A DNA stretch of 64,000 nucleotides from positions 1 to 64,000 of IMG/VR virus record IMGVR_UViG_3300035703_004076. One strand, given 5' to 3'. Source of the DNA: a virus. Positions 1 through 64,000 of this stretch are shown piece by piece. How positions within the stretch are numbered: position 1 is the stretch's first letter; every line of letters starts with the position of its first letter. The notes below the pieces were generated by a model. The model ran no database searches. It saw only the letters and a list, made by a program, of their open reading frames with translations, and was not told the DNA's origin. Both the position numbers and the translations under genes were made by a program.

Positions 1-2127
1 AACTTCTGGCGTGTTGTTTGTACGATCACACACAACTCGGAAATCGTAAATTCCACGCTTCGATTGAACATCACGAAGGAACGGCTCTACCATGCTTCTG
101 AATGTCTGTCGAGTAAACTCATCGTTGAACTCGAACAAGAGCTTCTTAGAAGCCTTAGAGATTGCCTTCTCAAGTACGATGAACAATCGTCGAACGTTAA
201 TTCGGTCAAATGCACTTGCTTTTGCAAGCAGAGTCTTATCACCGAAGAGAAGTCGTCCCTCACCTGGCTGATCAATAACTGGATTCACAGAGTTCTTATA
301 CAACTCATCTCGATCTGTCTTATCTGGACTGAAGTACAGCTTGATAATGTTCTTAATACGTCCGCGATCATATCCAGCAGGCGACCACCACGCATCTCGT
401 GTGGTTTCTGTTCTTACGCACAATCCAGCGATGTCTGCGTTCAGAGGAACGTCAACATCTTTGTCATTGTACTTGTCAAATTGAACTTTCCATCCGCTGT
501 CCATAACAGCATACGATGTGTTTGCGTTCAATGTGTTTTTGCGATAGTCAACAATATCTTCTGCTTCGCTTCCGAAATTGTCTTTAACAGTATCGAGTGG
601 TGGAGAACAGAAAACAACACAGTCAAGCCGAGTCTCTGCGATGTTGTCAATTACATGATTCGTTAATGCAGCGCCGGCATTTCCCATGATGATGAGAGAT
701 ACATCGATCTTGTCTGCATCTTTGAACAAATCATACGCATCAAACCGTGCTTTCTGAGCTTCAATACCAAGAGAATCATTTCCTCCTGCTAATTGAGATT
801 CATGTGGCTTTGTGAGTGAAGCAAAATCTTTTCGTGGTTGAAGTTTGTCACCCCACTTAGCACTTCCTGCAGGTACAGTTTGATCTGGAAACACAGGATG
901 ATCTGTCCATCGAATATACTTCGACTTACGATTGATAACATCCTTGTAGTACAATGGTGTCCCATCATCCAGTTTTGCGTTTGATGCTTTAGAAAGCTCT
1001 TTGAACTTCTCAAGAATTGTTCCAGGCACTCCTGTAAACTTTCCATTTGCATCAACAACTACAAGATTAAGCTCATCGCCTACAACATTCAACTTTGCAG
1101 CAGCCGACGTTGTAGTAGGCTCACTGAACAAACTAGCATATTGCCATCGTGCAACAAGAGTATCACCATTCAAAGGACTATCGAACGGCTGATCAATTTT
1201 TATGTTTGTGTCATTGGTGATTGCTACTACAGTTCTCTCCTCAAGATTTCGTGTGTTGATTACAACAGATCCAGGAATGAGATACTTTGTAAACTGAGTT
1301 CCAGTTCCTTTAATCCACTCACCTTCGTCAACGTCGGTGCCGCCAACAAGAGTAACACGAGTTTCGGCAGTTCCTGCAAGTTTTGACTCATGAGCAGTCG
1401 CACTAGGACAAACCGATACTGCAATCGAATTGCCCAACTCACCCGGATGACGAGCAACAAACGCACCTACGTTTGCTTGTCCATCAGAAAAATTGAGTGC
1501 ATAGTGATCATCATTTTTAATAAGAGCTCCAAGTCCGTCAGAACTTGCGTTTGCTGCGCCGCTGTAGCACTTAATAACAACAATATCACCTGCTTTAAGT
1601 CCGGCTGGGATAGGAGTTGAATAGTGTACTTCGATTGTATTGTATGGATTTGCATCTGGATCGTGAGCTTCTGATGGATCGTCAAGCTCAACATCACCAA
1701 TTACAAGATCCTCTTGCCCGGGAAGAAATGCTAATGCAATTAAATCTCGGCGTTTTACTGCCGGCTCATCAAGAGTGGCTTCAAGAGACTCTGTGAATTT
1801 AATTTCTAAATTGTCTTTATCAATCGATTCGATTTGAAATGATCTTTCAACATGACTTGTGGTGTCTGCACTTCGCACTACACGCAACTTGTCGCCATAC
1901 GAAAGAAAGTTTGCACAAGAGAAGAACGAGCTTACGATCTCTGGATTCTCATCTGGCTTTCCGAATAACTCGACAAGCTCATTTTCGTGACTAACTAACT
2001 TGATGTGATCTACTGGTCCCCAAAGGAACGGCCCAGCATATGCGCCATCGGTCGTAGAAACCGCAGGTATAATTCCTGTTAAATCGACTTCTTTGAATTG
2101 TACACCTGGTGATATTTGAAATCCCAT
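1..2127 (-). CDS. 18: Contractile tail sheath protein gp18 (C-terminus cut by window edge)
   Basis: This is the contractile tail sheath subunit of a T4-type myovirus; copies stack around the tail tube and contract during DNA ejection. The gene runs off the left edge, so no stop is visible; 709 codons read open from the ATG at 2125-2127. It begins MGFQISPGVQFKEVDLTG, a usual sheath opening. The end visible here carries EFNDEFTRQTFRSMVEPFL and RGIYDFRVVCDRTNN, which belong to the conserved C-terminal sheath domain, so only a short tail is missing. AGGAG lies 8 bases before the ATG and a late promoter about 80 bases upstream. It lies downstream of gp17, as in T4. Family assignment is firm. Confidence 0.95.
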   Translation of the reverse strand, partial: MGFQISPGVQFKEVDLTGIIPAVSTTDGAYAGPFLWGPVDHIKLVSHENELVELFGKPDENPEIVSSFFSCANFLSYGDKLRVVRSADTTSHVERSFQIESIDKDNLEIKFTESLEATLDEPAVKRRDLIALAFLPGQEDLVIGDVELDDPSEAHDPDANPYNTIEVHYSTPIPAGLKAGDIVVIKCYSGAANASSDGLGALIKNDDHYALNFSDGQANVGAFVARHPGELGNSIAVSVCPSATAHESKLAGTAETRVTLVGGTDVDEGEWIKGTGTQFTKYLIPGSVVINTRNLEERTVVAITNDTNIKIDQPFDSPLNGDTLVARWQYASLFSEPTTTSAAAKLNVVGDELNLVVVDANGKFTGVPGTILEKFKELSKASNAKLDDGTPLYYKDVINRKSKYIRWTDHPVFPDQTVPAGSAKWGDKLQPRKDFASLTKPHESQLAGGNDSLGIEAQKARFDAYDLFKDADKIDVSLIIMGNAGAALTNHVIDNIAETRLDCVVFCSPPLDTVKDNFGSEAEDIVDYRKNTLNANTSYAVMDSGWKVQFDKYNDKDVDVPLNADIAGLCVRTETTRDAWWSPAGYDRGRIKNIIKLYFSPDKTDRDELYKNSVNPVIDQPGEGRLLFGDKTLLAKASAFDRINVRRLFIVLEKAISKASKKLLFEFNDEFTRQTFRSMVEPFLRDVQSKRGIYDFRVVCDRTNNTPEV

Positions 2128-2204
2128 GTTCTCGTCTCCTTGAATTAACGTCTGGTTAGCAGCACACTAGACATATTGATCGATGTTGCAATCTTACTAT
2201 GCTT

Positions 2205-2212
2205 TATTTATA
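2205..2212 (-). promoter_or_regulatory. T4-type late promoter (TATAAATA) for gp18
   Basis: The minus strand reads TATAAATA, the exact T4 late promoter -10 element. It lies in the intergenic space between gp17 and gp18, 78 bases before the gp18 start. In T4 this element is read by host polymerase carrying gp55 and gp33. Placement before a major virion gene supports the call. Confidence 0.8.
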
Positions 2213-2246
2213 AAATTGACTTTTTGTGATTGGTTGTTGTAAGGTG

Positions 2247-3959
2247 CTAAAAATCTTCGTCAAAATCAGCATCAAACATCGGGTCTCGATAGAAACCATT
2301 TGAGCCAAACGGAGACTCAGTGTGCTCCCAAACGGTGCCGTCTGCGTCTTTGAACGTCTTTGTGGAGCTGCCATCTTCAATGAATCCAAATGGAAGTAGC
2401 TGTTCTTCCATGTTTGCTGACTTCTCTTCGTAGAGCTTCTTTCTTACATCTGTGTCTGTAATCTCTTTGAATAGCTGCTGGCTCGTCAACCACGAGAAGA
2501 TAACGAGACACGCTACTAGATCGTCGTGACAGCCAGGCTCTGCGGCAAATGAAGAGTGTGTGGCAACGTATGATGTAAGCTCGCAGATAGTATCAAAGTC
2601 TGTGATGACAAGTTTGTCGTTTTCCAAAAGTCCTTTGAGATTTGAACACCCAATCGCTTTGATTTGAATTGTGGTTTTGACACCGAGCTTTGAGTTCTGC
2701 TTAAAGCCAGATGAGAGTTTCTGACCACCACGCCCCATGTTTGTTGTGGAAAAGATAGACTCATATTCAAGATCGTCATGAAGTGTTTGAGCTACCTGAG
2801 AGCCGATTGAGTTTGTCTCGATGAGAACGTGAGCGTCGTTATACTTTCGTGCTACGTTGTAAATCAAGTTTGGATACAACATTGGCGTTATTTGACTGTT
2901 GTAGTATTTCGCCACGAGCTTATATGGCACACTCGTACAGTCCATCACACAAAACGCTGAGTGGTCTAAATTTTGACCCTCTGCTGTATCAACTGCCATG
3001 ACGTACACATGATCTTTCTTTGGGGCTTCGTAAATATGCAAGTCACCAATCTTCTCCGCTGGGTCAGTCCAAGCCATTGTACTTAATTTCGCTGAACTAA
3101 TGAGAGTGTTCGCCGATCCAAGAAAGTCACATCCAAACTCTTGATTGAACTTGTCTTGTCCAAGCTGTTTGATTTGATCTTGTGCCCACGCTTCGTCCCT
3201 GCCGGGCACCACACTCCAGTGAGCTTCTATCGGCACGTAAAGATTGCGCTTGTTGACAGCATCCATCCAGTACTTGTAGAACAAGTTCATTCCGTTCGGC
3301 GTAGACACCATAATCACTTTCGTCGTTGTACCTGAAGAAATCGTAGGATACACAGACGTAATGAACTCTTCTGCGATGTTCTTGGGAACGAACGCAAACT
3401 CGTCTAAGAAGATAATGTTGTAAGTGCTACCTCGTGCTGCCGATGATGCTGTAGCGGCTGCGATGACTTTACTACCGTTCTCAAGCTCTATTGACCCTTT
3501 GTTCCATGACAGAATACCTTGCTGCATCCACAGGGGAATGTGCTCATACGCTAACTGTAGTTTTGCTAGAATATCTCGTGCTGTACTCGCTTTGTTCGCT
3601 AAGATTGCTATGTTCTGCATTGGCCCGAACAGTACCGTCCAGAGAATGTACCCAATCGTGACAGTCGATTTTCCAACTTGGCGAGGAAGTTTCGCTATTG
3701 TAAAGCGATTGTTGATGTATGAGTTGAGTAGTTCTTCTTGAAACGGATACAAATCAAACGGCACAAGCCCACGATCAACGTGTACTATTTTCATATACTT
3801 CTGAATAAAGTATATGGGATCTTTCATACACTTAATGCGCTCTTGAATCTGCTCTTTTGTAAAGACAAACGTGACGCCAGCAGCTTTGAGGTTAGGATTG
3901 CTCTTATAGCTCTTCATGCCGTCTGGCACGATCTGCTGAAAGTTCGTTTCGCTACTCAT
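2247..3959 (-). CDS. 17: Terminase large subunit gp17
   Basis: This is the ATPase-nuclease motor that packages DNA into the prohead through the portal. At 570 residues it is a little shorter than T4 gp17 (610). Walker A is LPRQVGKST at residues 91-99 and Walker B is IIFLDEF with acidic pair D186-E187. VSTPNG near 209-213 fits the coupling motif. In the nuclease half, MAVDTAEG gives D324, VLIETNSIG gives E381 and CHDDL gives D479-D480, matching the metal-binding acidic triad of the family. Its start overlaps the end of gp16 by 8 bases, which suggests translational coupling. The gene order 16-17-18 is that of T4. Confidence 0.97.
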   Translation of the reverse strand: MSSETNFQQIVPDGMKSYKSNPNLKAAGVTFVFTKEQIQERIKCMKDPIYFIQKYMKIVHVDRGLVPFDLYPFQEELLNSYINNRFTIAKLPRQVGKSTVTIGYILWTVLFGPMQNIAILANKASTARDILAKLQLAYEHIPLWMQQGILSWNKGSIELENGSKVIAAATASSAARGSTYNIIFLDEFAFVPKNIAEEFITSVYPTISSGTTTKVIMVSTPNGMNLFYKYWMDAVNKRNLYVPIEAHWSVVPGRDEAWAQDQIKQLGQDKFNQEFGCDFLGSANTLISSAKLSTMAWTDPAEKIGDLHIYEAPKKDHVYVMAVDTAEGQNLDHSAFCVMDCTSVPYKLVAKYYNSQITPMLYPNLIYNVARKYNDAHVLIETNSIGSQVAQTLHDDLEYESIFSTTNMGRGGQKLSSGFKQNSKLGVKTTIQIKAIGCSNLKGLLENDKLVITDFDTICELTSYVATHSSFAAEPGCHDDLVACLVIFSWLTSQQLFKEITDTDVRKKLYEEKSANMEEQLLPFGFIEDGSSTKTFKDADGTVWEHTESPFGSNGFYRDPMFDADFDEDF

Positions 3960-4491
3960 TGTTTGTCTGCTTCTTTGTCATCTGTTTGATGATTTCGTCA
4001 AGCTGTGCTGTGTTACCGACGAACAAGTTGTTATTGACAACTTCTGGTGACGTTTTTGACTTTGTGTGCTCAATCTTTGCTTTCTCTTTGTGTATGTTCA
4101 TCAAGTCTTTCTGTGCTGATGCAATAGCGTTGACCATGAGTGCCACGACTTCATACGCTCGTGGATGTTGACTCTGATCTGCTATCTGCACTAAGTTATT
4201 GAGAGCTTCAACACTACGCTCTGTAATCGTGTAGAGATTTGTGCGAATGTACTGATAGTCTGTGTTCAAGTCTTGCTCAGTCTGTGGCGCAGTGACTGGC
4301 GCTTTTTCATCGAGCTTAATCGGGGCTTGAGCTTTGTACTCACCATTAGAAACTGGCTGAACTGGAATAGCAGCGACTTGCTCTGGCGTCGGCACAAAAG
4401 CGTTTGTGTGAATCGCTTTTAAGTCATCTTCAGTAGCAACAAGTGTGTCACTATCATCATTTTCGTATTGAGCAATAATGTTCTTTGTCAT
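3952..4491 (-). CDS. 16: Terminase small subunit gp16
   Basis: This 179-residue protein is the small terminase, which forms a ring that recognises DNA and stimulates the gp17 ATPase. T4 gp16 has 164 residues. The acidic and Pro-rich N-terminus (residues 1-75) is followed by a helical core with NLYTITERSVEALNNL and HPRAYEVVALMVNAI, the pattern of the central oligomerisation domain of T4-like small terminases. A basic, Lys-rich C-terminus ends inside the gp17 start. Assignment rests on the core pattern plus the conserved position between gp15 and gp17. Confidence 0.9.
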   Translation of the reverse strand: MTKNIIAQYENDDSDTLVATEDDLKAIHTNAFVPTPEQVAAIPVQPVSNGEYKAQAPIKLDEKAPVTAPQTEQDLNTDYQYIRTNLYTITERSVEALNNLVQIADQSQHPRAYEVVALMVNAIASAQKDLMNIHKEKAKIEHTKSKTSPEVVNNNLFVGNTAQLDEIIKQMTKKQTNNE

Positions 4492-4499
4492 TCACTAAT

Positions 4500-5399
4500 T
4501 TATGCCAACTTTGGTCGTCCTACTTTTCCAAGATCCTTAACGCTCTTTGGTTTGAGTGATATTGCAGCGTCTACGTCAGTGCCAGAGTGTGGATCGTAAA
4601 TCTTTCCATCGACAAACGATTCAAGATCAATAGTGTATCCAAAATCATCGTCTTGATAGTTATCTTTTGGTGACTCAGGTGTTGCTGTAATTCTCGTAAT
4701 GCGGGGTATGCTTGACAGCACTTCGTCTTTTTCTAAGTCTTGTGTCAAGTATGCAGCATGAATGTCTGTTTGTACTTTTGTGACAACTTTCTTCTCAACA
4801 ACAGGTCCGTAGAAGATAGCGTTAATGTCAAAGTTGATTGTCCAGACGATGTTTCGGCGTTGCTTCCAGTCATCTTCGTAGTTGTCTGCCATTGATACTG
4901 ACACGAGTGTGATTGCTACGTCATCTGTATAATTCATGCCAGGAATTGAGTCCATCGTGATGGTGTATGCTGGCGTAAAGTACGGTAGTATTTGCTCGAC
5001 TATTTGATTTGCATCATCAACATACTTTGACAGTATTGAGAGTTGCATGGTTATCTTGTACGGCACGCCTTGATATTGACGTATGACGTAGTTTTGATTG
5101 CCATCAATTGGTTGTACGTTGCGTTTGATTGTGTTGAGCTTGCGTGTTGAGTCATACTGAAGTGCGCTGATTTCAAATGAAATGGCAGGAAACTTAAATG
5201 CGAATCCTCGTGCTAAATCTGGATCTTCTGCGAGTCGCACAAGAAACTTTTCTGCCGGCCCATAAACAAGCGGCACTTTGATGCGCTCTTTCTCAGTGCC
5301 AGATGGATGTGTTCGTATCACATAGATGCTCGAAAAGATTTTGCCAAATCCAGCAACGATCTTTTTTAGTGTTGAGTGATAGAACGTGTGTCTGAACAT
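4500..5399 (-). CDS. 15: Tail sheath stabiliser and completion protein gp15
   Basis: This 299-residue protein matches the gp15 family (T4: 272 residues), which caps the finished tail and locks the last sheath ring so that the head can dock. The N-terminal MFRHTFYHSTLKKIVAGFG and the following VPLVYGPAEKFLVRLAEDPD resemble the marine T4-like gp15 opening. Its start codon shares one base with the gp14 stop (TAATG), which suggests coupled translation. The C-terminal 50 residues (after about 240) are acidic and less typical, so this end may vary between phages. The 13-14-15-16 order supports the call. Confidence 0.9.
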   Translation of the reverse strand: MFRHTFYHSTLKKIVAGFGKIFSSIYVIRTHPSGTEKERIKVPLVYGPAEKFLVRLAEDPDLARGFAFKFPAISFEISALQYDSTRKLNTIKRNVQPIDGNQNYVIRQYQGVPYKITMQLSILSKYVDDANQIVEQILPYFTPAYTITMDSIPGMNYTDDVAITLVSVSMADNYEDDWKQRRNIVWTINFDINAIFYGPVVEKKVVTKVQTDIHAAYLTQDLEKDEVLSSIPRITRITATPESPKDNYQDDDFGYTIDLESFVDGKIYDPHSGTDVDAAISLKPKSVKDLGKVGRPKLA

Positions 5400-6238
5400 T
5401 AGAAGTCTTCCTCAGAAAACGGATTGTGTTCAGTGAAGTAAATGACAGAGTTTTCATCAAACTCTTTGTTTTGCCCTTCGTGTGCATCTTCTTCAACGTT
5501 TGCTGTAAGAGCATACTCAGCGTTTTGACCTTTAATTGTTCCGTGCTGAATGTCAAAGTCTCCAAAAACATCTTTTAGAGTGAGATGTCCATCGTGATAC
5601 GAGACAACAATTCCTTTTGCGTGTGCTCCAATAATTGACTCACCTTGATATGCAACTTCGCCAATCTCAAACTCACCTTCACCTTCACTAAGGTCTATTG
5701 CCAGGTGTTGTTCACCTCGTGTGCCAACATCATCAACTTCATCGATGCCAGTCTTAATATCTTCATTAGCAGGCGCAAACAACTCGCACTGTAGATCGTA
5801 TATGTAGAACTCACCAAGATTAAAGAATACGCTATCTTCTTTCACAAACTTGATTTCATAGAGACCAGTCGCAGTGCTCATTGGTAAGTATATGAGATCA
5901 CCCTCTCGTGGTCGAATGAACTCTTTGCCAAGTATTTTGTGAAAGCTCGACCGTGATACAGAGAATGTGATTTGATTGTTAATCTCAAGACCAAACTTTT
6001 TGAAGATGTCTTGATCGCCATCAAACGAGTCGATGTTTTTCACATACACTTCGAGAATGTGATAGTCATTGAAGTGTGCAAGCACATCTTCTCGAAACAC
6101 AGCGTCTATCTTCTCTTGTTTTCTTGGAATGTACACAGCATTGATGCCGTGTATCTTTACGGCTTCTTCTACTAGCTGTTGAACGAGCTGTTGTTCGTTT
6201 TTTTGGTGATAGAGATTGAAATACTTGTTTGTTGCCAC
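5399..6238 (-). CDS. 14: Neck protein gp14 (head completion)
   Basis: This 279-residue protein is the neck protein gp14 (T4: 256 residues), which with gp13 completes the head after packaging and forms the tail attachment site. The start MATNKYFNLYHQKNEQQLVQ and the region VYIPRKQEKIDAVFREDVL follow the marine T4-like gp14 pattern. A long acidic region follows (about residues 155-270), containing GEGEFEIGEVAYQGESIIG, which suggests a small beta-rich insertion. It starts 4 bases after the gp13 stop and overlaps gp15 by one base, so the neck genes form one translational block. Confidence 0.88.
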   Translation of the reverse strand: MATNKYFNLYHQKNEQQLVQQLVEEAVKIHGINAVYIPRKQEKIDAVFREDVLAHFNDYHILEVYVKNIDSFDGDQDIFKKFGLEINNQITFSVSRSSFHKILGKEFIRPREGDLIYLPMSTATGLYEIKFVKEDSVFFNLGEFYIYDLQCELFAPANEDIKTGIDEVDDVGTRGEQHLAIDLSEGEGEFEIGEVAYQGESIIGAHAKGIVVSYHDGHLTLKDVFGDFDIQHGTIKGQNAEYALTANVEEDAHEGQNKEFDENSVIYFTEHNPFSEEDF

Positions 6239-6241
6239 ATT

Positions 6242-7480
6242 CTATCCTACAATAAAATCTGGAGGTAACTGAAACTCTTTCTTGATGCGTTCTTTAAGAA
6301 CATCAAGCTCTGCTTTAGCTTCATCGTAGAGTTGTTGTCCGTTTAGTGTTACGCCACCGGGCAGCCCAATACCACTAAACTTCTTCATGTTTGTGCCCCA
6401 CTGAAGTTTAATGAGCGCACACGCATACTCACGAACGAATTCGTCCATGTAAATTTCTTTGTATGTTGATGGATCGAGCGCAACCCACGCTTCAAATATG
6501 ACGTACTGATCTACAGTCCAGTCTTGCAAGTCAAGAAACACTTTGTCAGTTTTGCGATTGAAGCGAATGCCTTTTGTTCCACGAAACATGAACTCCCATG
6601 TGGAGATGTATCGCTTGTATATGTCATACGTCACAAGATCCGTCGATGCAAGATTGAACATATTGTGAAGTGCAAACTGATACTGAAAGTCAAACATTCC
6701 ACCTAAGTTTCCGCCGATTGTCGATGACTGTTGAGGAATGACGTTTGTAACGCTGATGACTTTTTGATCTAGTGTGACATACTTGTTGTCAACATCACCA
6801 AACGTTGATTTAAGAACTTTTGCTTTTTCCGTTTGACCAGAAACAGAGACGGTTTCTCCTTCTTTGAACGCTACGCCGTTGGTTGATTTGAAACGTATGA
6901 TTCGATTATCAACGGTTTTGTCGTATGCTGTTCCTGTTGCGCCACTCTCATCACCTACTAATACAACACCACGAATAACATCTGCTGTATAGTCTGTTTC
7001 TAGCTTGAGGGTCGATGCAGTAATTCTGTGTTTAAGATAGCACCGTTCAACACCATCAAAGTGATAGTCTCGAAAGTACATAAGTGCTTCATCAATACGA
7101 TCTTCTACTTGATCGTCGTCTACGTTAATTTCTATAACTGGTGCACCAAGTCTGCGTAAACACCAATGAATGAGTTCTGTTCGCCCTAAGTTTGATGTGA
7201 TTCCATCAGAGTCTACTGAGTTGTCTGTAGAATCAAAAACATCAAGAAGGTAACTGACAAGAATAACATCTCCAGTCTGTGGAGGAACAGTAAATGTTAT
7301 CACTGCGCCTGCAAGAACGTAGTCATTTGTTTCTTGTTGTGATGATGCGTTTTGCAGAACACCGTTCAAAAACACTTGCTCAGTGTTTGGGTTTGGTATA
7401 TTTGCCAAAGTGAATGTAGTGTTTGTTGAGTCTATTGGCCCCGTAGGTTTTTCTCTACAAACGAATGACTGTGTTGGCAT
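6242..7480 (-). CDS. 13: Neck protein gp13 with an extra N-terminal fibre-type module
   Basis: Residues from about 95 to 412 match neck protein gp13: GRTELIHWCLRRLGAPVIEI, DDDQVEDRIDEALMYFRDYHF and DQYVIFEAWVALDPSTYKEI are typical, and the gene directly precedes gp14. T4 gp13 has 309 residues, so this one is about 100 longer. The surplus is at the N-terminus: residues 8-88 (TFTLANIP, EQVFLNGVLQ, FTVPPQTGDVILVSY) form a small beta-module that also occurs in the nearby fibre genes at 17452-19680 and 19801-22371 and in the 29301-38189 protein. A neck protein carrying a fibre module is unusual and could give an extra binding surface at the collar. That function is inference. Confidence 0.88.
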   Translation of the reverse strand: MPTQSFVCREKPTGPIDSTNTTFTLANIPNPNTEQVFLNGVLQNASSQQETNDYVLAGAVITFTVPPQTGDVILVSYLLDVFDSTDNSVDSDGITSNLGRTELIHWCLRRLGAPVIEINVDDDQVEDRIDEALMYFRDYHFDGVERCYLKHRITASTLKLETDYTADVIRGVVLVGDESGATGTAYDKTVDNRIIRFKSTNGVAFKEGETVSVSGQTEKAKVLKSTFGDVDNKYVTLDQKVISVTNVIPQQSSTIGGNLGGMFDFQYQFALHNMFNLASTDLVTYDIYKRYISTWEFMFRGTKGIRFNRKTDKVFLDLQDWTVDQYVIFEAWVALDPSTYKEIYMDEFVREYACALIKLQWGTNMKKFSGIGLPGGVTLNGQQLYDEAKAELDVLKERIKKEFQLPPDFIVG

Positions 7481-7482
7481 AA

Positions 7483-10164
7483 CTAAGAGCCTCTATTTTC
7501 TAACGCAGCTATTTTTTGTTGCAGAGTTTTTATCTGCTCTTGTTGCTCTTTGATTGCTGTTATCAAGTATGGAACAAGCCCTGAATAATTTACTGACTGA
7601 TATATTTTTTGCCCATCTTTCTCTTCATCCTTGTTGCCATCAACCACAGAAGGAATAACTTCTGCCACTTCATGTGCAATAAGTCCGCAAATTTTTTCAT
7701 CTCGGACTGTACCATCAAAGTCTTTAGGATTGTACATGACTGGTCTTAATTGACTTATGAGTGCTAGGCTTGCATCAACCGACTCTACGTTTGCTTTTAG
7801 TCTATAGTCTGATGCTGTTCCTAAAACAACTTTATTAACATTGTCTACATGGCCATAAATGTATGGAGATGCCCAAGTCAGAGCAATCCAGTTACCGGCG
7901 GTACCGTGCGATGTTGCTACGGTAGGATATGCAATTCCTTCACCTCTTACTATACTTCTCCATGAACCTATAGTATTGTCTATATCCGCATTTCCGAATG
8001 ACCTAAGGTATGAGGCATACAGCGAACCGCCCACAGTAAATTCGTTTGTCTCTAAATTTATTTGCACTGGATATGGGGGACCAAGCCAAGATGTTGTGTT
8101 ACTGCCAGTACCTCTGAGAATGTATAGTATATTACTATTGCAGTGTATCATAGCACTGCGATTGTCTGTGTCTTTGAAGTGAATGGTAGGTGCCGAGTTG
8201 TTGATGGTAAAATTTCCAGCAATATCTAAATTGCCTGTATCGGCCAAGAACATACGTTGATATGCACCGCCAGAGGCCGGATAGCTCCAGAACCCTAGCC
8301 CATTTCCGTACTGCCCTGTCATGTTATAAATTGTCCAGTTAATTGCAGCAGCACCAGTTTTAGCAGGATTGTATATAATAATTCTGCCACCCTCGGCACT
8401 ATTCACAGATGATGTAATTGAGCCATACACCGTCGAGTCGCCAGATGTTACTGTATGAGCACTAAAATTGATTTGACCTGTATTGCCTATGGTCATTCGA
8501 GTCAAATTGTTTGTGCCAAAAACAATTGGAGTGTTTGCTCTATTCCACATATAGGCTTGATTGTCAGTTCCTTGACCAATATACAATTCCGCAGATGCTG
8601 CGTTATTGTTTGCTCGAAATGTTATTGCAGCCGCAGAATTTGTAGGCGATTGAATTGTTATTCGTTCATTCGGTGTCGTTGTTCCTAAACCAAGTTTTGC
8701 TGACGATAAAGGTATATTGAGATTGCCGCCCAGTTGTATGCTGTTTGAGTTTAGGTCAACTTGCAGTGGATGATAGCCGTTGACTTGTGTCCAGCTTGTT
8801 GACCCTTTTGCACCTCTGAGTAAGTAAAACGTACCTGCGGTGTTTAAGAAAAATGCGCTATTAGTTGCTGCGGCAGTATTTCTATCCAAAAAGCTAATGA
8901 GAGGATCTGACGAAGAAATTGACTGATTTCCTTCAAACAAGGCAGATCCCGATACATGAAGTCTTGCTGTAGGAGTTGCAACACCAATTCCTACATTTCC
9001 TGAGTTTGTAATTTTAATGCCGCTTGCTGACGCTGAGTGAGGTGCCAACACGAGATTTCCTGTGTCTCGACTACCCGCAGTAAATATCAATCCCTGATCA
9101 CCCGCAACTGATATAGGATTATAGCTGCCGTTGCCAAGTAATGGCGTAAACCATAGTGCTCTACCGGTAGTGTCTTTGGCAGTAAACGCTGTTGTAATAA
9201 TCTGATCTGGTATAGTCGATGTAATACCAGTTGTTCCTAAAACTGACAGTCCTGTGTCTGTAATAATAGCTCTTTGTGTTCCATCAACATCAAAACCAAT
9301 ATACGAATTTGCTGCAACGTTATCTGGATCTGCTTGTAGTACAACAGCACCTACTGCACCATTACTGCTTATTTGCCCATATACTGTAGAAGCGCCGTCA
9401 CTATCCTCAAGCCTAATTCTTGGCTGTGCGCTCTTTATATGTAATGTTTGTTGGGGTGATGTGGTTCCTATTCCTACTTTACCGTCACTTGTGATTGAAA
9501 CACGTTCTGTGTTTAGTGTTCCAGAATTCTCATTTGATATGTGAAGTTTTCCATCGTTTGCTTCTGATGTAATGTGCCAGTTGTTTGTTGTAGTGGCATG
9601 AGTTCCTATCTGCACTTTGCTGGCAGAAAACTTTTTAAGACCAGCAAAAGTTTGTTCTTCTATAGTAACAACACCTCTTGCGGTAGAACTAGCATCAGGA
9701 AGATTGATTGTTTTTACTATAGTATTTGCTCCAAGTTCGCCTGAAGCTCCAGCAGCACCTACAGATATGTTAAAGTCTGTTCCCGAATTGCCCACAACAA
9801 TATCAATCGCAGTGTTTTTAACAAACTCAACATCATTCTTGAGTGCTCTGTATGATGTTGCGGTGATGACTTGATTATCTGACGTTGGATTTGCAACAAG
9901 TGTAAGTGTGCTAAGATTGAGTGCACCTAAAGTGAGAGTGCTATCGGAGCCAAGAGAGAGTTGTACTGTGGACCAAGTGTCTGTGCCAGTCTTGCGCTTA
10001 AATTGATTTGTTTCTGGATCAAATGCAACGGTGCCTAATGGAACGTTTGTCCACGTACCGTCATTCAAAGATAGCTTTGCAAGAGCCGCAATCTTGTTGT
10101 TGATGAGTGTTACAATTTCGTCCGAAGACTGTGTTTGGAGAGGCTTTGTAAAATCTGCTACCAT
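7483..10164 (-). CDS. Tail fibre with C-terminal S74 self-cleaving chaperone
   Basis: This 893-residue protein is a beta-rich, repetitive fibre. Residues about 785-893 (SDYRLKANVESV, EKICGLIAHEVAEVIP, then a terminal coiled coil) form an intramolecular chaperone of the peptidase S74 family. In that family the chaperone drives trimer folding and is released by cleavage before the Ser of SDxRLK, using a Ser-Lys dyad. Repeats such as NSGNVGIG, VGIGTTSPQQTLHI and LGLGTTTPNERITI in the body are typical of phage beta-structured fibres. Residues 1-60 are the likely anchoring part. It lies just before gp13, the position of wac in T4, but it is not fibritin-like. The receptor is unknown. Confidence 0.88.
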   Translation of the reverse strand: MVADFTKPLQTQSSDEIVTLINNKIAALAKLSLNDGTWTNVPLGTVAFDPETNQFKRKTGTDTWSTVQLSLGSDSTLTLGALNLSTLTLVANPTSDNQVITATSYRALKNDVEFVKNTAIDIVVGNSGTDFNISVGAAGASGELGANTIVKTINLPDASSTARGVVTIEEQTFAGLKKFSASKVQIGTHATTTNNWHITSEANDGKLHISNENSGTLNTERVSITSDGKVGIGTTSPQQTLHIKSAQPRIRLEDSDGASTVYGQISSNGAVGAVVLQADPDNVAANSYIGFDVDGTQRAIITDTGLSVLGTTGITSTIPDQIITTAFTAKDTTGRALWFTPLLGNGSYNPISVAGDQGLIFTAGSRDTGNLVLAPHSASASGIKITNSGNVGIGVATPTARLHVSGSALFEGNQSISSSDPLISFLDRNTAAATNSAFFLNTAGTFYLLRGAKGSTSWTQVNGYHPLQVDLNSNSIQLGGNLNIPLSSAKLGLGTTTPNERITIQSPTNSAAAITFRANNNAASAELYIGQGTDNQAYMWNRANTPIVFGTNNLTRMTIGNTGQINFSAHTVTSGDSTVYGSITSSVNSAEGGRIIIYNPAKTGAAAINWTIYNMTGQYGNGLGFWSYPASGGAYQRMFLADTGNLDIAGNFTINNSAPTIHFKDTDNRSAMIHCNSNILYILRGTGSNTTSWLGPPYPVQINLETNEFTVGGSLYASYLRSFGNADIDNTIGSWRSIVRGEGIAYPTVATSHGTAGNWIALTWASPYIYGHVDNVNKVVLGTASDYRLKANVESVDASLALISQLRPVMYNPKDFDGTVRDEKICGLIAHEVAEVIPSVVDGNKDEEKDGQKIYQSVNYSGLVPYLITAIKEQQEQIKTLQQKIAALENRGS

Positions 10165-10175
10165 AGGTTATACAC

Positions 10176-10658
10176 CTAGTCCTTGTCTTTTTTGACTTTC
10201 TTTGGCGGCAGTCGTCTCTCCCTCTCGTTAGAAAAAATGAGTATCAAGTCTTTCAGCACCGAATGGTTGCTGATTCTGTCCATGTTTTCCAAAATCGATT
10301 TCATCTCAGTTAGAGCGATGAAACCACTAACAATACTTTCTACCGGAAAGTCGAAGCCTACCAGTAAGTATTTATGTACAACGTAAGTTACAATGATTGT
10401 GGTGCAGTAAACGAACGTTTTTGCTATTGTTCGTGACAGCGCCGAGCTAGTGATGCGTTCTTTTTCTTTGAGTGAAGCAAGTATACCAGTCACTAAATCC
10501 ACAAATATCAAGAACATAACAGCAAAAATCACAGTAGCAATAGGAGCTAAAAATGCTGCTATAAGAAGCATAGCACTCTTAAACAGACCAGTAGCAGAAA
10601 AGTTATCTGCTACTGATTGAGCATACTCTTTTAGTATGTCGTAAAAGTGATGTTTCAT
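10176..10658 (-). CDS. Holin-like membrane protein
   Basis: This 160-residue protein resembles the phage_holin_4 (toxin secretion/phage lysis holin) family. Hydrophobic segments lie at about residues 27-60 and 80-103, with a weaker one near 105-125. The family pattern is present: FVDLVTGILASLKEKERI, SSALSRTIAKTFVY and then FIALTEMKSILENMDRIS, where the Glu and the SILEN motif are characteristic. The C-terminus is highly charged (RERRLPPKKVKKDKD), expected on the cytoplasmic side. Holins form inner-membrane holes that release the endolysin. No endolysin is visible nearby, and a holin between two fibre genes is an odd location; timing would follow late transcription. Confidence 0.75.
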   Translation of the reverse strand: MKHHFYDILKEYAQSVADNFSATGLFKSAMLLIAAFLAPIATVIFAVMFLIFVDLVTGILASLKEKERITSSALSRTIAKTFVYCTTIIVTYVVHKYLLVGFDFPVESIVSGFIALTEMKSILENMDRISNHSVLKDLILIFSNERERRLPPKKVKKDKD

Positions 10659-10691
10659 CGTAGAGACTCCTAAGAGACTGTGTGTTATATT

Positions 10692-13469
10692 TTATGATAA
10701 TCCAAATTGTGTTTTATAGTAGGCGTGTATGCTTTGAATTTCAGCATCAGATAAGCATCTTGGGAAAATTAACACAACGTAGATTTCTCCATTTGTAGAC
10801 CAGTTTTCTGATGGGCCTGTTATTCGAGATCCTATTCTTAATTCGTTTGATCCTGTATAAAGCACCGAAGGTGTCTGAGATCCAATATATTCACCATTTC
10901 TATAAAAATTCTCTTGGCCTGTTGTGTTATTATACGATACTGCCAACCCATATGTTGTGTTTGTTGCAAGGTTTGCCGTTGCTGATGCTCCTCCAGAACC
11001 CCATCTATGTGCTCCTAAATTATTAGCGTTTGTTGCAAGTCCCCAAGACTGTGCTGTTGAATTAACGCCCCAATGAACAATATGTTTCAAAAATGCACTG
11101 AGATCTGTAGGTGTTTTACAATATGCTATTACCGTTCTGTTTGTATTTCCTGTAGGTATATTTGCGAGAGACGTAGCACTACCCATAGCATCTCCTCCGA
11201 CAAATTTAATGCCCGATGTGATTGCGTTGTATGAATAGTTTCCGCTCAAAGTGACGTGATTTGCTGATGATGAAATATCAAACCATGTTGCGCCAGATCC
11301 TGGATAGCTATCATTTTTTGTAGAGTTGATATGAAATACAGCTTCATTTAACAAGTCTGCAATAACAGGATTGTAGGCATTCCATCGTGCATTGAGATAT
11401 GATTCTACTTGCTTTATTTCTTTTGTGTTTAGTGTCTTACTAAAGTATAAGTGCTCGCATATTTTTCCAGCAAATGGTCCTGATGTTCCATTAGTTTGAG
11501 TTCCAAAACTAAACCAAGTGTCTGCAACACTTGCCGATCTGGTGAGTGATGCCTGATAAATTTGCAGCCCGTTGTTTCGTATTGTGAATGTTCCTGCCGA
11601 CCCTGCAACTCCGTTGTGTTGAAACGTAAGAATTAATGTGCCCGACGGCGGCATAAAATTGGTTGTGTCTACAATAGCATTTGAACATATTCTCAGCTTT
11701 CTTCCTGAGCTATTCAAAAACCTAACAGCATCACCCTGAGCCCCAGTTGCGTTGTTGAGTCCGTAAGTGTAGATAGTCCCATCTCCAAAAGTCGAGTAAT
11801 TCACGACATGGAATATTGTAAATGGTTTGTTGGTATTGTAATTAGACCATGAGTTGTATATTACATCGTCAACACCATCGAATGATACAGCAGCACGACC
11901 ATTAACTCCGTTAACTCCGGTTCTCACTAATGGACGTTTTGTCGAATCTGTCTGTGCTATATTTCGTCGATTAACCGATTGATCTTGCCATACAGCAAGT
12001 CCAGTGCTATCGGCGGTGATTGCGTTGTTATTTATATCAAAAATCCCTGCATCTGCTTTAAGCCAAAGCTCAAGTCCAGATATGTTTGCTGGAAATTGTT
12101 CTGTGTAAAACTGTGATTTTCCTGCATTATAGTTTTGAGTAACTTCTGATGCAGTAAGTTCTTTGTTGTATACGAAAGCGGACGCCAACTGTCCGTTGAA
12201 TCCGTTTGATCCCAAAGCATATGATCCTATAAATAAAGGACCTCCGCTATGATTGAAATTTGTTTTGTATGAGCTGTTAGTGGCTTCTAGTTGACCATTA
12301 ACATACAAGTTAAACCCATTTGTTGTGCTAAATGTTACAGTAACGTTGTACCATTTGTGAGTTTCTATTGTTGTGGTGCTTGCAATATGTGTCCAAGTGC
12401 TATTGTGTCCTGCCAGAAATTTGTTACTATAAATTTCCCATCCTGAAGGTCCCCAAAATGCGTGTGGCGAAGAGTCGTTTCCGCTTATCAAGTTCTTAAA
12501 CCCATTCAAGTTATTGAACTTTACCCACACAGATTTTGTATATGGTGAGTTTGCTATGATTGAAGAGCCATTAGCTACTGTGCCATATGTAGATTCTGCA
12601 AACGTCAATTTGCCATCTGAGTATGTGGGTGTGGTATTTAATGTAACGTTGTTGTTACTGCCACTAATATCAGACCACGTGGTTCCAGACCCAGAATAGC
12701 TAACAGAATCTCCAGCATCAATGTGAAGTTTCAGATTAGTTCCTGCAACAATATACCGAGTCTTGAAGTAGTCATACATTGAACTAACTTCAGCAGCACT
12801 TAATGACTTGTTGTAGAGTAATGCGGCTCCGTATTTTCCTTGAAATACTCTCGCAGCGCCGTTGTCCCACCCGAGACGAAGCGTGGCTAGGGGAACTGTT
12901 CCAATAGCGGCGGTGTATACGTTTCCTGCCGTTCCGTTTATGTATGGCGTAATGTTAGATGCAGTAACGACAAGCGTAACTAATGACCATTGATTTGCAG
13001 GAACAATTATGCCTGTGTTAAATGTATATTGTGTGCCATTGTAAATGAATCGTAAAGTTGTGTTTCCGTCTCCAGAAAATTGAAGTCCTGTTCCGTTATT
13101 TCCTACGGATCTATCAATTACAATACCTGCATATGCAGATTGCGTTGATCTAGGGTTTATCCATGCCATTATGGTGAACGTGTTTGTTGTCAGGGCAGAC
13201 GATAATGTGGTTTGTGCCGGAGTATTGGTGGCATCCGCAGACATCACTAAATGACCTCCATATCGGTTAGCATAGCCAACAATAGTGGAATTCAAAGTAG
13301 CGGCGTTTTTGTTTGATGACAAGTCTTGCCAAACAGCCCCTGCTCCAGGATAGCTGTTTGGATCATTTGCATCAAAGTATGCAACTAGACTGTCAGTAAC
13401 AGGAATCGATAGGCGATTTTTTTTCTTTGCGGCAGTTTTGCCAACTGTGGCCCCAAACGATAATGGCAT
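10692..13469 (-). CDS. Adhesin with four LamG/concanavalin-like lectin domains
   Basis: This 925-residue protein consists of four lectin-like (LamG/laminin G_3 type) units. They start near residues 25, 245, 464 and 708. Each opens with a motif like LKLHIDAGDSVSYSGSGTTW or AVFHINSTKNDSYPGSGATW, continues with D(I/L)S...N.(V/A)TL and closes with a block such as GQLASAFVYNKELTASEV. Such beta-sandwich domains bind carbohydrates, so the protein probably contacts the host surface polysaccharide. The first 24 residues are short and basic and may attach it to the virion. There is no S74 chaperone. It lies in a run of fibre genes with short intergenic gaps and is probably co-transcribed with them. Confidence 0.82.
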   Translation of the reverse strand: MPLSFGATVGKTAAKKKNRLSIPVTDSLVAYFDANDPNSYPGAGAVWQDLSSNKNAATLNSTIVGYANRYGGHLVMSADATNTPAQTTLSSALTTNTFTIMAWINPRSTQSAYAGIVIDRSVGNNGTGLQFSGDGNTTLRFIYNGTQYTFNTGIIVPANQWSLVTLVVTASNITPYINGTAGNVYTAAIGTVPLATLRLGWDNGAARVFQGKYGAALLYNKSLSAAEVSSMYDYFKTRYIVAGTNLKLHIDAGDSVSYSGSGTTWSDISGSNNNVTLNTTPTYSDGKLTFAESTYGTVANGSSIIANSPYTKSVWVKFNNLNGFKNLISGNDSSPHAFWGPSGWEIYSNKFLAGHNSTWTHIASTTTIETHKWYNVTVTFSTTNGFNLYVNGQLEATNSSYKTNFNHSGGPLFIGSYALGSNGFNGQLASAFVYNKELTASEVTQNYNAGKSQFYTEQFPANISGLELWLKADAGIFDINNNAITADSTGLAVWQDQSVNRRNIAQTDSTKRPLVRTGVNGVNGRAAVSFDGVDDVIYNSWSNYNTNKPFTIFHVVNYSTFGDGTIYTYGLNNATGAQGDAVRFLNSSGRKLRICSNAIVDTTNFMPPSGTLILTFQHNGVAGSAGTFTIRNNGLQIYQASLTRSASVADTWFSFGTQTNGTSGPFAGKICEHLYFSKTLNTKEIKQVESYLNARWNAYNPVIADLLNEAVFHINSTKNDSYPGSGATWFDISSSANHVTLSGNYSYNAITSGIKFVGGDAMGSATSLANIPTGNTNRTVIAYCKTPTDLSAFLKHIVHWGVNSTAQSWGLATNANNLGAHRWGSGGASATANLATNTTYGLAVSYNNTTGQENFYRNGEYIGSQTPSVLYTGSNELRIGSRITGPSENWSTNGEIYVVLIFPRCLSDAEIQSIHAYYKTQFGLS

Positions 13470-13490
13470 AGTGTCACCTAGTTCCTAAAA

Positions 13491-16400
13491 TTAGTTGTTC
13501 TCAAGAGCAGCGAGTCGAGCTTCAAGAGCTTCTTTCTCTGCTTGTAGTGCATCCACTTTTGCATTGAGTTCTTGTATTGCTTTGAACGCAAGCGATACCA
13601 TGTTTCCGTATGCAAGAGCGTCTGGTGTTCCATCGGCTGCATACTGCACAAACTCAGTCAGGCCAGCATCATGTACTTCTTCTGCAATAAGTCCACCAAA
13701 TACTTTGTCACCATCATTGTTTCCTTTGTAGGTAACAGGACGCAACTCAAGAACTTCGTTAAGTCCGTGTGTTGCATTTTGAACATCAGTCTTATACTTC
13801 AACGAAGATGTCGATCTCAATAAACTTCCGTTTGCATCAACAACAAGGTTTGCTGCACTAGCTGTCGTTGCATTATATGGAGATTGAGCTTGCAATCCAG
13901 TGTTTATCAACCCATCATTTCTTGCATAAAACAAGATCCCAGGCGTCGAGTTTCGCACCGTTAAAGCATAAGTCGAGTTGCTTGTGCTAGTTCCATTGAT
14001 TAATAAGCGAGTATCTGTAGAACTTGCAGTACCTATTCCTACACATCCGGAACTGTCAATTCTCATTCTTTCTGTAGATGATGTTCCAAATACTATAGGT
14101 GTAGATCCATTGGTGTAAATTAATGCGTTTGCGGTGTTTTGAAAACACAATAGTCCTAAGTTGGCATTACTTATTCCTACTGTAGTTCCTGTCGCTGAAC
14201 CTCCATGAGTGGCAATTTGAGTTCCTTTGTATGTAGAGGCACTCCAATAATCATTTACTTGAGCTTCTACAATCGAAATCGCATCGGCGCTTGAACCACG
14301 GGATACAAGTCTTCCTCCAACAACATCAAGCCGATTTGCTGGACTTGTAGTATTAATACCTACGTTACCTCCAGTCTCGTATATTGCACTGTTAGCAATC
14401 GTGTTAGCATCAGTCCACTTAGACAAGTAGTTTGCACTACCAGCTCCGTCGATTCCTGCACTAGCAGAACCAACAACAGAGTCTACAGTTTGAGAAGAAC
14501 CAAGAACTCTAATTGTTCCTGCACTATCTTTAACAATAACAAATGTCAAAACATCAGTTGAAGAGCTGGCCGTTGGTGCAGTTCCTCCGAACCATTGAAC
14601 TCCAGTAGCTACTGCACTACCGTTTACACTACAAGCACTTCCGTAAGTGTATGTAGTATTTCCTGCTACGATAGCACTAACAGTAGTTACTTTGCCATTT
14701 TCTGTTGGTACATTTGTAAACGCCCAAGTTGTTACACTAGCATTAAGAGCACCCAATACAGCATTACCTACTGATGTATCAACAGTTAATGTTCCAGAAC
14801 TTGGAGCAAGTGATGTGTTGAACGCATTGGCTACAGCCTCGGTGTATCGTGTTGCATGAACAGTTCCTGCAGAACTAATAGATACAAGAGCTGTACCAGA
14901 ACTGTTTTGTGCTTCAAACAAGTTTGCACTTTGAGATGCAGCACCTTTGACAACAAGACCTTTTGCAGCAGCATTGAGAGTGACAAGAGACAATGATGGA
15001 TACGTTGCGTCCCATCCTCCAAACCAAGCTGGGTATCCTCTGCTACCTCCACTGGATGTTCCAAGAGTAATTATTCCACCACCACCAAGTATTCTACTAT
15101 TCCAACTTCCACCAGCAGAATTTGAGGTTTCAAAGTCTATAATACCAGTGTTAGCTCCCATGATTCGTAACAAACCATAGTTACCAGAACCACCAGCTAC
15201 GACACCACGTATGTTAAAGGCTGGATTGTTTCCAATTTCTCCACTAACTATTAAAGGTGCACTGTTCCATCCCCCACCACTAAAAGTTACTGAAGAGGTA
15301 GTAAATGTTGTAGCACCAGAACTAGAAACAGTAACTAAATTTGTTGCAGAACTGTTTTGAATTTGAAACAAGTTACCACTCTGAGATGCAGCACCTTTTA
15401 CTGTTAAAGGGACTGTCGCTGCAACATCAGCTTCAATAGTTCTTGTGTTTACAAATGATGTTCCGTTGTGTGCTAAAAAATGTCCTTTAGCAGCAGATGT
15501 GATTACAACATCAGAAAGACCATCAAGATCACTTGCACCGCCAGAAGCAGCAGCAGAGTTGACCCATGCAGTTCCGTTATACTTGAGAACTTGATCTGTG
15601 CTTGGTGAACTGATAGTAACATCAGACAAATCATCAAGAGCAGATGGTATTGTTGGTTTGTTGCTAAGATCAGCATACGAACCACTGGTTGCTACAGTCG
15701 CAAGAGAAGGTGCGCCAGTCAAGCTGGAGTATGCACCATCAAATAATGTGGGTTTATCTGTAAGGTCTGTATACGAGCCACTAAACAAAGTTGGCTTATC
15801 AGTAAGATCGGTATACGAGCCACTGAACGTACTATCAGCCGCATTTGCCCAACCAGTTCCGTTGTACTTCAGAACTTGTCCAGATGACGGAGAAGTAATT
15901 GAAACTTCACCCAAATCACTAAGATTTGGTGCAGAAGCACTTTGAAGAGATGCAACGTCAGCTTCAACAGCAGTAACACGAGTGTCAAGTGAGCTAATAT
16001 CACTTTCAACTTGTGTCAAAGATGGAATTGTAGGCTTGTCACTCAAGTCGTTGTATGAACCACTTGTTGCTACTGTTGCAAGACCTGTAACCCGAGCTAC
16101 TGGAACTGTTCCAGCAGAAACGCTACCATCTTTGTCAACAGAGAACAATGCAGTTCCAGATGAGTTTTGCACTTCAAGCAAGTTTGCGGTTTGAGATGCA
16201 GCACCTTTAACAACAAGACCTTTAGTTGCGGCAGCACCAGACTCAACAAAAGCTCCATATAACGCAGAAAACAAACCTGCGGTATTGATTGTCGCTCTAG
16301 CGACAATTCCACCATAAATGCTGGCTTTAGTACCAAACGACATAGATCCGTCGTTAGTATTTCCTGTAATAGTTATTGAAGCACCTGTAGTAGTACCACC

Positions 16401-17411
16401 CGTAACTCCAGCAAGAGATAAAGTTGCACCAGCACCAATAATTGAAGCCCCGACTTGAATATTGCTGGCAAATCGTTTTTCTCCAGCAAAAATTTGAAAT
16501 CCTGTATCAACAACTCCTGATGTCGTTGTGCTGGCTACAGGCAACGCAGAGTTTACCCAAGCACTGCCATTAAATTTCAAAAATTGATTGTTTGCAGCAG
16601 ATGTAATTGTTACATCACTAAGATCGTCAATCGCCGATGGTATTGTTGGCTTGTTAGTAAGGTCTGTGTACGAGCCACTGAACGTACTATCAGCAGCATT
16701 TACCCAACCAGTTCCGTTGTATTTAAGAACTTGTCCATTAGATGGCGTTGTGATACTAACATCACCCAAATCTCCAAGATCAGGAGCAGTTGCACTCTGA
16801 AGAGCAGCAACATCAGATTCAACGGCAGTCACACGAGTGTCAATAGCAGATACATCAGAAGCAACATCACCAATCTGTCCAGCAACGGTTGTTGCAAAAT
16901 TTTCGTCGTTGCCTAATGCTGCCGCAAGTTCGTTGAGTGTATCAAGAACCGCAGGAGCACTATTAACAACACCAGCTACAGCAGTGTCAACATATGTTTC
17001 TGTAGCAAGACCACTAATGCTAGGAATAGTTGGCTTGTCGGTGAGGTCTGTGTATGATCCACTAAACAGAGAAGGTTTGTTAGTAAGATCAGTATACGAA
17101 CCACTAAATGCACTCGCTTCAAGAGCAGCAACATCACCTTCAACAGCAGTAACACGAGTGTCAAGTGAGCTAATGTCACCTTCAACTTGTGTCAAAGATG
17201 GAATAGTTGGTTTATCAGACAGATCATTGTATGATCCGGATGTTGCAACGGCAGCAAGATTTCCAGCATCTGCTTTTGCAGCAACATCTGTTTGAAGAGT
17301 TGCAACATCACTCTGAAGTGTATCGAGCACACCAGATACTTCTGGTGCTAAGTCTACAAGCTCAACCGATCCGTCTTTTAATTGTTTTCCTGAAACTTCT
17401 GTCTTTGACAT
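13491..17411 (-). CDS. Long tail fibre with S74 chaperone and GSYxDLxxKP repeats
   Basis: This 1306-residue fibre ends in an S74-type intramolecular chaperone (about 1199-1306: SSLKYKTDVQNA, FGGLIAEEVHDAGL, then a terminal coiled coil). The body repeats the motif FSGSYTDLTNKPTIPS many times, with coiled-coil stretches such as SDISSLDTRVTAVEADVASL. The block NSAPAVLDTLNELAAALG, followed by ENFATTVAGQIG, recurs in two other fibre genes of this cluster. A C-terminal module (VAGNTTYTYGSACSVNGSAV onward) is nearly repeated at the end of the 24057-25814 protein. It is probably a trimeric receptor-binding fibre released from its chaperone by autocleavage. AAGG lies 9 bases before the ATG. Confidence 0.86.
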   Translation of the reverse strand: MSKTEVSGKQLKDGSVELVDLAPEVSGVLDTLQSDVATLQTDVAAKADAGNLAAVATSGSYNDLSDKPTIPSLTQVEGDISSLDTRVTAVEGDVAALEASAFSGSYTDLTNKPSLFSGSYTDLTDKPTIPSISGLATETYVDTAVAGVVNSAPAVLDTLNELAAALGNDENFATTVAGQIGDVASDVSAIDTRVTAVESDVAALQSATAPDLGDLGDVSITTPSNGQVLKYNGTGWVNAADSTFSGSYTDLTNKPTIPSAIDDLSDVTITSAANNQFLKFNGSAWVNSALPVASTTTSGVVDTGFQIFAGEKRFASNIQVGASIIGAGATLSLAGVTGGTTTGASITITGNTNDGSMSFGTKASIYGGIVARATINTAGLFSALYGAFVESGAAATKGLVVKGAASQTANLLEVQNSSGTALFSVDKDGSVSAGTVPVARVTGLATVATSGSYNDLSDKPTIPSLTQVESDISSLDTRVTAVEADVASLQSASAPNLSDLGEVSITSPSSGQVLKYNGTGWANAADSTFSGSYTDLTDKPTLFSGSYTDLTDKPTLFDGAYSSLTGAPSLATVATSGSYADLSNKPTIPSALDDLSDVTISSPSTDQVLKYNGTAWVNSAAASGGASDLDGLSDVVITSAAKGHFLAHNGTSFVNTRTIEADVAATVPLTVKGAASQSGNLFQIQNSSATNLVTVSSSGATTFTTSSVTFSGGGWNSAPLIVSGEIGNNPAFNIRGVVAGGSGNYGLLRIMGANTGIIDFETSNSAGGSWNSRILGGGGIITLGTSSGGSRGYPAWFGGWDATYPSLSLVTLNAAAKGLVVKGAASQSANLFEAQNSSGTALVSISSAGTVHATRYTEAVANAFNTSLAPSSGTLTVDTSVGNAVLGALNASVTTWAFTNVPTENGKVTTVSAIVAGNTTYTYGSACSVNGSAVATGVQWFGGTAPTASSSTDVLTFVIVKDSAGTIRVLGSSQTVDSVVGSASAGIDGAGSANYLSKWTDANTIANSAIYETGGNVGINTTSPANRLDVVGGRLVSRGSSADAISIVEAQVNDYWSASTYKGTQIATHGGSATGTTVGISNANLGLLCFQNTANALIYTNGSTPIVFGTSSTERMRIDSSGCVGIGTASSTDTRLLINGTSTSNSTYALTVRNSTPGILFYARNDGLINTGLQAQSPYNATTASAANLVVDANGSLLRSTSSLKYKTDVQNATHGLNEVLELRPVTYKGNNDGDKVFGGLIAEEVHDAGLTEFVQYAADGTPDALAYGNMVSLAFKAIQELNAKVDALQAEKEALEARLAALENN

Positions 17412-17445
17412 TTTAGTTACCTTTAATATGCCCTATAAGTTAAAC

Positions 17446-17453
17446 TATTTATT
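17446..17453 (-). promoter_or_regulatory. Late-promoter-like element (AATAAATA)
   Basis: The minus strand reads AATAAATA, one base off the T4 late element, 35 bases before the start of the 13491-17411 fibre. It overlaps the stop codon of the upstream gene, so part of the match is forced by coding. The spacing leaves room for a ribosome site in the leader. Confidence 0.4.
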
Positions 17454-19680
17454 ACTCAGTTACCCAACCAGCACTTGCAGTAGCAACGTCTGTATTACTG
17501 AACCAATATAAACGAATTCTTGTGGGAAGAGGTGTAGACCCAAATTCATGATGAAATAGACGAACTTTATGTGCGTTTACTGTAGATTGATTGCTACCTT
17601 CATCCCATCCGTAATTTGCTCCCCCAGCAAACATATTATCGTGGTATCGAACCCATCCTTCACCATACTTTGTAAATACAACTACCATATCAGGGAATCT
17701 CCCTTTGTTGTGAGTGAGTGTGCGAGTAGTAAAAAAGCCACTTACCCAGTTAAATTCAGAGTCTTGATATATCTCTACACTTGATCCCGAAGCAACCGCA
17801 GGCCCTCCAGGTGAAACCACATAATTTCCTGTGGCATAATTCACAAACAGCTTCCATCCAGAATCTGGTGCAGTTGTAAATGTGATTGTGTCTCCAGAGA
17901 TAGTATAATCGTTTCCAACACCTTCTTGTTGTAACAGACCGTTCAAGAATACTTGCTCAGTTCCAGCTACTGGTGTGTTTGCAAGAGTAAATACTGCGTT
18001 CGATCCGTTTACAGAACCACTTGGTACTTCTCGTGTGACAAATGCGGTTGACTCAATATCAACAATACGAGTTTCATGATCAGCAATATCAGCTTCAACT
18101 TCAGTTAAAGAAGGTATTGTCGGCTTATTAGTAAGGTCATTGTATGAACCACTTGTTGCAACTGTAGCAAGTCCACTAACACGAGCAACTGGAACAGTTC
18201 CAGCAGCCACACTGCCGTCTTTATCAATAGAGAATAGTTCTGTTCCAGAGCTATTTTGTACTTGAAATAATTTTGCAGTTTGTGTTGAGTTTCCTTTAAC
18301 AACCAACGCTATTGCATCAAGATCGGTCTTTACAAATAAAGTTCCTCCGTCAAATCCGTTGATGTACTCTCTAAAATGAGATTTCTTATAAAAGAATTTT
18401 TCACCATCAATAGTTTGTGGGGCAAATGTAACCAATCCTGTTACTCCCATTCCTGCATTTGGTATGGTATAATTCTTCCATGCAGTTCCATCCCATCGAA
18501 CAAACTGCCCTGATGCTAATGAAGTAATGGTGACATCAGACAAATCGTCCAATACGGAAGGAATTGTTGGCTTGTTAGTAAGATCGTTGTATGATCCACT
18601 GAACGTAGAAGGCGCAGCGCCGTTTACCCAGCCAGTTCCATTATACTTTAATATCTGATCTGCACTTGGCGATGTTATAGTAACATCAGACAACGCACTC
18701 AAAGACGTTACTGGATCTGGAGCGTTCTCAAGAGCAGTAACACGAGAGCTAAGAGCACTGTCGGCACTTGTTCGTGCATTTGTTTCTGCTTGAAGTCCAT
18801 CTTCAATTACACCAGCACGAAGATCAAACGCAGCGTCAGCAGCTTCAAGAGCTGTAATGTCACTTTCAGCAGCAGTCATTCTGTTGCCGAGAGATGTGAC
18901 TGATGTTTGTACTGAAGATACTGTGGTGTCTAAAGCATCGTCAGCAGCAATTCGTGCCGCTTGTTCGTCAGACAAATCTGAAGTCAAAGACGAAACGCTC
19001 GATTGAACTGATGATAGTGAAGATTGCAACGTTGCTACGTCACCTTCAACCGCAACAATATCAGCTTCGGCAGATGTCAATCGTGAATCAACACCAGACA
19101 AATCACTATCCAAAGATGTGATGTCGTTTTGTGCGGTGAACAACTCACCCTCGGCTGTGGTTAATCGAGAGTTTAATTGATTGATGGATGTGTTAATGTC
19201 CAAGCTCACTACAATCATGTCAGAAATGTAGTTGACAAGAATTGCATCACCAGCCTGTGGAGGAATTGTGAATGTTATTGTGTCATTTTCAATTACATAG
19301 TCTGAGTTGGCGCCGGCGTTGAGAAGAGCACCGTTTAAGAACACTTGCTCAGTTCCTATGTTTGGAACATTTGCAAGAGTGAATTGTGTGTTGCTTCCGT
19401 TGGTTGCACCAACTGGAATTTCTCGTGTTACAATCGAGCCGCCGATGACTGCATCAAGATCGGCTTTACGCACTGCATCATTATCGTCTACTGGTGCAGC
19501 AAGATTCTTAATTTGATGAGAGCCAAAATCAAAATCTCCCGTTACAGCTACCGAGCCGTCACGTTTGATAAGTTCTGATCCGTCTTTGAGTTTGTCGAGT
19601 TCGATTGTACCATCCGCAATTTGACTGTTTTGGATGGTGATATTTTTGATCTGTTTATTACCACGAATCTGTGTTGACAT
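17452..19680 (-). CDS. Modular tail fibre protein with shared IRGN N-terminal module
   Basis: This 742-residue protein starts with TQIRGNKQIKNITIQNSQI, a module shared with the next fibre (19801-22371), probably for attachment to the virion. Residues about 85-165 are the small beta-module TQFTLANVPNIGTEQVFLNG, also fused to gp13 here; a second copy lies near 570-650. Between them is a long coiled coil with 14-residue periodicity, then GSYNDLTNKP repeats. The last 110 residues (SGFFTTRTLTHNKGRFPDMV to AGWVTE) form a compact unique tip and are the best candidate for receptor contact. No S74 chaperone is present. Function as an adhesin is inferred from architecture and neighbours. Confidence 0.8.
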   Translation of the reverse strand: MSTQIRGNKQIKNITIQNSQIADGTIELDKLKDGSELIKRDGSVAVTGDFDFGSHQIKNLAAPVDDNDAVRKADLDAVIGGSIVTREIPVGATNGSNTQFTLANVPNIGTEQVFLNGALLNAGANSDYVIENDTITFTIPPQAGDAILVNYISDMIVVSLDINTSINQLNSRLTTAEGELFTAQNDITSLDSDLSGVDSRLTSAEADIVAVEGDVATLQSSLSSVQSSVSSLTSDLSDEQAARIAADDALDTTVSSVQTSVTSLGNRMTAAESDITALEAADAAFDLRAGVIEDGLQAETNARTSADSALSSRVTALENAPDPVTSLSALSDVTITSPSADQILKYNGTGWVNGAAPSTFSGSYNDLTNKPTIPSVLDDLSDVTITSLASGQFVRWDGTAWKNYTIPNAGMGVTGLVTFAPQTIDGEKFFYKKSHFREYINGFDGGTLFVKTDLDAIALVVKGNSTQTAKLFQVQNSSGTELFSIDKDGSVAAGTVPVARVSGLATVATSGSYNDLTNKPTIPSLTEVEADIADHETRIVDIESTAFVTREVPSGSVNGSNAVFTLANTPVAGTEQVFLNGLLQQEGVGNDYTISGDTITFTTAPDSGWKLFVNYATGNYVVSPGGPAVASGSSVEIYQDSEFNWVSGFFTTRTLTHNKGRFPDMVVVFTKYGEGWVRYHDNMFAGGANYGWDEGSNQSTVNAHKVRLFHHEFGSTPLPTRIRLYWFSNTDVATASAGWVTE

Positions 19681-19750
19681 TTTTGTTTCCGTAAGTAAAA
19701 TTCTTTGTTCTAAATCTGTATGGTAATACTATAGTCCACTATGAGAGTGG

Positions 19751-19777
19751 GTGGTGCCCCACTAGGTAGGGCACCAC
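19751..19777. other. Strong 9-bp hairpin between two fibre genes
   Basis: GTGGTGCCC, a 9-base loop and GGGCACCAC form a perfect 9-bp GC-rich stem. It lies downstream of the 19801-22371 fibre and upstream of the 17452-19680 fibre. There is no T-run after it on the minus strand, so a standard intrinsic terminator is not supported. An RNA processing or stability element is possible. Confidence 0.65.
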
Positions 19778-19800
19778 TTTAATTGTCTCTAAGACTTAAA

Positions 19801-22371
19801 TTAAGCCTTGAGGTAGCTAACGCGGATGCGATCACCACTAACAGGGGCAGTCGAGAACGTAATAGTTCCGCCCGAGATAGAGTAGTCGTTTCCAACTCCA
19901 GGCTCTTGTAAGAGTCCGTTGAGGTAAACGTGCTCGCTGTTCAATACAGGACTGTGTGCTAACGAGAAGTCAGCATTAGTTCCGTTGATTGTTCCACTTG
20001 GAGACTCACGAGTGATAACGTTTGCAACGTAGAGTACAGTAGACTCAAGCGCAGCAATATCAGACTCAGCAGTGTCCATGCGACCTTCAAGGGCAACAAT
20101 GTCAGCTTCAGCAGTGTCCATGCGACCTTCAAGGGCAACAATGTCAGCTTCAGCAGTGTCCATGCGGCCTTCAACAGCATCAACTTCACCTTGAAGGGAA
20201 GTATCAGCAGCAGCACGAGCAACTTCTTCTGCGTCAATCTCAGCTTGAAGAGCACTGTCAGCAGCAATACGAGCGGCTTCTTCGTCAGACAAGTCTGATG
20301 CGAGCGAAGCATCGGCAGCAGCACGAGCAACTTCTTCTGCGTCAATCTCAGCTTGAAGAGCAGCTTCAGCAGCCATAGCTCTTACTTCTTCTGCATCAAC
20401 GTCAGCAGCACGGTCAAGAACTTCTTGAGCGAGATCGGCTTCAACAGCATCAACCTCAGCTTGAAGTGCAGCATCGCCAGCAATACGAGCAGTCTCTTCG
20501 TCTGAAATGTCAGAAGCGAGTCCAGCTTCAGCAGCCATAGCACGAGCCTCTTCTGCATCAATGTTACCTTGAAGGGTAATATCAGCAGCGGCACGAGCAG
20601 CTTCCTCAGCATCAATCTCAGACTGAAGGGCAGCTTCTGCGCCAAGAGCACGAGTCTCTTCTGCATCAATTTCGCCCTGAAGCAAAGTATCAGCAGCAGC
20701 TCTTGCAACTTCTTCAGCATCAACTTCTGCTTGAATAGCAGCTTCAGCAGCAGCAGCACGAACTTCTTCAGCATCAATTTCAGCTTGAAGTGCGCCAATT
20801 TGTCCAGCTACAGTTGTAGCAAAGTTCTCGTCGCCACCAAGAGCATCGGAGAGTTCTTTGAGTGTATCAAGTACAGCAGGAGCACTGTTCACAAGAGCAG
20901 CGATCTCTGTATCTGTGTAGCTATTAGCACTTGCAAGTACAACAGCATCAGCAGCGATGTAATCAGCTTCTACAGCATCGATGTTTCCTTGAAGAACAAG
21001 GTCAGCAGCGGCACGAGCAGCTTCTTCTGCATCAACTTCAGCTTGTACTCCAGCAACTGCACTGATACGAGCAGACTCTTCAGCAGCAATATCAGAAGCC
21101 AAATCAGCCTCAGCAGCCATAGCACGAGTCTCTTCTGCGTCTACATCAGCAGCGCGGTCAAGAACTTCTTGGGCAAGGTCAGCTTCAACAGCATCAACCT
21201 CGGCTTGGAGAGCAGCTTCAGCAGCCTCAGCACGAGCTTCCTCAGCATCGATGTTTCCTTGGAGAGTTACATCAGCCGCAGCTCTTGCAACTTCTTCAGC
21301 ATCAATCTCAGCTTGGAGAGCAGCTTCAGCAGCCATAGCACGAGTTTCCTCGGCGGTTACGTCAGCAGCACGGTCAAGAACTTCTTGTGCAAGGTCAGCT
21401 TCAACTGCATCAACCTCGGCTTGAAGAGCTGCATCAGCAGCGGCGCGAGCTACTTCTTCTGCATCAACTTCTGCCTGAATAGCAGCTTCAGCAGCCATAG
21501 CACGAGTCTCTTCATCAGAGATGTCAGAAGCCAATCCAGCTTCAGCCGCAGTTGCACGAGCAATCTCATCAGCAAGATCCGACTCAAGAGTAGAAATATC
21601 CGACTCAGCAGTGTCCATACGACCTTCAAGAGCAACAATGTCACCCTCGCCGGTTGTCAGACGAGAATCCAAAGCAGAATCAGCATTTGTTCGAGCAAGA
21701 GTCTCAGCAGCAAGTCCGTTCTCAAGATCGGTTACACGACCATCCATAACAACATCGGCAGCTTCGAGAGCAGCGATGTCAGACTCAGCAGTGTCTAAAC
21801 GAACGTCAAGTGCAGCTTCAGCAGCTTCAGCACGAGCAGTTTCGTCAGCAAGGTCAGATGCTACAGCATCAATGTTGCTTTGAAGGGTTGAATCGGCAGC
21901 AGCACGAGCAAGCTCTTCGGCAGCAAGATCAGCAGCGATAGCAGCCTCGGCAGCTTCAGCACGAGCAACTTCAGCAGCAAGATCGGACTCAAGAGCAACA
22001 ATGTCACCCTCGGCAGTTGACATACGTCCTTCGAGAGAATCAATATCTCCCTCGGCAGTTGTCATGCGACCTTCGATTGCGTCAAGTCTTGGATCTAAGT
22101 CGTCTTGAACTTGAGCACGAAGAGTCTCCAATCCAGCATCAACGTATGCTTTATTAGCAGCATCGCCTGAAGCAGTTGGTGTAGCTACGTTTACAACTTT
22201 GTTAGAACCAGCGTCTACGTTTCCGGCGAAAGCAACAGATCCATCACGGAGAATGACATCTGCGCCCTGTGCAAGTTTACTAAGCTCGATGCCTGCATTA
22301 GCAGCAATCTCAACGTTAGTAATCGTTGCGGATTTAATTTGTGTATTACCACGAATTTTGGTTAAAGCCAT
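19801..22371 (-). CDS. Ala/Glu-rich coiled-coil fibre shaft with IRGN N-terminal module
   Basis: This 856-residue protein is almost wholly a long coiled coil. Residues 1-75 carry the shared TKIRGNTQIKSATITNVEI module and DAANKAYVDAGLETL. From about 85 to 760 there are repeated units such as AEEVARAAADAALQAEVDA and EGRMDTAESDIAALES. One NSAPAVLDTLKELSDALG block (about 475-520) interrupts the helix. The last 85 residues are the beta-module (SHVxLNGLLQ-like: EHVYLNGLLQEPGVGNDYS, RIRVSYLKA) seen on other fibres and on gp13. It looks like a rigid shaft of considerable length with a small tip. A late promoter lies 164 bases before the ATG. Its attachment point on the virion is unknown. Confidence 0.82.
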   Translation of the reverse strand: MALTKIRGNTQIKSATITNVEIAANAGIELSKLAQGADVILRDGSVAFAGNVDAGSNKVVNVATPTASGDAANKAYVDAGLETLRAQVQDDLDPRLDAIEGRMTTAEGDIDSLEGRMSTAEGDIVALESDLAAEVARAEAAEAAIAADLAAEELARAAADSTLQSNIDAVASDLADETARAEAAEAALDVRLDTAESDIAALEAADVVMDGRVTDLENGLAAETLARTNADSALDSRLTTGEGDIVALEGRMDTAESDISTLESDLADEIARATAAEAGLASDISDEETRAMAAEAAIQAEVDAEEVARAAADAALQAEVDAVEADLAQEVLDRAADVTAEETRAMAAEAALQAEIDAEEVARAAADVTLQGNIDAEEARAEAAEAALQAEVDAVEADLAQEVLDRAADVDAEETRAMAAEADLASDIAAEESARISAVAGVQAEVDAEEAARAAADLVLQGNIDAVEADYIAADAVVLASANSYTDTEIAALVNSAPAVLDTLKELSDALGGDENFATTVAGQIGALQAEIDAEEVRAAAAEAAIQAEVDAEEVARAAADTLLQGEIDAEETRALGAEAALQSEIDAEEAARAAADITLQGNIDAEEARAMAAEAGLASDISDEETARIAGDAALQAEVDAVEADLAQEVLDRAADVDAEEVRAMAAEAALQAEIDAEEVARAAADASLASDLSDEEAARIAADSALQAEIDAEEVARAAADTSLQGEVDAVEGRMDTAEADIVALEGRMDTAEADIVALEGRMDTAESDIAALESTVLYVANVITRESPSGTINGTNADFSLAHSPVLNSEHVYLNGLLQEPGVGNDYSISGGTITFSTAPVSGDRIRVSYLKA
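20071..20154. repeat. Perfect 42-bp tandem repeat inside the coiled-coil fibre gene
   Basis: Two perfect 42-base copies lie head to tail, followed by a partial third copy to about 20166. Each copy encodes the 14-residue coiled-coil unit AEADIVALEGRMDT. Identity at the DNA level indicates recent duplication and a site where shaft length could change by slippage or recombination. Confidence 0.85.
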
Positions 22372-22534
22372 TTTACTATTCCTTAAAGAATTATGGTTTT
22401 GTTATGTGTTGTGAAATAACGAGTCTCAGCGTCAGTCAAGAGCATGACAGAAAGCAGTCGAGGTCAATAGAGAGACCCGCAGAATAATGACTCAATTTGT
22501 GTGTATGATGTAGTAGTTATAGCCTGTATGCAGT

Positions 22535-22542
22535 TATTTATA
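22535..22542 (-). promoter_or_regulatory. T4-type late promoter (TATAAATA)
   Basis: The minus strand reads an exact TATAAATA in the 230-base intergenic region before the 19801-22371 fibre gene. The leader would be about 160 bases, and AAGGA lies 8 bases before the ATG. No small gene is seen in the leader. Confidence 0.75.
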
Positions 22543-22557
22543 CACGGAAGGAGCTAG

Positions 22558-22578
22558 TTTCCAAAATTATTTTGGAAA
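22558..22578. terminator. AT-rich 9-bp hairpin after the BspA-type repeat gene
   Basis: TTTCCAAAA, loop TTA and TTTTGGAAA form a symmetrical stem 24 bases downstream of the 22602-24041 stop. It lies just before the late promoter at 22535, so it may separate two transcription units. No long T-run follows on the minus strand, so termination is uncertain. Confidence 0.4.
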
Positions 22579-22601
22579 AGTGTAAACTTTTTGTAAGTGT
22601 G

Positions 22602-24041
22602 CTATGCCACTGAACTCATTCCACCGTCGGTGATAGTCCAACCCCCACCGCCGTTGGCTATAGTATTAGTCAAGTAATTTCGTGCAGACTGTCCTGAGGT
22701 GAAACCAATGCTGATAATTGAATAGTTTTTGCTATACTTGACTGTTCCTGCTCCAAAAGTTCTGCTCTTAGGATAGACACCTTGAAATACTTTGTCTGCC
22801 CAACTCATGAGGGTTCTTGAATAGTTCTCTGGACTAATCGCCGTTCCAGCAATCATATTGGTCATGTTTGTCACACTATTAAGCTCTAGCTCACCTACAG
22901 TCTGATTAAATGATGTTGCATTATTCAGCATACTTGACATAGTAGTAACATTACTTGTGTTCCATGTGCCTATCGGTTGATTAAATGATACTGCACCGTC
23001 GAACATATAACTCATATTTGTCACACCGCCAGTGTTCCATGAACTCAAAGGCTGATTAAATGCTCTCGCATCTTCAAACATACCACTCATATTTGTCACA
23101 CCGCTAGTGTTCCATGAATTCAAAGGTTGATTAAATGATTCTGCACCAGCAAACATATAAGAAAGATTTGAAGCACTACTAAGATTCCAATTTGCTAGCG
23201 GCTGATTAAACATAAAAGCAAACTCAAACATGGAATATATGGTAGTGACTTTACTAACATCCCAAGAATTTATGTTCTGATTGAACGCCTCAGTGTAATT
23301 AAACATCCAACTCATGTCGGTGACGTTTCCTGTATTCCATGTGCCTATAGGCTGATTAAACGCAGGTGTACTTTCAAACATACCGCTCATGTTTACAACT
23401 TTGCTTGTATCCCACGATCCTATAGGCTGATTGAAAGATTCTGCTGCCAAAAACATATAACTCATGTTAGTGACGTTTCCTGTATTCCATGTGCCTATAG
23501 GCTGATTAAACAAATATGCGTAACTAAACATCTGTGACATATCAGTGACGTTACTTGTGTCCCATGAACTGATATTTTGATTGAATGATGAGCATCGACC
23601 AAACAATCCCGATAAGTTTGTAAATTGAGATGGTAGTGAACCGGGCACTGAAGATATGGATGAGTTGTAGCAAAACCCCTTTAGACTTGTCCATCCAGGA
23701 ATACTACCCCAACTAATTACACTTCTCAACTTTTTATGAATTGAACTTGATGAGAATGTTTGATTTGGACTTATACACGCACCTGTGCTGAATTTTCCTC
23801 TGACTTTTATTCGATAGATGCCACCAGCGGAGTAAGTTTTTGTCTTTACGCCGAATGTCGTGAATTGTTGTGCTGTGCCGTCACCCCATTCGATACTAAA
23901 ACTTGGTGTTCCAGTTCCTGTAAAGTTTATCTCGTATGTAAGACCAGAACTAAGCGATGTGTCTATCTCTATGATGAGTGCCGGGGTAGAATTGACTTCA
24001 TGAAAAAATTGCGTTCCTCCAGGCGTAAAAGATAGAGGCAT
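22602..24041 (-). CDS. BspA-type leucine-rich repeat (DUF285) surface-binding protein
   Basis: This 479-residue protein has an N-terminal beta-domain (about 1-80, with SIEWGDGTAQQF, similar to PKD-like folds). Ten consecutive 25-residue repeats follow from about residue 150 to 400. A typical unit is FNQPIGTWNTGNVTNMSYMF followed by five variable residues. This is the DUF285/BspA-type repeat found in bacterial surface proteins that bind other cells or matrix. The framework Phe, Trp, Asn-Met and Met-Phe positions are constant, while the positions between units vary, as expected for a binding solenoid. It lies between two fibre genes and is probably a receptor-binding or accessory adhesin. Such repeats are not part of the usual T4-like set, so acquisition by transfer is likely. 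Confidence 0.85.
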   Translation of the reverse strand: MPLSFTPGGTQFFHEVNSTPALIIEIDTSLSSGLTYEINFTGTGTPSFSIEWGDGTAQQFTTFGVKTKTYSAGGIYRIKVRGKFSTGACISPNQTFSSSSIHKKLRSVISWGSIPGWTSLKGFCYNSSISSVPGSLPSQFTNLSGLFGRCSSFNQNISSWDTSNVTDMSQMFSYAYLFNQPIGTWNTGNVTNMSYMFLAAESFNQPIGSWDTSKVVNMSGMFESTPAFNQPIGTWNTGNVTDMSWMFNYTEAFNQNINSWDVSKVTTIYSMFEFAFMFNQPLANWNLSSASNLSYMFAGAESFNQPLNSWNTSGVTNMSGMFEDARAFNQPLSSWNTGGVTNMSYMFDGAVSFNQPIGTWNTSNVTTMSSMLNNATSFNQTVGELELNSVTNMTNMIAGTAISPENYSRTLMSWADKVFQGVYPKSRTFGAGTVKYSKNYSIISIGFTSGQSARNYLTNTIANGGGGWTITDGGMSSVA

Positions 24042-24056
24042 ACAATACTCTCAACT

Positions 24057-25814
24057 CTAGCTAAAATTGGTTGTTGCCGAGCCGAACACTTGCACGGTTC
24101 CAGACTGATCTCGTATGATTAAGAAGCTAATAATATCAGTTCCGCTTGTTGCTGTAGGAACAATACCAGCACACCACTTGATGCCACCAGAAACAGACGC
24201 ACCATTAACTGTACAAGCATCTCCATATGTGTATGCAGTATTGCCAGACAACACAACAGAAACCATAGTGGATTTTCCACTGTCAGTAGGAACATTAGTA
24301 AAGTCCCATAAAGTGACACTAGAATTCAGTGTGCCCAAAACGCACGTTCCCAAAAGTGTGTTAATAGTTAATGTACCAGATGTCGGCGCAAGTGTAGTAT
24401 TAAAACTGTTTGCAACATTTTCAACAAAGCGTCTTGTGCTTATTGTTCCGTCGGGCTTAATGTATGTAACGACACTATCTGTGCTGTCTCTAAGCTCTAG
24501 TAAGTTTGCAGATTGTAGAGTAGCACCTTTAATAATGAGTGGTTGATTTGCGGGATCTGAAACTTCAAGTGTATTTGTACTAACGAATTCTGTTCCATTA
24601 TGAGCAAGAAATTGTCCTTGTGTTGCATTGAGTCCGGGCACTACTGCAATAGGCTTATCGACAAGATCGTTGTATGAACCAGATATAGAAACATCAGCTA
24701 AAGTTGGTGTGTCACTAAGATTCAGATATGAGCCCGAGAGAGCAACATCGGCTAATGTGGGTGTGTTTGTAAGATCGTTGTAGTCTCCACTGAATAGTGT
24801 GGGTGTGTTTGTAAGATCGTTGTAGTCTCCACTGAACAGCACCGGCGTATCAACTAAATCTTCGTATGAACCACTGGTAGCAACTGAAGCAAGATCAGGT
24901 GTATTGATCAAGTCGTCGTATGAACCACTGGTAGCAACTGAAGCAAGATCAGGTGTATTGATCAAGTCGTCGTATGAACCACTGGTTGCGACACTAGCTA
25001 GACTTGACGAATCTGCTTTTGTTGTTAAAATTTGATCAATCTCAGCAACATCACTTTCTAATACAGAAACTCTATTTGTTATTGAAGATATACTAGAGTC
25101 AATCGCAACAACATTCGACTCTAACGTAGACACTCTAATGTCAAGAGCAGAAACATCAGACTCTACAGCACCAATTTGTCCAGCAACTGTTGTTGCAAAG
25201 TTTGCATCATCTCCTAACGCAGCGGCAAGCTCATTCAGCGTGTCAAGAACTCCAGGTGGGCTATCAAGTATTTCATTTTTAAGATTGCTTAATTGGGTTT
25301 GAACCCAAGTTCTGGGAGCACTTGTGTTCTTTAAGAATTCTACTTCATCAAACAGACTTGGATATGATCCGCCTAAAGACAAAATATCACCAACGTCTCT
25401 GTTTTTCCACCCCTCAGATGTATACGCCAATACTTGCCCAGCAGCAAGAGTTTCATTGTTTATGGTCACATCTTGAATGTTTGCCACACTCGGAACAGAC
25501 GAGTTGAGAAGCTCTTTGCCCAAATACACAACGTATATTTCTACGTTGCCTATGGTCTGATCGGAGTCTTCTATTGCATCAAGATCAATTTTGAATCTGA
25601 TTTTTTGTGAAAATCCTTCTTTGACAATCACATAATCTTTTACTGGTTGTAAAAGAATCTTATCGCACACAACAAAGATGGAAGATTCGTTCGATACTCT
25701 CTGAGTGAGTGTGTATGTATTTACTACACTCTCTGTAATAGGATCATACTCAAGAGTAATTTTCTGGCGTTCAAACGAGCCGTATTGTATGTTTTCTCCA
25801 ATATACTTGCCCAT
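24057..25814 (-). CDS. Modular tail fibre protein with tandem GSYDDL repeats
   Basis: This 585-residue protein has its own N-terminal domain (1-130, starting MGKYIGENIQYGSFERQKIT), unlike the other fibres. Next come a PPGVLDTLNELAAALG block with ANFATTVAGQIG, a short coiled coil, and repeats SGSYDDLINTPDLASVAT and SGDYNDLTNTPTLF. The C-terminal 100 residues (LSGNTAYTYGDACTVNGASV to FGSATTNFS) match a module inside the 13491-17411 fibre. It ends 16 bases before the BspA-type repeat gene. The role is probably a fibre or connector; no catalytic motif or chaperone is visible. Confidence 0.78.
   Translation of the reverse strand: MGKYIGENIQYGSFERQKITLEYDPITESVVNTYTLTQRVSNESSIFVVCDKILLQPVKDYVIVKEGFSQKIRFKIDLDAIEDSDQTIGNVEIYVVYLGKELLNSSVPSVANIQDVTINNETLAAGQVLAYTSEGWKNRDVGDILSLGGSYPSLFDEVEFLKNTSAPRTWVQTQLSNLKNEILDSPPGVLDTLNELAAALGDDANFATTVAGQIGAVESDVSALDIRVSTLESNVVAIDSSISSITNRVSVLESDVAEIDQILTTKADSSSLASVATSGSYDDLINTPDLASVATSGSYDDLINTPDLASVATSGSYEDLVDTPVLFSGDYNDLTNTPTLFSGDYNDLTNTPTLADVALSGSYLNLSDTPTLADVSISGSYNDLVDKPIAVVPGLNATQGQFLAHNGTEFVSTNTLEVSDPANQPLIIKGATLQSANLLELRDSTDSVVTYIKPDGTISTRRFVENVANSFNTTLAPTSGTLTINTLLGTCVLGTLNSSVTLWDFTNVPTDSGKSTMVSVVLSGNTAYTYGDACTVNGASVSGGIKWCAGIVPTATSGTDIISFLIIRDQSGTVQVFGSATTNFS
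24757..24986. repeat. Short tandem DNA repeats (42-bp and 54-bp units) in a fibre gene
   Basis: Two near-identical 42-base units at about 24757-24837 are followed by 54-base units at about 24863-24986, with one full copy at 24901-24954 flanked by partial copies. They encode the SGDYNDLTNTPTLF and SGSYDDLINTPDLASVAT repeats. Near-perfect DNA identity suggests recent expansion within the fibre body. Confidence 0.8.
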
Positions 25815-25817
25815 ATC

Positions 25818-28418
25818 TTATGCAGCCCTTATCATGTAATTTACAACTAAGTATGGCACTGTAGCAGAGCCTGTTCTGTTTGAGCCATACGATGCGCCGC
25901 CAGTGACATCCGTCGATTGTGCTGTTGTTGTAAGATTTGAGTTACCTTCAGGTGATGATGTTGCCGTGCCTATAAAGCCAGAAAATGATGATGCTGCGTG
26001 GTCGTGCGCTCCAGAAGATAACGAATTGACTCGATCTAAAGATGTGCTGGGAATACTAAACGTATGTTTGTGTGACAGATTGTTATATGCTCCAGAAACT
26101 ATAGCTGTTGTTGAAGCGTCTGTCTGTGTTGGAATAAAAAATGTATGTCCGTGTGCTACCGCGGATGCACCTTGAGTGCTCCCCCAACAAGAACCAGAAA
26201 CAGAAACACTAAACGTATGTTGATGACCATTTCCTGTTGTTCCACTATCAAACGCCGATACTCCGATTCCTCCGGATGCAGCACCAACCCGCCGAGCCGG
26301 CGAAGAGTTGGTGTCTGTTGTTCCAGATCCAGAAGCACTAGCTGAACCATAGAACGCATGAGAATGATCTACACCACCATTGTCTGTGGTATATTTTGAA
26401 GATGCGTTGCCGTGTCCGTGCGTCAAATAGTGCTGATGATCTATTGGCGTATCATTTGTTTGAAGTGTGCCTTGATTGTGTGCGTGAGTAATGTCTGTTG
26501 AGTGTGCGCCAGATGAAGAGATACTAAGACTGCCGGCAGCAGTAGGATTGATGGTGTGTTTGTGGCCAGGTATTGTGTGTGTATGACTGATGGTGTGAGT
26601 GTGCTCTGCGCCAGTGTGAGTGTGCTCAAATAATCTTTGTGTGGGAGTTGCTTGCCCTTCGCTTGCACCCAGCAAATCGCCAGATGATTTTCCAACGGCT
26701 GCTCGCCGTCGTAAATCTGGAATTGAGAACGACGTGTCAGTACATGAGCCCCAAGGCCAGCCAGCAGCTCTTTGTGTTTCTCCACCCAAAGCAGTATACA
26801 AATCAGGATAACGAGAGCGTTCAAGTGTTCTGCCGTCGCATAAGATCCACTCGCCATATGTCGTTGAAACTGGTGGCGTAGGGCCGGCAGTAGGTACTAT
26901 AGTTCCAATAGGGATCAAAAATTTAACAATCTCATTTACTTTTGTTTCAAGATCATCAACATCCTTTCTGAGATCAGATACGTCTGTGTTATCGATTGTT
27001 CCCGTGATCTTGATGTTACCTGTAACTTCGATGCTCTCTACTTCAATATCTTTTAGATAGCCAGTACCTTTTATGTGCAAGTCTTGATACTTGTTACTTG
27101 CGGTACCTAACGAAACATTAGTTGACGTATTGCTAGGTGATATGTCCGTAGCCGTGAATTTATGTACTTGTGTTCCAGATACAATCTCTATGCTTCCGGA
27201 TGACTTGAGTTGAGTGTCGTTTGTGGTTTGATTGAGACTAAGAACTTGTATCTCCTCCGTCTCTGTAGTTGAAAAGCGAAGTGCTTGAGTTTTTGGTATA
27301 AGAATCTTAGAACCAGTTACTGAGTTGTCTTTTATTTTTACAGTAGTGACTGCATCTTGAGAGAGTTTGTCTGCCGTTACTGATCCCGATCTAATAAACT
27401 TTTCATCTTGTCCGGGAGCAAATGAAGCTCTTCTCGCTATTGTACTGAATGTTAAGTGTAACACTCGCACTGTAACTGGCACAGAAGCTGCATTAGTAAA
27501 CAGAGAAGATTTTAGTGTTATTGTCTGTGTTGTGCCATTTGCGGAGTTGAGCGTCCACGTTCCTGGATTTGTCTGATCAGTCAAATTTGGATCTTTCTGC
27601 TTCATCTCATTAGTGCTAGTTTGAATAGCACCATCAATAGTGACTAACAGAGTTGAGGCTACTGGCGCAACCTGACTTAACGTAAGAGTTTTTTCGCCGG
27701 TAGTATTGTATGTCTCAACATCAACCGCAAAGTTTCTTAAATTTGGAGACAGCTGTTCTGGACCAACAGAGAATGGAGACGGAACAAAGTTGTATGTACC
27801 TTCGCCTCGATGTAGAACGTACAGAACATCATTTATGGTAGGAACAAGGTCTTTGATTTCTATCTTTCTGTTTGTGAAACCTAGTGTTGATATGATTTCA
27901 TACTGACTTTCTGGATCCAGAATTTCCCAAGGACCATAGTGCTGGCGCTCAAGTTTCTTTATTGTGGTTCCCACTTCGATGTACTTAATATCGTCAACAG
28001 TGCCAAAAATTGTGATAGTGATCGAATCTCGGGTGTATACAACACTTTCTACGGGAAAAACATCCGTTGTAGAATTATCAGCATATGTTAGCTTTAGTGA
28101 ATCGCCATCTTGTGTATCTTCAGCACTGTTGGGTGTTATGATAGAAAGTGCCGCAGCTAAGTGATTGTCATACACAATAATTTGAGATTGTGTTTCACTC
28201 TTCAAAGGGTCTGGATGTTTTATAAATTGAATGAGATCGGTATTCTCAACTAGAGAATCTGTCAAAAATCTGCGACGAACTACACAAACGTTTATGCCTT
28301 CTCCACCAGGCACTTCTTGTGAAAGTTCAAACACCGTCTTGATGCCATCAGGTATTAAGTCGTCTCGGACATTAGACGCAAGAAGAAGAGGTGTTTTTGC
28401 ATTTCCAATATATGACAT
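25818..28418 (-). CDS. Short-tail-fibre/collar-domain protein with many HxH motifs
   Basis: This 866-residue protein is a tail-collar-domain protein, comparable to gp12-type short tail fibres. Residues about 525-590 hold the collar motif (YGEWILCDGRTLERSRYPDL, then SFSIPDLRRRAAVG). The C-terminal 270 residues contain about a dozen His-x-His motifs, for example EHTHTISHTH, DHQHYLTHGHG, NGHQHTF and SHKHTF, and end in PYLVVNYMIRAA. In T4 gp12 and related needle folds such HxH motifs coordinate metal ions in a trimer axis. The N-terminal half is a beta-rich adaptor, with a short coiled coil (DLRKDVDDLETKVNEIVKFL) before the collar. It is the first large fibre gene after the baseplate block, the position of gene 12 in T4. 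Confidence 0.85.
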   Translation of the reverse strand: MSYIGNAKTPLLLASNVRDDLIPDGIKTVFELSQEVPGGEGINVCVVRRRFLTDSLVENTDLIQFIKHPDPLKSETQSQIIVYDNHLAAALSIITPNSAEDTQDGDSLKLTYADNSTTDVFPVESVVYTRDSITITIFGTVDDIKYIEVGTTIKKLERQHYGPWEILDPESQYEIISTLGFTNRKIEIKDLVPTINDVLYVLHRGEGTYNFVPSPFSVGPEQLSPNLRNFAVDVETYNTTGEKTLTLSQVAPVASTLLVTIDGAIQTSTNEMKQKDPNLTDQTNPGTWTLNSANGTTQTITLKSSLFTNAASVPVTVRVLHLTFSTIARRASFAPGQDEKFIRSGSVTADKLSQDAVTTVKIKDNSVTGSKILIPKTQALRFSTTETEEIQVLSLNQTTNDTQLKSSGSIEIVSGTQVHKFTATDISPSNTSTNVSLGTASNKYQDLHIKGTGYLKDIEVESIEVTGNIKITGTIDNTDVSDLRKDVDDLETKVNEIVKFLIPIGTIVPTAGPTPPVSTTYGEWILCDGRTLERSRYPDLYTALGGETQRAAGWPWGSCTDTSFSIPDLRRRAAVGKSSGDLLGASEGQATPTQRLFEHTHTGAEHTHTISHTHTIPGHKHTINPTAAGSLSISSSGAHSTDITHAHNQGTLQTNDTPIDHQHYLTHGHGNASSKYTTDNGGVDHSHAFYGSASASGSGTTDTNSSPARRVGAASGGIGVSAFDSGTTGNGHQHTFSVSVSGSCWGSTQGASAVAHGHTFFIPTQTDASTTAIVSGAYNNLSHKHTFSIPSTSLDRVNSLSSGAHDHAASSFSGFIGTATSSPEGNSNLTTTAQSTDVTGGASYGSNRTGSATVPYLVVNYMIRAA

Positions 28419-28424
28419 GGTTTA

Positions 28425-28799
28425 CTATTCTTCTAAATTGACATGATCAACATGAGATACAATGACATCAACAGTCTGTCCTTCAGTTTCACACGCCACT
28501 TGAAGCACATCATTCTCTTGAAGAACTAATTTTTGTCCATCAATAATCTGTAATGTGGAGCCTTGAGGTACTGGAGCTTTCTTTACTAAGTATGCTGATG
28601 TTAAACCTCTTGTTATTTTCACAGACACCTGAACGCCAGTGTCGCTCGTGTTTGCAATATCGCACTGCAACAAGTATGAATTTTGTGCGGCGCCCGTAAC
28701 GACATTCTCAAATTGAACTTGAACTTCATTACCTATAGTTACCGTTGCGTGTGTGACGGTGTTTAGTGTGCTCTTAAATGTTCCTGCCAAGTTTGACAT
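28425..28799 (-). CDS. Small beta-sandwich virion protein (hypothetical)
   Basis: This 124-residue protein has no named function that I can assign. Its pattern (QNSYLLQCDIANTSDTGVQV, YLVKKAPVPQGSTLQIIDGQ, KLVLQENDVLQVACE) resembles a small all-beta family found beside fibre and baseplate genes in marine phages, which is the basis for calling it a virion protein. It lies 5 bases from its downstream neighbour, the collar protein, and next to two other small genes at the baseplate-fibre boundary. A connector or decoration role is inference. Confidence 0.65.
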   Translation of the reverse strand: MSNLAGTFKSTLNTVTHATVTIGNEVQVQFENVVTGAAQNSYLLQCDIANTSDTGVQVSVKITRGLTSAYLVKKAPVPQGSTLQIIDGQKLVLQENDVLQVACETEGQTVDVIVSHVDHVNLEE

Positions 28800-28803
28800 A
28801 ATA

Positions 28804-29067
28804 CTAACTCATTCCTATAGACTTCACTAAAAGGTGTCGTAATCTTTTTTGTGTACTGTTGTAAGTCTCTTTGATTGCGGTTGTTAGGTCTTCGATGTGT
28901 TCTGTAGGATCTGTTATTTGTTCAGCCGCTCTATACGTCTCATTCAACTCTTCAGGAAGATTATTAAGGTCACCTACTTCAGTTGAAATGACGTTTGTGA
29001 TTTGACGCCAAATATCAAAGTTGTGATACTCATCGACTATCTTTTCAGGTAATGTTTTATGACCCAT
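28804..29067 (-). CDS. Small helical hypothetical protein
   Basis: I do not recognise this 87-residue protein. It is rich in acidic residues and predicted helix (LNETYRAAEQITDPTEHIED) with a more basic C-terminus (QKRLRHLLVKSIGMS). Its start lies inside the end of the 29057-29299 gene (11-base overlap), so the two are translationally coupled. Its position between the giant baseplate protein and the fibres suggests a virion or assembly role, which is inference only. Confidence 0.7.
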   Translation of the reverse strand: MGHKTLPEKIVDEYHNFDIWRQITNVISTEVGDLNNLPEELNETYRAAEQITDPTEHIEDLTTAIKETYNSTQKRLRHLLVKSIGMS

Positions 29068-29299
29068 GCTTTAGCAACTCCAAAATTTGATTGATGCCTT
29101 CTTTAAGAGTCTTGACATCTTGCTCCAAATTATTTAGTCGAGATTCCTTTCTGCGCTCTTCTTCAGCTTTTTTCTTTGCAAATTCTTTGGATTGCTTATG
29201 CTTGATGTATGCTGAATTATCCAAATTGACAACGGCGCCAGTTTCAGAATCTCTGAACAACCCATCAGCTTCTTGTACTCGAAGATACTTTGGTTTCAT
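29057..29299 (-). CDS. Small coiled-coil protein, conserved type in marine T4-like phages
   Basis: This 80-residue protein starts MKPKYLRVQEADGLFRDSET, and GAVVNLDNSAYIKHKQ follows. A charged coiled coil (about 30-78: KKKAEEERRKESRLNNLEQD) makes up the rest. I chose the ATG at 29297-29299 because an upstream in-frame start would overlap the preceding gene by 17 bases. The pattern of an N-terminal RD.ETGAVVN motif and a coiled coil is familiar from small proteins of marine T4-like phages, but its function is unknown. It starts 1 base after the stop of the giant DUF4815-type gene. Confidence 0.7.
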   Translation of the reverse strand: MKPKYLRVQEADGLFRDSETGAVVNLDNSAYIKHKQSKEFAKKKAEEERRKESRLNNLEQDVKTLKEGINQILELLKHGS

Positions 29300-29300
29300 A

Positions 29301-32300
29301 CTATTCCTCAACAGCAATAATACTCAGATTCTTGATTTTTGGATACAAAGGAGTATGACCTCCTCGCAACACAATCTTAACTTGTGCCATCGTGAATGGC
29401 TGAATACGAAGTGCGTTTGCTTCGTAAGCACTAAACGACGACGATGTTGAGTTCTCTGTAGGCGTTGTGTACTCTAACACACCATTGGTTTCAATGCTGT
29501 ATTCCATTTTTGTCCAATTCTTTTTGGCAAATGTTACATCATCCGTTTGTGATCCAATCTTATAGTACACATCAATGTTTGCGTGAGGTGGTCTGCATCC
29601 ATCGAACTTAACTTTTAAGCAGTTTGCTGCCTGTGTTATGTTCATAACTCTCGACACATACTTCGATGCACACGACCCGCCTTCTGGTGCAATCTCATCA
29701 ATGAAGTTATTGAGCTGAGTGATCTTGAATGTACTAGCAGAGAGCGCATTACATTCTAGTCTTTGTGCTGGTGTCAATTCCGCAGCAGATTCTGGCAATC
29801 GATGCTCAACAATAATTTCGCACAAACATATTGTAGGTGTGCCATACGCTTGAGATAAGTCGGTGTCTATCAAAGTTGATGTTGGTGTGTAATTAACCCC
29901 CAATATCTTCTTGTTCACGAAATTTCTATTATTCGTGGACGCACCTTCAACAGTCAAATACTTACCGACATCAAGCGATGACAAATGGGCCGCAACGCTT
30001 GCGTCACCAGTCTTTAATCTCAAGAATGGTGGGTTGTAGAATAATGTGGATGTTCCTCCAGCATTAGAGCTGTTGGCTATCTGCGACAGAGGAAACTCTT
30101 CATCAATATACATTTCTGTATCAGACACAATATCAACAATCGTTCTGCTTGAGTCTAATATAGGATGACGAATCGTATCTCCAATCTTCAGCTCTGATGT
30201 GAATAAAGAACCTACTCCAGTTACTTTCTTACCAAGATAATTGAAATCACTTCCAGTCAGTTTGTTGTCTGTGTCTGAGAAGTATATCTTGTTCACTAAA
30301 GTGCTAACAAGTGGTGTATTTGTTGTTGGCAAAATTTGAAGTGTATCAAATTTGCTGTTGTTGATGTTGTTTGATTCTGTTCCTGTTCCTACAGGATTGT
30401 CAAGTCTAACACCCTTTGTGTCGATTCCTATTCTCTCGCTATCAAGAACTGGCGATATAAAGTCGCTCTTAGAACTCATATATGCAGTAATCTTAACCGA
30501 GTTTCTAGCTCCAGGAGAACGAGAAGCGTCGGTAAGTTTTAGCTCTTCATTGATTACAGAACAAAACATTGCCGACTTTGGCATAATCACATCCACGTTG
30601 TCTGTGAATGGCAAATCAGATATGGTCTCCCATGGAACAGACTCTGGATCATAAGCAGCTTTTGATGTTGTTCCATCAAATGTCCACGTCAGAGTTGTGT
30701 CTGGTAATACGATAGGATTTGTTCTCAGCAAGAACTCTTCAAAACGAATGTTGCCTGAGGCAAGAACACTTCTTCCTCCTACTTTACCAGATTCGGTTGC
30801 AGCAACACCAACATTAATTATGTAAGAATCTAGTGTTGGATTTTGAATTACATGACCTTCGGTTCTCATCAAGACTTGATATGGTATTCCATTGATTTCG
30901 CCACCAGTTGGCAATCCAACAAATCTCACATAACCACCGGCTGGTATGTTATGATTTCTGTGATACACTCGTATCTCAGTTTCGCCGGCTGCGGTTTCAA
31001 ATGGATCAGAAATAAGAGCACTCAATGTCAACTTTTCGTTTATGAACTGTATTTCTGCATTTTGATTTGTGTTGAAACTTGCACGATATAGTTTGTATTT
31101 GAGATCGGCCTTTTGATCAGACTCCCAACTAATTCCGTTAATAGACTTGAATAGAACTCCGTCAGATCCTGGAATCGTATTAAGTCGTGTCTGTGTGCCC
31201 AGAATGTAGTTGTAATCATCTTCGCCTTGTTCAAGTGGCTTTAACAGATGCACTGGCGTTGCATTTGGAGCATTGTTAAATTGTGTTATAGGTGCCGCGC
31301 CAGTTTGTGCCATGTACACTTGATATGTTTGCTCAAGAGTTTCAATTCCTGTTCCAGGCGCTTGAATAGAGTCAGTCAACAACACAAAACAGTAGTTAGA
31401 GTTGTTACCGGGCAGGTATACAGGATGATCCAACACAAATCGAGTAGGAATCATATCATCACAAGGAGCTGCAACACCATTCACAGTCGTAAAAGGAAAT
31501 GCTACGCCATGTTGAATTGTGTTTGTGTTTTTGCCAGATAGCTGATTTGCCGACATAACACGATATATGTCTGTCTTAGTGGTATCATAAGGCGCCGCGG
31601 GTCCCCATGCACCCTTGTTGAATCCTAAAATTCCTCCAGAATCTGATGCTGAACGTCCAAGAACGGTGACCGTTTGTGCTTTCAGATCAATCTTATTGAC
31701 AATAACATCAGCAGAATCCAACACAACTTCGTGCATGAGCTTGATGCTTGGATTTCCACCATCATCAACTGGTCGAATCTGTAAAATTACAGGAAGTGTA
31801 GGATCTTTAGAGTAGAAGAATACGTCAACAGCAGTCAAAAATATTCCTGTAGGTTCACTAACAGTCCAGCTTTGTGCTAACGGATCTCTAGGTGCTACGT
31901 TTCCAGCACTATTGAATGTGTCTTGTAATGTTACTGGCGTTCTTTCACCTTCTACATACTCTTCACTAACTTTGAATTGTTTTGTTGAGTATTGTTGCTC
32001 TTGTTTTGTGTCAATCCAACCCGTAGCAGAGTATTTTGCGTCGGCCCTGGATACTGTAGGCAACTCTTCGTTTGTTGATGAGTTGGTTAGTCTGAATACT
32101 CTGTCGCCGGTTCTGAATTTAGGATTTCCATCTACTTTAGGATCAGGAATAATAAACTTACCTTTAATAGTTCCTGTAGAATCACACTTCAATGTTAGTG
32201 CAGGTTGCGTCAAGTCTTTGTCTGTCGCAGCCTTTTTAATCTTCAACTCAAACGTAGCGTCTATTGGTGTATCGCCAAACTTAACAGAATCTTCAAACTC

Positions 32301-35300
32301 CAGTAAGAGACTTGCTGTTGTTGTGGTAGGATTTGCAGGCACAAATCCAATACCTTTGATAGACTTATTTGTAATGTTGAGTGGCTTATATTTTGTGTTG
32401 TAGACTTCTACTTTGGATTGATTTCCAGCTACAGTAGCATACGGAGCCAAGTCTAGTATTGTAGTTGGAATTGCAACATCAACAAATTTGGAGATATACA
32501 ATTTCTGCAAAACTTCTAACAAGTCTGCTGCCGAACGCCAGTCGTTATCATCCGTTGCTGTAGAAACAGCATAACTGATTTTGACCAGAGTGTTTGCTGC
32601 TGGAGCTTGCGCCAAAGTAATTGTGTTTCCTGAGAGCTTGTAGATAGGATATGTTGTAGTGCCATTTATAGGAGTGACTGACGCATGAACATAAGACACC
32701 TTCACTTTAGTGCCGGTCGCAGGTGCATCAAAAAACGTTATTGTTTTTCCTGTTGCGTCAAGAGTGTAGTGTGTTGTGAGTGTCTTTAGTGTGTTGTCAA
32801 TATAAACTTCGTGCGTTCCTGATATTGGCGCTTTTGCTATTGTAAACGTCTTGTTTGTTCCATTAACAGTACCAGCAGCTTCTTCGAGCGTGATGAAAGA
32901 TGAGGGGCTGTTTGCATATAGATTGCCAGACACAACAACAAATTCACTTCCAGAAACTGGAGTTTCATTTGTGCTATTGTGAACAATAGTAAAGACTTTA
33001 TTTGATCCGTCTATATTTCCCGTAGGTGTTATGTCAATTCTGAACGTTGATGGTGAGTTGACATATTGTGTCTTTTGACCTGTGCGAACAAACGCTGGTG
33101 TCAGAAGAGCTACATTATCACTCAACACGCCAGCTTTTGATACTTGATACTGACCCTTCAATCCAGCAACCACTAATACAGAATTACGGCCTGTTGCCGA
33201 TTCTGCATCGTCTATAAGCTCTCGTTCAAACTTACTTCCTATACCTACAAGGTAGTAGCTGTTTGTAGGAACTCTTTTTCCATAAACGTAAATGTCGGTT
33301 GACTCTTCGTTCTGTAAGACTTTTACTTTTCCTGTTAATTTTGTTCCTACAAAATCAAGCTCAGTTAAAGTGTTTGTGGACAGAAGCTCGTATGTAATAT
33401 CAGCAATAGTTGTTCCTCTATCTTGCTGTCCGTTTGATGTGTTTTGAGTTCCATCTTGCTTCTTGTGTTGATCGAGATCGTCAGATGTCTTATCACCTTT
33501 AATCTCAAGAACGTTTGTCTTGAACGTTCCGGTGATTGATGAGTAAGGTCCTCGAACCATAGAGCCAGGACTCTCAAGCCTCTCTCCATAATTAACATCA
33601 GGGACACAATACTTAGACACATCAACATCATCAAAGTAAGCAAACAGTCTGCTATTAGGCAAGAAACACTTACCTTCAAATGTGACTTCATTAGTACGAA
33701 TGTACTCTGCCGATCTTGTGTCAATGATTCGAGACCCCATAGACACTGGCGCAGAGAATCCAGCATCTTGAATTGTGCTTTTAATTCCAGTCTGGAACTT
33801 TTCTCCGGTTTGTGTTATGGTGTTATTGAAACCCTCTTGTGCTTGACCAATACCACCTAAGTATCGAACAAGCTGTCCTGAGTTTGCAAATCCAGGAGGA
33901 ACTAATATGAATTGATTCTTTTTGGGAACACCAGTTCCGTTAATCAGATTTCCATTCTTATCGAGGAACTGCCCCTTAGGGTAAGGCCACGCATGACCAG
34001 CACTAATAACAGTTTCAAGCCCAGCTTGTTGATCAACACTCAAACCTTGCCAGTCGGTCTGTGTTCCTCTCCAATCAATTCTCTCGCCATTTTCATTATA
34101 GCTCTGTCGAGCAAAGTCGTATGCAGACGTATCATATACAATCAGAGGATCTGAAACTGCTGTGTCTCTCCATGTATCTGTCCATGGCGTTATCTTTAAC
34201 GTACCCATGAACGTCTGTACTTGATATGGATTGATATTAATCAGCCTGCTTGCAAGAGATTGCTCCATGTACGAAACGTTTGAGTATGCAAGAGTGTACA
34301 AACCTCCTGTCTGTTCATAGTTAAACGCTTCTCGTGCTGCTGCCACTGTAGGTAGAGCCGGCAGGGTTGATAATTGATTTGGCATCAACCATCGCTCAAC
34401 AACTTTTATGTGGTTGTCAAATACACGAGGCTTTAATTCGCCTAAAACTTTGTCAAGGGCTGCTGTAAAGTCTGGATGACTGATTGCCGATACAGACTCG
34501 TTAGCGAAATTATCAACCAAGAAACCATGCTTAAACTTATCTTGCCCTAAAGAGTCTTTGATGATCAAATCTTTGGTGTCTTTCTCAAGCAGAGAGAGTG
34601 TTGTGTAGTATTCAAGATTCTTAACTCTCTTCTCTAGCTTGCCAATATCACGCATTGTGTATCTTCGATTGTCTCGCATCTTCAAGATACACTTTCTGTG
34701 GTCTTCTGTGTATGGCATCATTTCCACATCGTAGAGAACCATACCGTCTACTGGGTCAGCAGGAATATCTGCTATAATTCCTGGCACTCCATACTTAACT
34801 TTGATATTTCCGTCTTTGTCGATGAATATCTTATCTCGGCGCTCTTCATATACATGATATGAGCAAGTAACGGTGTCGATTGGTAAATCTTTATATCGAA
34901 CAAATGCGTATTTGCCGTCTTGTGTTGCGTTGCTACCGGTACGACATACAGGACGAAAATCAAGGCATGCCTTGAGATCGTACTTTCCGAATTTAGTCGA
35001 AAAGTATTCAGGAATCTCATCATACGTCATTTGAGGGACACTGTTAGGTGACGTATTTGAATTCCATGGATATGAATCAACACTAAAATAGTCGCCAGTT
35101 CCATTGTGTGTGAAGTAGTCAAACTCAATTCGCAGCTTGCCCTTGGGCTTATCAAAACCGGGTCGCAGCTCTACGTTTGCTATTCCATAGTAGTAATCTC
35201 GCTGTCCGTTGTCTAAGTCATATTTGAATGATATGTCTTGATGTCCGTTTGGCAAAACTTCTAAGTCTGAAGGATCAGTCTGAATGTTAGGTGACTCAAC

Positions 35301-38189
35301 AATTCGTGTGATTCTTAGCACATCAGGAACGTCGAGAGAAATCTTTTTGTTGTCTGTTGTGCTTATCTCTTTGACGCCGCCGCCGATGCGCTTTGATGGA
35401 GTTCCCGAAAAAGAACCTTTAACAAGAGTCTTAGTGTCTGGTGTTGCCGTATTCAAACTCTTTTCTACGGCTACAATTACACCAAATGTTTTTCCAACAC
35501 CACCCGAGAAGTTGAACAAAATTTGTCTATCAACAAAATCAACTTCTGCTGTGTATGTGCCGGTTGCGATATTTCCTTCGTTTCCTGTGCCTTTCCTGAA
35601 CAACTGAAACCATTGTCCAGTGGACAAATCAATAAGTCCATAGTTAGAAATGCCTCTCTCAAAATCCAGACTTTGATCGTTAAGAGCGTACTGAACTCCA
35701 GTTGCAGAGACGGTCGGCCCGGCATTTGTTCCACTCACTAAGTATCTTGTAGCTACATAGGTTGTGGTAAGAGACGCATAGTTGGGAGAATTTTTTACAC
35801 CGCCTCTAATAGCTCTAATCTCAGTATGAGGAAGTCTATATACGAGACCTGCATTACCTTCACTAGAGTCTTGTAGTGACTCGGATACCAAGTAAGTAAT
35901 TGTCGCATTATCATCCCAAGGTGCTGCATTAGGATTGCTAGAGTCTGTTGGGTCTGGGTCAAGACTTAACTCATTATCGTTTGATGGATTTGAGTATACA
36001 GTATAGATCTTTTTCTTATCACCAGTACCTATTGTGACTTGATCGCCTTTTTCTAGCTTCTCTCCCAGATTTGTTTTCCAAAGAGTGCCAAGACCCTTTA
36101 CTTTTCGTACAGTTTTTACAACCTTTAAAGGACTAACGAACGTATCTGGTAATGCTTCGTTCAGGCCTATGGCGATAAAAAATTCGTTTGATACATCACT
36201 CTTAGAAACAGAAGTAATTGTTCTTTCTACAGTAACATCTTGAGTCGTACCGCCCGAAGTTACTGAGTCTGTGATGGACAAAATTGTGCCTACAGTATAA
36301 TGTTGAATAAAGTCGGCATCTCGTGTGGTGCCATCTGCATTATAATCAAGCGTGATGACAGCTCCAGCAAATGTTGCAGCACCCGATACTGTTTTTGGTG
36401 TATACTTAGATATTGTTCCAGTAAACTTCAAAGAAGGATTTGTTGTCACATCCTTGAACACCATATTTGCAGAGAATGTTCCTGTTGCAGAACTCGATCC
36501 TACACGACCATAGTAAATAGACGCAATATCAGTTGCATCAAAACCAGAATCAAATTTTACATCAAACACACCAAGAGCATAACTGGCGTTTGCAGTTCCA
36601 GTAGTACCTGAGTATAGCTCTATAGAATAGACTCTAGCTGTTCCTATTTTTGTCGTCACTGCTGGAACATCAGTGTTTCCACTAAGAACTCTTGAGTGTA
36701 GCTCTACTTGATCGTATGATAGATTGGAGTTGCCCACATCAGCAATAGGTGGCATACCAGAAACGCTATCAATTAAGAAATATGTGCCCTTAGGTGCTCT
36801 TACTGTCTTGTTTTGTAAGAAGTCTGATGTTCTCGATTTGCGAATTGATACTTGTGTGATTACTGGCTTTTCTTGATAGTATCCTTCAACATAAGCAGAA
36901 CCTGGCTGAAACCTAAGACCCAAACGGTCATCACATAGCTTTACAAAAGATTCTGCATCATTAGTGGCATCATATGAAGTTCCTGGATAGTATCGCTGAT
37001 TTCTGGCAAATATCTTTGCTTCGTCAGTTGGCTCCCAATTCAACTCAAACACATTTTTTGCAATCTCTATGGCTTTCTCTTTTGCGAGTATGACGCTCAA
37101 TTCATCTGGAACACCCTCGCTATCGACATCATAAGGAACAGACAACAACTCTTCTGTGAACAATCCCTTATTGTCGGTGCCTAAGAATGGTCGTGTCTCG
37201 ACCATAAACGGCTTTACTGTGTAGTTGCCAGACTCATCATACGTTCTCTTAGCCAAAATTGCTTTGTATGGATCTTGATATGGATCCGTTTCGAGCTGCC
37301 AGGCCTTTGTGATGATGCCCTTAGATATTGTGAGGAGTCTAATGAAGTTCTGATCTGTTGCATTGATTGATTTGACGACGAGTTTACCTTCAATCTTTAA
37401 TCTGTCTGCGCCTGCTGCGGAGTAGTTTGAAGTGCCTGATGCGTTGTCGAGCAGACTCTCATCTTCTTCAAATGTCACTACAGATTCAATCATCTCAATA
37501 CCAACCTCACACGTCGGCATTGCATTCCAAGCCAAATCATTTTCTACATCTTCTGGCGTAATGAATAGCCATTGAGTATCGACCAAGACAAAATAATCTT
37601 CGTAAAAATAGATGCTGTCTGGTATTTCTACAGAGGCAATTCGTCCGACTGCATTTGTAGTAGACTCTATCTTTGCGGTTAATGTTGTTGTTATGTTTTG
37701 CTGACCGCCAGGAAGTGTATCCACAACATTTACGGATACTGTGTCTCCCTTTTGAAAATTATTAGCTAATGTTCCGTCAGTTCCAGTACCTGCCGTTTCA
37801 AGAGATATGAAAAGTCGAACAAAAGAATCCGTCTTGTGATATCCAATGACGAGCCCTTCTACATTATTTTGACTTTTGATTTTCTTGTTGACCCAGTAAT
37901 TATTAAGATTGCTTTCTGTTTGAGTTCTTGATTCAGAAGAAACCGGTATCTTAACAAACACGGTGCTTGGATCATACTTACATCCCAACGATGGTCGAGG
38001 ACTAACTAGGGCCAGTTTCTTAAAGAAATGACGTCCAAATCGTCCAATTTGATTTTGAATGATCGACTGTATTTGTGTCAGCTCTCTTGCCTGTAAAGCT
38101 CTGCCTGGCCTAAAGAGAATTTTATAGAACTTCTTTGACTCGTTGTAATCATCGAAGTATGGTGATGTGTTCAGATCTATTTTTGTCAT
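29301..38189 (-). CDS. Giant DUF4815-type baseplate/tail structural protein
   Basis: This 2962-residue protein is the largest in the window. Residues 1-70 (PYFDDYNESKKFYKILFRPG, then ALQARELTQIQSIIQNQIG) are the signature start of DUF4815, found in large tail or baseplate proteins of marine T4-like phages. Another typical block, DPLAQSWTVSEPTGIFLTAV and DVFFYSKDPTLPV, lies near 2100. Residues about 1740-1835 hold one or two copies of the small beta-module (GTNKTFTIAKAP, VYIDNTLKT) also found in the fibres and in gp13. It occupies the place of T4 genes 9, 10 and 11, so it may replace those fibre-attachment proteins at the baseplate rim. No start-proximal Shine-Dalgarno is evident. Exact role is inference. 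Confidence 0.85.
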   Translation of the reverse strand: MTKIDLNTSPYFDDYNESKKFYKILFRPGRALQARELTQIQSIIQNQIGRFGRHFFKKLALVSPRPSLGCKYDPSTVFVKIPVSSESRTQTESNLNNYWVNKKIKSQNNVEGLVIGYHKTDSFVRLFISLETAGTGTDGTLANNFQKGDTVSVNVVDTLPGGQQNITTTLTAKIESTTNAVGRIASVEIPDSIYFYEDYFVLVDTQWLFITPEDVENDLAWNAMPTCEVGIEMIESVVTFEEDESLLDNASGTSNYSAAGADRLKIEGKLVVKSINATDQNFIRLLTISKGIITKAWQLETDPYQDPYKAILAKRTYDESGNYTVKPFMVETRPFLGTDNKGLFTEELLSVPYDVDSEGVPDELSVILAKEKAIEIAKNVFELNWEPTDEAKIFARNQRYYPGTSYDATNDAESFVKLCDDRLGLRFQPGSAYVEGYYQEKPVITQVSIRKSRTSDFLQNKTVRAPKGTYFLIDSVSGMPPIADVGNSNLSYDQVELHSRVLSGNTDVPAVTTKIGTARVYSIELYSGTTGTANASYALGVFDVKFDSGFDATDIASIYYGRVGSSSATGTFSANMVFKDVTTNPSLKFTGTISKYTPKTVSGAATFAGAVITLDYNADGTTRDADFIQHYTVGTILSITDSVTSGGTTQDVTVERTITSVSKSDVSNEFFIAIGLNEALPDTFVSPLKVVKTVRKVKGLGTLWKTNLGEKLEKGDQVTIGTGDKKKIYTVYSNPSNDNELSLDPDPTDSSNPNAAPWDDNATITYLVSESLQDSSEGNAGLVYRLPHTEIRAIRGGVKNSPNYASLTTTYVATRYLVSGTNAGPTVSATGVQYALNDQSLDFERGISNYGLIDLSTGQWFQLFRKGTGNEGNIATGTYTAEVDFVDRQILFNFSGGVGKTFGVIVAVEKSLNTATPDTKTLVKGSFSGTPSKRIGGGVKEISTTDNKKISLDVPDVLRITRIVESPNIQTDPSDLEVLPNGHQDISFKYDLDNGQRDYYYGIANVELRPGFDKPKGKLRIEFDYFTHNGTGDYFSVDSYPWNSNTSPNSVPQMTYDEIPEYFSTKFGKYDLKACLDFRPVCRTGSNATQDGKYAFVRYKDLPIDTVTCSYHVYEERRDKIFIDKDGNIKVKYGVPGIIADIPADPVDGMVLYDVEMMPYTEDHRKCILKMRDNRRYTMRDIGKLEKRVKNLEYYTTLSLLEKDTKDLIIKDSLGQDKFKHGFLVDNFANESVSAISHPDFTAALDKVLGELKPRVFDNHIKVVERWLMPNQLSTLPALPTVAAAREAFNYEQTGGLYTLAYSNVSYMEQSLASRLININPYQVQTFMGTLKITPWTDTWRDTAVSDPLIVYDTSAYDFARQSYNENGERIDWRGTQTDWQGLSVDQQAGLETVISAGHAWPYPKGQFLDKNGNLINGTGVPKKNQFILVPPGFANSGQLVRYLGGIGQAQEGFNNTITQTGEKFQTGIKSTIQDAGFSAPVSMGSRIIDTRSAEYIRTNEVTFEGKCFLPNSRLFAYFDDVDVSKYCVPDVNYGERLESPGSMVRGPYSSITGTFKTNVLEIKGDKTSDDLDQHKKQDGTQNTSNGQQDRGTTIADITYELLSTNTLTELDFVGTKLTGKVKVLQNEESTDIYVYGKRVPTNSYYLVGIGSKFERELIDDAESATGRNSVLVVAGLKGQYQVSKAGVLSDNVALLTPAFVRTGQKTQYVNSPSTFRIDITPTGNIDGSNKVFTIVHNSTNETPVSGSEFVVVSGNLYANSPSSFITLEEAAGTVNGTNKTFTIAKAPISGTHEVYIDNTLKTLTTHYTLDATGKTITFFDAPATGTKVKVSYVHASVTPINGTTTYPIYKLSGNTITLAQAPAANTLVKISYAVSTATDDNDWRSAADLLEVLQKLYISKFVDVAIPTTILDLAPYATVAGNQSKVEVYNTKYKPLNITNKSIKGIGFVPANPTTTTASLLLEFEDSVKFGDTPIDATFELKIKKAATDKDLTQPALTLKCDSTGTIKGKFIIPDPKVDGNPKFRTGDRVFRLTNSSTNEELPTVSRADAKYSATGWIDTKQEQQYSTKQFKVSEEYVEGERTPVTLQDTFNSAGNVAPRDPLAQSWTVSEPTGIFLTAVDVFFYSKDPTLPVILQIRPVDDGGNPSIKLMHEVVLDSADVIVNKIDLKAQTVTVLGRSASDSGGILGFNKGAWGPAAPYDTTKTDIYRVMSANQLSGKNTNTIQHGVAFPFTTVNGVAAPCDDMIPTRFVLDHPVYLPGNNSNYCFVLLTDSIQAPGTGIETLEQTYQVYMAQTGAAPITQFNNAPNATPVHLLKPLEQGEDDYNYILGTQTRLNTIPGSDGVLFKSINGISWESDQKADLKYKLYRASFNTNQNAEIQFINEKLTLSALISDPFETAAGETEIRVYHRNHNIPAGGYVRFVGLPTGGEINGIPYQVLMRTEGHVIQNPTLDSYIINVGVAATESGKVGGRSVLASGNIRFEEFLLRTNPIVLPDTTLTWTFDGTTSKAAYDPESVPWETISDLPFTDNVDVIMPKSAMFCSVINEELKLTDASRSPGARNSVKITAYMSSKSDFISPVLDSERIGIDTKGVRLDNPVGTGTESNNINNSKFDTLQILPTTNTPLVSTLVNKIYFSDTDNKLTGSDFNYLGKKVTGVGSLFTSELKIGDTIRHPILDSSRTIVDIVSDTEMYIDEEFPLSQIANSSNAGGTSTLFYNPPFLRLKTGDASVAAHLSSLDVGKYLTVEGASTNNRNFVNKKILGVNYTPTSTLIDTDLSQAYGTPTICLCEIIVEHRLPESAAELTPAQRLECNALSASTFKITQLNNFIDEIAPEGGSCASKYVSRVMNITQAANCLKVKFDGCRPPHANIDVYYKIGSQTDDVTFAKKNWTKMEYSIETNGVLEYTTPTENSTSSSFSAYEANALRIQPFTMAQVKIVLRGGHTPLYPKIKNLSIIAVEE

Positions 38190-38208
38190 ACTGTAGTATT
38201 ATTTATGA

Positions 38209-40071
38209 TTAAAATTCGATGATCGTTTTGATATCCTCTATCTGATCAACTGAACGAATCACGGGCCTACGATTTTCGATGTATAAAATGTCGCCATTAA
38301 ATTTCTTCACCTCTTCCGGATGAACCTCCCTAACAGTCGCTTGTGCATTTGATGTTTGACCTATCAACGTTTGGTTTACCGCAACAGGTGTATATCGGGT
38401 TTCTGGTGTTTGAACAAATGTTATTTCACCCTGATATGTTGTTAATTCAGCATCTCTATCAAAAAACTTAAAGTCGATTGCCCGTATTTGTCCTACGAGA
38501 GTGTTGCCTTCATAGACAGAAATTTCTTCATCTGATTTGAATCCAGGATCTCCTTGAATCTGCCCTAACGTAGACTCACTTGCAAACTCAACCCTAATTC
38601 TTTTTGTTGCTCGAAGTGTGTTTGCTGTTGCAAGAACTAATGGATTGCTATTGTCATTGATATACGCATTTTGAAGAATTCCTATTTGTCGATAATCATT
38701 CTTCACAGGAAAATCTGCTAGGTGTGCTTGTGCCGTTTCGCTCTCAACATCTTGGCCATCTTCATACTTCAACTGAGTGCTTATCATAACATAAAATGCC
38801 CCAAGATCTTTCTCTGGATCTTTTCCTAATCCATTTGTAGGGGAGAGAACTGGTCTAAGTGTAGGCAAGATAGAAGATGCGGGTGTTCCAACAAAAGGTC
38901 TAGGAACAGTGATGGAGACAAATGTTGCTTTCTGCCCTCTATTACTAATTGTGGCGCCTACAATTTGTTTTGAGCCAGAGTCTACCACAGGAACAAAAAC
39001 CGGCGCAACTGTTCCATTTGAGTATACATCCAGTCTAGGCAAAATTTTACAAGTATATGTCTGTTCCGAAACAAATTGTGAGAGTGGGTTTGTACCTTCT
39101 ATAACCAATCGGTTTGTTCCGGTTACTTCATCGTACCCATACGACGATATATTCATTATCTGTTCCACACCCGTAGTTGGGTTTGTGATGTGTAATTGAT
39201 ATCCTGTGTAAGCATCATCAACTTGAGAAGGACTCGACACAACAGATGCTTCGTTATTTAAGGCTGTTGTTAAAATCTTTATCTGACCATTCTCTTGAGT
39301 GTTGGGGAAGCTGGCCGGAATTTCTCCGTTTTTTGCTGTATTTTTTACAACAACAGTCAGAACTTCACCTGGTGTGGCAGAAGTCTGCACTGCCAGTTGT
39401 CCTGTACCAAAGTCTGCATCATCAGTTATGGTCTTTATTGGCATCCAAGCATCAGTAAGAAACTTGACGGCATCACCCGATGTGATTGAGGTTATGTATT
39501 TCCAGACATACTTGTCTGATGTTGATTCAACAAGGTTTGTTGAGTTGCCCGATCTCATAGGCTCTTCTGTGCTTGGCCCTCCGCTGTTATTTGACAGACA
39601 AACAAAGAGTTCATTCAAGCTATTGAGAACATAAAACGTTCCTGCTTTTAAGTATCCTTGCGATGCAATTTCGTCGCCAGGTGTAACATTTCTTGCATTT
39701 TGAACATCTTCTAGTGTTGGTCTATTGTGCAGGTTCGGGTCGCCATCATCATACACGGCATATATTGTTCTTGGGTGATAGTTGCTGCGAGGCACAACCA
39801 GCGACACATCGTTACGTCTGATCTTTTTTAGCCCCAACATCTCATCCCAAATGCGATTTTGGCTCTCTAATGTGTCGTTAGGTAAAGGTGGATGTAAATC
39901 TGCGTTTGTTGATGATATTGTTAAGGCATCTTGTTGTCCATCAGATGAACGCCAAGGAATTGGCTTGCCCACAAACAAGTAGTGATTCTTGTCAGTCACG
40001 GTGCTTTCAAAGTTTTTGATAAACTCTTTAGCACTCTTCAATCGAAAATTATTTTTGATGATTGCTACCAT
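38209..40071 (-). CDS. 8: Baseplate wedge protein gp8-like
   Basis: This 620-residue protein matches the gp8 baseplate wedge family over its first 230 residues: HYLFVGKPIPWRSSDGQQD corresponds to the T4 FGRSEPW region, PPLPNDTLESQNRIWDEMLG to its PPYPTDS block, and DKYVWKYITSI to the GDGYVWEYL block. T4 gp8 has only 334 residues; the extra 280 C-terminal residues here are beta-rich. Wedge gp8 dimers bridge gp7, gp10 and gp6 in T4. It lies between the gp7-position gene and the DUF4815-type gene, as expected from T4 order. Confidence 0.82.
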   Translation of the reverse strand: MVAIIKNNFRLKSAKEFIKNFESTVTDKNHYLFVGKPIPWRSSDGQQDALTISSTNADLHPPLPNDTLESQNRIWDEMLGLKKIRRNDVSLVVPRSNYHPRTIYAVYDDGDPNLHNRPTLEDVQNARNVTPGDEIASQGYLKAGTFYVLNSLNELFVCLSNNSGGPSTEEPMRSGNSTNLVESTSDKYVWKYITSITSGDAVKFLTDAWMPIKTITDDADFGTGQLAVQTSATPGEVLTVVVKNTAKNGEIPASFPNTQENGQIKILTTALNNEASVVSSPSQVDDAYTGYQLHITNPTTGVEQIMNISSYGYDEVTGTNRLVIEGTNPLSQFVSEQTYTCKILPRLDVYSNGTVAPVFVPVVDSGSKQIVGATISNRGQKATFVSITVPRPFVGTPASSILPTLRPVLSPTNGLGKDPEKDLGAFYVMISTQLKYEDGQDVESETAQAHLADFPVKNDYRQIGILQNAYINDNSNPLVLATANTLRATKRIRVEFASESTLGQIQGDPGFKSDEEISVYEGNTLVGQIRAIDFKFFDRDAELTTYQGEITFVQTPETRYTPVAVNQTLIGQTSNAQATVREVHPEEVKKFNGDILYIENRRPVIRSVDQIEDIKTIIEF

Positions 40072-40093
40072 ATCGTATCATATCCTATCGAAT

Positions 40094-40100
40094 TATTTAG
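40094..40100 (-). promoter_or_regulatory. Late-promoter-like element (CTAAATA) for gp8
   Basis: The minus strand reads CTAAATA in the 55-base gap upstream of gp8, a relaxed form of the late element. A start about 6 bases downstream would leave a leader of roughly 16 bases containing AGGA. The match is short and the call tentative. Confidence 0.4.
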
Positions 40101-40126
40101 TCACAAAATGGCATTGTGTCCTGTCA

Positions 40127-42874
40127 TTACTCAATCCCTATTCCACGACTCACAATCACATCCGGCATTATATTTATTCTGTTATTTGGGCTTTGTATGG
40201 ACACAGAATGTGGAATTTCTATGATAGCTCGATTGTCATCTCCCACGTCGCTACTGTGCAACAAAGTCTTAGTCAATATACGCTTCGAGTTTGCATGGCG
40301 AAAAATGACTTCATACTTGTCTGTGTTGGTTGGCAGTGTTTGCTCGTCTAGTAGTTTGATGCAGTAGTGAGACCGTGACCATGGATTGTTATTCTTGCCT
40401 ATGATTAAGTAGTCATAGTTGTCTCTGAGTATGATTCCATTTTTGACTATCAACATATCAGGAACATCACCAAGCTCAAGTGATTTTGGAATGACATACT
40501 TAAAGTGTCGTATCTGTGTGTTTGCAATTTGCTTTAGTTGATTGTTGGGGTCATTCCAATACTTTGCATTGTCAAGATTTCTGGTCTTTTCTGAATCTGG
40601 ATGAAATGTATTGTACGTTGTTGGAATCGATTGATCGCCATCAACAAATGAGTCGAGCCAACTTCCTGGATTTTGATCCAACGAAGCGTCATATGCCGGG
40701 GTGTACGTCACAAATGTTGGAGAATAATCCGAATACTTGTCTGCACGGTCCTGCTCGATTTGATTTAGTGCCTCTACAAAACCATCTTTCGTGTTCAACA
40801 TATTTTCGGTGGGCAAATATCTGAATCGATCTCGATATATTGATCGGCGCGACGCACCTAGTTGTTTTGCATCATCAAGAAAGACATTTGATATGCGAAC
40901 AGTCTGTGTGTTTCTTACAGCTTTGACTCCATCAAGTGCCGGGCATTTGTCTGTAGTTTTTGGTTTGCCTAAAGCAGGTGCCTTTAAGTCTATTGCATAA
41001 GGCAAGATTTGACTTTCATATCGCCTTAAAGGAATATCAAATGGCAAAACAACAACCGATTCATTTTCGGGTGTGTTCAATTCTTTTACTAGAATTGTTC
41101 CTGTCCCGTTTCTAAAAATGATGTGATATGTATCGGTCGATGTTGGTTTGATGCCAAAAAGTCTTACAGAAAAATACAAAAGATTGTAAGGCGACTCAGC
41201 ACCTTTAGGCAACACTGTATAGTCTTTGTTCTCAATCTGAATTATACCATTCTTAATGAGTCTGAAATCCGGAACAGGAATATTATGGAAAAGACTCTTT
41301 CTTGGATGTTGCTGAAACTTTCTGACTACAGGTGAGTTGCGTACAGTGTCAACTTTTTGTGTTATCTTTTGAGCATCACGAAATCCCCCATAGAATTTTA
41401 ACCCAAGGGGATGAATCAAGTCTTTCAAATAAGTTCGGTATGTGTCAGTGCTTTCTCTGTTATACACAACATAGGAAAACTGTTGATAGAATTCTCCATC
41501 GTGCAAATACTTTGTCTCACTGAGTTGACCATTGTTTGATATGTAATAGCCCTGATAATCACAAAACACAGATGTTGACACTCGAACGACCGCACCGGAA
41601 CCAACAACAGATTCAATAGAGCGTATGTCAACATCAAAATTGTCAGGTATTTGAGAGTTGTTGATTGGCTTGATGAAAAGTATGATACGATTTTGAAGAA
41701 GATTGAGTACTTTTGTAATCAAGAATCTGTGTGAGCCAGCGCCAGATGTTATGTTAATTGTAGAATTGGAAATTAAGTGTTTCTCGATGTTACTCTTATC
41801 ACCATCGTCTTTGATGTTTGATATGGTAAAAACGGAATCTCCAGTCTGCGACTGCTTCTCAAACGAAAAGTCATACACGTTTGATGATAGTGAAAGTTTT
41901 ACATCTTTGTGTGCTATAGGATATTCAAGAGCAATATCAAATGAACTTCGAGGATAATTTACGCCAAAGTCGCTAATAGCAACCTTTTTTATAGACCCGG
42001 AAGAGTCGATTGATGAAACTCGTATTGTACCAAGACGCCCTTTTTGTGTCTCTGCATAAAACGTATCGTTCAGTTTGTATCCTGCACCCGACTGAGGTCT
42101 ATCTGTATCAGGATTATTAACAATCTCAACACTAGACAACACAGGCAAAAGTTTTGCTGTTGCTAAAACGTTTTGGTTTGAATCTCTACACTCTAAAATT
42201 TCGTTTGCAGAGAATGTGCCAGTTATGCTAGATATGTTTAGAAACAGTTCATAGTATGTGCCATAAATTGTGGGTATGGTCATACATCGATCTACATACG
42301 CAGAAATTTTGCTTGTTTGTCCAACTATACGAGTGCCCTTTAACAGGTCGGAACTTCCCGTAAGTAAAGACACTCTGACAGAACGCTGCCTAATGTATTT
42401 TCCATCAGACAGTCTGAGAATGTCTTGTCGCGGATAGTAAAACTCAGTTGGAGAGTCATATAGTGCCCTAAAAAAGAACTTGAATGATTTTTCAGTACCT
42501 TTTGCTCTATAGAACTGTTTGATGTTTTTAAGTATCTGAGGTTTTTCTGCGGCCAGAGTTCTGGGCATATTAACCAAAAACTGCTTGTGTAGCGCCTCAT
42601 CAAACTGATCTATCGCACTGTCTATATCAGCATACTGCGTTATTCGTTTGATGTTGTGGGATGTGTTGTCTTTGATTTCTAGCCAATCATAATACGACTT
42701 CAAAAATGTTACAAACTTGGGATGATCTTGTCGTACAAACTCAGGCAACTGTGTGTCGATGGACGCTGATGTTGAAGGTATGGAAAACACCGACGAAACA
42801 ATAATTTTTGAAGGATCGCCTTGTGCCTCTTCCGAATTGATTCCACCGGCGTGTATGACAACATCAATGTTCAT
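40127..42874 (-). CDS. Baseplate wedge protein at the gp7 position
   Basis: This 915-residue protein lies between gp6 and gp8, the place of T4 gp7 (1032 residues), the wedge scaffold protein. Its N-terminal third has a marine T4-like pattern: EFVRQDHPKFVTFLKSYYDW, FLVNMPRTLAAEKPQILKNI, FYRAKGTEKSFKFFFRALYD and FYYPRQDILRLSDGKYIRQR. Two similar segments near 535-640 and 790-900 (KNGIIQIENKDYTVL and KNGIILRDNYDYLII) suggest an internal duplication of a beta-domain. Its stop lies 55 bases before gp8 and its start 2 bases after gp6. I am confident that it is a baseplate protein and less so that it is a true gp7 homologue. Confidence 0.7.
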   Translation of the reverse strand: MNIDVVIHAGGINSEEAQGDPSKIIVSSVFSIPSTSASIDTQLPEFVRQDHPKFVTFLKSYYDWLEIKDNTSHNIKRITQYADIDSAIDQFDEALHKQFLVNMPRTLAAEKPQILKNIKQFYRAKGTEKSFKFFFRALYDSPTEFYYPRQDILRLSDGKYIRQRSVRVSLLTGSSDLLKGTRIVGQTSKISAYVDRCMTIPTIYGTYYELFLNISSITGTFSANEILECRDSNQNVLATAKLLPVLSSVEIVNNPDTDRPQSGAGYKLNDTFYAETQKGRLGTIRVSSIDSSGSIKKVAISDFGVNYPRSSFDIALEYPIAHKDVKLSLSSNVYDFSFEKQSQTGDSVFTISNIKDDGDKSNIEKHLISNSTINITSGAGSHRFLITKVLNLLQNRIILFIKPINNSQIPDNFDVDIRSIESVVGSGAVVRVSTSVFCDYQGYYISNNGQLSETKYLHDGEFYQQFSYVVYNRESTDTYRTYLKDLIHPLGLKFYGGFRDAQKITQKVDTVRNSPVVRKFQQHPRKSLFHNIPVPDFRLIKNGIIQIENKDYTVLPKGAESPYNLLYFSVRLFGIKPTSTDTYHIIFRNGTGTILVKELNTPENESVVVLPFDIPLRRYESQILPYAIDLKAPALGKPKTTDKCPALDGVKAVRNTQTVRISNVFLDDAKQLGASRRSIYRDRFRYLPTENMLNTKDGFVEALNQIEQDRADKYSDYSPTFVTYTPAYDASLDQNPGSWLDSFVDGDQSIPTTYNTFHPDSEKTRNLDNAKYWNDPNNQLKQIANTQIRHFKYVIPKSLELGDVPDMLIVKNGIILRDNYDYLIIGKNNNPWSRSHYCIKLLDEQTLPTNTDKYEVIFRHANSKRILTKTLLHSSDVGDDNRAIIEIPHSVSIQSPNNRINIMPDVIVSRGIGIE

Positions 42875-42876
42875 GA

Positions 42877-44727
42877 TTATGACAATTTAATATAGTCCAA
42901 GTTTACAGACGACACTTTTATGTCCTCATCAGCAAGAAGCAAAATTTGATTTTTGTATGCAATCACATCATTGTATTTTGGTGTAATATACAGATCGATG
43001 TTATTCTCGGCCGAAGGAATTTGATCAACAATCAGTCGGTTTATGTTGATTACACCCGAGTCGTAGTTTACGGTTCCTATTGTTGCTATAGGAACTTTTA
43101 TGTTACTACCAGCTCTATACAACACAAGATTGCCTTTTCCATCATCGCCAATAGTAACCAAGATGTTGGCATAGTAAAACGGCACACTCGTTATCGATGA
43201 TATGTTATTTAAGATGTCACCTTTTGATATTGGGTTTGTCAGCGAGATTTCTTTTGTGAACACTTCACCCAACGCAGGCAACAACTCATACTTTAATGTT
43301 ACTGTGGTTATGTTACTCTCAATCGCCGGGTTGGTAGAGTCTATTTCGGCAACCAACTTTGAGTATCTTAAATCAGAGTCAAATCCTTGAATGTTCTCTT
43401 CTCGAAATTGCTGTATCTTCTTCCTAACCAAGTCTTTCAGACCAGCGTCGTCTATTTTGGTCTTTTTGCCAAAGTAGTTAATTGTACAATCAATCTTTAA
43501 TCCTATGTAGTCGGGCTCTACAACTTCGACTTCAACAGAAATCATATTTTTAGGTTTGATAAACTCGTCTATGATTCTCAGCTTTTCTTGCTCATTCAGT
43601 CGAAGACCATAAGCAGGCTTGATTGCAAAAAATACCTTTCCATACTGAGGTGGATTATTCTCTTCACCTCCCCACACTCTAAGATATTGAATCTTAGGCT
43701 CAATGATGCTAATATCCTTCTTCAATAAAATCTCATAATCATTTTTTGTCACTGCTCTGTTTTGAGCATCGTACATTCTAGGTGCTCTATACTTTATGGC
43801 ATCTGACGACTCTTTTTCTGCAAAGTCTCTTGCTGCTATAGTGTTTGTGACCCGAGTTATTTGCTTTGGCACCAACTTGGTGTCATATCTGACGGAAAAT
43901 GGTCCGATGTTTGATTCTGTTATGTAAAATTTATTTGCGCCTACTGCCGCTCCTGTTCCAGGAACGATATACTCTATCTCTATGACATTTCCTTGTTTGA
44001 GTTTCTTACCCAATACTCCATCACCAAACAAAATCTCAAACTTTGATCCAGAAACTTCTTGAATGAAGTATATCTCATCATCTGGACCTAATGCAGTAAG
44101 ATCCTTAAATTCGGAGTATCGAATTCTATTGGATGAAGTTGCAGACTCGCTAATGTACACATTTAGCGTAGCAAGATCGATATTTGGATTAGGAATAATA
44201 AACTGTTGCTTTGCGGTTGTGTCTACTGTCCAGCTATATGTCAGTCTTTTTCCTTGTACGAGTTGAATGTTTTTTGCTATGTACTTTGTGGGACTGACAG
44301 GAACCGCGGCGACAGGAAATTTAGGATAAAACGAAAACTTAGCTTGCTCAATAAAGCAGTGAAACGCATCGTCTGTTTGTATTAAAAACTCTCCGCCAGG
44401 ATTTCTGTCGGCATATTCTCCTACGAAATTTATTTCAACATCAACAAATGCACTCAACGCTCTTCGAGAAGATGGTGTGTATCCTAAATGTTTTGCTATG
44501 GATACAATACTGTCACGCATATATGCGCTGTCTAAGAACATCTCACTCGCAAGCATATTCAAGTAAAATCCGTTGTATGCCGTATTGTATGCAAGAACGT
44601 CTAGCAAAACAGAAAACCCGGAGCCGTCAAAGTTGTAGTCCTTAAACTTACTCTGACTCTTTAGGTAATTCTTCAGATTTTCTTTAATCTTTGCAAAATC
44701 AAGCTCTGTAAATTTGATTTCACTCAT
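42877..44727 (-). CDS. 6: Baseplate wedge protein gp6
   Basis: This 616-residue protein is the gp6 wedge subunit (T4: 660 residues), which belongs to the J-protein-like family and forms the continuous inner ring of the baseplate. The N-terminal region DFAKIKENLKNYLKSQSKFK, VLLDVLAYNTAYNGFYLNML and GYTPSSRRALSAFVDVEI follows the family closely. The region AVTKNDYEILLKKDI and LRIIDEFIKPKNMISVEVEV is the conserved C-terminal part. Its start lies 1 base after the gp25 stop and its end 2 bases before the next gene, so the block is tightly coupled. Confidence 0.95.
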   Translation of the reverse strand: MSEIKFTELDFAKIKENLKNYLKSQSKFKDYNFDGSGFSVLLDVLAYNTAYNGFYLNMLASEMFLDSAYMRDSIVSIAKHLGYTPSSRRALSAFVDVEINFVGEYADRNPGGEFLIQTDDAFHCFIEQAKFSFYPKFPVAAVPVSPTKYIAKNIQLVQGKRLTYSWTVDTTAKQQFIIPNPNIDLATLNVYISESATSSNRIRYSEFKDLTALGPDDEIYFIQEVSGSKFEILFGDGVLGKKLKQGNVIEIEYIVPGTGAAVGANKFYITESNIGPFSVRYDTKLVPKQITRVTNTIAARDFAEKESSDAIKYRAPRMYDAQNRAVTKNDYEILLKKDISIIEPKIQYLRVWGGEENNPPQYGKVFFAIKPAYGLRLNEQEKLRIIDEFIKPKNMISVEVEVVEPDYIGLKIDCTINYFGKKTKIDDAGLKDLVRKKIQQFREENIQGFDSDLRYSKLVAEIDSTNPAIESNITTVTLKYELLPALGEVFTKEISLTNPISKGDILNNISSITSVPFYYANILVTIGDDGKGNLVLYRAGSNIKVPIATIGTVNYDSGVININRLIVDQIPSAENNIDLYITPKYNDVIAYKNQILLLADEDIKVSSVNLDYIKLS

Positions 44728-44728
44728 A

Positions 44729-45211
44729 CTATCTCAACCTCTCTAATGCCATGTCATACTCTACCTGTTGTGATAGTCCGTCGATAGAGAACACGAACGA
44801 AACATCATATTGATATTCATCCGGAGATGCTTTAACTTGAATTGAAACGATCTTCACTCTAGGCTCAAAAAACTTGATTGCATCACTGATGTATAGCTTT
44901 AATTGAAGTTCAGTTGCCGGTGTTATTGGTTGAAACAACATTTGTCGTAAATTTGCTCCAAACTTCGGATTGAATACTCGCTCATTATGGCCTGTAAACA
45001 GGATATTTCTCACAGCACGTTTTACTGCATCTGCGTTTGTGAGAGGTACAAGATCTCCTGAAACGGGGTGTGCATGAAAGTCTAAATTGAGATCAGAAAA
45101 CTCAACAGTCACTCTATCTTGTATACCTTCTTTTATGGTGCCAAGAAGAGTGTCGACCGTTGGGTTTGTTGGGTCATCTAGGTTTGTTAGTGTTCCTACT
45201 ATGTTCGCCAT
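44729..45211 (-). CDS. 25: Baseplate wedge protein gp25 (gpW/gp25 family)
   Basis: This 160-residue protein is gp25, the wedge component that joins gp6 and sheath initiation; the fold resembles lysozyme but lacks lytic residues. Typical elements are DLNLDFHAHPVSGDLVPLTN, ADAVKRAVRNILFTGHNERV and FNPKFGANLRQMLF. T4 gp25 has 132 residues. I chose the ATG at 45209-45211; an in-frame TTG five codons upstream is less likely. Neither start has a clear Shine-Dalgarno, so initiation may depend on the short leader from the element at 45250. Confidence 0.92.
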   Translation of the reverse strand: MANIVGTLTNLDDPTNPTVDTLLGTIKEGIQDRVTVEFSDLNLDFHAHPVSGDLVPLTNADAVKRAVRNILFTGHNERVFNPKFGANLRQMLFQPITPATELQLKLYISDAIKFFEPRVKIVSIQVKASPDEYQYDVSFVFSIDGLSQQVEYDMALERLR

Positions 45212-45249
45212 TAGAAGTAGCCGCAAAGGTAAGTATTCAAATACCTAGT

Positions 45250-45257
45250 TATTTATG
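45250..45257 (-). promoter_or_regulatory. Late-promoter-like element (CATAAATA) for gp25
   Basis: The minus strand reads CATAAATA, one base off the T4 late element, in the gap between the small membrane protein and gp25. It would start a leader of about 30 bases for the gp25-gp6-gp7-position block. Confidence 0.5.
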
Positions 45258-45275
45258 CGACTATCCATATGAACT

Positions 45276-45566
45276 TTAAGACACTAATCCAAATAGTATG
45301 AAAATCCAAGCAACTGACGTAACGCTGTATATTCCACAAACGAACGACAACACTACAGGGCTAGTAACGGCATTGTAAATCTGCATAACAGCGAATATGC
45401 CCAATATCTTAAATGCTGTGAGTGCCGGTACAACACCAAACAGTCTCATACACTCTTTCACAAGAGGGTTGCCCTCGGCATTAAGTCCTAGCATATTGAC
45501 ACCAAGAGCAGTGAGAATTCCGTCCAAGACTTGAAGAACAATACAGAAAATGGCAAGATATTTCAT
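45276..45566 (-). CDS. Small membrane protein (DUF5658-like) inside the baseplate operon
   Basis: This 96-residue protein is almost entirely hydrophobic, with about three membrane segments (near residues 3-22, 43-62 and 70-94). The motif VLQVLDGILTALGV followed by AEGNPLVKE resembles DUF5658, a family of small membrane proteins with a conserved D and an E-x-NP loop. I chose the ATG at 45564-45566, one base after the gp5 stop (TAATATG), which implies coupling to the hub gene. A membrane protein between gp5 and gp25 is not part of T4. A lysis role (holin or antiholin) or an exclusion role is possible but unproven. Confidence 0.75.
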   Translation of the reverse strand: MKYLAIFCIVLQVLDGILTALGVNMLGLNAEGNPLVKECMRLFGVVPALTAFKILGIFAVMQIYNAVTSPVVLSFVCGIYSVTSVAWIFILFGLVS

Positions 45567-45567
45567 A

Positions 45568-47622
45568 TTATGGAGTAATTGGAATACTGGCAGCAAACGG
45601 CTGTCCCATGTGATGTCTAATTGAGCTGTCTAATATCAGTTTAAGGCCACCGCCTGTTTGAAGAAACATGACTTTTGGATAACTGGCGCCTGGCTTATTC
45701 CATCTTTGTAGCCATCTAACACCATCTTCAAACTGTTTGATTACCCGCGGCGTGTCTATTTGCTTTCCTGGCATATGAATTGGTCTAACAACTTTCCATG
45801 TTGTTATTGTCTTGTCGGCATTTTCATACTTGATGTATGCACCTTCTAATCCACCAGCAGGAATGGCTTCAAATAATATGTGGGGCTGAGGATTTGGACT
45901 CAGAGTAACTAATTTACCGTCGCTGTCTGATACTGGTTTATAGACTTCACCCGCAAGTCCTTCGGGCCATAAGAATCCAGGCTTAGGTGAAGAGTCCGTA
46001 GTCTCAGTCTTTTTGTCGGCATCATTCTCTACTGCGGGAGATTCTGGTGATGTATATGGAGGATTTGGAGCATGAACAGTTCCATCAAGATGAATTTGTG
46101 GTGCTTTAAGATGAATTGCTTTGCCAGAAATTAAATCCAAATCACCTTCAGCCTGAATACTAATCGTCTTAGCACCCTTGATAAAAATGTCGCCACCCTT
46201 TGCATATATGTAGACGCCATCGCCAGTTGCAAGATGAAAGTTTTCTGCAACCTCTTGATTGAGGTTTCCTCCAACTTGAAGATTCATGTCTTTGCCAGAT
46301 TTGATGCGAACTGCATCGACAGCATCAACATTTATGCTTTTTCCTACACCCAAAAAATAGTCGCTAATTACAAAGTTGTATTGCTCATTAACGACTTTAT
46401 TGACTTCTTTTCCGTCTGGGTGAATTTCTGTAAAAGTCCCTGATCGATGATACCAATGCAATCGTTCTGCTCCTGGCGTATCATCAACTTCAATTACATG
46501 ACCAGACTCACTCTCTTGAACATGATTGTACGGATATTTTGCATTATATGGCGTCATCGGCTCTTGAAATGCAAATGCCGCTGACTGTGCTGTTGGGTCT
46601 TGAGCATCATGTCCAGCACCCATGCCAGAAGATAGGTTTTCTTTTTTCAAACCAACTACAGTCTTTTCTGGACTTTCACCACGAGCAAGTCTTGACACTG
46701 ACGGCTCGCCCAACTTATCTGCATTAGGATAACTTGATGGCGGAACTCTACCAGCAACACTTGAAGAGCCTCCGGTATAAAATCCAGCACCATTAAGGGC
46801 TTCTGCAATCATTATCTCAATATCTTCGAGTGTGAATTCTCCATCTTTATTTCTATCAAACTTGGATGTTGCTATGCTCCATCCTTCCATCAACTCACCA
46901 AATGCTGATGTAGAGCCCGGAAGAGTAGCTTTCTGAGAAAATCTGTCTAAGAACTCCGATGCTTCGCCGAAGAGTTTATCAAGAGAGAACATACTCATGA
47001 TCTCTGACACCTGGCTTAGCAACCACGCCGCGGCTTGTTTTATTGCTTCCTGCACTTCTGCTGCCAGATTTGCTATAGCATCTGGAATTCGTGAAAGAGC
47101 ATCAGGCAACTCTTCAAGAGGAATGCTATTCTTTCCTTCAAAGACAATATCAATCGACTGATTAACAGCGTCAAGCAAGTCGTCGGGTGGACCTAAATTT
47201 GCTATTGTTTTTCGTAATTCAGTTACATTGATGCTAGGTGTAATACCGCCGGCAGGCATCATTACTGGTGGTGTTGGTCTACTTGCAGGAGATAAGTCTG
47301 TCGTAGGGTCATTAAATCCTCTTTCTGGGTCTGCGACATCTTTTGGTATTCCAGGAAGGGCGCCGACCACAACAGGCTTTTGGGCATCATGATCCATGAA
47401 GAATCCCCAAACCCAATCGCCTTCTTTTAGAGTGATATTTTGATGTACTGAATTGACACCCATGCTCGGGAGAGCCCAGAGCAGATCGTTTGTGGGCAGC
47501 TCGCTTTTATCTTCTGTGTGTAAGCCGAAGATACGAATACGAACCCTACCCAACTTCACGGGGTCATTTCGGTCTTCAACAACACCTACGAACCAATGAA
47601 ATCCATCTCGACCAATGAACAT
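45568..47622 (-). CDS. 5: Baseplate hub/needle protein gp5 without recognisable lysozyme domain
   Basis: This 684-residue protein is the hub spike. Residues 1-95 are the gp5 OB-fold (HWFVGVVEDRNDPVKLGRVR, DWVWGFFMDHDAQKPVVVGA). Residues about 380-540 are the gp5C/VgrG-like beta-helix (GHVIEVDDTPGAERLHWYHR, then repeats such as SGKDMNLQVGGNLNQEV and KTISIQAEGDLDLISGKAIH). T4 gp5 (575 residues) has a lysozyme domain between them. Here the middle (100-330) shows no lysozyme pattern but a helical segment and an EF-hand-like loop, DRNKDGEFTLED, at 256-267. An extra C-terminal domain (560-684) follows the needle. If the lysozyme is truly absent, cell-wall penetration needs another enzyme. Confidence 0.88.
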   Translation of the reverse strand: MFIGRDGFHWFVGVVEDRNDPVKLGRVRIRIFGLHTEDKSELPTNDLLWALPSMGVNSVHQNITLKEGDWVWGFFMDHDAQKPVVVGALPGIPKDVADPERGFNDPTTDLSPASRPTPPVMMPAGGITPSINVTELRKTIANLGPPDDLLDAVNQSIDIVFEGKNSIPLEELPDALSRIPDAIANLAAEVQEAIKQAAAWLLSQVSEIMSMFSLDKLFGEASEFLDRFSQKATLPGSTSAFGELMEGWSIATSKFDRNKDGEFTLEDIEIMIAEALNGAGFYTGGSSSVAGRVPPSSYPNADKLGEPSVSRLARGESPEKTVVGLKKENLSSGMGAGHDAQDPTAQSAAFAFQEPMTPYNAKYPYNHVQESESGHVIEVDDTPGAERLHWYHRSGTFTEIHPDGKEVNKVVNEQYNFVISDYFLGVGKSINVDAVDAVRIKSGKDMNLQVGGNLNQEVAENFHLATGDGVYIYAKGGDIFIKGAKTISIQAEGDLDLISGKAIHLKAPQIHLDGTVHAPNPPYTSPESPAVENDADKKTETTDSSPKPGFLWPEGLAGEVYKPVSDSDGKLVTLSPNPQPHILFEAIPAGGLEGAYIKYENADKTITTWKVVRPIHMPGKQIDTPRVIKQFEDGVRWLQRWNKPGASYPKVMFLQTGGGLKLILDSSIRHHMGQPFAASIPITP

Positions 47623-47651
47623 TGTCTAATTCCAAAAAATGATGACACACC

Positions 47652-47658
47652 TATTTAG
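47652..47658 (-). promoter_or_regulatory. Late-promoter-like element (CTAAATA) for gp5
   Basis: CTAAATA on the minus strand lies 30 bases before the gp5 ATG and overlaps the stop codon of the upstream gene. The spacing suits a late start site, and gp5 heads the baseplate block. The overlap with a stop codon weakens the evidence. Confidence 0.4.
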
Positions 47659-48080
47659 GGTGTTTTCTGAGACGATTCATTAGACGGCAAATCTTCTTGA
47701 TGTGTGTGTTCATCACACGCTGTATAAAGCCAAAAGTCACCTCTCATTCTGCCGGGTTTGCCACAAGTCTCGCAAGTATCTGCGGACCTTTTCTCAGCAT
47801 GGCTAATAAACTTTTCGATAGTCTCATCAAAACTTGAGATGTAGAACCTAAGAGTTCCATACTTCTCTTTTACTTGAAGAGCGACTATTTCCTCTGATAT
47901 ATGTTTTGGCAAAGTCTTCAAATGGTTGTTTATATTAGTACACAACTCAACCAGCAAATCTGCCCAGCCATCACCACATTCAAAACCAAACCTGATGGGT
48001 AGTATTACATCTCCGTCATATCGAGTTTCAAATAGACTCGGACAAGCATCAATAATTCTCTGTGTGTTTTGTTCGTTCAT
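47655..48080 (-). CDS. Conserved-type phage protein with C-terminal zinc-ribbon-like motif
   Basis: This 141-residue protein has the pattern FGFECGDGWADLLVELCTNI, ALQVKEKYGTLRFYISSFDE and CETCGKPGRMRGDFWLYTAC-DEH. It matches a small protein that I recognise as recurrent in many tailed phages and whose function is unknown. The paired Cys-x-x-Cys near residue 112 and the later Cys-Asp-Glu-His fit a zinc-binding site. I chose the ATG at 48078-48080 because it follows the stop of the 48085-48387 gene by 4 bases; longer in-frame starts run deep into that gene. Not part of the T4 tail set. Confidence 0.75.
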   Translation of the reverse strand: MNEQNTQRIIDACPSLFETRYDGDVILPIRFGFECGDGWADLLVELCTNINNHLKTLPKHISEEIVALQVKEKYGTLRFYISSFDETIEKFISHAEKRSADTCETCGKPGRMRGDFWLYTACDEHTHQEDLPSNESSQKTP

Positions 48081-48084
48081 GTGA

Positions 48085-48387
48085 TTAGATACAATCTGAG
48101 TAGCCGTTCTTTTCTGCCATCGTGCTTTCTGATTTATCAACGTGTGCCAACACTTGCTGATACAACTCACGAATGGCTTTGACTCGCTTTGCCATGTCAA
48201 GTATTCGCATCTCTTTCTTATTACGGAATGCCTTGATGATGTCATCTTCATCAAAATAGAATCCAAGCCGTGAGTAGAGCATATCAACAACTTTAGGATC
48301 TCCCATCTTCATAGCTTCATGGAGCTGCATATTGTCAGGGAACAACGCTCGTGCCTTTTTCATCATTTCTTCAGTATACTTCATCAT
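48085..48387 (-). CDS. Hypothetical helical protein
   Basis: I do not recognise this 100-residue protein. It is charged and helical (EEMMKKARALFPDNMQLHEA, KKEMRILDMAKRVKAIRELY). The start at ATG 48385-48387 is chosen because GGAG lies 6 bases upstream; the ATG four codons earlier would place GGAG inside the gene. It lies between the MGCDIH-type gene and the zinc-ribbon-like gene with gaps of 4-14 bases, so it is co-transcribed with them. Confidence 0.7.
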   Translation of the reverse strand: MMKYTEEMMKKARALFPDNMQLHEAMKMGDPKVVDMLYSRLGFYFDEDDIIKAFRNKKEMRILDMAKRVKAIRELYQQVLAHVDKSESTMAEKNGYSDCI

Positions 48388-48401
48388 ATTATTCTCCATT
48401 T

Positions 48402-49022
48402 TTACGAATCAAACCAAAAGACAAGTCTCGATTTGTACGGTCCACTATTTTCGATAGCTATCATACTCGCTATCGTCGCATTAAGTGGCGCACACTCAAT
48501 TTCAGGAAACGACAATTTCATCAACTCATATTCATTACTATTCTCAAGTTTACTCAACACCTCTTTTCTTTTTTTGCCCTTGTATGTGCAGTCATAATCA
48601 AGAGCATCAATTAAATACTTCCTACGCACTGTGATAAGCTCGCCGAGTCCCAAATGACTTGCGGAGTGCCATGATGGGTTTCTAATATACTTAGAACCAT
48701 TGTAGTCTTCCTCTATGATGTTGTATTGATCCATCGCTTGCTGTGCTTCTTCTTTTGTTATTGTGTTGTTAATGAAATACTCAGCTTGCGATTTAGAATC
48801 GACAATTTTTAAGTAGTATTCATTGAACACAAACATTCCTATTTTAGGATTGTGTGGCAGTCCTCTAGGGTCAAATGGTCCTCCGAAACCTCTCACTCCT
48901 GCCATCGCATTAAAGAGATTGTAGTTCCTGTGAAACCCTATAGAAGATGCAAACGAGTCCACCCAAGGCTCTTTATCTTCTGTGTTGAAGTATTCTAAGA
49001 ACGCATGAATGTCGCATCCCAT
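48402..49022 (-). CDS. MGCDIH-type phage protein of unknown function
   Basis: This 206-residue protein starts with MGCDIHAFLEYFN, a signature opening of a recurrent phage and bacterial family of unknown function. The family also shows FHRNYNLFNAMAGVRGFGGP and SASHLGLGEL, both present here. The fixed Cys, Asp and His at positions 3-6 look like metal ligands or a catalytic group, but I know of no assigned reaction. It lies 2 bases downstream of the 49025-49255 gene and 14 bases before its downstream neighbour. Confidence 0.8.
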   Translation of the reverse strand: MGCDIHAFLEYFNTEDKEPWVDSFASSIGFHRNYNLFNAMAGVRGFGGPFDPRGLPHNPKIGMFVFNEYYLKIVDSKSQAEYFINNTITKEEAQQAMDQYNIIEEDYNGSKYIRNPSWHSASHLGLGELITVRRKYLIDALDYDCTYKGKKRKEVLSKLENSNEYELMKLSFPEIECAPLNATIASMIAIENSGPYKSRLVFWFDS

Positions 49023-49024
49023 AA

Positions 49025-49255
49025 CTACTCTCCGCTAGAGAGCGATAGAGAGTCTGACGACGGCGTTACTAAATCAGAATTTGATGATGTGGATTCTTGG
49101 TCGTGAATCTCTTGTAAGAGTCCTTTGAAAAACTCAAGACGAGCTTTTAGGTTTTGCTTTCGTGATAGCTTTGTTGTCTGTCGTCTGTGAAGTCGAACGT
49201 ACAACTCAGTTATCTTCTTCTCGATATTCTTTTTGGAACGGGTTTCTCTTGTCAT
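49025..49255 (-). CDS. Small basic helical protein with Ser-rich tail
   Basis: I do not recognise this 76-residue protein. Residues 1-50 are strongly basic and helical (KKNIEKKITELYVRLHRRQT), and the last 25 are rich in Ser, Thr and Asp (SSNSDLVTPSSDSLSLSSGE). A basic helix with an acidic-polar tail would fit nucleic-acid or protein binding, but this is inference. It directly precedes the MGCDIH-type gene with a 2-base gap. Confidence 0.65.
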   Translation of the reverse strand: MTRETRSKKNIEKKITELYVRLHRRQTTKLSRKQNLKARLEFFKGLLQEIHDQESTSSNSDLVTPSSDSLSLSSGE

Positions 49256-49267
49256 AGAATTATTATC

Positions 49268-49501
49268 TCATTCTCGATACTCAAAGTCAACCTTCAAAGA
49301 GCAAATCTTGTCCTTTTTTTCAGTTTCCAATTTTTCGTATTCCATTCCCAATTTGGAAATGACTATAATCACTAGGTTGGAGAAGTCTTTTGGAAGTAGC
49401 TTCATTCCAAGCCACAAACGGAAACTTGTCCACAATGTGGACGGATCTTCACGGAATAATATGCGACTTGAACGCTTTAAGTCTCGTAGAAAGTTATTCA
49501 C
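49268..49501 (-). CDS. Hypothetical protein, GTG start coupled to upstream gene
   Basis: This 77-residue protein has no recognised family. It starts at GTG 49499-49501, overlapping the TGA of the upstream gene (GTGA), with AGGGG 5 bases before the start; this arrangement points to translational coupling. The N-terminus is basic (FLRDLKRSSRILFRED), and a hydrophobic stretch near 38-50 (DFSNLVIIVISKLG) could be a buried strand or a weak membrane contact. Confidence 0.65.
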   Translation of the reverse strand: MNNFLRDLKRSSRILFREDPSTLWTSFRLWLGMKLLPKDFSNLVIIVISKLGMEYEKLETEKKDKICSLKVDFEYRE

Positions 49502-49707
49502 TGATACCCCTGAGACACCATTCGCATCTCTTTCTCTTCTTTGGCAACGCTCAAGAATCTCTTGAATTGAGAGCTATCGCACTGCTCGTGTGTAAGATAC
49601 TTGATATGCTCTTCAAGCATCCATATCTCTTTGTGCAACTCTTCGTTCGTCAACCCTTTAATGGTTTGAGCATAGTCACGAAGAGTGCTGCGGTTGACCT
49701 CATACAT
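49498..49707 (-). CDS. Hypothetical helical protein
   Basis: This 69-residue protein has no recognised family. It is helical and charged (LRDYAQTIKGLTNEELHKEI, FKRFLSVAKEEKEMRMVSQG). The ATG at 49705-49707 is preferred, although a GTG six codons upstream (49725) is also open; neither has a clear ribosome site. It is the first gene after the protease and shares a GTGA overlap with the gene that follows it. Confidence 0.6.
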   Translation of the reverse strand: MYEVNRSTLRDYAQTIKGLTNEELHKEIWMLEEHIKYLTHEQCDSSQFKRFLSVAKEEKEMRMVSQGYQ

Positions 49708-49741
49708 ACGAACAGTGTAGCACACCGATTCTTGTTGTCTA

Positions 49742-51538
49742 TTATTTTATTTGTTTTGTTAGCAATCCACACAGCTCGCTTATTTGTTGTGTGGTTGGGG
49801 TTCCTCTAAAGTCTGTGTTTATTGACACACCCGATATGACGGTCTTTTCGCTCGTCTTTGCTAACGCCTGTATTTGTGAAAAATACTTCGACAACTCAGG
49901 CAACACAATGTTGAGCGATTTGCTTCCATTCTGTAATGATGTCGTAGCGTAGTTAGAACATCCATACAGTCTGTTGCCTGGTGTTCTCAGCACGAACTGA
50001 ACTCGTGATGATGTAATGTTCGATGAGAAGCCAGAGACGGCAAGAGTTGTTGTCTGTTGTGGCGATGCTACGCTAGGACTAAACACCACCTTGGGGTTTG
50101 GCGTAGGCGTCATCGTAGCTGTTGGTGTTGATGTGCTCGTACTTGTCGGCGTCATCGTAGCTGTTGGTGTTGGGGTTGCAGTCGCCGTAGGTTGTGGAGT
50201 GAATGTCACACCAGGTTCAGGTGTATTTGTAGGTGTTGATGGCACTGCTGTAGGTGTAGGACTTACACAAACATCCCTTGCTGCATACACAGACCCTACT
50301 GCATTTGCCAGAGACGCTGTTGATACTTTATTCTGAAGTGTGGGTAATTTTAGACCGTTGTTAAGTATAGCGCCACGCAAGTCTGACAACGAAAGATCGC
50401 ACACTGATTCTGTGAGCACTGCAAGCCCCGTTACATGAGGTGCTGCCATTGACGTGCCGCTCTTGTAACCATATTTGTGGTTTAGTATTGCACTCAAAAT
50501 GCCAGATCCTGGTGCTGCAATATGTACAGTCGAGCCGTAGTTTGAGAATGATGATAGTGAGCCGGTCGATGTTGATGATGCTACCGATATGACGTTACTG
50601 GCTTGATAGTTTGCTGGATATGATGGGTACACATCATTATTACGAGCACTGTTGCCTGCTGATGCAACAAACAAAATACCTTCGCTCTCTGCGAGCTTGA
50701 TTGCATCGAGAAATGGTTTTGAGAACGCACTAGATCCATACGAATTGTTCATCACGACAACTTTATGGCCAGCACGTTTGAGTGCAACGCCATAGTTGAT
50801 TGCACGAATAGCATTAGCTGAACTTCCGGTACCAGATGATGATAAGAACTTCATGCTAACCAATTTTACTTTGTGTGTTACGCCTGCAATACCGATGGTG
50901 TTGTTTGCTGCTGCCCCAATAATTCCCGCAACATGAGTGCCATGTCCATTGTCGTCTACGCCAGAGCCAATCCGTGTAATAGCATTAATGCCATGAACAT
51001 CGTCGATGTAGCCGTTGTAATCATCATCAATCCCATTGTTTGGCACTTCTCTCGTATTTACCCAGATGTTTTGTGCTAAGTCTGGATGATGAACTTCAAT
51101 TCCCGTATCAATAACGAGAGCTAACAAATCCTCTTTACCTGTTGTAACATCCCACGCACTAGGAGCTGCCATTAATTGAGGACCATACTGATAGCTGTAG
51201 TATACATCATTCGGCGTTTCGGTAATTGCAAACACATCGTTAGCTACACAGAGTATTCTGCCTTTTGATGCTTTTTGTATTCTGCGTATGCTTGCTTTTC
51301 TGCACAGAGACGACGAGCGACTGTATATCCGAGGAACGACACTAGACTCTCGCTTGTCTTTTATAAACACTGACTTGTCAGACAAACTTTCGTATGTCAA
51401 ATTGCCAAACTTGTGAGATGCAACGTTCACGCCACGAGTTGATGTTAGAATAACACCAGAATAGACACTCTTCTGCTCTGCGCTTGCTGTTGATATGACA
51501 AGAAGGCTTGCTGCAATAATCTTCACGAACTTTTTCAT
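49742..51538 (-). CDS. Secreted subtilisin-like (S8) serine protease
   Basis: This 598-residue protein is a subtilase. A signal peptide MKKFVKIIAASLLVISTASA is followed by a propeptide-like region to about 105. The catalytic triad is D144 (LVIDTGIEVHHPDL), H199 (GHGTHVAGIIGA) and S363 (GTSMAAPHVTGLAV), with the oxyanion Asn at 296 (ASAGNS). A Thr-Pro-rich linker (about 430-490, repeats like TPTATMTPTPNP) leads to a small C-terminal domain. I chose the ATG at 51536-51538, which has GGAG 9 bases upstream and places the signal peptide at the very start. It has its own promoter (51577) and terminator-like hairpins (51616), like a moron. It would be exported by Sec and act on surface or external proteins. 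Confidence 0.93.
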   Translation of the reverse strand: MKKFVKIIAASLLVISTASAEQKSVYSGVILTSTRGVNVASHKFGNLTYESLSDKSVFIKDKRESSVVPRIYSRSSSLCRKASIRRIQKASKGRILCVANDVFAITETPNDVYYSYQYGPQLMAAPSAWDVTTGKEDLLALVIDTGIEVHHPDLAQNIWVNTREVPNNGIDDDYNGYIDDVHGINAITRIGSGVDDNGHGTHVAGIIGAAANNTIGIAGVTHKVKLVSMKFLSSSGTGSSANAIRAINYGVALKRAGHKVVVMNNSYGSSAFSKPFLDAIKLAESEGILFVASAGNSARNNDVYPSYPANYQASNVISVASSTSTGSLSSFSNYGSTVHIAAPGSGILSAILNHKYGYKSGTSMAAPHVTGLAVLTESVCDLSLSDLRGAILNNGLKLPTLQNKVSTASLANAVGSVYAARDVCVSPTPTAVPSTPTNTPEPGVTFTPQPTATATPTPTATMTPTSTSTSTPTATMTPTPNPKVVFSPSVASPQQTTTLAVSGFSSNITSSRVQFVLRTPGNRLYGCSNYATTSLQNGSKSLNIVLPELSKYFSQIQALAKTSEKTVISGVSINTDFRGTPTTQQISELCGLLTKQIK

Positions 51539-51576
51539 AACCATAATCTCCATTGTAGTAATCGCACCTACATTGG

Positions 51577-51582
51577 AGTATA
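51577..51582 (-). promoter_or_regulatory. Extended -10 promoter (TGCTATACT) for the protease
   Basis: The minus strand reads TGCTATACT, a TGn-extended -10 hexamer (TATACT at 51577-51582), about 40 bases before the protease ATG. No good -35 hexamer is seen at 16-18 bases. It lies between the upstream terminator-like hairpin and the gene, so a separate host-type promoter is likely. Confidence 0.6.
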
Positions 51583-51615
51583 GCACGAAACGTGGTTCCG
51601 CAAAGAAAAAACCAT

Positions 51616-51636
51616 ATACGAGTTTTTCGTATTTTT
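51616..51636 (+). terminator. Terminator-like hairpin (possibly bidirectional) next to the protease gene
   Basis: ATACGA, loop GTTTT and TCGTAT form a 6-bp stem followed by TTTT on the plus strand. On the minus strand the same stem is followed by four bases and then TTTTTT, so it may also end transcription from 51639-51857 before the protease. The core 15 bases recur at 62121-62135. Confidence 0.6.
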
Positions 51637-51638
51637 GA

Positions 51639-51857
51639 TTATGCGTCTATATCGTCTATAACCATTTTGGACAGCTCATCCACTTTTGCTGATATTGCAC
51701 GAGATATTGTGCTTTCTGCACTTTTACGCACGCCAGTACCAGTTCCATAGTTGAGTGTGGAGCGTACTGCGACTAATCCTCGAATCTCTTCTACGAGCTT
51801 TTGCATCTCTTCTGTGGCTTGATTGTTCTTTGCTTCGCCGTTCTTGGATTTTGCCAT
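51639..51857 (-). CDS. Hypothetical small protein
   Basis: This 72-residue protein has a charged N-terminus (MAKSKNGEAKNNQATEEMQK), a helical middle and an acidic end (KMVIDDIDA). I do not recognise a family. It starts 11 bases after the 51869-52153 gene, with GAGAG before the ATG, and is the last gene before the terminator-like hairpin at 51616. Confidence 0.65.
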   Translation of the reverse strand: MAKSKNGEAKNNQATEEMQKLVEEIRGLVAVRSTLNYGTGTGVRKSAESTISRAISAKVDELSKMVIDDIDA

Positions 51858-51868
51858 ATTGCTCTCTA

Positions 51869-52153
51869 TTAGCTTCTAGTCAACTTCAACACTTTTTCAA
51901 TCTGCTTCTCGATCATTGGCTTTCTGTTGGGCCAGTAAATGTACTCTTTGTCTGCTGTCTTGAGTAGCTTCACCAAGAATGGCACAATCAGCTTCTCAAC
52001 TTCTGCAAGTTTCTCTTTGTAGTTCTCAACTGTCTGCTCAGAGTCACTAACAATTTTGTTATACTCTTCTTCACTAACTGCTGAAAAACCGAAGTCATCT
52101 TCTTCTACAAGATATTCACTAAGGATTGATTTGATGTCTATTGTGTCTGCCAT
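51869..52153 (-). CDS. Hypothetical protein of a type seen in marine T4-like phages
   Basis: This 94-residue protein has an acidic N-terminal half (LSEYLVEEDDFGFSAVSEEE), a coiled-coil segment (ENYKEKLAEVEKLIVPFLVK) and the C-terminal motif TADKEYIYWPNRKPMIEKQI. That last motif is familiar to me from small proteins of T4-like marine phages, where its function is unknown. It overlaps no neighbour: it starts 1 base after the stop of the small gene at 52155-52331. Confidence 0.72.
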   Translation of the reverse strand: MADTIDIKSILSEYLVEEDDFGFSAVSEEEYNKIVSDSEQTVENYKEKLAEVEKLIVPFLVKLLKTADKEYIYWPNRKPMIEKQIEKVLKLTRS

Positions 52154-52154
52154 A

Positions 52155-52331
52155 TTACATCTCTATGGTAAATAATACGATGCCGTGTTGCGAAATGATA
52201 GGAACTTCTTTAGGCTTTTTCTCAGAAAATCCAACGATTATAAGTCCGCCATCTAACGGAGCCTCAGGCAACGAACCCAATCCAAACGTGATGAACATAA
52301 ACGTCGATACGATAGCCTTTTTTATGTCCAT
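52155..52331 (-). CDS. Small protein with hydrophobic N-terminus (58 residues)
   Basis: This 58-residue frame fills the gap between two genes. It starts MDIKKAIVSTFMFITFGLGS and continues LPEAPLDGGLIIVGFSEKKP. The first 20 residues have a Lys-Lys start and a hydrophobic core like a signal peptide or membrane anchor. Its ATG (52329-52331) lies 10 bases inside the end of the 52322-52864 gene, and its stop is 1 base before the next start. The exact fit into the gap supports it; no clear Shine-Dalgarno is seen. Confidence 0.6.
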   Translation of the reverse strand: MDIKKAIVSTFMFITFGLGSLPEAPLDGGLIIVGFSEKKPKEVPIISQHGIVLFTIEM

Positions 52332-52864
52332 AAGAATCCTCGAACTTCAACAACCTTCTTCAACATCTTTGTGTCTTGCTTTTCAATATCAGATTCTAGT
52401 TTATCGATTGTGTCGATGGCATACTTAGTGCGTGACTCGTCACTTTCTAGTTCTAGTTTTTTGTATAATTCTTCAACAGACTTTATTTTTTGTGGTCTAA
52501 TGTCTTTCCAATACAAGTACACATCTTTGACAATCTTGGGTGCATCGGTCGCATCTTTCAACTTATCTGTGTAAAAACTCGCAAGCATATCAAGGTGCTT
52601 TAATCCAAGCTCTCGATTTCGTATCAACTCATCTTTATGAAGAAACCATGGCAACTTAAAATACAGCCACTGTCGCCATGTATACGGTGCATCAAGCTCC
52701 ATCCATGAACACTCAATCTCGACAAAATCAACAACAAGCTGCATGGCTGCGTGAAGAAAAAGTGTGTCTTTGTCGTAGTAGCCGGGGACAAGCGAACGAA
52801 TTTTTATAGTGTTGTACTTCTTAGTAGTACGAAACGCTATAAAGTCCACGAAATGTCGAAGCAT
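52322..52864 (-). CDS. Conserved-type phage protein of unknown function
   Basis: This 180-residue protein shows FHAAMQLVVDFVE-like and Trp-rich patterns (TLFLHAAMQLVVDFVEIECS, YTWRQWLYFKLPWFLHKDEL) that I have seen in unassigned phage proteins. A helical C-terminal part (KSVEELYKKLELESDESRTK to the end) follows. No catalytic motif is evident. It starts 1 base after the 52866-53270 gene, so the two are probably co-translated. Confidence 0.72.
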   Translation of the reverse strand: MLRHFVDFIAFRTTKKYNTIKIRSLVPGYYDKDTLFLHAAMQLVVDFVEIECSWMELDAPYTWRQWLYFKLPWFLHKDELIRNRELGLKHLDMLASFYTDKLKDATDAPKIVKDVYLYWKDIRPQKIKSVEELYKKLELESDESRTKYAIDTIDKLESDIEKQDTKMLKKVVEVRGFLWT

Positions 52865-52865
52865 A

Positions 52866-53270
52866 CTAAACCCCTTTCTTCATGAGTGTTGTAAGCTCAT
52901 TGAGAAACCACCAGTGCCAAGTATCAAGATCGTGCTCGTCATAGTTGTGGCGAATGCCATCATCTACAAACATTTGAATATGTCGTTCAGGAAATTGTTT
53001 CCACGGCTTAATAGTCCAATTCACACCATCTTTTGATGTGATTCCCAGAGATATTTGCGGTTGCTGAAATCTCTGTAGAAACTCATACACTCGTCGTGCC
53101 GCTTGCTTTGCTGTATCATGCGGATACTCATCTCGATTGAATACAATCGTAGACGACTTAAATTGCATGAGCATCTTACCGTCGTTGAATGATAGCACAG
53201 GCTCTTCTTCTCGCATCTTATCGTACTCATCTCTAAAGATGAGCTTTTCGCCCGCTTGATTACTCCACAT
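52866..53270 (-). CDS. Hypothetical protein
   Basis: This 134-residue protein is not recognised. Its first half is mixed beta (MLMQFKSSTIVFNRDEYPHD), followed by a helix (AKQAARRVYEFLQRFQQP), a Trp-containing strand (DGVNWTIKPWKQFP) and an unusual C-terminal stretch rich in Asp, His and Trp (EHDLDTWHWWFLNELTTLMK). It lies immediately upstream of the 52322-52864 gene with a 1-base gap. Confidence 0.7.
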   Translation of the reverse strand: MWSNQAGEKLIFRDEYDKMREEEPVLSFNDGKMLMQFKSSTIVFNRDEYPHDTAKQAARRVYEFLQRFQQPQISLGITSKDGVNWTIKPWKQFPERHIQMFVDDGIRHNYDEHDLDTWHWWFLNELTTLMKKGV

Positions 53271-53322
53271 ACTTACACCGCTTAGTCCTACGACTCCTCA
53301 TTCCACGCTTGGGTAGTTTCAC
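53260..53322 (-). CDS. Possible 20-residue basic micropeptide
   Basis: A GTG at 53320-53322, with GGAAGAG 4 bases upstream, opens a 20-residue frame, MKLPKRGMRSRRTKRCKYVE, that ends inside the first codons of the 52866-53270 gene. Eleven of 20 residues are Lys or Arg. The length is too short for statistical support; the ribosome site and the overlap with the next start are the only arguments. It could be a leader peptide that couples translation. Confidence 0.25.
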   Translation of the reverse strand: MKLPKRGMRSRRTKRCKYVE

Positions 53323-53340
53323 TCTCTCTTCCACAATCAA

Positions 53341-53421
53341 CTATCGTATGCTGAGAGCGCCTATGACAATTACGATCATCGTCAATACAAACGAGACAAA
53401 CATATCTGTCAAAACCATCAT
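53341..53421 (-). CDS. 26-residue single-pass membrane peptide
   Basis: The frame MMVLTDMFVSFVLTMIVIVI with GALSIR at the end fits in the intergenic gap. The ATG (53419-53421) has AGGAG exactly 9 bases upstream (53431-53435), the best ribosome site in this part of the cluster. The whole peptide is one hydrophobic helix with a terminal Arg. Phages use such peptides as holin-like or exclusion factors, but a function here is inference. Confidence 0.6.
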   Translation of the reverse strand: MMVLTDMFVSFVLTMIVIVIGALSIR

Positions 53422-53433
53422 TGTACTAATCTC

Positions 53434-53793
53434 CTAGATGTCTTGCTCGCCAAGTGAGCTTGACATAACGTGCACACAGTGTGTGTGTTTGCCGTTACTC
53501 TTTTGCCAACAATTCATACAAATTGTGGATGGCACAGAAGAGGGTGTGTTTGTGTTTGAGTAAGTCCCTATCGTACTCGTCACATACATCGGCGTTTGAG
53601 AAACAAGTGAGCCGTACTGCGCTGAATACTGGTTCAAGTTTTCAATCGCAAGCTGCTTATCTGCAAGATATTTCACAAACATGAGAATTGAGTGTGTGAG
53701 ATGCGTGTCAACATCTTTACTCTTTGAATTCTCAATGTCTACGAGCTTTCTATCAAGCAGATGTAGCAGGCTCTGTAATTCTACAATCGTCAT
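53434..53793 (-). CDS. Hypothetical protein with Cys/His-containing C-terminus
   Basis: This 119-residue protein has a helical N-terminal half (VELQSLLHLLDRKLVDIENS, FVKYLADKQLAIENLNQYSA) and a polar C-terminal half with C-x-x-C and H-x-H-C elements (MNCWQKSNGKHTHCVHVM), which could bind zinc. No family is recognised. It starts 15 bases after the Ala/Lys-rich gene and ends just before the membrane micropeptide. Confidence 0.68.
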   Translation of the reverse strand: MTIVELQSLLHLLDRKLVDIENSKSKDVDTHLTHSILMFVKYLADKQLAIENLNQYSAQYGSLVSQTPMYVTSTIGTYSNTNTPSSVPSTICMNCWQKSNGKHTHCVHVMSSSLGEQDI

Positions 53794-53808
53794 AGCGATA
53801 CGTTTGTG

Positions 53809-54042
53809 TTACTTTCGTGCTTTTGTCGCTTTGCGAAACGGCACAACCTTTGCACTCTTCTTCGCTGCTTTCTTTGTCGTCTTTGCAGTATGTTTTGTGC
53901 ATGATGTCGTAGCGTTACGTCGAGTTACAGCACTTACTGCCTTTGCTGCTGCGTGTGCTACTGCTCGTACTGTAGTGGTTACTGCGCCAGTTACTGCGTG
54001 TACTGTAGCTGCGACGGCTCGTGTTACTGCGTTTGTTGCCAT
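53809..54042 (-). CDS. Ala/Lys/Thr-rich histone H1-like basic protein
   Basis: This 77-residue protein is built from Ala, Val, Thr, Lys and Arg. The first half is an amphipathic Ala-rich repeat (AVTRAVAATVHAVTGAVTTT), and the second half is strongly basic (KHTAKTTKKAAKKSAKVVPF). The composition resembles the C-terminal tail of histone H1 and bacterial H1-like proteins, which condense DNA. I chose the ATG at 54040-54042, 1 base after the upstream stop. It may bind phage or host DNA or act as an internal head protein. Low complexity makes homology arguments weak. Confidence 0.7.
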   Translation of the reverse strand: MATNAVTRAVAATVHAVTGAVTTTVRAVAHAAAKAVSAVTRRNATTSCTKHTAKTTKKAAKKSAKVVPFRKATKARK

Positions 54043-54043
54043 A

Positions 54044-54262
54044 TTACTTATCTTCTCCAAATGTTTTAGCTGCGTTGAGAATGCCTTCAGTAACGAGTGC
54101 TACGTCATTCAAAAAATGGTGGCACACTACAGGACCGTCGGCAGAACCTCGAACGACGGCTGCGGCTCGTGTCTGTAACTGTATCAGGGCTACTTGCTTA
54201 AACAGCTCTGTACGTTCAGTACGCTCTCTTACGTCTCGTGGTTTCTTTTTCTCTTTTGACAT
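54044..54262 (-). CDS. Hypothetical small basic protein
   Basis: This 72-residue protein starts MSKEKKKPRDVRERTERTEL and continues with a helical, Ala-rich part (VALIQLQTRAAAVVRGSADG). I do not recognise it. The ATG at 54260-54262 is preferred over a start four codons earlier. The sigma70-like promoter at 54270 would give an almost leaderless transcript, so either start or promoter position could be off. It is coupled to the Ala/Lys-rich gene with a 1-base gap. Confidence 0.62.
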   Translation of the reverse strand: MSKEKKKPRDVRERTERTELFKQVALIQLQTRAAAVVRGSADGPVVCHHFLNDVALVTEGILNAAKTFGEDK

Positions 54263-54269
54263 ATCACTA

Positions 54270-54299
54270 AGCATACTCGATTGTGTGTTAATGAGTCAA
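54270..54299 (-). promoter_or_regulatory. Sigma70-like promoter (TTGACT-18-TATGCT)
   Basis: On the minus strand TTGACT (54294-54299) and TATGCT (54270-54275) are separated by 18 bases. It lies just downstream of the terminator at 54375-54428 and immediately before the 54044-54262 gene. This marks a new transcription unit. Confidence 0.6.
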
Positions 54300-54374
54300 T
54301 TCAAAAAGGCTCAGAACAGAAAAAAGTTCTGTGAGAAAATTTTGGTTATGGTTTTCAATAAGGACTTTGGAGCT

Positions 54375-54428
54375 AAAAAGGAGGATCGTCTTTGGAAGTT
54401 ACTTCTATTAAACTTTGTTCGGTCCTCC
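54375..54428 (-). terminator. Intrinsic terminator ending the small late operon
   Basis: On the minus strand GGAGGA-C-CG pairs with CG-A-TCCTCC (6 bp, one mismatch, 2 bp) across a 31-base loop and is followed by TTTTT. It lies in the 230-base gene-free stretch downstream of 54506-54826. A weaker second hairpin (CAGAAC/GTTCTG, about 54311-54330) follows. Nothing else is seen in this gap except the promoter at 54270. Confidence 0.65.
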
Positions 54429-54505
54429 TCCACACTTAAAACGCATTTTACGACACAAGTGCCCTTTTCTCGGCTACTAAACTTTTCTCGTCGATTTGGT
54501 TTTCC

Positions 54506-54826
54506 TTACTTGCGGAGGTTCTGAACGGCGTTCTGTAATGCCTTCATCGCTGCGTCGAACGTGCTGAACTCACCTACTGTACGGCTTACTGGGCGCCGAA
54601 TTTTCAAACGGCTGTCTCTGTAGCTACAGTTGAGGTAGGCGATGTAACGGTCTCGTGAATTGGGAATTATGTCTGGCATTCCTTCATGGAAGTCAATGTG
54701 ACCTACCATCTCACTGCCTGCGAATACTAGCTTTCTATTGCCGGCTGAATTGAGTGTGTGGAATGGTTGCTCTGCGTGGTCTTTACGGGCGATACCTTCT
54801 TGTAGGTAGGTCTTGAAGGACTTCAT
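54506..54826 (-). CDS. Candidate internal head protein with capsid-targeting-like N-terminus
   Basis: This 106-residue protein starts MKSFKTYLQEGIARKDHAEQ. The first ten residues resemble the T4 capsid-targeting sequence (MKTYQEFIAE in internal protein III), and YLQE-G fits the gp21 prohead protease consensus of Leu/Ile-x-Glu before a small residue. The rest is a mixed alpha/beta domain (RKLVFAGSEMVGHIDFHEGM, FDAAMKALQNAVQNLRK) without a known family. Its ATG overlaps the stop of the 54823-55452 gene by 4 bases, and it is the last gene before the terminator. Packaging in the head is inference. Confidence 0.72.
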   Translation of the reverse strand: MKSFKTYLQEGIARKDHAEQPFHTLNSAGNRKLVFAGSEMVGHIDFHEGMPDIIPNSRDRYIAYLNCSYRDSRLKIRRPVSRTVGEFSTFDAAMKALQNAVQNLRK

Positions 54827-55452
54827 GCACTGAGTAGGTCTTTGATGATGGTGTTTATCAGTATCTCGGCATCACTGTGCTGGCTGGTTTTCACGGCGTC
54901 GGTAAGCTCGTCTACGTTGTCTAGTATGCGGCGCTTCTTGATGGAAGAAATGTCTGATAGGTAGTCTATGTCACTCCATATCTGGTCGATTTCGTCGAGT
55001 ATTTTGGCTTTGTTTGGGGAAAGGTTACCAAGCTCGGCCAGTCTGTATGCGAGGTCTTGGCGCTTCTGATGGCTTTCTGTGATATTGACACTCTCTTCTA
55101 CGCCACTGAGATTGTGGAGAATGTCGAGGATATCTTCTATCTGGTACTTGATGTCCAGTAGGTCGTCGTGGCCATCATTCTCGGCAAAATCGAGGTCTGT
55201 CAATACACTGTGTAATAGGAATTCGAGTGAAACCTTACTTGGTGGTACGGGCCGTTTGTATGACGGATCGGTCTTGAGTAAGTTCTGTGCTGCTACAAGG
55301 CTCTGTGCTGCGAAGTGTGGGTTCGAGTCAGTGATTTTGTCGTGTGCTTTTCGGACGAGGGCAAGGGCCTTTGGTGCGACGGACGATTGCTCATTAAGCT
55401 GTCGTTTCGGACTCTTGTTGGCGATATACTGTCTAAACTGCTTGATGTCCAT
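54823..55452 (-). CDS. Candidate internal head protein, helical
   Basis: This 209-residue protein starts MDIKQFRQYIANKSPKRQLN-EQSS. The pattern of a short amphipathic helix, basic residues and then QLNE-Q resembles a capsid-targeting peptide with a gp21-like site after about residue 21. The remainder is a predicted all-helical domain (LVRKAHDKITDSNPHFAAQS, KYQIEDILDILHNLSGVEES, DEIDQIWSDIDYLSDISSIK). AGGA lies 6 bases before the ATG. It sits in the four-gene unit between the late promoter at 56088 and the terminator at 54375. Function is unknown. Confidence 0.72.
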   Translation of the reverse strand: MDIKQFRQYIANKSPKRQLNEQSSVAPKALALVRKAHDKITDSNPHFAAQSLVAAQNLLKTDPSYKRPVPPSKVSLEFLLHSVLTDLDFAENDGHDDLLDIKYQIEDILDILHNLSGVEESVNITESHQKRQDLAYRLAELGNLSPNKAKILDEIDQIWSDIDYLSDISSIKKRRILDNVDELTDAVKTSQHSDAEILINTIIKDLLSA

Positions 55453-55459
55453 AATGTTC

Positions 55460-55741
55460 CTATTTAGTGGTAAACTCTACTCGTACCAGGTGGTAGTTGA
55501 TTGTTGGATACTTGACGGTGCCATGTGCTGACTTGATGCTTGTGATTCTGACGGCTTCTGGAATCTTTAGTCTGAGGGCTCTCAAGCAAGCTCGTCTGGC
55601 GTAGCGGTTATAGGCAGCTTCTGGTACAAGTAGCGTGGCGTCGCCTTTTGGATCTCCCTTCTTGTACACTATCTGACACACTTTGCCTGGATCTGTGGTT
55701 TCGGCAAAAAGAGTGCTTTTGATGGCGTCGAGGATGGCCAT
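55460..55741 (-). CDS. Hypothetical protein of the small late operon
   Basis: This 93-residue protein starts MAILDAIKSTLFAETTDPGK. The FAE-T site is a degenerate version of the protease site seen in its neighbours, so membership in the same group is uncertain. The core is basic (AAYNRYARRACLRALRLKIP) with a beta-type end (VKYPTINYHLVRVEFTTK), which could bind nucleic acid. It lies 4 bases after the 55746-56063 gene and 7 bases before the next. Confidence 0.68.
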   Translation of the reverse strand: MAILDAIKSTLFAETTDPGKVCQIVYKKGDPKGDATLLVPEAAYNRYARRACLRALRLKIPEAVRITSIKSAHGTVKYPTINYHLVRVEFTTK

Positions 55742-55745
55742 GGGA

Positions 55746-56063
55746 CTACTGTATGTAGAAGTTCAGCTCGTAGCGGCCATTGTCCATTCGGTAAATCTGA
55801 ATGTGCAGTAGCTTGCGTTGTGGCTTTCCACCTTTGGTAAGTTCCAGATGGTAGTCTTTGGTCTCACCAGCGTATGGCTTATCACCAGTAGTAATCTTGT
55901 TGAACTCCTCGTCTTCTGATACTTCGTAGCCCTGCTTTCTTGTGGCGGCGAGAGCCGTCTGTATAGCTGAGTGAAGCGTATCGTGGAGAACGGTATAGCT
56001 CGCTTCTGCTATAGGTCGTTTGGTTGCTTTGAGCAAGTGGCGCCGAAATTGATTCATGTCCAT
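55746..56063 (-). CDS. Candidate internal head protein heading the small late operon
   Basis: This 105-residue protein starts MDMNQFRRHLLKATKRPIAE, then ASYTV. PIAE-A is a perfect match to the gp21 cleavage consensus, after a 20-residue amphipathic basic helix like T4 capsid-targeting peptides. The mature part has a helix (DTLHSAIQTALAATRKQGYE) and a beta-sheet end (RKLLHIQIYRMDNGRYELNF). I chose the ATG at 56061-56063 because GGGAG lies 8 bases upstream. The late-promoter-like element at 56088 gives a leader of about 20 bases. Late expression and the targeting peptide agree with virion packaging, which remains untested. Confidence 0.74.
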   Translation of the reverse strand: MDMNQFRRHLLKATKRPIAEASYTVLHDTLHSAIQTALAATRKQGYEVSEDEEFNKITTGDKPYAGETKDYHLELTKGGKPQRKLLHIQIYRMDNGRYELNFYIQ

Positions 56064-56087
56064 AGTAAACACTCCCTTGGGTATTGG

Positions 56088-56095
56088 TATTTATG
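56088..56095 (-). promoter_or_regulatory. Late-promoter-like element (CATAAATA) for the small late operon
   Basis: CATAAATA on the minus strand is one base off the T4 late element. Transcription would start about 56082, just before the GGGAG ribosome site at 56071-56075 of the first gene. It separates the upstream small-gene cluster from the candidate internal-protein genes. Confidence 0.55.
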
Positions 56096-56106
56096 AAACT
56101 GCTAGG

Positions 56107-56298
56107 CTACTCTCGCGGCTCTTCTCGTGACTTGATAAGGCCCTGCTTTATCAACTCGGCACAGGTTCTTCCAAAAAAGCCCTGTAGCTGCCATGCGAGT
56201 CCTGTATCCACGAGCGTCTGCGCTGCTTCTAGGTACTCTTCGATGGTTTCTGCGTCTTGGTTGCCCTCGATGATCATCACTGCTGTATATGCATCCAT
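56107..56298 (-). CDS. Small conserved-type phage protein (MDAYTAVMIIEG)
   Basis: This 63-residue protein begins MDAYTAVMIIEGNQDAETIE and continues EYLEAAQTLVDTGLAWQLQG, then FFGRTCAELIKQGLI. The pattern is that of a short protein widespread in tailed phages, usually of unknown function. AGGAG lies 6 bases before the ATG. It is the last gene of the 58223-56107 run of small genes before the late operon. Confidence 0.8.
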   Translation of the reverse strand: MDAYTAVMIIEGNQDAETIEEYLEAAQTLVDTGLAWQLQGFFGRTCAELIKQGLIKSREEPRE

Positions 56299-56299
56299 A

Positions 56300-56536
56300 T
56301 TAACTCCTTTGGATCTTTTCTAGGATGTTTTGTATTGCAACTTCTACACTTGGTCGCTGCACAACTTCACTAAAGGACTTGTTTGTCTGTATTAACCGGA
56401 GCTCTTCCTTAATTAAGCTCACGATCCTTGCTTCTGCATCCTCATAACCAGCGAGATAGTCGCCACAGGTTCGCCTGCTTACAAAACCGTCTGTATTGAT
56501 ACAATATTCCTCTGCTAATTCTAATGCGTTTTTCAT
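56300..56536 (-). CDS. Hypothetical small acidic protein
   Basis: This 78-residue protein starts MKNALELAEEYCINTDGFVS and has a central CGDYLAGYEDAEARIVSLIK segment followed by a helical end. I do not recognise a family; the GYEDA-type helix recalls small phage proteins of the same size class. The ATG at 56534-56536 is chosen because GGAG lies 7 bases upstream and the upstream stop is 2 bases away. The next gene follows after 1 base. Confidence 0.72.
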   Translation of the reverse strand: MKNALELAEEYCINTDGFVSRRTCGDYLAGYEDAEARIVSLIKEELRLIQTNKSFSEVVQRPSVEVAIQNILEKIQRS

Positions 56537-56538
56537 AC

Positions 56539-56715
56539 CTATTCTCCAATGTCTGCTTGTGTGCGAAGCCACAACTCGGCCTCTACCTGCTCAGGGGCGC
56601 TCTGGTCGAAGATTGAGTATGCCAACTGCCTAGCTGTCGGCACGAATTCTGGATCCACAGGCTTGATGGTCGGCTCTGGCAGCTTGTCGAATATATCAGG
56701 GAACTTGATTTTCAT
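56539..56715 (-). CDS. Hypothetical small protein
   Basis: This 58-residue protein starts MKIKFPDIFDKLPEPTIKPV and ends with a helical, acidic part (SAPEQVEAELWLRTQADIGE). No family is recognised. The ATG at 56713-56715 has AGGAG 5 bases upstream; an in-frame GTG two codons earlier would place the ribosome site too close. It belongs to the run of tightly spaced small genes driven from the promoter block at 58311. Confidence 0.68.
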   Translation of the reverse strand: MKIKFPDIFDKLPEPTIKPVDPEFVPTARQLAYSIFDQSAPEQVEAELWLRTQADIGE

Positions 56716-56723
56716 ACACACTC

Positions 56724-56921
56724 CTATTTGATTAAACTGATGACGTACTCGACCATATAGGCGAGGTACATGGGGTCGTTTTCTTGCCCAAGGGCTCTGT
56801 TGATGCGACCGATGCTAGGCTTGATAATCTCTTCACAGATGCGTCTGGCATCTTTTAGCTCTTGAGCACGGCGAATCTCTCGCTCTGTCAGAAAGTCGGT
56901 AATGGCAATTCGCTTACTCAT
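56724..56921 (-). CDS. Hypothetical small helical protein
   Basis: This 65-residue protein has a basic helix (FLTEREIRRAQELKDARRIC) followed by a second helix with DPMYLAYMVEYVISLIK at the end. The end resembles that of the neighbouring protein at 56931-57110 (SYLAVVVAYVRGLEDAG), which hints at a small duplicated family. GGAGG lies 6 bases before the ATG. Function unknown. Confidence 0.7.
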   Translation of the reverse strand: MSKRIAITDFLTEREIRRAQELKDARRICEEIIKPSIGRINRALGQENDPMYLAYMVEYVISLIK

Positions 56922-56930
56922 AGCATCCTC

Positions 56931-57110
56931 CTACTCGTCAACTAAACCAGCATCTTCCAGTCCACGAACGTATGCGACGACGACGGCAAGATAGGACTGG
57001 TCGGCGTAAAACAGACGGCGTGATTTGCCAAGGACAGGGCGATACCCCTCTCGTCGTGCGTATCGTGTGGCTAATCGTAGGGCTCTGTATTTTGAAATAA
57101 GGCGTCTCAT
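56931..57110 (-). CDS. Hypothetical small basic protein
   Basis: This 59-residue protein is strongly basic in its first half (MRRLISKYRALRLATRYARR) and then has FYADQSYLAVVVAYVRGLED. The ATG at 57108-57110 is chosen for the AGGAG 6 bases upstream; the longer frame overlaps the 57119-57283 gene. The charge would suit nucleic-acid binding. No family is recognised. Confidence 0.7.
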   Translation of the reverse strand: MRRLISKYRALRLATRYARREGYRPVLGKSRRLFYADQSYLAVVVAYVRGLEDAGLVDE

Positions 57111-57118
57111 GGTTTCTC

Positions 57119-57283
57119 CTATTTGATTGCGTGGCGCAACTCGGTTTCGAGCAAACACACCTTTGTGTAAAAGTATTCAGCACGGTCGAAGTCGCCGGCT
57201 TTGAGGGCTTCGTTACATTTTGCACGAGCCTCCACTAACAGCTCGGTTACTATGTCTGCTACGGTTTTTACTTGGTTTGTCAT
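57119..57283 (-). CDS. 54-residue helical protein
   Basis: This frame fills the gap between 57110 and 57286. It starts MTNQVKTVADIVTELLVEAR and continues with AKCNEALKAGDFDRAEYFYT to HAIK. The A-x-x-AGDFDRAEYFY segment looks like a tetratricopeptide-type helical hairpin. AGGAG lies 6 bases before the ATG (57281-57283) and the stop overlaps the next ribosome site. The exact fit and strong ribosome site make it a credible gene. Confidence 0.72.
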   Translation of the reverse strand: MTNQVKTVADIVTELLVEARAKCNEALKAGDFDRAEYFYTKVCLLETELRHAIK

Positions 57284-57285
57284 AA

Positions 57286-57483
57286 CTACTCCTTATTATT
57301 CTGAAAAGCTAAAGATGATTCCGAAGCTACCGTCTCGCCGACGATGCGGGTTCCGTCCCACAATCGAACCGTGACCCAAGTGATGTCGTCGCCGTAGTCT
57401 TCCAAATACTCGGTTTTGAGGGCTATCACTCGCCCGTCAGGGTTTCCATTGCAAGCAACTTTGTCGCCAATCTTGAATTTCAT
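57286..57483 (-). CDS. Small SH3-like/KOW-like beta-barrel protein (hypothetical)
   Basis: This 65-residue protein starts MKFKIGDKVACNGNPDGRVI and continues DDITWVTVRLWDGTRIVGET. A start of K(I/V)GDxV followed by G.V and a W..VR.WDG strand is typical of small SH3-like barrels in phage accessory genes. Ligand and role are unknown. AGGAG lies 7 bases before the ATG. Confidence 0.72.
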   Translation of the reverse strand: MKFKIGDKVACNGNPDGRVIALKTEYLEDYGDDITWVTVRLWDGTRIVGETVASESSLAFQNNKE

Positions 57484-57491
57484 GCAATCTC

Positions 57492-57794
57492 CTACGAATA
57501 TATGTAAATCGCTACGTCACGTCCTCGAATCATGCTCGTAGAGACAAGCACGGTATCTGGAGGAAGCACGTCGGTCTTGAGGTTCAGCCCGTCGAACGGC
57601 GTACCATTCTGAGGGACGACCTTCACGCCGAAGGTCTTGAGGTTCACGAAGTAGTAATAGTCTCGGCAGCCACTGTCCCAGTACGAATTGAGTGACATAC
57701 CAGGTCGGAACTCCATGAACTTAGGGGCGCGGCGCATCTTGCATCCGATGGCTTTTTTGATGGCTCGTACTTGGTTGTCGCTCAGTGTTATCAT
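57492..57794 (-). CDS. Hypothetical protein
   Basis: This 100-residue protein starts MITLSDNQVRAIKKAIGCKM, followed by RRAPKFMEFRPGMSLNSYWD and a beta-rich second half (DYYYFVNLKTFGVKVVPQNG). I do not recognise a family. The ATG at 57792-57794 has AGGA 7 bases upstream and lies 1 base after the 57796-58011 stop. The longer open frame upstream runs antiphase through the neighbour and is rejected. Confidence 0.7.
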   Translation of the reverse strand: MITLSDNQVRAIKKAIGCKMRRAPKFMEFRPGMSLNSYWDSGCRDYYYFVNLKTFGVKVVPQNGTPFDGLNLKTDVLPPDTVLVSTSMIRGRDVAIYIYS

Positions 57795-57795
57795 A

Positions 57796-58011
57796 CTAAT
57801 TCCTCTCAAAGATGTTCTGGTTGTCCCATGCGGCTTGAGCCTGGGACTCAAGGATGAGTGCGTCGATGTTGGCGTTAATGTCATCGATGTCCCAGGAGAT
57901 AACCGAATACTCGACCTCATCTCGTGAGAAGGCGGTTCGTTCTCGTCTCAGCTCATCCCGGCGGGCCTGGAGTGCTTTAATTTCGTTCTGAATGTCTGTT
58001 ACTGTTCTCAT
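57796..58011 (-). CDS. Small coiled-coil protein
   Basis: This 71-residue protein is predicted to be helical throughout, with two coiled-coil segments (VTDIQNEIKALQARRDELRR and IDDINANIDALILESQAQAA). It has no recognised family. GAGGA precedes the ATG by 4 bases. It follows the 58020-58223 gene by 8 bases and is the second gene after the promoter block at 58311. Confidence 0.72.
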   Translation of the reverse strand: MRTVTDIQNEIKALQARRDELRRERTAFSRDEVEYSVISWDIDDINANIDALILESQAQAAWDNQNIFERN

Positions 58012-58019
58012 AAGTCCTC

Positions 58020-58223
58020 TTACCGTGTAGCCCGCTCAAGCTCGTCAGCCCAAACCTTGCCTTCAGGGAACAGCAGGAGAGTCTGATTCATCACATCGAA
58101 TTCGAGCGCATCGCCGAAGTCGCCGTAGCAATTACCCTCAGGGTCTGCGGAAACGAGAACGTTCAGGTTGCCTTTTTTTCGTTTAAGGGCTTCGAGTGCG
58201 ATAATCAGGTCATTCAGTTTCAT
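58020..58223 (-). CDS. Small conserved-type phage protein
   Basis: This 67-residue protein starts MKLNDLIIALEALKRKKGNL and continues NVLVSADPEGNCYGDFGDAL. The opening L..LI..LE.LK...GNL.V and a short acidic loop are common in small phage proteins of unknown function. AGGAG lies 6 bases before the ATG. It is the first gene downstream of the promoter block at 58311 and thus the head of the 58223-56107 run. Confidence 0.75.
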   Translation of the reverse strand: MKLNDLIIALEALKRKKGNLNVLVSADPEGNCYGDFGDALEFDVMNQTLLLFPEGKVWADELERATR

Positions 58224-58310
58224 ACTATCTCCTATTGATACTCAGTGAGAGAAGCCGTTACGGTAGAGGTGACATCGACAACTGAGGTCTCAAGCGTCAT
58301 TCCTCGGCCC

Positions 58311-58341
58311 TCTCTCAATTATAGTATCTCAAAAATCCACA
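58311..58341 (-). promoter_or_regulatory. Promoter block P1 (31 bases, repeated at 62049)
   Basis: The minus strand carries ACTATAATTGAGAGA with a perfect TATAAT (58318-58323), preceded by TGTGGATTTTTGAGAT. The whole 31-base block recurs at 62049-62079 with one mismatch, also before a run of small genes. No classic -35 hexamer is present at 17 bases, so a phage-modified or activator-dependent promoter is possible. The leader of about 88 bases holds a possible TGAGAGA/TCTCTCA long-range pairing. Confidence 0.7.
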
Positions 58342-58373
58342 CTGGCGTCAAACTGTATTCCACACAGAAACCA

Positions 58374-58408
58374 TAAAAAAGAGCCAAGCAGATTAACTAC
58401 TTAGCTCT
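58374..58408 (-). terminator. Intrinsic terminator upstream of P1
   Basis: On the minus strand AGAGCTAAG pairs with CTTGGCTCT (9 bp, one G-T pair) across an 11-base loop and is followed by TTTTTT. It ends transcription from the small gene at 58439-58582 just before the P1 block. The shape is textbook. Confidence 0.85.
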
Positions 58409-58438
58409 GGTAGATTCTAGTGATTTCAGCTACTTATG

Positions 58439-58582
58439 TTACCAGTGTGCTGCTCTGCGTCGATTGCCGTTCCACACTTCGATTGAATGGTACTTGTTTC
58501 TCGTAATGTACTCCAAGAGCGTATTAAGCTCATGGCTCACAAAACCTATCACACCCTCAGTGACGTACACGACGAATATCAT
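58439..58582 (-). CDS. 47-residue small protein with its own terminator
   Basis: This frame starts MIFVVYVTEGVIGFVSHELN and ends with a Trp/Arg-rich tail (YHSIEVWNGNRRRAAHW). GGAG lies 5 bases before the ATG (58580-58582). It lies alone between the plus-strand promoter at 58652 and the terminator at 58374-58408, so it is a monocistronic unit divergent from the AT-hook operon. I see no clear promoter for it. It may be a small regulator; this is inference. Confidence 0.62.
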   Translation of the reverse strand: MIFVVYVTEGVIGFVSHELNTLLEYITRNKYHSIEVWNGNRRRAAHW

Positions 58583-58651
58583 AACGGCTCCATAACGTAA
58601 CCAGCACTATTGCTGTATTGATGGCTTCACGTTACAACAGGTAGAGTCAAG

Positions 58652-58680
58652 TTACAACAGCTAATGTTGAGCGTTATATA
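58652..58680 (+). promoter_or_regulatory. Sigma70-like promoter with direct repeat for the AT-hook operon
   Basis: TTACAA (58652-58657), a 17-base spacer and TATATA (58675-58680) form a host-type promoter on the plus strand. GTTACAACAG occurs twice, at 58631-58640 and 58651-58660, exactly 20 bases apart, like an operator. The leader to the AT-hook gene is about 170 bases, and I see no gene in it. Confidence 0.6.
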
Positions 58681-58859
58681 AGAAGCCATTAGATGCGCCT
58701 GCTGCGGTGAGTGATTCGCACATATTGCCGAAAATGCAAAAAAACCGTGGTTAAGGCTTGAGTAATAACCAAAACCATACGAACATAGTTCTATGAGATG
58801 AAACAAGCTCAAGAGCAATTCAGCTAGTGAGTGTGTTTCTGAAAATGAATGGAGAATGT

Positions 58860-59285
58860 ATGAGCGAAATAAACATCAACGGCGAAACCCGAGACGTATC
58901 TGAACAACACGATGATCAGCGAGAACAGCGACGCCCTCGCGGTCGCCCTCGCGGTCGTAAGCCACGCGGTTTCGGTAATTATCAGGGAGCACAGACAAGC
59001 ACTCACGCAACTCTGAAAATTACAGGTCGCCCAAAGAGTCTAGCTGCACATCGCAAATGGCAGAGAGATTGGGTGATGCCGCAATTCGTGTTGAGCAGAC
59101 GACAAGCACAGGATATGCTACTAAAGTACCTGCGTAGCAAGCCAGGAAAGTCCGCGTTGCTATCTGTGATTGAAGATGGTTTCGTCGGCTTGTCGAAACT
59201 ACCCGATAACAAACTTGGCGAGTTTCTTGTTAGCACAAACCTGCTGTCAAGATACCCACACGAGATTGTTATTAGAGGTGCTTAG
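58860..59285 (+). CDS. AT-hook DNA-binding protein
   Basis: This 141-residue protein is on the plus strand, opposite to nearly all other genes. Residues 24-39 (RRPRGRPRGRKPRGFG) contain a double AT-hook core RGRP/RGRKP, which inserts into the minor groove of AT-rich DNA. The encoding DNA has a 12-base tandem duplication (CGCCCTCGCGGT). The C-terminal 80 residues form a compact domain (FVLSRRQAQDMLLKYLRSKP, SRYPHEIVIRGA) without a known family. I chose the ATG at 58860-58862 because GGAG lies 5 bases upstream; a GTG at 58827 is open but lacks a site. A role as transcription regulator or DNA organiser is inferred. Confidence 0.78.
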   Translation: MSEININGETRDVSEQHDDQREQRRPRGRPRGRKPRGFGNYQGAQTSTHATLKITGRPKSLAAHRKWQRDWVMPQFVLSRRQAQDMLLKYLRSKPGKSALLSVIEDGFVGLSKLPDNKLGEFLVSTNLLSRYPHEIVIRGA

Positions 59286-59297
59286 TGTGTAATTGAA

Positions 59298-59334
59298 GGA
59301 TCACTTTGCTGGCATCAGCAGGGTGATCCATTTT
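59298..59334 (+). other. Nested intercistronic hairpin in the AT-hook operon
   Basis: GGATCAC pairs with GTGATCC (7 bp), a 2x2 internal loop follows, then TGCTG pairs with CAGCA around a GCAT tetraloop. ATTTT follows. It lies between the AT-hook gene and 59349-59627. It may be a partial terminator or an mRNA-stability element that sets the ratio of the two proteins. Confidence 0.65.
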
Positions 59335-59348
59335 AGAATGGAGGTTTT

Positions 59349-59627
59349 ATGAAGCGTCGTGACCAAGCCACAGTGGAACAATTAGCAATCGAATTCCGTC
59401 AACTCGATGAAGAGAGACTAGAGCTGGACAGAAGGTGTAGATTTCTCAAGAAACGTATGCACCTGCTGCAAGCGGATATACAAGAGTATATTGGAGTCGC
59501 AGACAAACTAGACGTGCCACTGGTCACTCGCATTGGCAAGTTCTTCATCACACAGATTAAAAAGCACAGATTTGTGGAGGCGTATGAGTGTAACTTCGTA
59601 GAGTTTAAGATCGTAGAAGAGGGCTAG
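59349..59627 (+). CDS. Small coiled-coil protein of the AT-hook operon
   Basis: This 92-residue protein has a long basic coiled coil (VEQLAIEFRQLDEERLELDR, RFLKKRMHLLQADIQEYIGV) and a short C-terminal beta part (RFVEAYECNFVEFKIVEEG). No family is recognised. GGAGG lies 5 bases before the ATG. Its TAG overlaps the stop of the convergent minus-strand gene at 59624. As the partner of an AT-hook gene it may be a co-regulator. Confidence 0.75.
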   Translation: MKRRDQATVEQLAIEFRQLDEERLELDRRCRFLKKRMHLLQADIQEYIGVADKLDVPLVTRIGKFFITQIKKHRFVEAYECNFVEFKIVEEG

Positions 59628-59842
59628 CACATACAGATTTTATTACCCCAACGGCGATGCGTATGAAATACCAATTCAACAACAGCTTCTTCAAGTGTCA
59701 GAAACTTGCAACTGTACTCAGCACCATTTGGGTACGCAACGAAGAAACTCTCAACATCATCGAATTCAATTTGCCCGATACACTCTTGGTTGAGATTGAT
59801 GTACCAGACACTCTCTTCGATTTCTATTTGGAAATTCTGCAT
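59624..59842 (-). CDS. Hypothetical acidic beta protein behind a hairpin leader
   Basis: This 72-residue protein starts MQNFQIEIEESVWYINLNQE and continues CIGQIEFDDVESFFVAYPNG. It is acidic and beta-rich, with a helix EEAVVELVFHTHRRW near the end. The ATG at 59840-59842 is chosen because longer frames run through the GC-rich hairpin directly upstream. The only purine-rich candidate ribosome site (GAGGGGG) forms the 3' arm of that hairpin. The gene is convergent with the AT-hook operon. Confidence 0.66.
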   Translation of the reverse strand: MQNFQIEIEESVWYINLNQECIGQIEFDDVESFFVAYPNGAEYSCKFLTLEEAVVELVFHTHRRWGNKICMC

Positions 59843-59845
59843 AGT

Positions 59846-59891
59846 AAAAAGCCCCCTCGACCTTCGTGCTCGGAGTGTTGTGGGAGGGGGC
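59846..59891 (-). terminator. GC-rich terminator-like hairpin directly before an ATG
   Basis: On the minus strand GCCCCCTC pairs with GAGGGGGC (8 bp) and is followed by TTTTT, ending 3 bases before the ATG of 59624-59842. It is shaped like an intrinsic terminator yet stands in a 5' leader, so it may be an attenuator or a structure that hides the ribosome site. Confidence 0.65.
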
Positions 59892-59920
59892 GACCACAAC
59901 TAGGAGTTTCATCTGAAAAG

Positions 59921-59978
59921 AAAATGCCCCCTCAGAGGTTTGACCCTCTTGTTTTACTTCTCACCAGCAGGAGGGGGC
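59921..59978 (-). other. Second GC-rich hairpin with the same 8-base arms
   Basis: The same arms GCCCCCTC and GAGGGGGC recur 72-87 bases upstream of the first hairpin, followed by ATTTTCTTTT on the minus strand. Inside, AGAGG pairs with CCTCT. The arms of the two hairpins are interchangeable, so alternative pairing between them is possible. A third hairpin, TAGTAAAG/CTTTACTA (59998-60019), precedes it. Confidence 0.6.
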
Positions 59979-60033
59979 GGCTACTGGCGCGGTTTCTTAG
60001 TAAAGGTGCGGCTTTACTACATCAAGGAGTGTA

Positions 60034-60300
60034 TTACGATAGAGATGCACCCTGTGAAACCGTCGTACTGTCTGCGATTAATGGCTGGAGCGTATATGCA
60101 CCGCGTCCTGAACGGAAGACCTTGTTGTTAAACAGCCATGTTGCTTCAGCTTGGGTACGGCCCGTAGACTGAAGGAATGCGATTACTTGTTTTCGTGTTA
60201 CAATAACGCCTAACTTCTCAACAAACTCAAGAACAAGAGCTTGGCGTTGGCCTGGGTTACGTCCCCAGAGTGAAGCGTCAGTAGTATTAAGGCTAACCAT
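60034..60300 (-). CDS. Small winged-helix-like protein (hypothetical)
   Basis: This 88-residue protein has GQRQALVLEFVEKLGVIVTR, KQVIAFLQSTGRTQAEATWL and FRSGRGAYTLQPLIA. A helix, a turn, a second helix and then a short Gly-rich wing ending in YTL fit a winged helix-turn-helix, so DNA binding is plausible. The ATG at 60298-60300 has GGAG 9 bases upstream; the TTG five codons earlier is unlikely. It ends just before the GC-rich hairpins. Confidence 0.66.
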   Translation of the reverse strand: MVSLNTTDASLWGRNPGQRQALVLEFVEKLGVIVTRKQVIAFLQSTGRTQAEATWLFNNKVFRSGRGAYTLQPLIADSTTVSQGASLS

Positions 60301-60322
60301 TTTATGTTTCTCCAATTATAGG

Positions 60323-60721
60323 TTACACGTTAATAGGCAAATCATCATCCGATTTGGTTGCGTCAACAGGAAAGTCAACGACCAGTGGATCTCCCTTCTT
60401 CAGGTGGGGTTTTGCAAATAGCATCGGCTCCGGATACTTCTCGTTCGGGTCGCCTACACCAGTTACAGTTACCTTCAAAGAGACTTGTGCGTTTACACCA
60501 TCTTTAGTAAACATATCGAATAGCTTCTCTGAAAAGCCAGAAAAGTAGACGGTGCCAAAATTAGAGTCTTTAACGATGAGCTTGGCGAGCATCGCAGAAC
60601 GCATCTGCCCTCTTATTAGCATCGGTGTGCTCTTACACATCACGACATCGGCGCGGTCGAGCATAATCACGACTCGCTTGCCTTCTTTTACCAATTTCAT
60701 CACTTCGTCACGATTCATCAT
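60323..60721 (-). CDS. Hypothetical protein, possible OB-like fold
   Basis: This 132-residue protein starts MMNRDEVMKLVKEGKRVVIM. The middle (AKLIVKDSNFGTVYFSGFSE, VNAQVSLKVTVTGVGDP) alternates beta strands in a way that recalls OB-type folds, but I cannot assign a family. The C-terminus is acidic (DATKSDDDLPINV), as in some single-strand DNA-binding proteins. An upstream GTG (60793) would place the promoter-like TATAAT at 60741 inside the gene, so I prefer the ATG at 60719-60721. Confidence 0.62.
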   Translation of the reverse strand: MMNRDEVMKLVKEGKRVVIMLDRADVVMCKSTPMLIRGQMRSAMLAKLIVKDSNFGTVYFSGFSEKLFDMFTKDGVNAQVSLKVTVTGVGDPNEKYPEPMLFAKPHLKKGDPLVVDFPVDATKSDDDLPINV

Positions 60722-60740
60722 AAAATCATCAGCTCGTAAA

Positions 60741-60746
60741 ATTATA
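60741..60746 (-). promoter_or_regulatory. Possible -10 element (TATAAT)
   Basis: A perfect TATAAT lies on the minus strand in the 93-base gap before 60323-60721. The best -35 candidate, TTGCAA, is at a 20-base spacing, which is long. The leader would be about 13 bases. The call is tentative. Confidence 0.4.
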
Positions 60747-60814
60747 CTAACAGGGAATGGTTGTGGTTGCAAAGACAAAATGCCTTTGGGCACCTTTTTT
60801 GCAATCCACGTGGA

Positions 60815-61024
60815 TTAGCGAGTACGCCTCGAATGTGGATTCAAACGAAACTCCTCCGCAAGAACAGCACACAACTCTTTGCTGACGCGGAATGCGCCGT
60901 CTTGCCAACCAAACAGGTTGTACAGAGACAACAAGGACTGTAGCGAGGCCTTGTAGACTGCAAGAATCCGAAGCTGGTCTTCGGTGTTGTGGAAGTATGG
61001 TTTTGTCTCGGTTTCAGTATTCAT
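60815..61024 (-). CDS. Hypothetical small protein
   Basis: This 69-residue protein starts MNTETETKPYFHNTEDQLRI and has a helical body (LAVYKASLQSLLSLYNLFGW, VSKELCAVLAEEFRLNPHSR). The ATG at 61022-61024 has GGAG 5 bases upstream. It follows the 61038-61367 gene by 13 bases. No family is recognised. Confidence 0.68.
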   Translation of the reverse strand: MNTETETKPYFHNTEDQLRILAVYKASLQSLLSLYNLFGWQDGAFRVSKELCAVLAEEFRLNPHSRRTR

Positions 61025-61037
61025 AGTCACTCCAAAA

Positions 61038-61367
61038 TTAAGCGGCATACTCAGTGTTACGTTTTCCAAAGATGACGGTCGAACACTCGACACGGATCTG
61101 TGGGGTCACTTGCTTGACTGTAGACACGAAGATTCCTGGTTCAAACGCACGAGCCTTGAGCAACTCGATACGGTCAGCCTCGGGAATACGAAACTCCGCG
61201 ATAATGCTTCCGTAGTTCAACTCAGCGACAACTCGGCCAGGCCGGTCGTCGATAATCTTGGTGATCATTCCATAAAGTGGATACGAATGTCCCACTTCCA
61301 CGTCGCCGTACTTGATTACAGCGTCACCCTTGGCCAAAGATTCTCTGATGTTTTCCAAATTACTCAT
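61038..61367 (-). CDS. Hypothetical beta-barrel-like protein
   Basis: This 109-residue protein starts MSNLENIRESLAKGDAVIKY and has a beta-rich core (GHSYPLYGMITKIIDDRPGR, VVAELNYGSIIAEFRIPEAD) reminiscent of small SH3-like or OB-like barrels. The ATG at 61365-61367 has AGGAG 5 bases upstream. Together with 61379-61666 it makes two successive genes with barrel-like patterns. Function unknown. Confidence 0.7.
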   Translation of the reverse strand: MSNLENIRESLAKGDAVIKYGDVEVGHSYPLYGMITKIIDDRPGRVVAELNYGSIIAEFRIPEADRIELLKARAFEPGIFVSTVKQVTPQIRVECSTVIFGKRNTEYAA

Positions 61368-61378
61368 ACACACTCCTA

Positions 61379-61666
61379 TTACGATTCGATTAATTCTACT
61401 ACATGACGGCCAGGCTCACCCAAGTGGGCACTCTCTGTGTTGTGATTCAAGTGAGTGTAAACCCAAGGCTTGTATCGCTTGTACTGCTCACCATATCCAA
61501 GTTGCTTCCACGTTAGGGTCATGGTTCTGTCGAGCTTGATGATGTGGTTGAAGTCCTCACCATTCTTGTCGGGGATACTCTCGACTATTGTCCCTGTGTA
61601 AGGGAACTTGCTAGCCCAGATTCCACTAACTCGTTTTCCAACTAGGTTCTGCTTGAATACGCTCAT
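61379..61666 (-). CDS. Hypothetical protein
   Basis: This 95-residue protein starts MSVFKQNLVGKRVSGIWASK and continues FPYTGTIVESIPDKNGEDFN, HIIKLDRTMTLTWKQLGYGE. A start of G.RV.GIW followed by TGTI.E suggests a small SH3-like barrel; an aromatic, basic segment (YKRYKPWVYTHLNHN) follows. AGGAG lies 7 bases before the ATG. It is separated by one base from 61668-61859. Confidence 0.7.
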   Translation of the reverse strand: MSVFKQNLVGKRVSGIWASKFPYTGTIVESIPDKNGEDFNHIIKLDRTMTLTWKQLGYGEQYKRYKPWVYTHLNHNTESAHLGEPGRHVVELIES

Positions 61667-61667
61667 A

Positions 61668-61859
61668 CTATTCTCCTATAGACTCCAAAATCTCGATACG
61701 GGCTAACAACTCGATAATCGCTGCGGCATGCTCCGCTACTGGACGCAACACCTCCTTGTTCTTGATGCCCTCGTTAGTCAACTCGATGAAGCGAGCATAG
61801 TGGCGGTTTCGCTCAGTGACGTGAAACTCCAACTTTTCTCGCATCTCAGTTACGTTCAT
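61668..61859 (-). CDS. Small helical protein, first gene after the structured leader
   Basis: This 63-residue protein is helical (MNVTEMREKLEFHVTERNRH, AAAIIELLARIEILESIGE) and unassigned. It is the first gene downstream of promoter block P2 and its roughly 190-base structured leader. No good Shine-Dalgarno precedes the ATG, unlike nearly all other small genes here, so initiation may be controlled by the leader. Confidence 0.7.
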   Translation of the reverse strand: MNVTEMREKLEFHVTERNRHYARFIELTNEGIKNKEVLRPVAEHAAAIIELLARIEILESIGE

Positions 61860-62048
61860 AATTCAGCTACTTACTCAAAATTCGGAAGATAGGAGGGGCA
61901 CGATCCCTCAACTCTTTTGATCAACGATGGATCAGATCGTTGAAGAGTCCAACCTAGCCTTGCTCAGTCTGCTTACGCATGATTTGGAAGGATCAGTTCC
62001 ATTTCAACTGAGGGTTGCAATCCTCATAAGTGACGCTCGTTAGAGCCA
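61860..62048 (-). other. Structured 5' leader downstream of P2
   Basis: This roughly 190-base stretch has no gene. On the minus strand it can form three stems in order: TGAGG/CCTCA; then ACTCTT/AAGAGT enclosing CAACGAT/ATCGTTG (7 bp, 7-base loop); then GAGGG/CCCTC with a 7-base loop. The last stem lies about 35 bases before the start of 61668-61859, which lacks a ribosome site. A riboregulator or protein-binding leader is possible. Confidence 0.6.
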
Positions 62049-62079
62049 TCTCTCAATTATAGTATCTCAAAAAACCACA
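62049..62079 (-). promoter_or_regulatory. Promoter block P2 (31 bases, copy of P1)
   Basis: This 31-base block is identical to P1 at 58311-58341 except for one base. It carries TATAAT (62056-62061) preceded by TGTGGTTTTTTGAGAT on the minus strand. It would drive the run of small genes from 61859 down to 59624. Confidence 0.7.
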
Positions 62080-62119
62080 TGGATTGCAAGAACTATTTTC
62101 CATGCTAAGTTGGTCTGGA

Positions 62120-62142
62120 CTACGAAAAACTCGTAGTTTTTT
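62120..62142 (+). terminator. Intrinsic terminator on the plus strand
   Basis: CTACGA, loop AAAAC and TCGTAG form a 6-bp stem followed by TTTTTT. It would stop plus-strand transcription, although no plus-strand gene lies nearby; antisense read-through from the AT-hook operon is a possible source. The central 15 bases equal the hairpin at 51617-51631 on the other strand. Confidence 0.65.
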
Positions 62143-62434
62143 CTATAGCGGTTTCAGTAGCTTACAACACGCATATTCAATAGAACCACCGTGTCTGTGT
62201 CTATGCTCAGAATCGAGCTACCAATTTAATGGATTGGTTTCATGCAAGCGAGTGAAGACCACCCTAATGTTAAGGAACGCAGGCACCACCTTTGGCGGAC
62301 AACCCGCAACGCCACCCAAAAGTGTCAATATGAAAACGAACTGAAGACGCGGCACCTCCTATCACACTGGTGGACTCCGCAGCCCTCGGTGCCTTGCACC
62401 TTATAATTAAATTCTAAATTTTAATTTCGTTATA
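62143..62434. other. Gene-free stretch with imperfect inverted repeats
   Basis: I see no convincing gene in these 290 bases. GGCACC at about 62351 and GGTGCC at about 62388 could pair, and GGCACCACC/GGTGG-type motifs recur, so the minus-strand RNA downstream of 62435-62815 may fold. An AT-rich tract lies at 62402-62440. No T-run-associated terminator is clear. Confidence 0.4.
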
Positions 62435-62815
62435 TTATTTTTTGGATTCACCCGAGGCACCGCCCACATCGGACTCCACCTGTAGCACCTTCAACTGATC
62501 TACGGTAGGTTTCTCAATGAGCTTAGTAGAGACAAAGGTCATAGTCTCACGAAACGATTCAAGACCCGCCTCAGTAGGCACAAAATCTCGAAAGAACTGC
62601 TCTTTAGTGGCCTTCGGAAAAAGGTTTCTGTAGTTCAGAAAGAGGAGAGACCATGTAACGGTTTGACACCGTTCAAAAAACAGCGGAAGATTTTTTTCGA
62701 GAGTAGAAGGAAGGAGCCGAAGCGAGCGAAGGTTTTCTGGAACCTCAAGGCGAATTTCCACGGTGCGATGGTCGAAAATTGTTACCAGATCCTTGATATT
62801 TTTATTCAGGTTCAC
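62435..62815 (-). CDS. Hypothetical protein (GTG start)
   Basis: This 126-residue protein starts at GTG 62813-62815 with MNLNKNIKDLVTIFDHRTVE; GAGG lies about 10 bases upstream. The middle is helical and aromatic (LPLFFERCQTVTWSLLFLNY, KEQFFRDFVPTEAGLESFRE), and the end is acidic and Gly/Ser-rich (VESDVGGASGESKK). No family is recognised. It stands alone between the gene-free stretch and the 62896-63195 gene. Confidence 0.65.
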   Translation of the reverse strand: MNLNKNIKDLVTIFDHRTVEIRLEVPENLRSLRLLPSTLEKNLPLFFERCQTVTWSLLFLNYRNLFPKATKEQFFRDFVPTEAGLESFRETMTFVSTKLIEKPTVDQLKVLQVESDVGGASGESKK

Positions 62816-62895
62816 GCTTAGTCACCCTCGGAATCCATATTTTTACGACTTTTTTAATAGGCTCAAAAATGGCACGGTTTTCAACTTTTCTCTAT

Positions 62896-63195
62896 TTAGG
62901 ATCTATCTCTCTTTTCCTTCTGTGTCCGCTGGTGCGTGAACCCCTTCACTTCAACTCTCAGTATCGTATAGCATGGATACTTAATATCACTCGCTTTCAT
63001 GTTATGTACTGTCTTAAAGTAGTCTACTACTCGTACTACTTCACCTACTGGCGTGTTCTCATAGAACTTTATGTAGAGGTGTTCACGTCCTGTTGGCGTG
63101 TGGAACATGACATCACGCTCTTCTATGAATGAATACTCACGGATGTGGTTTTTGATAGCCGGCTCGTTTAACTTTGCTGTGATGATGTCTTTCAT
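62896..63195 (-). CDS. Hypothetical protein
   Basis: This 99-residue protein starts MKDIITAKLNEPAIKNHIRE and has a beta-rich middle (RDVMFHTPTGREHLYIKFYE), a helix (VVRVVDYFKTVHNMKASDIK) and a basic tail (THQRTQKEKRDRS). LNE-P near the start recalls the targeting-peptide site of its neighbours but has Pro after the cut, so I do not claim it. Its leader (CATACATAGAGTTATATGAAA) is nearly the same as that of 63229-63642. Confidence 0.68.
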   Translation of the reverse strand: MKDIITAKLNEPAIKNHIREYSFIEERDVMFHTPTGREHLYIKFYENTPVGEVVRVVDYFKTVHNMKASDIKYPCYTILRVEVKGFTHQRTQKEKRDRS

Positions 63196-63228
63196 ATAAC
63201 TCTATGTATGCGTCCCACTAGCTATGGA

Positions 63229-63642
63229 CTACACACCTTTTAAGTCTGGATACAACACGTCAATCAAGCTACTTACGCTATCTTCTGTGTCGGTGTTTGT
63301 CTTGTTGAGCGTTCGTGCTATCTGGTTATGAGTAAGTTGTGGATACTGTTTGCGTACTGCATCTGATACGTTCTTCATAGCGATGGCATAGTTTGATCCA
63401 GATGTGATGTTGAGCTGTGATGTGTGTGATAAGTGTGTTGTAATCAGTGTTTTTATCAGTTGACGTAAAGTTTGATAATCGTGTGTTCTGGCTTTGAACT
63501 GTTGTAGAAACTCTTGTGCTGCTTGTGGATTGGACTGTTCGAGTTGCTTGTATCTGTTCTTGGCTGCGAGGTTACGGCCTAGTATCTCTCCTGGCTCAAG
63601 AGCTTCTGCGAGTGTGGAAATGTACTGCGTAAAGCGTTTCAT
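63229..63642 (-). CDS. Candidate internal head protein with capsid-targeting-like N-terminus
   Basis: This 137-residue protein starts MKRFTQYISTLAE, then ALEPGE. The pattern MK.F..YI followed by LAE-A matches the T4 capsid-targeting sequence and gp21 cleavage consensus. The remaining 124 residues are helical and basic, Gln-rich (NRYKQLEQSNPQAAQEFLQQ, QTLRQLIKTLITTHLSHTSQ), and would suit DNA association. It resembles the candidates at 54506-56063 but stands 7 kb away. Function is unknown. Confidence 0.72.
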   Translation of the reverse strand: MKRFTQYISTLAEALEPGEILGRNLAAKNRYKQLEQSNPQAAQEFLQQFKARTHDYQTLRQLIKTLITTHLSHTSQLNITSGSNYAIAMKNVSDAVRKQYPQLTHNQIARTLNKTNTDTEDSVSSLIDVLYPDLKGV

Positions 63643-63677
63643 ATAGCTTTATGTATGCTACTCTGTACTGTGTATGG

Positions 63678-63860
63678 TTACTCGTCTCGTTGCTGCGTTT
63701 GCTCTTGGTTTCGTGCTATCTGTAGTTGTTGCTGTAGCTGCTCAAGCTGTGCGTTGAGGAACATGACTCTGTGTGGATCTGTAGGTGCGTGAGCAAGCTG
63801 TAGTCTCACTCGTGCTATCTCTTCTTCAAGTGCTTTCACTGTGGATTTGGTTCGTATCAT
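63678..63860 (-). CDS. Small coiled-coil protein
   Basis: This 60-residue protein is a basic-to-polar coiled coil (VKALEEEIARVRLQLAHAPT, LNAQLEQLQQQLQIARNQEQ). Its ATG (63858-63860) overlaps the TGA of the next upstream gene by 3 bases (ATGA), so the two are translationally coupled. No family is recognised. Confidence 0.7.
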   Translation of the reverse strand: MIRTKSTVKALEEEIARVRLQLAHAPTDPHRVMFLNAQLEQLQQQLQIARNQEQTQQRDE

Positions 63861-64000
63861 AGGTGTGTTACCTTTATGGCTATGTCGTAGACTATGAGGC
63901 CTATATCGTACCCGACGATGTGTGTCTCGTAGTTGTATGTGGATTGGATATACTGCTGTACTTTGACTGCTCTTGCTCGTGATGCTACATCTTCATACAA
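63857..64000 (-). CDS. C-terminal end of a gene cut by the right edge
   Basis: The last 47 codons of a minus-strand gene enter the window from the right, ending at the TGA at 63857-63859. The visible part (YEDVASRARAVKVQQYIQST, YNYETHIVGYDIGLIVYDIA) shows a helix and a strand-like segment. The family cannot be judged from this piece. The stop overlaps the start of 63678-63860. Confidence 0.7.
   Translation of the reverse strand: MYEDVASRARAVKVQQYIQSTYNYETHIVGYDIGLIVYDIAIKVTHL

Follow-up and report, generated by a model that had tools for sequence, protein, structure and literature searches.

In phage T4, experiment has established that the N-terminal leader of the internal proteins is both a targeting and a cleavage signal; Asp substituted for the Glu at the cut site is reported to prevent processing while leaving targeting intact (PMC9026906), and the same leader is shared by otherwise unrelated internal proteins (PMC9026906, PMC12373910). 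Among them, Ip1–Ip3 inhibit type IV restriction enzymes, the GmrSD variants (PMC12373910). Polyvalent proteins of phages and conjugative elements (PMC5512222) hold several cargo domains per chain and are predicted to be carried in the virion, with release proposed to be proteolytic, by embedded peptidase domains. In cyanophages, non-structural enzymes have repeatedly been found in virions, either carried or contaminating according to the authors (PMC10665884, PMC9602691). T4-like phages are widespread in water, and little of the content of their heads has been described. Should the leader rule hold for this group as it does for T4, its injected proteins could be read from sequence as leaders, cut sites and cargoes.

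Here we describe a minus-strand operon of four genes in a 64-kb stretch (hereafter, the window) of a 68,180-base IMG/VR virus record. We regard it as likely that the operon serves a T4-like (Kyanoviridae-related) phage as a late cassette of genes for head cargo, with leaders that target the prohead and undergo gp21-type cleavage. From its genes, the operon appears to be a variant of the T4 internal-protein system. It resembles IPI, IPII and IPIII in its L/I-x-E cut sites, small cargoes, leaders common to unrelated mature proteins and variable cargo assortment. It differs in that no sequence relation of its cargoes to IPI–III was found, that two leaders have roughly double the length and a basic spacer separating the hydrophobic core from the cut site, that one gene appears to encode two cargoes with an internal site, and that all four genes lie in one operon. 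The T4 proteins are gp21-cleaved and capsid-targeted.

Operon layout and N-terminal leaders

The operon spans positions 54,506–56,063 of the window, and its genes follow one another in the order listed (Table 1); the first two intergenic gaps measure 4 and 7 nt, and the last two genes overlap by 4 nt. It is preceded by CATAAATA, which by its sequence is a late-promoter-like box. [T/C]ATAAATA occurs seven times on the coding strand of the window against about 2.6 expected, and once on the other strand against about 2.0 expected. A TTTCATAAATAC box also lies directly upstream of the operon's sister gene in the related contig G022. ORF positions, strand bias and the G022 box together confirm the late-promoter-like box and the four tightly coupled genes reported by the initial annotation; no TATAAATA-type late promoter was found near the operon of a second relative, G006, or near a five-gene array in G022. 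The intrinsic terminator claimed at the 3′ side of the last gene is plausible: a long imperfect hairpin ending in TTTTT does fold there, but a stricter terminator scanner did not list it.

In G022, a tRNA-like sequence immediately precedes the CATAAATA box of the leader gene (L051, upstream of 1948). Just downstream of the window operon, 53809–54060 (−) encodes a small, Lys/Ala-rich, histone-H1-like basic protein, and basic proteins occupy the same place in G006 (L046 10731) and G022 (L051 2789).

Table 1 Features of the operon and of the window, with leader-to-cargo junctions of domain C relatives
Feature	Position	Strand	Description
Late-promoter-like box	56088..56095	−	CATAAATA; ~25 nt upstream of first ATG
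Gene 1	55746..56063	−	Leader MDMNQFRRHLLKATKRPIAE, proposed cut before A21, then cargo domain B (85 aa)
Gene 2	55460..55741	−	Leader MAILDAIKSTLFAE, proposed cut before T, then cargo domain C (79 aa)
Gene 3	54823..55452	−	Leader MDIKQFRQYIANKSPKRQLNE, cargo D (residues 22–126), internal ITE/S site, cargo E (residues 127–209)
Gene 4	54506..54826	−	Leader MKSFKTYLQE, proposed cut before G11, then cargo domain A (96 aa)
Candidate intrinsic terminator	54378..54431	−	GGAGGA..TCCTCC hairpin, then TTTTT; core −12.1 kcal/mol
Further candidate leader gene	63229..63642	−	MKRFTQYISTLAE then ALEPGE..; 137 aa
Domain C relative	L046 9130		VFKE/TADAGKV
Domain C relative	L048 12532		IFAE/TDDAGKV
Domain C relative	L048 9344		..KLFE/APQFDGKV
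Domain C relative	L049 9693		..VLTE/APKYDGKV

An [L/I/F]-x-E site lies close to the N terminus of all four operon proteins; it is of the L/I-x-E type in three (LQE/G, LNE/Q and IAE/A) and FAE/T in the fourth. In 2,000 residue shuffles, no case arose in which all four carried [LIF]xE[AGSTQ] in the N-terminal region (0/2,000). The leaders and the mature starts G11, Q22 and A21 proposed by the initial annotation (MKSFKTYLQE/G, MDIKQFRQYIANKSPKRQLNE/Q and MDMNQFRRHLLKATKRPIAE/A) are correct as read. A further candidate leader gene, missed in the initial annotation, lies at 63229–63642 (Table 1); family searches with its product gave nothing above cut-off.

Leader length in the operon ranges from 10 to 21 residues, and three of the four share an F-x-x-[Y/H]-[L/I] core. 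MKSFKTYLQE fits the T4 targeting residues exactly (hydrophobic at 4, 7 and 8; Glu at 10), its F4, Y7, L8 and E10 standing at the T4-critical spacing of MKTYQEFIAE. The two long leaders (beginning MDIKQF and MDMNQF) keep F-x-x-[Y/H]-[I/L] and place the Glu about 8–9 residues further on than the short form; neither matches the short T4 motif exactly (MDMNQF was tested in the motif scan). MAILDAIKSTLFAE is a weaker leader that fits the T4 residues poorly, and its FAE departs from the strict T4 L/I-x-E rule. LxE also occurs inside cargo regions (for example, LAE and LDE in cargo E). Because the motif is short and common and is found within cargoes, not every site can be cut.

Modular leaders and cargoes among related phages

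Public viral contigs were searched with the operon proteins, which yielded the sisters G006 (= L010/L046), G022 (= L048) and G023 (= L049) and the distant L047. A single leader, MDINLFRKSLASKQ, is common to six G022 genes and one G006 gene, with an LxE-type site at its end; five of the G022 genes are consecutive and the sixth is at the position matching the window operon. The mature parts of these G022 proteins lack significant mutual similarity (best E 0.35) and their leader DNA is 79–100% identical, in two codon versions, with up to 100% identity over 42 nt between genes. This near-identity indicates that leaders have come to sit on different cargoes by copying or recombination. A search of bacterial genomes found no instance of the shared leader.

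Conversely, one cargo may stand behind several leaders. The leader ahead of domain A is MKSFKTYLQE in the window, MDINLFRKSLASKQGLLKE in L048 and MKSFRSYLNE in L049 9989–10294; L048 9974–10318 has the same cargo as window gene 4 (LKE/GVARKEHA versus LQE/GIARKDHA) but the MDINLFRKSLASKQ leader. Domain C is preceded, in the window or in relatives, by MAILDAIKSTLFAE, MSIISTLKEVVFKE, MLKALKHLIFAE, MDINLFRKSLASKQKKLFE and MDMKTFKEHLAKNSKKVLTE (junctions in Table 1). Behind these differing leaders, cargo homology begins at the predicted cut site or just after it, and the assortment of cargoes differs between relatives. At the level of sequence, leaders are thus modular and homology is aligned with the cut site. 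The initial annotation had likened these peptides to the capsid-targeting peptides of T4 that gp21 removes; that they are modular, sit on unrelated domains and end at the cut site supports this proposal.

Other proteins with similar starts were noticed. Leader-like starts are present on two L048 proteins (2493–3401 / 5581–6504); MKSFIEFSRQLDE begins an L048 protein weakly similar to zeta toxin / phrog_5268, and FLKSFRTFLDE begins an L048 protein with a HELTH metalloprotease-like motif. L059 (contig G003) 7960–12569 has several T4-type leaders (MRTFRQYITE/S, MKRFKVFITE/S and MKDFKTFINE/A), and the protein starting MKRFKVFITE/S also has an internal NLTE/A site.

Gene 3 appears to depart from the one-leader, one-cargo arrangement. 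It has a second, internal site at ITE126/S127, overlooked in the initial annotation. Cargo E occurs as a stand-alone leader-bearing gene in G006 (L046 9978–10286; 62% identity, E 5e-35), and the homology starts at ITESH/LTESH; the G006 leader, MDINLFRKSLASKQKLLTE, is followed by S, so that the internal site of gene 3 aligns with the leader site of the G006 gene. Cargo D has a distant counterpart in a stand-alone leader-bearing G022 gene (L051 1948–2340; 26% identity including the leader, E 3e-4). A mirror case is found in G006, where L046 9419–9976 consists of a leader (..PITE/S), an extra domain, NITE/A and then domain B, which is a gene of its own in the window. The stand-alone cargo E of G006 and this mirror fusion show, as far as gene comparison goes, that cargoes fuse and separate at cut sites. 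Gene 3 thus probably encodes two cargoes in one chain and not a single one, with E found alone in G006 and D, distantly, alone in G022.

Two or more cargo domains per chain, as in polyvalent proteins, thus appear to be present in gene 3 (E strongly, D more weakly). It differs from those proteins in that it would rely on the prohead protease acting at LxE sites rather than on embedded peptidase domains, and in that no catalogued domain was recognised in it (no Pfam match above cut-off).

Domain B is widespread and recurs in hundreds of viral contigs. A scan based on an alignment turned up 276 stretches related to it, of which 80 were kept; L046, L047 and L068 are among the contigs with relatives. 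Of 50 distinct copies of domain B, 47 have an [LIVMF]xE no more than 12 residues ahead of it; the expectation, taken from the same proteins, was 12.0. This recurrence and the apparent two-cargo gene 3 with its ITE/S site go beyond the initial annotation. Many copies lie within long multi-segment proteins with several LxE sites. Sites on the C-terminal side followed domain B in 26/26 extended copies, a redundant set without a control, on which we therefore put no weight. The only cultured carriers found are Melnitz phages of Methylophilales. In Melnitz (MZ577097, locus tag _20), domain B comes after MDE/AKSSTGYELYHKDFSSA, as in the window behind a cut-like site; the Melnitz protein differs in being ~460 aa long, in several segments, and is annotated only as hypothetical. 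Domain B is also present in two MAG contigs with a phage-derived look.

None of the four operon proteins had a PHROGs or Pfam match above cut-off, and against a phage collection they gave only a chance-level mycobacteriophage match; alignment scans with domains A and C returned only the relatives already known. A DUF2247 match (22.7 bits, below the 25-bit cut-off) spans the proposed cut site and was set aside. Structure prediction gave a compact fold for each of domains A and B (pLDDT 85–91). The model of domain B comprises two helices and three strands (pLDDT 90.9); that of domain A has five strands and a C-terminal helix (pLDDT 85.4). Neither had a Foldseek match at E ≤ 0.001, and the best VIA Z scores (5.5 for domain B and 5.8 for domain A) are no higher than common arrangements reach. 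For domain A, a DNA-binding fold of the AP2-like or integrase-arm kind was considered; the matches (1gcc, Z 5.0; 3rmp, Z 4.9) are too weak to support it.

Prohead protease and competing interpretations

The window phage is a T4-like myovirus, with terminase, neck and baseplate genes that match T4-type families; its terminase is closest to those of cyanophages and a Pelagibacter phage, at less than 57% identity. The end of the window record cuts a tail-sheath-like gene (gp18), and the block that holds gp20, gp21, gp22 and gp23 in relatives is therefore missing from the record; the initial annotation overlooked that gp21 would lie past this truncation. The sister G006, with a terminase 77% identical to that of the window over the match, has genes homologous to cargoes B, C and E of the window. 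After its terminase come gp21, scaffold and capsid genes. Its gp21 homologue matches the PHROG head maturation protease (1.8e-84) and the T4 prohead protease structure 5JBL (3.1e-23), and on this homology gp21 co-occurs with cargo genes in this sister phage. The initial annotation had named the lack of a gp21-type protease in the genome as grounds against its proposal; the presence of one in G006, which has related cargo genes, supports the proposal. The G006 major capsid protein has an RGIITE/AVP site. Judged by N-terminal sequence, a gene of the same kind occupies the gp21 place in the other listed terminase relatives that extend far enough. The window phage thus very probably also encodes gp21.

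Another protease gene was seen in the structural region of the window, at 49742–51586 (−). Its product, a subtilisin-like protease of the S8 type (Pfam 3.6e-48), begins like a signal peptide and contains a Pro/Thr-rich stretch, and genes of similar start and length are in the same place in G006 and G022.

We propose that the N-terminal leader would dock each protein on the prohead scaffold core, and that a gp21-type prohead protease would then cut after the Glu and free the cargo inside the head; at ITE/S in gene 3 the same cleavage would yield two cargoes from one chain. The freed cargoes would remain alongside the packaged DNA and would probably be delivered into the next host. New cargoes would gain leaders by recombination, which would account for the different assortments in relatives. 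Of these steps, prohead targeting and cleavage are strongly inferred from the leaders and their sites, and retention and injection of the cargoes are inferred. A role of the cargoes against host defences is speculative; because T4 Ip1–Ip3 inhibit type IV restriction enzymes, counter-defence by analogy is a reasonable, if doubtful, guess.

The proteins could instead be components of the prohead core or scaffold, like T4 gp67/gp68 or gp22 fragments, which would be cut and then destroyed or expelled rather than injected. The scaffold protein (gp22) of G006 likewise has a basic segment near its start, ending IRE/S, and the many domain B copies in long proteins with several LxE sites would suit such a role. 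The cargo assortment, however, varies among relatives as that of T4 internal proteins does and unlike that of core genes, and compact folds are predicted for cargoes A and B; we consider a core or scaffold role unlikely.

Were the N-terminal resemblance coincidental, these would be ordinary late cytoplasmic accessory proteins with an amphipathic helix and a common L-x-E. The motif is indeed short, and of the window's 94 coding-strand ORFs of at least 60 aa, 14 have an N-terminal [LIF]xE[AGSTQ] (versus 3 of 104 on the other strand), but chance would hardly put one leader on unrelated proteins and one cargo behind several leaders, break homology at the site and place [LIVMF]xE at 47 of 50 domain B boundaries. 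Coincidence is thus very improbable. We give least credence to the idea that the shared leader serves mainly for recombination, or reflects recent gene duplication in G022, and plays no part in head targeting. The near-identical leader DNA of the G022 array is what such a history would leave; the leaders of the window, L049 and L068, however, keep the pattern at lower identity and end at [L/I/F]xE where homology begins, and the related T4 leader acts by experiment as a targeting and cleavage signal (PMC9026906). We therefore favour head-cargo genes with prohead-targeting leaders.

Leaders in cyanophage virion proteomes

All 219 genes of cyanophage S-CREM2 were translated and compared with the proteins detected in its published virion proteome (PMC10665884, Table 3), 'non-structural' meaning detected proteins outside the authors' structural list. 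With a loose leader definition (any [LI]xE with net positive charge), leaders were found in 6/28 detected versus 16/167 undetected proteins, which is not significant (P = 0.07). With a second motif, built from the T4 residues reported as needed for targeting and processing (PMC9026906), they were found in 6/28 virion-detected non-structural versus 6/167 undetected proteins (P = 0.0026); because this tighter motif was applied after the result of the loose test, we take the enrichment as supportive, not conclusive.

The six carriers are gp6, gp12, gp13, gp14, gp136 and gp154 of OR473000 (L154, L156), with the motif [FL]-x-x-F-[L/M/F]-x-E. They comprise a SAM hydrolase, a Cas9-like nuclease, an APH-like kinase, a cytidylyltransferase and two hypothetical proteins, so that all four detected proteins classed by the authors under regulation or DNA metabolism have leaders. 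S-CREM2 resembles the window phage in being a Kyanoviridae-type T4-like phage with T4-type leaders, which in S-CREM2 (F-x-x-F-[L/M]-x-E) stand on proteins detected in virions (PMC10665884); it differs in carrying large enzymes rather than small domains. A T4-type leader is a possible explanation for the presence of these six proteins in the virion, and, if true, the leader rule would offer an account of 'non-structural' cyanophage virion enzymes that mass spectrometry can test. A search of the S-CREM2 paper (PMC10665884) found no mention of a targeting peptide. In a literature search that most subscription papers fall outside, 'capsid targeting' with 'cyanophage' returned one T4 review only, and priority is uncertain.

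More broadly, aquatic T4-like phages may share a general platform for loading cargo. Polyproteins would be divided by gp21-type sites, so that a single targeted chain would yield, by cleavage within the prohead, several separate domains for injection; leaders would be interchangeable, domain B would be a widespread unnamed cargo module and the leader would explain the loading of the cyanophage Cas9-like nuclease and SAM hydrolase. We hold this wider view tentatively, at somewhat short of an even chance.

The cytidylyltransferase recurs in other cyanophages: its cluster, T4-GC190, was detected in S-SM1 virions (PMC3037559). At its annotated start the S-PM2 protein has no leader. The protein begins MKKFSAFLTE/A in P-SSM7 and MKSFFQFLSE/A in S-SM2, close to the MKTYQEFIAE/A with which T4 IPII and IPIII start.
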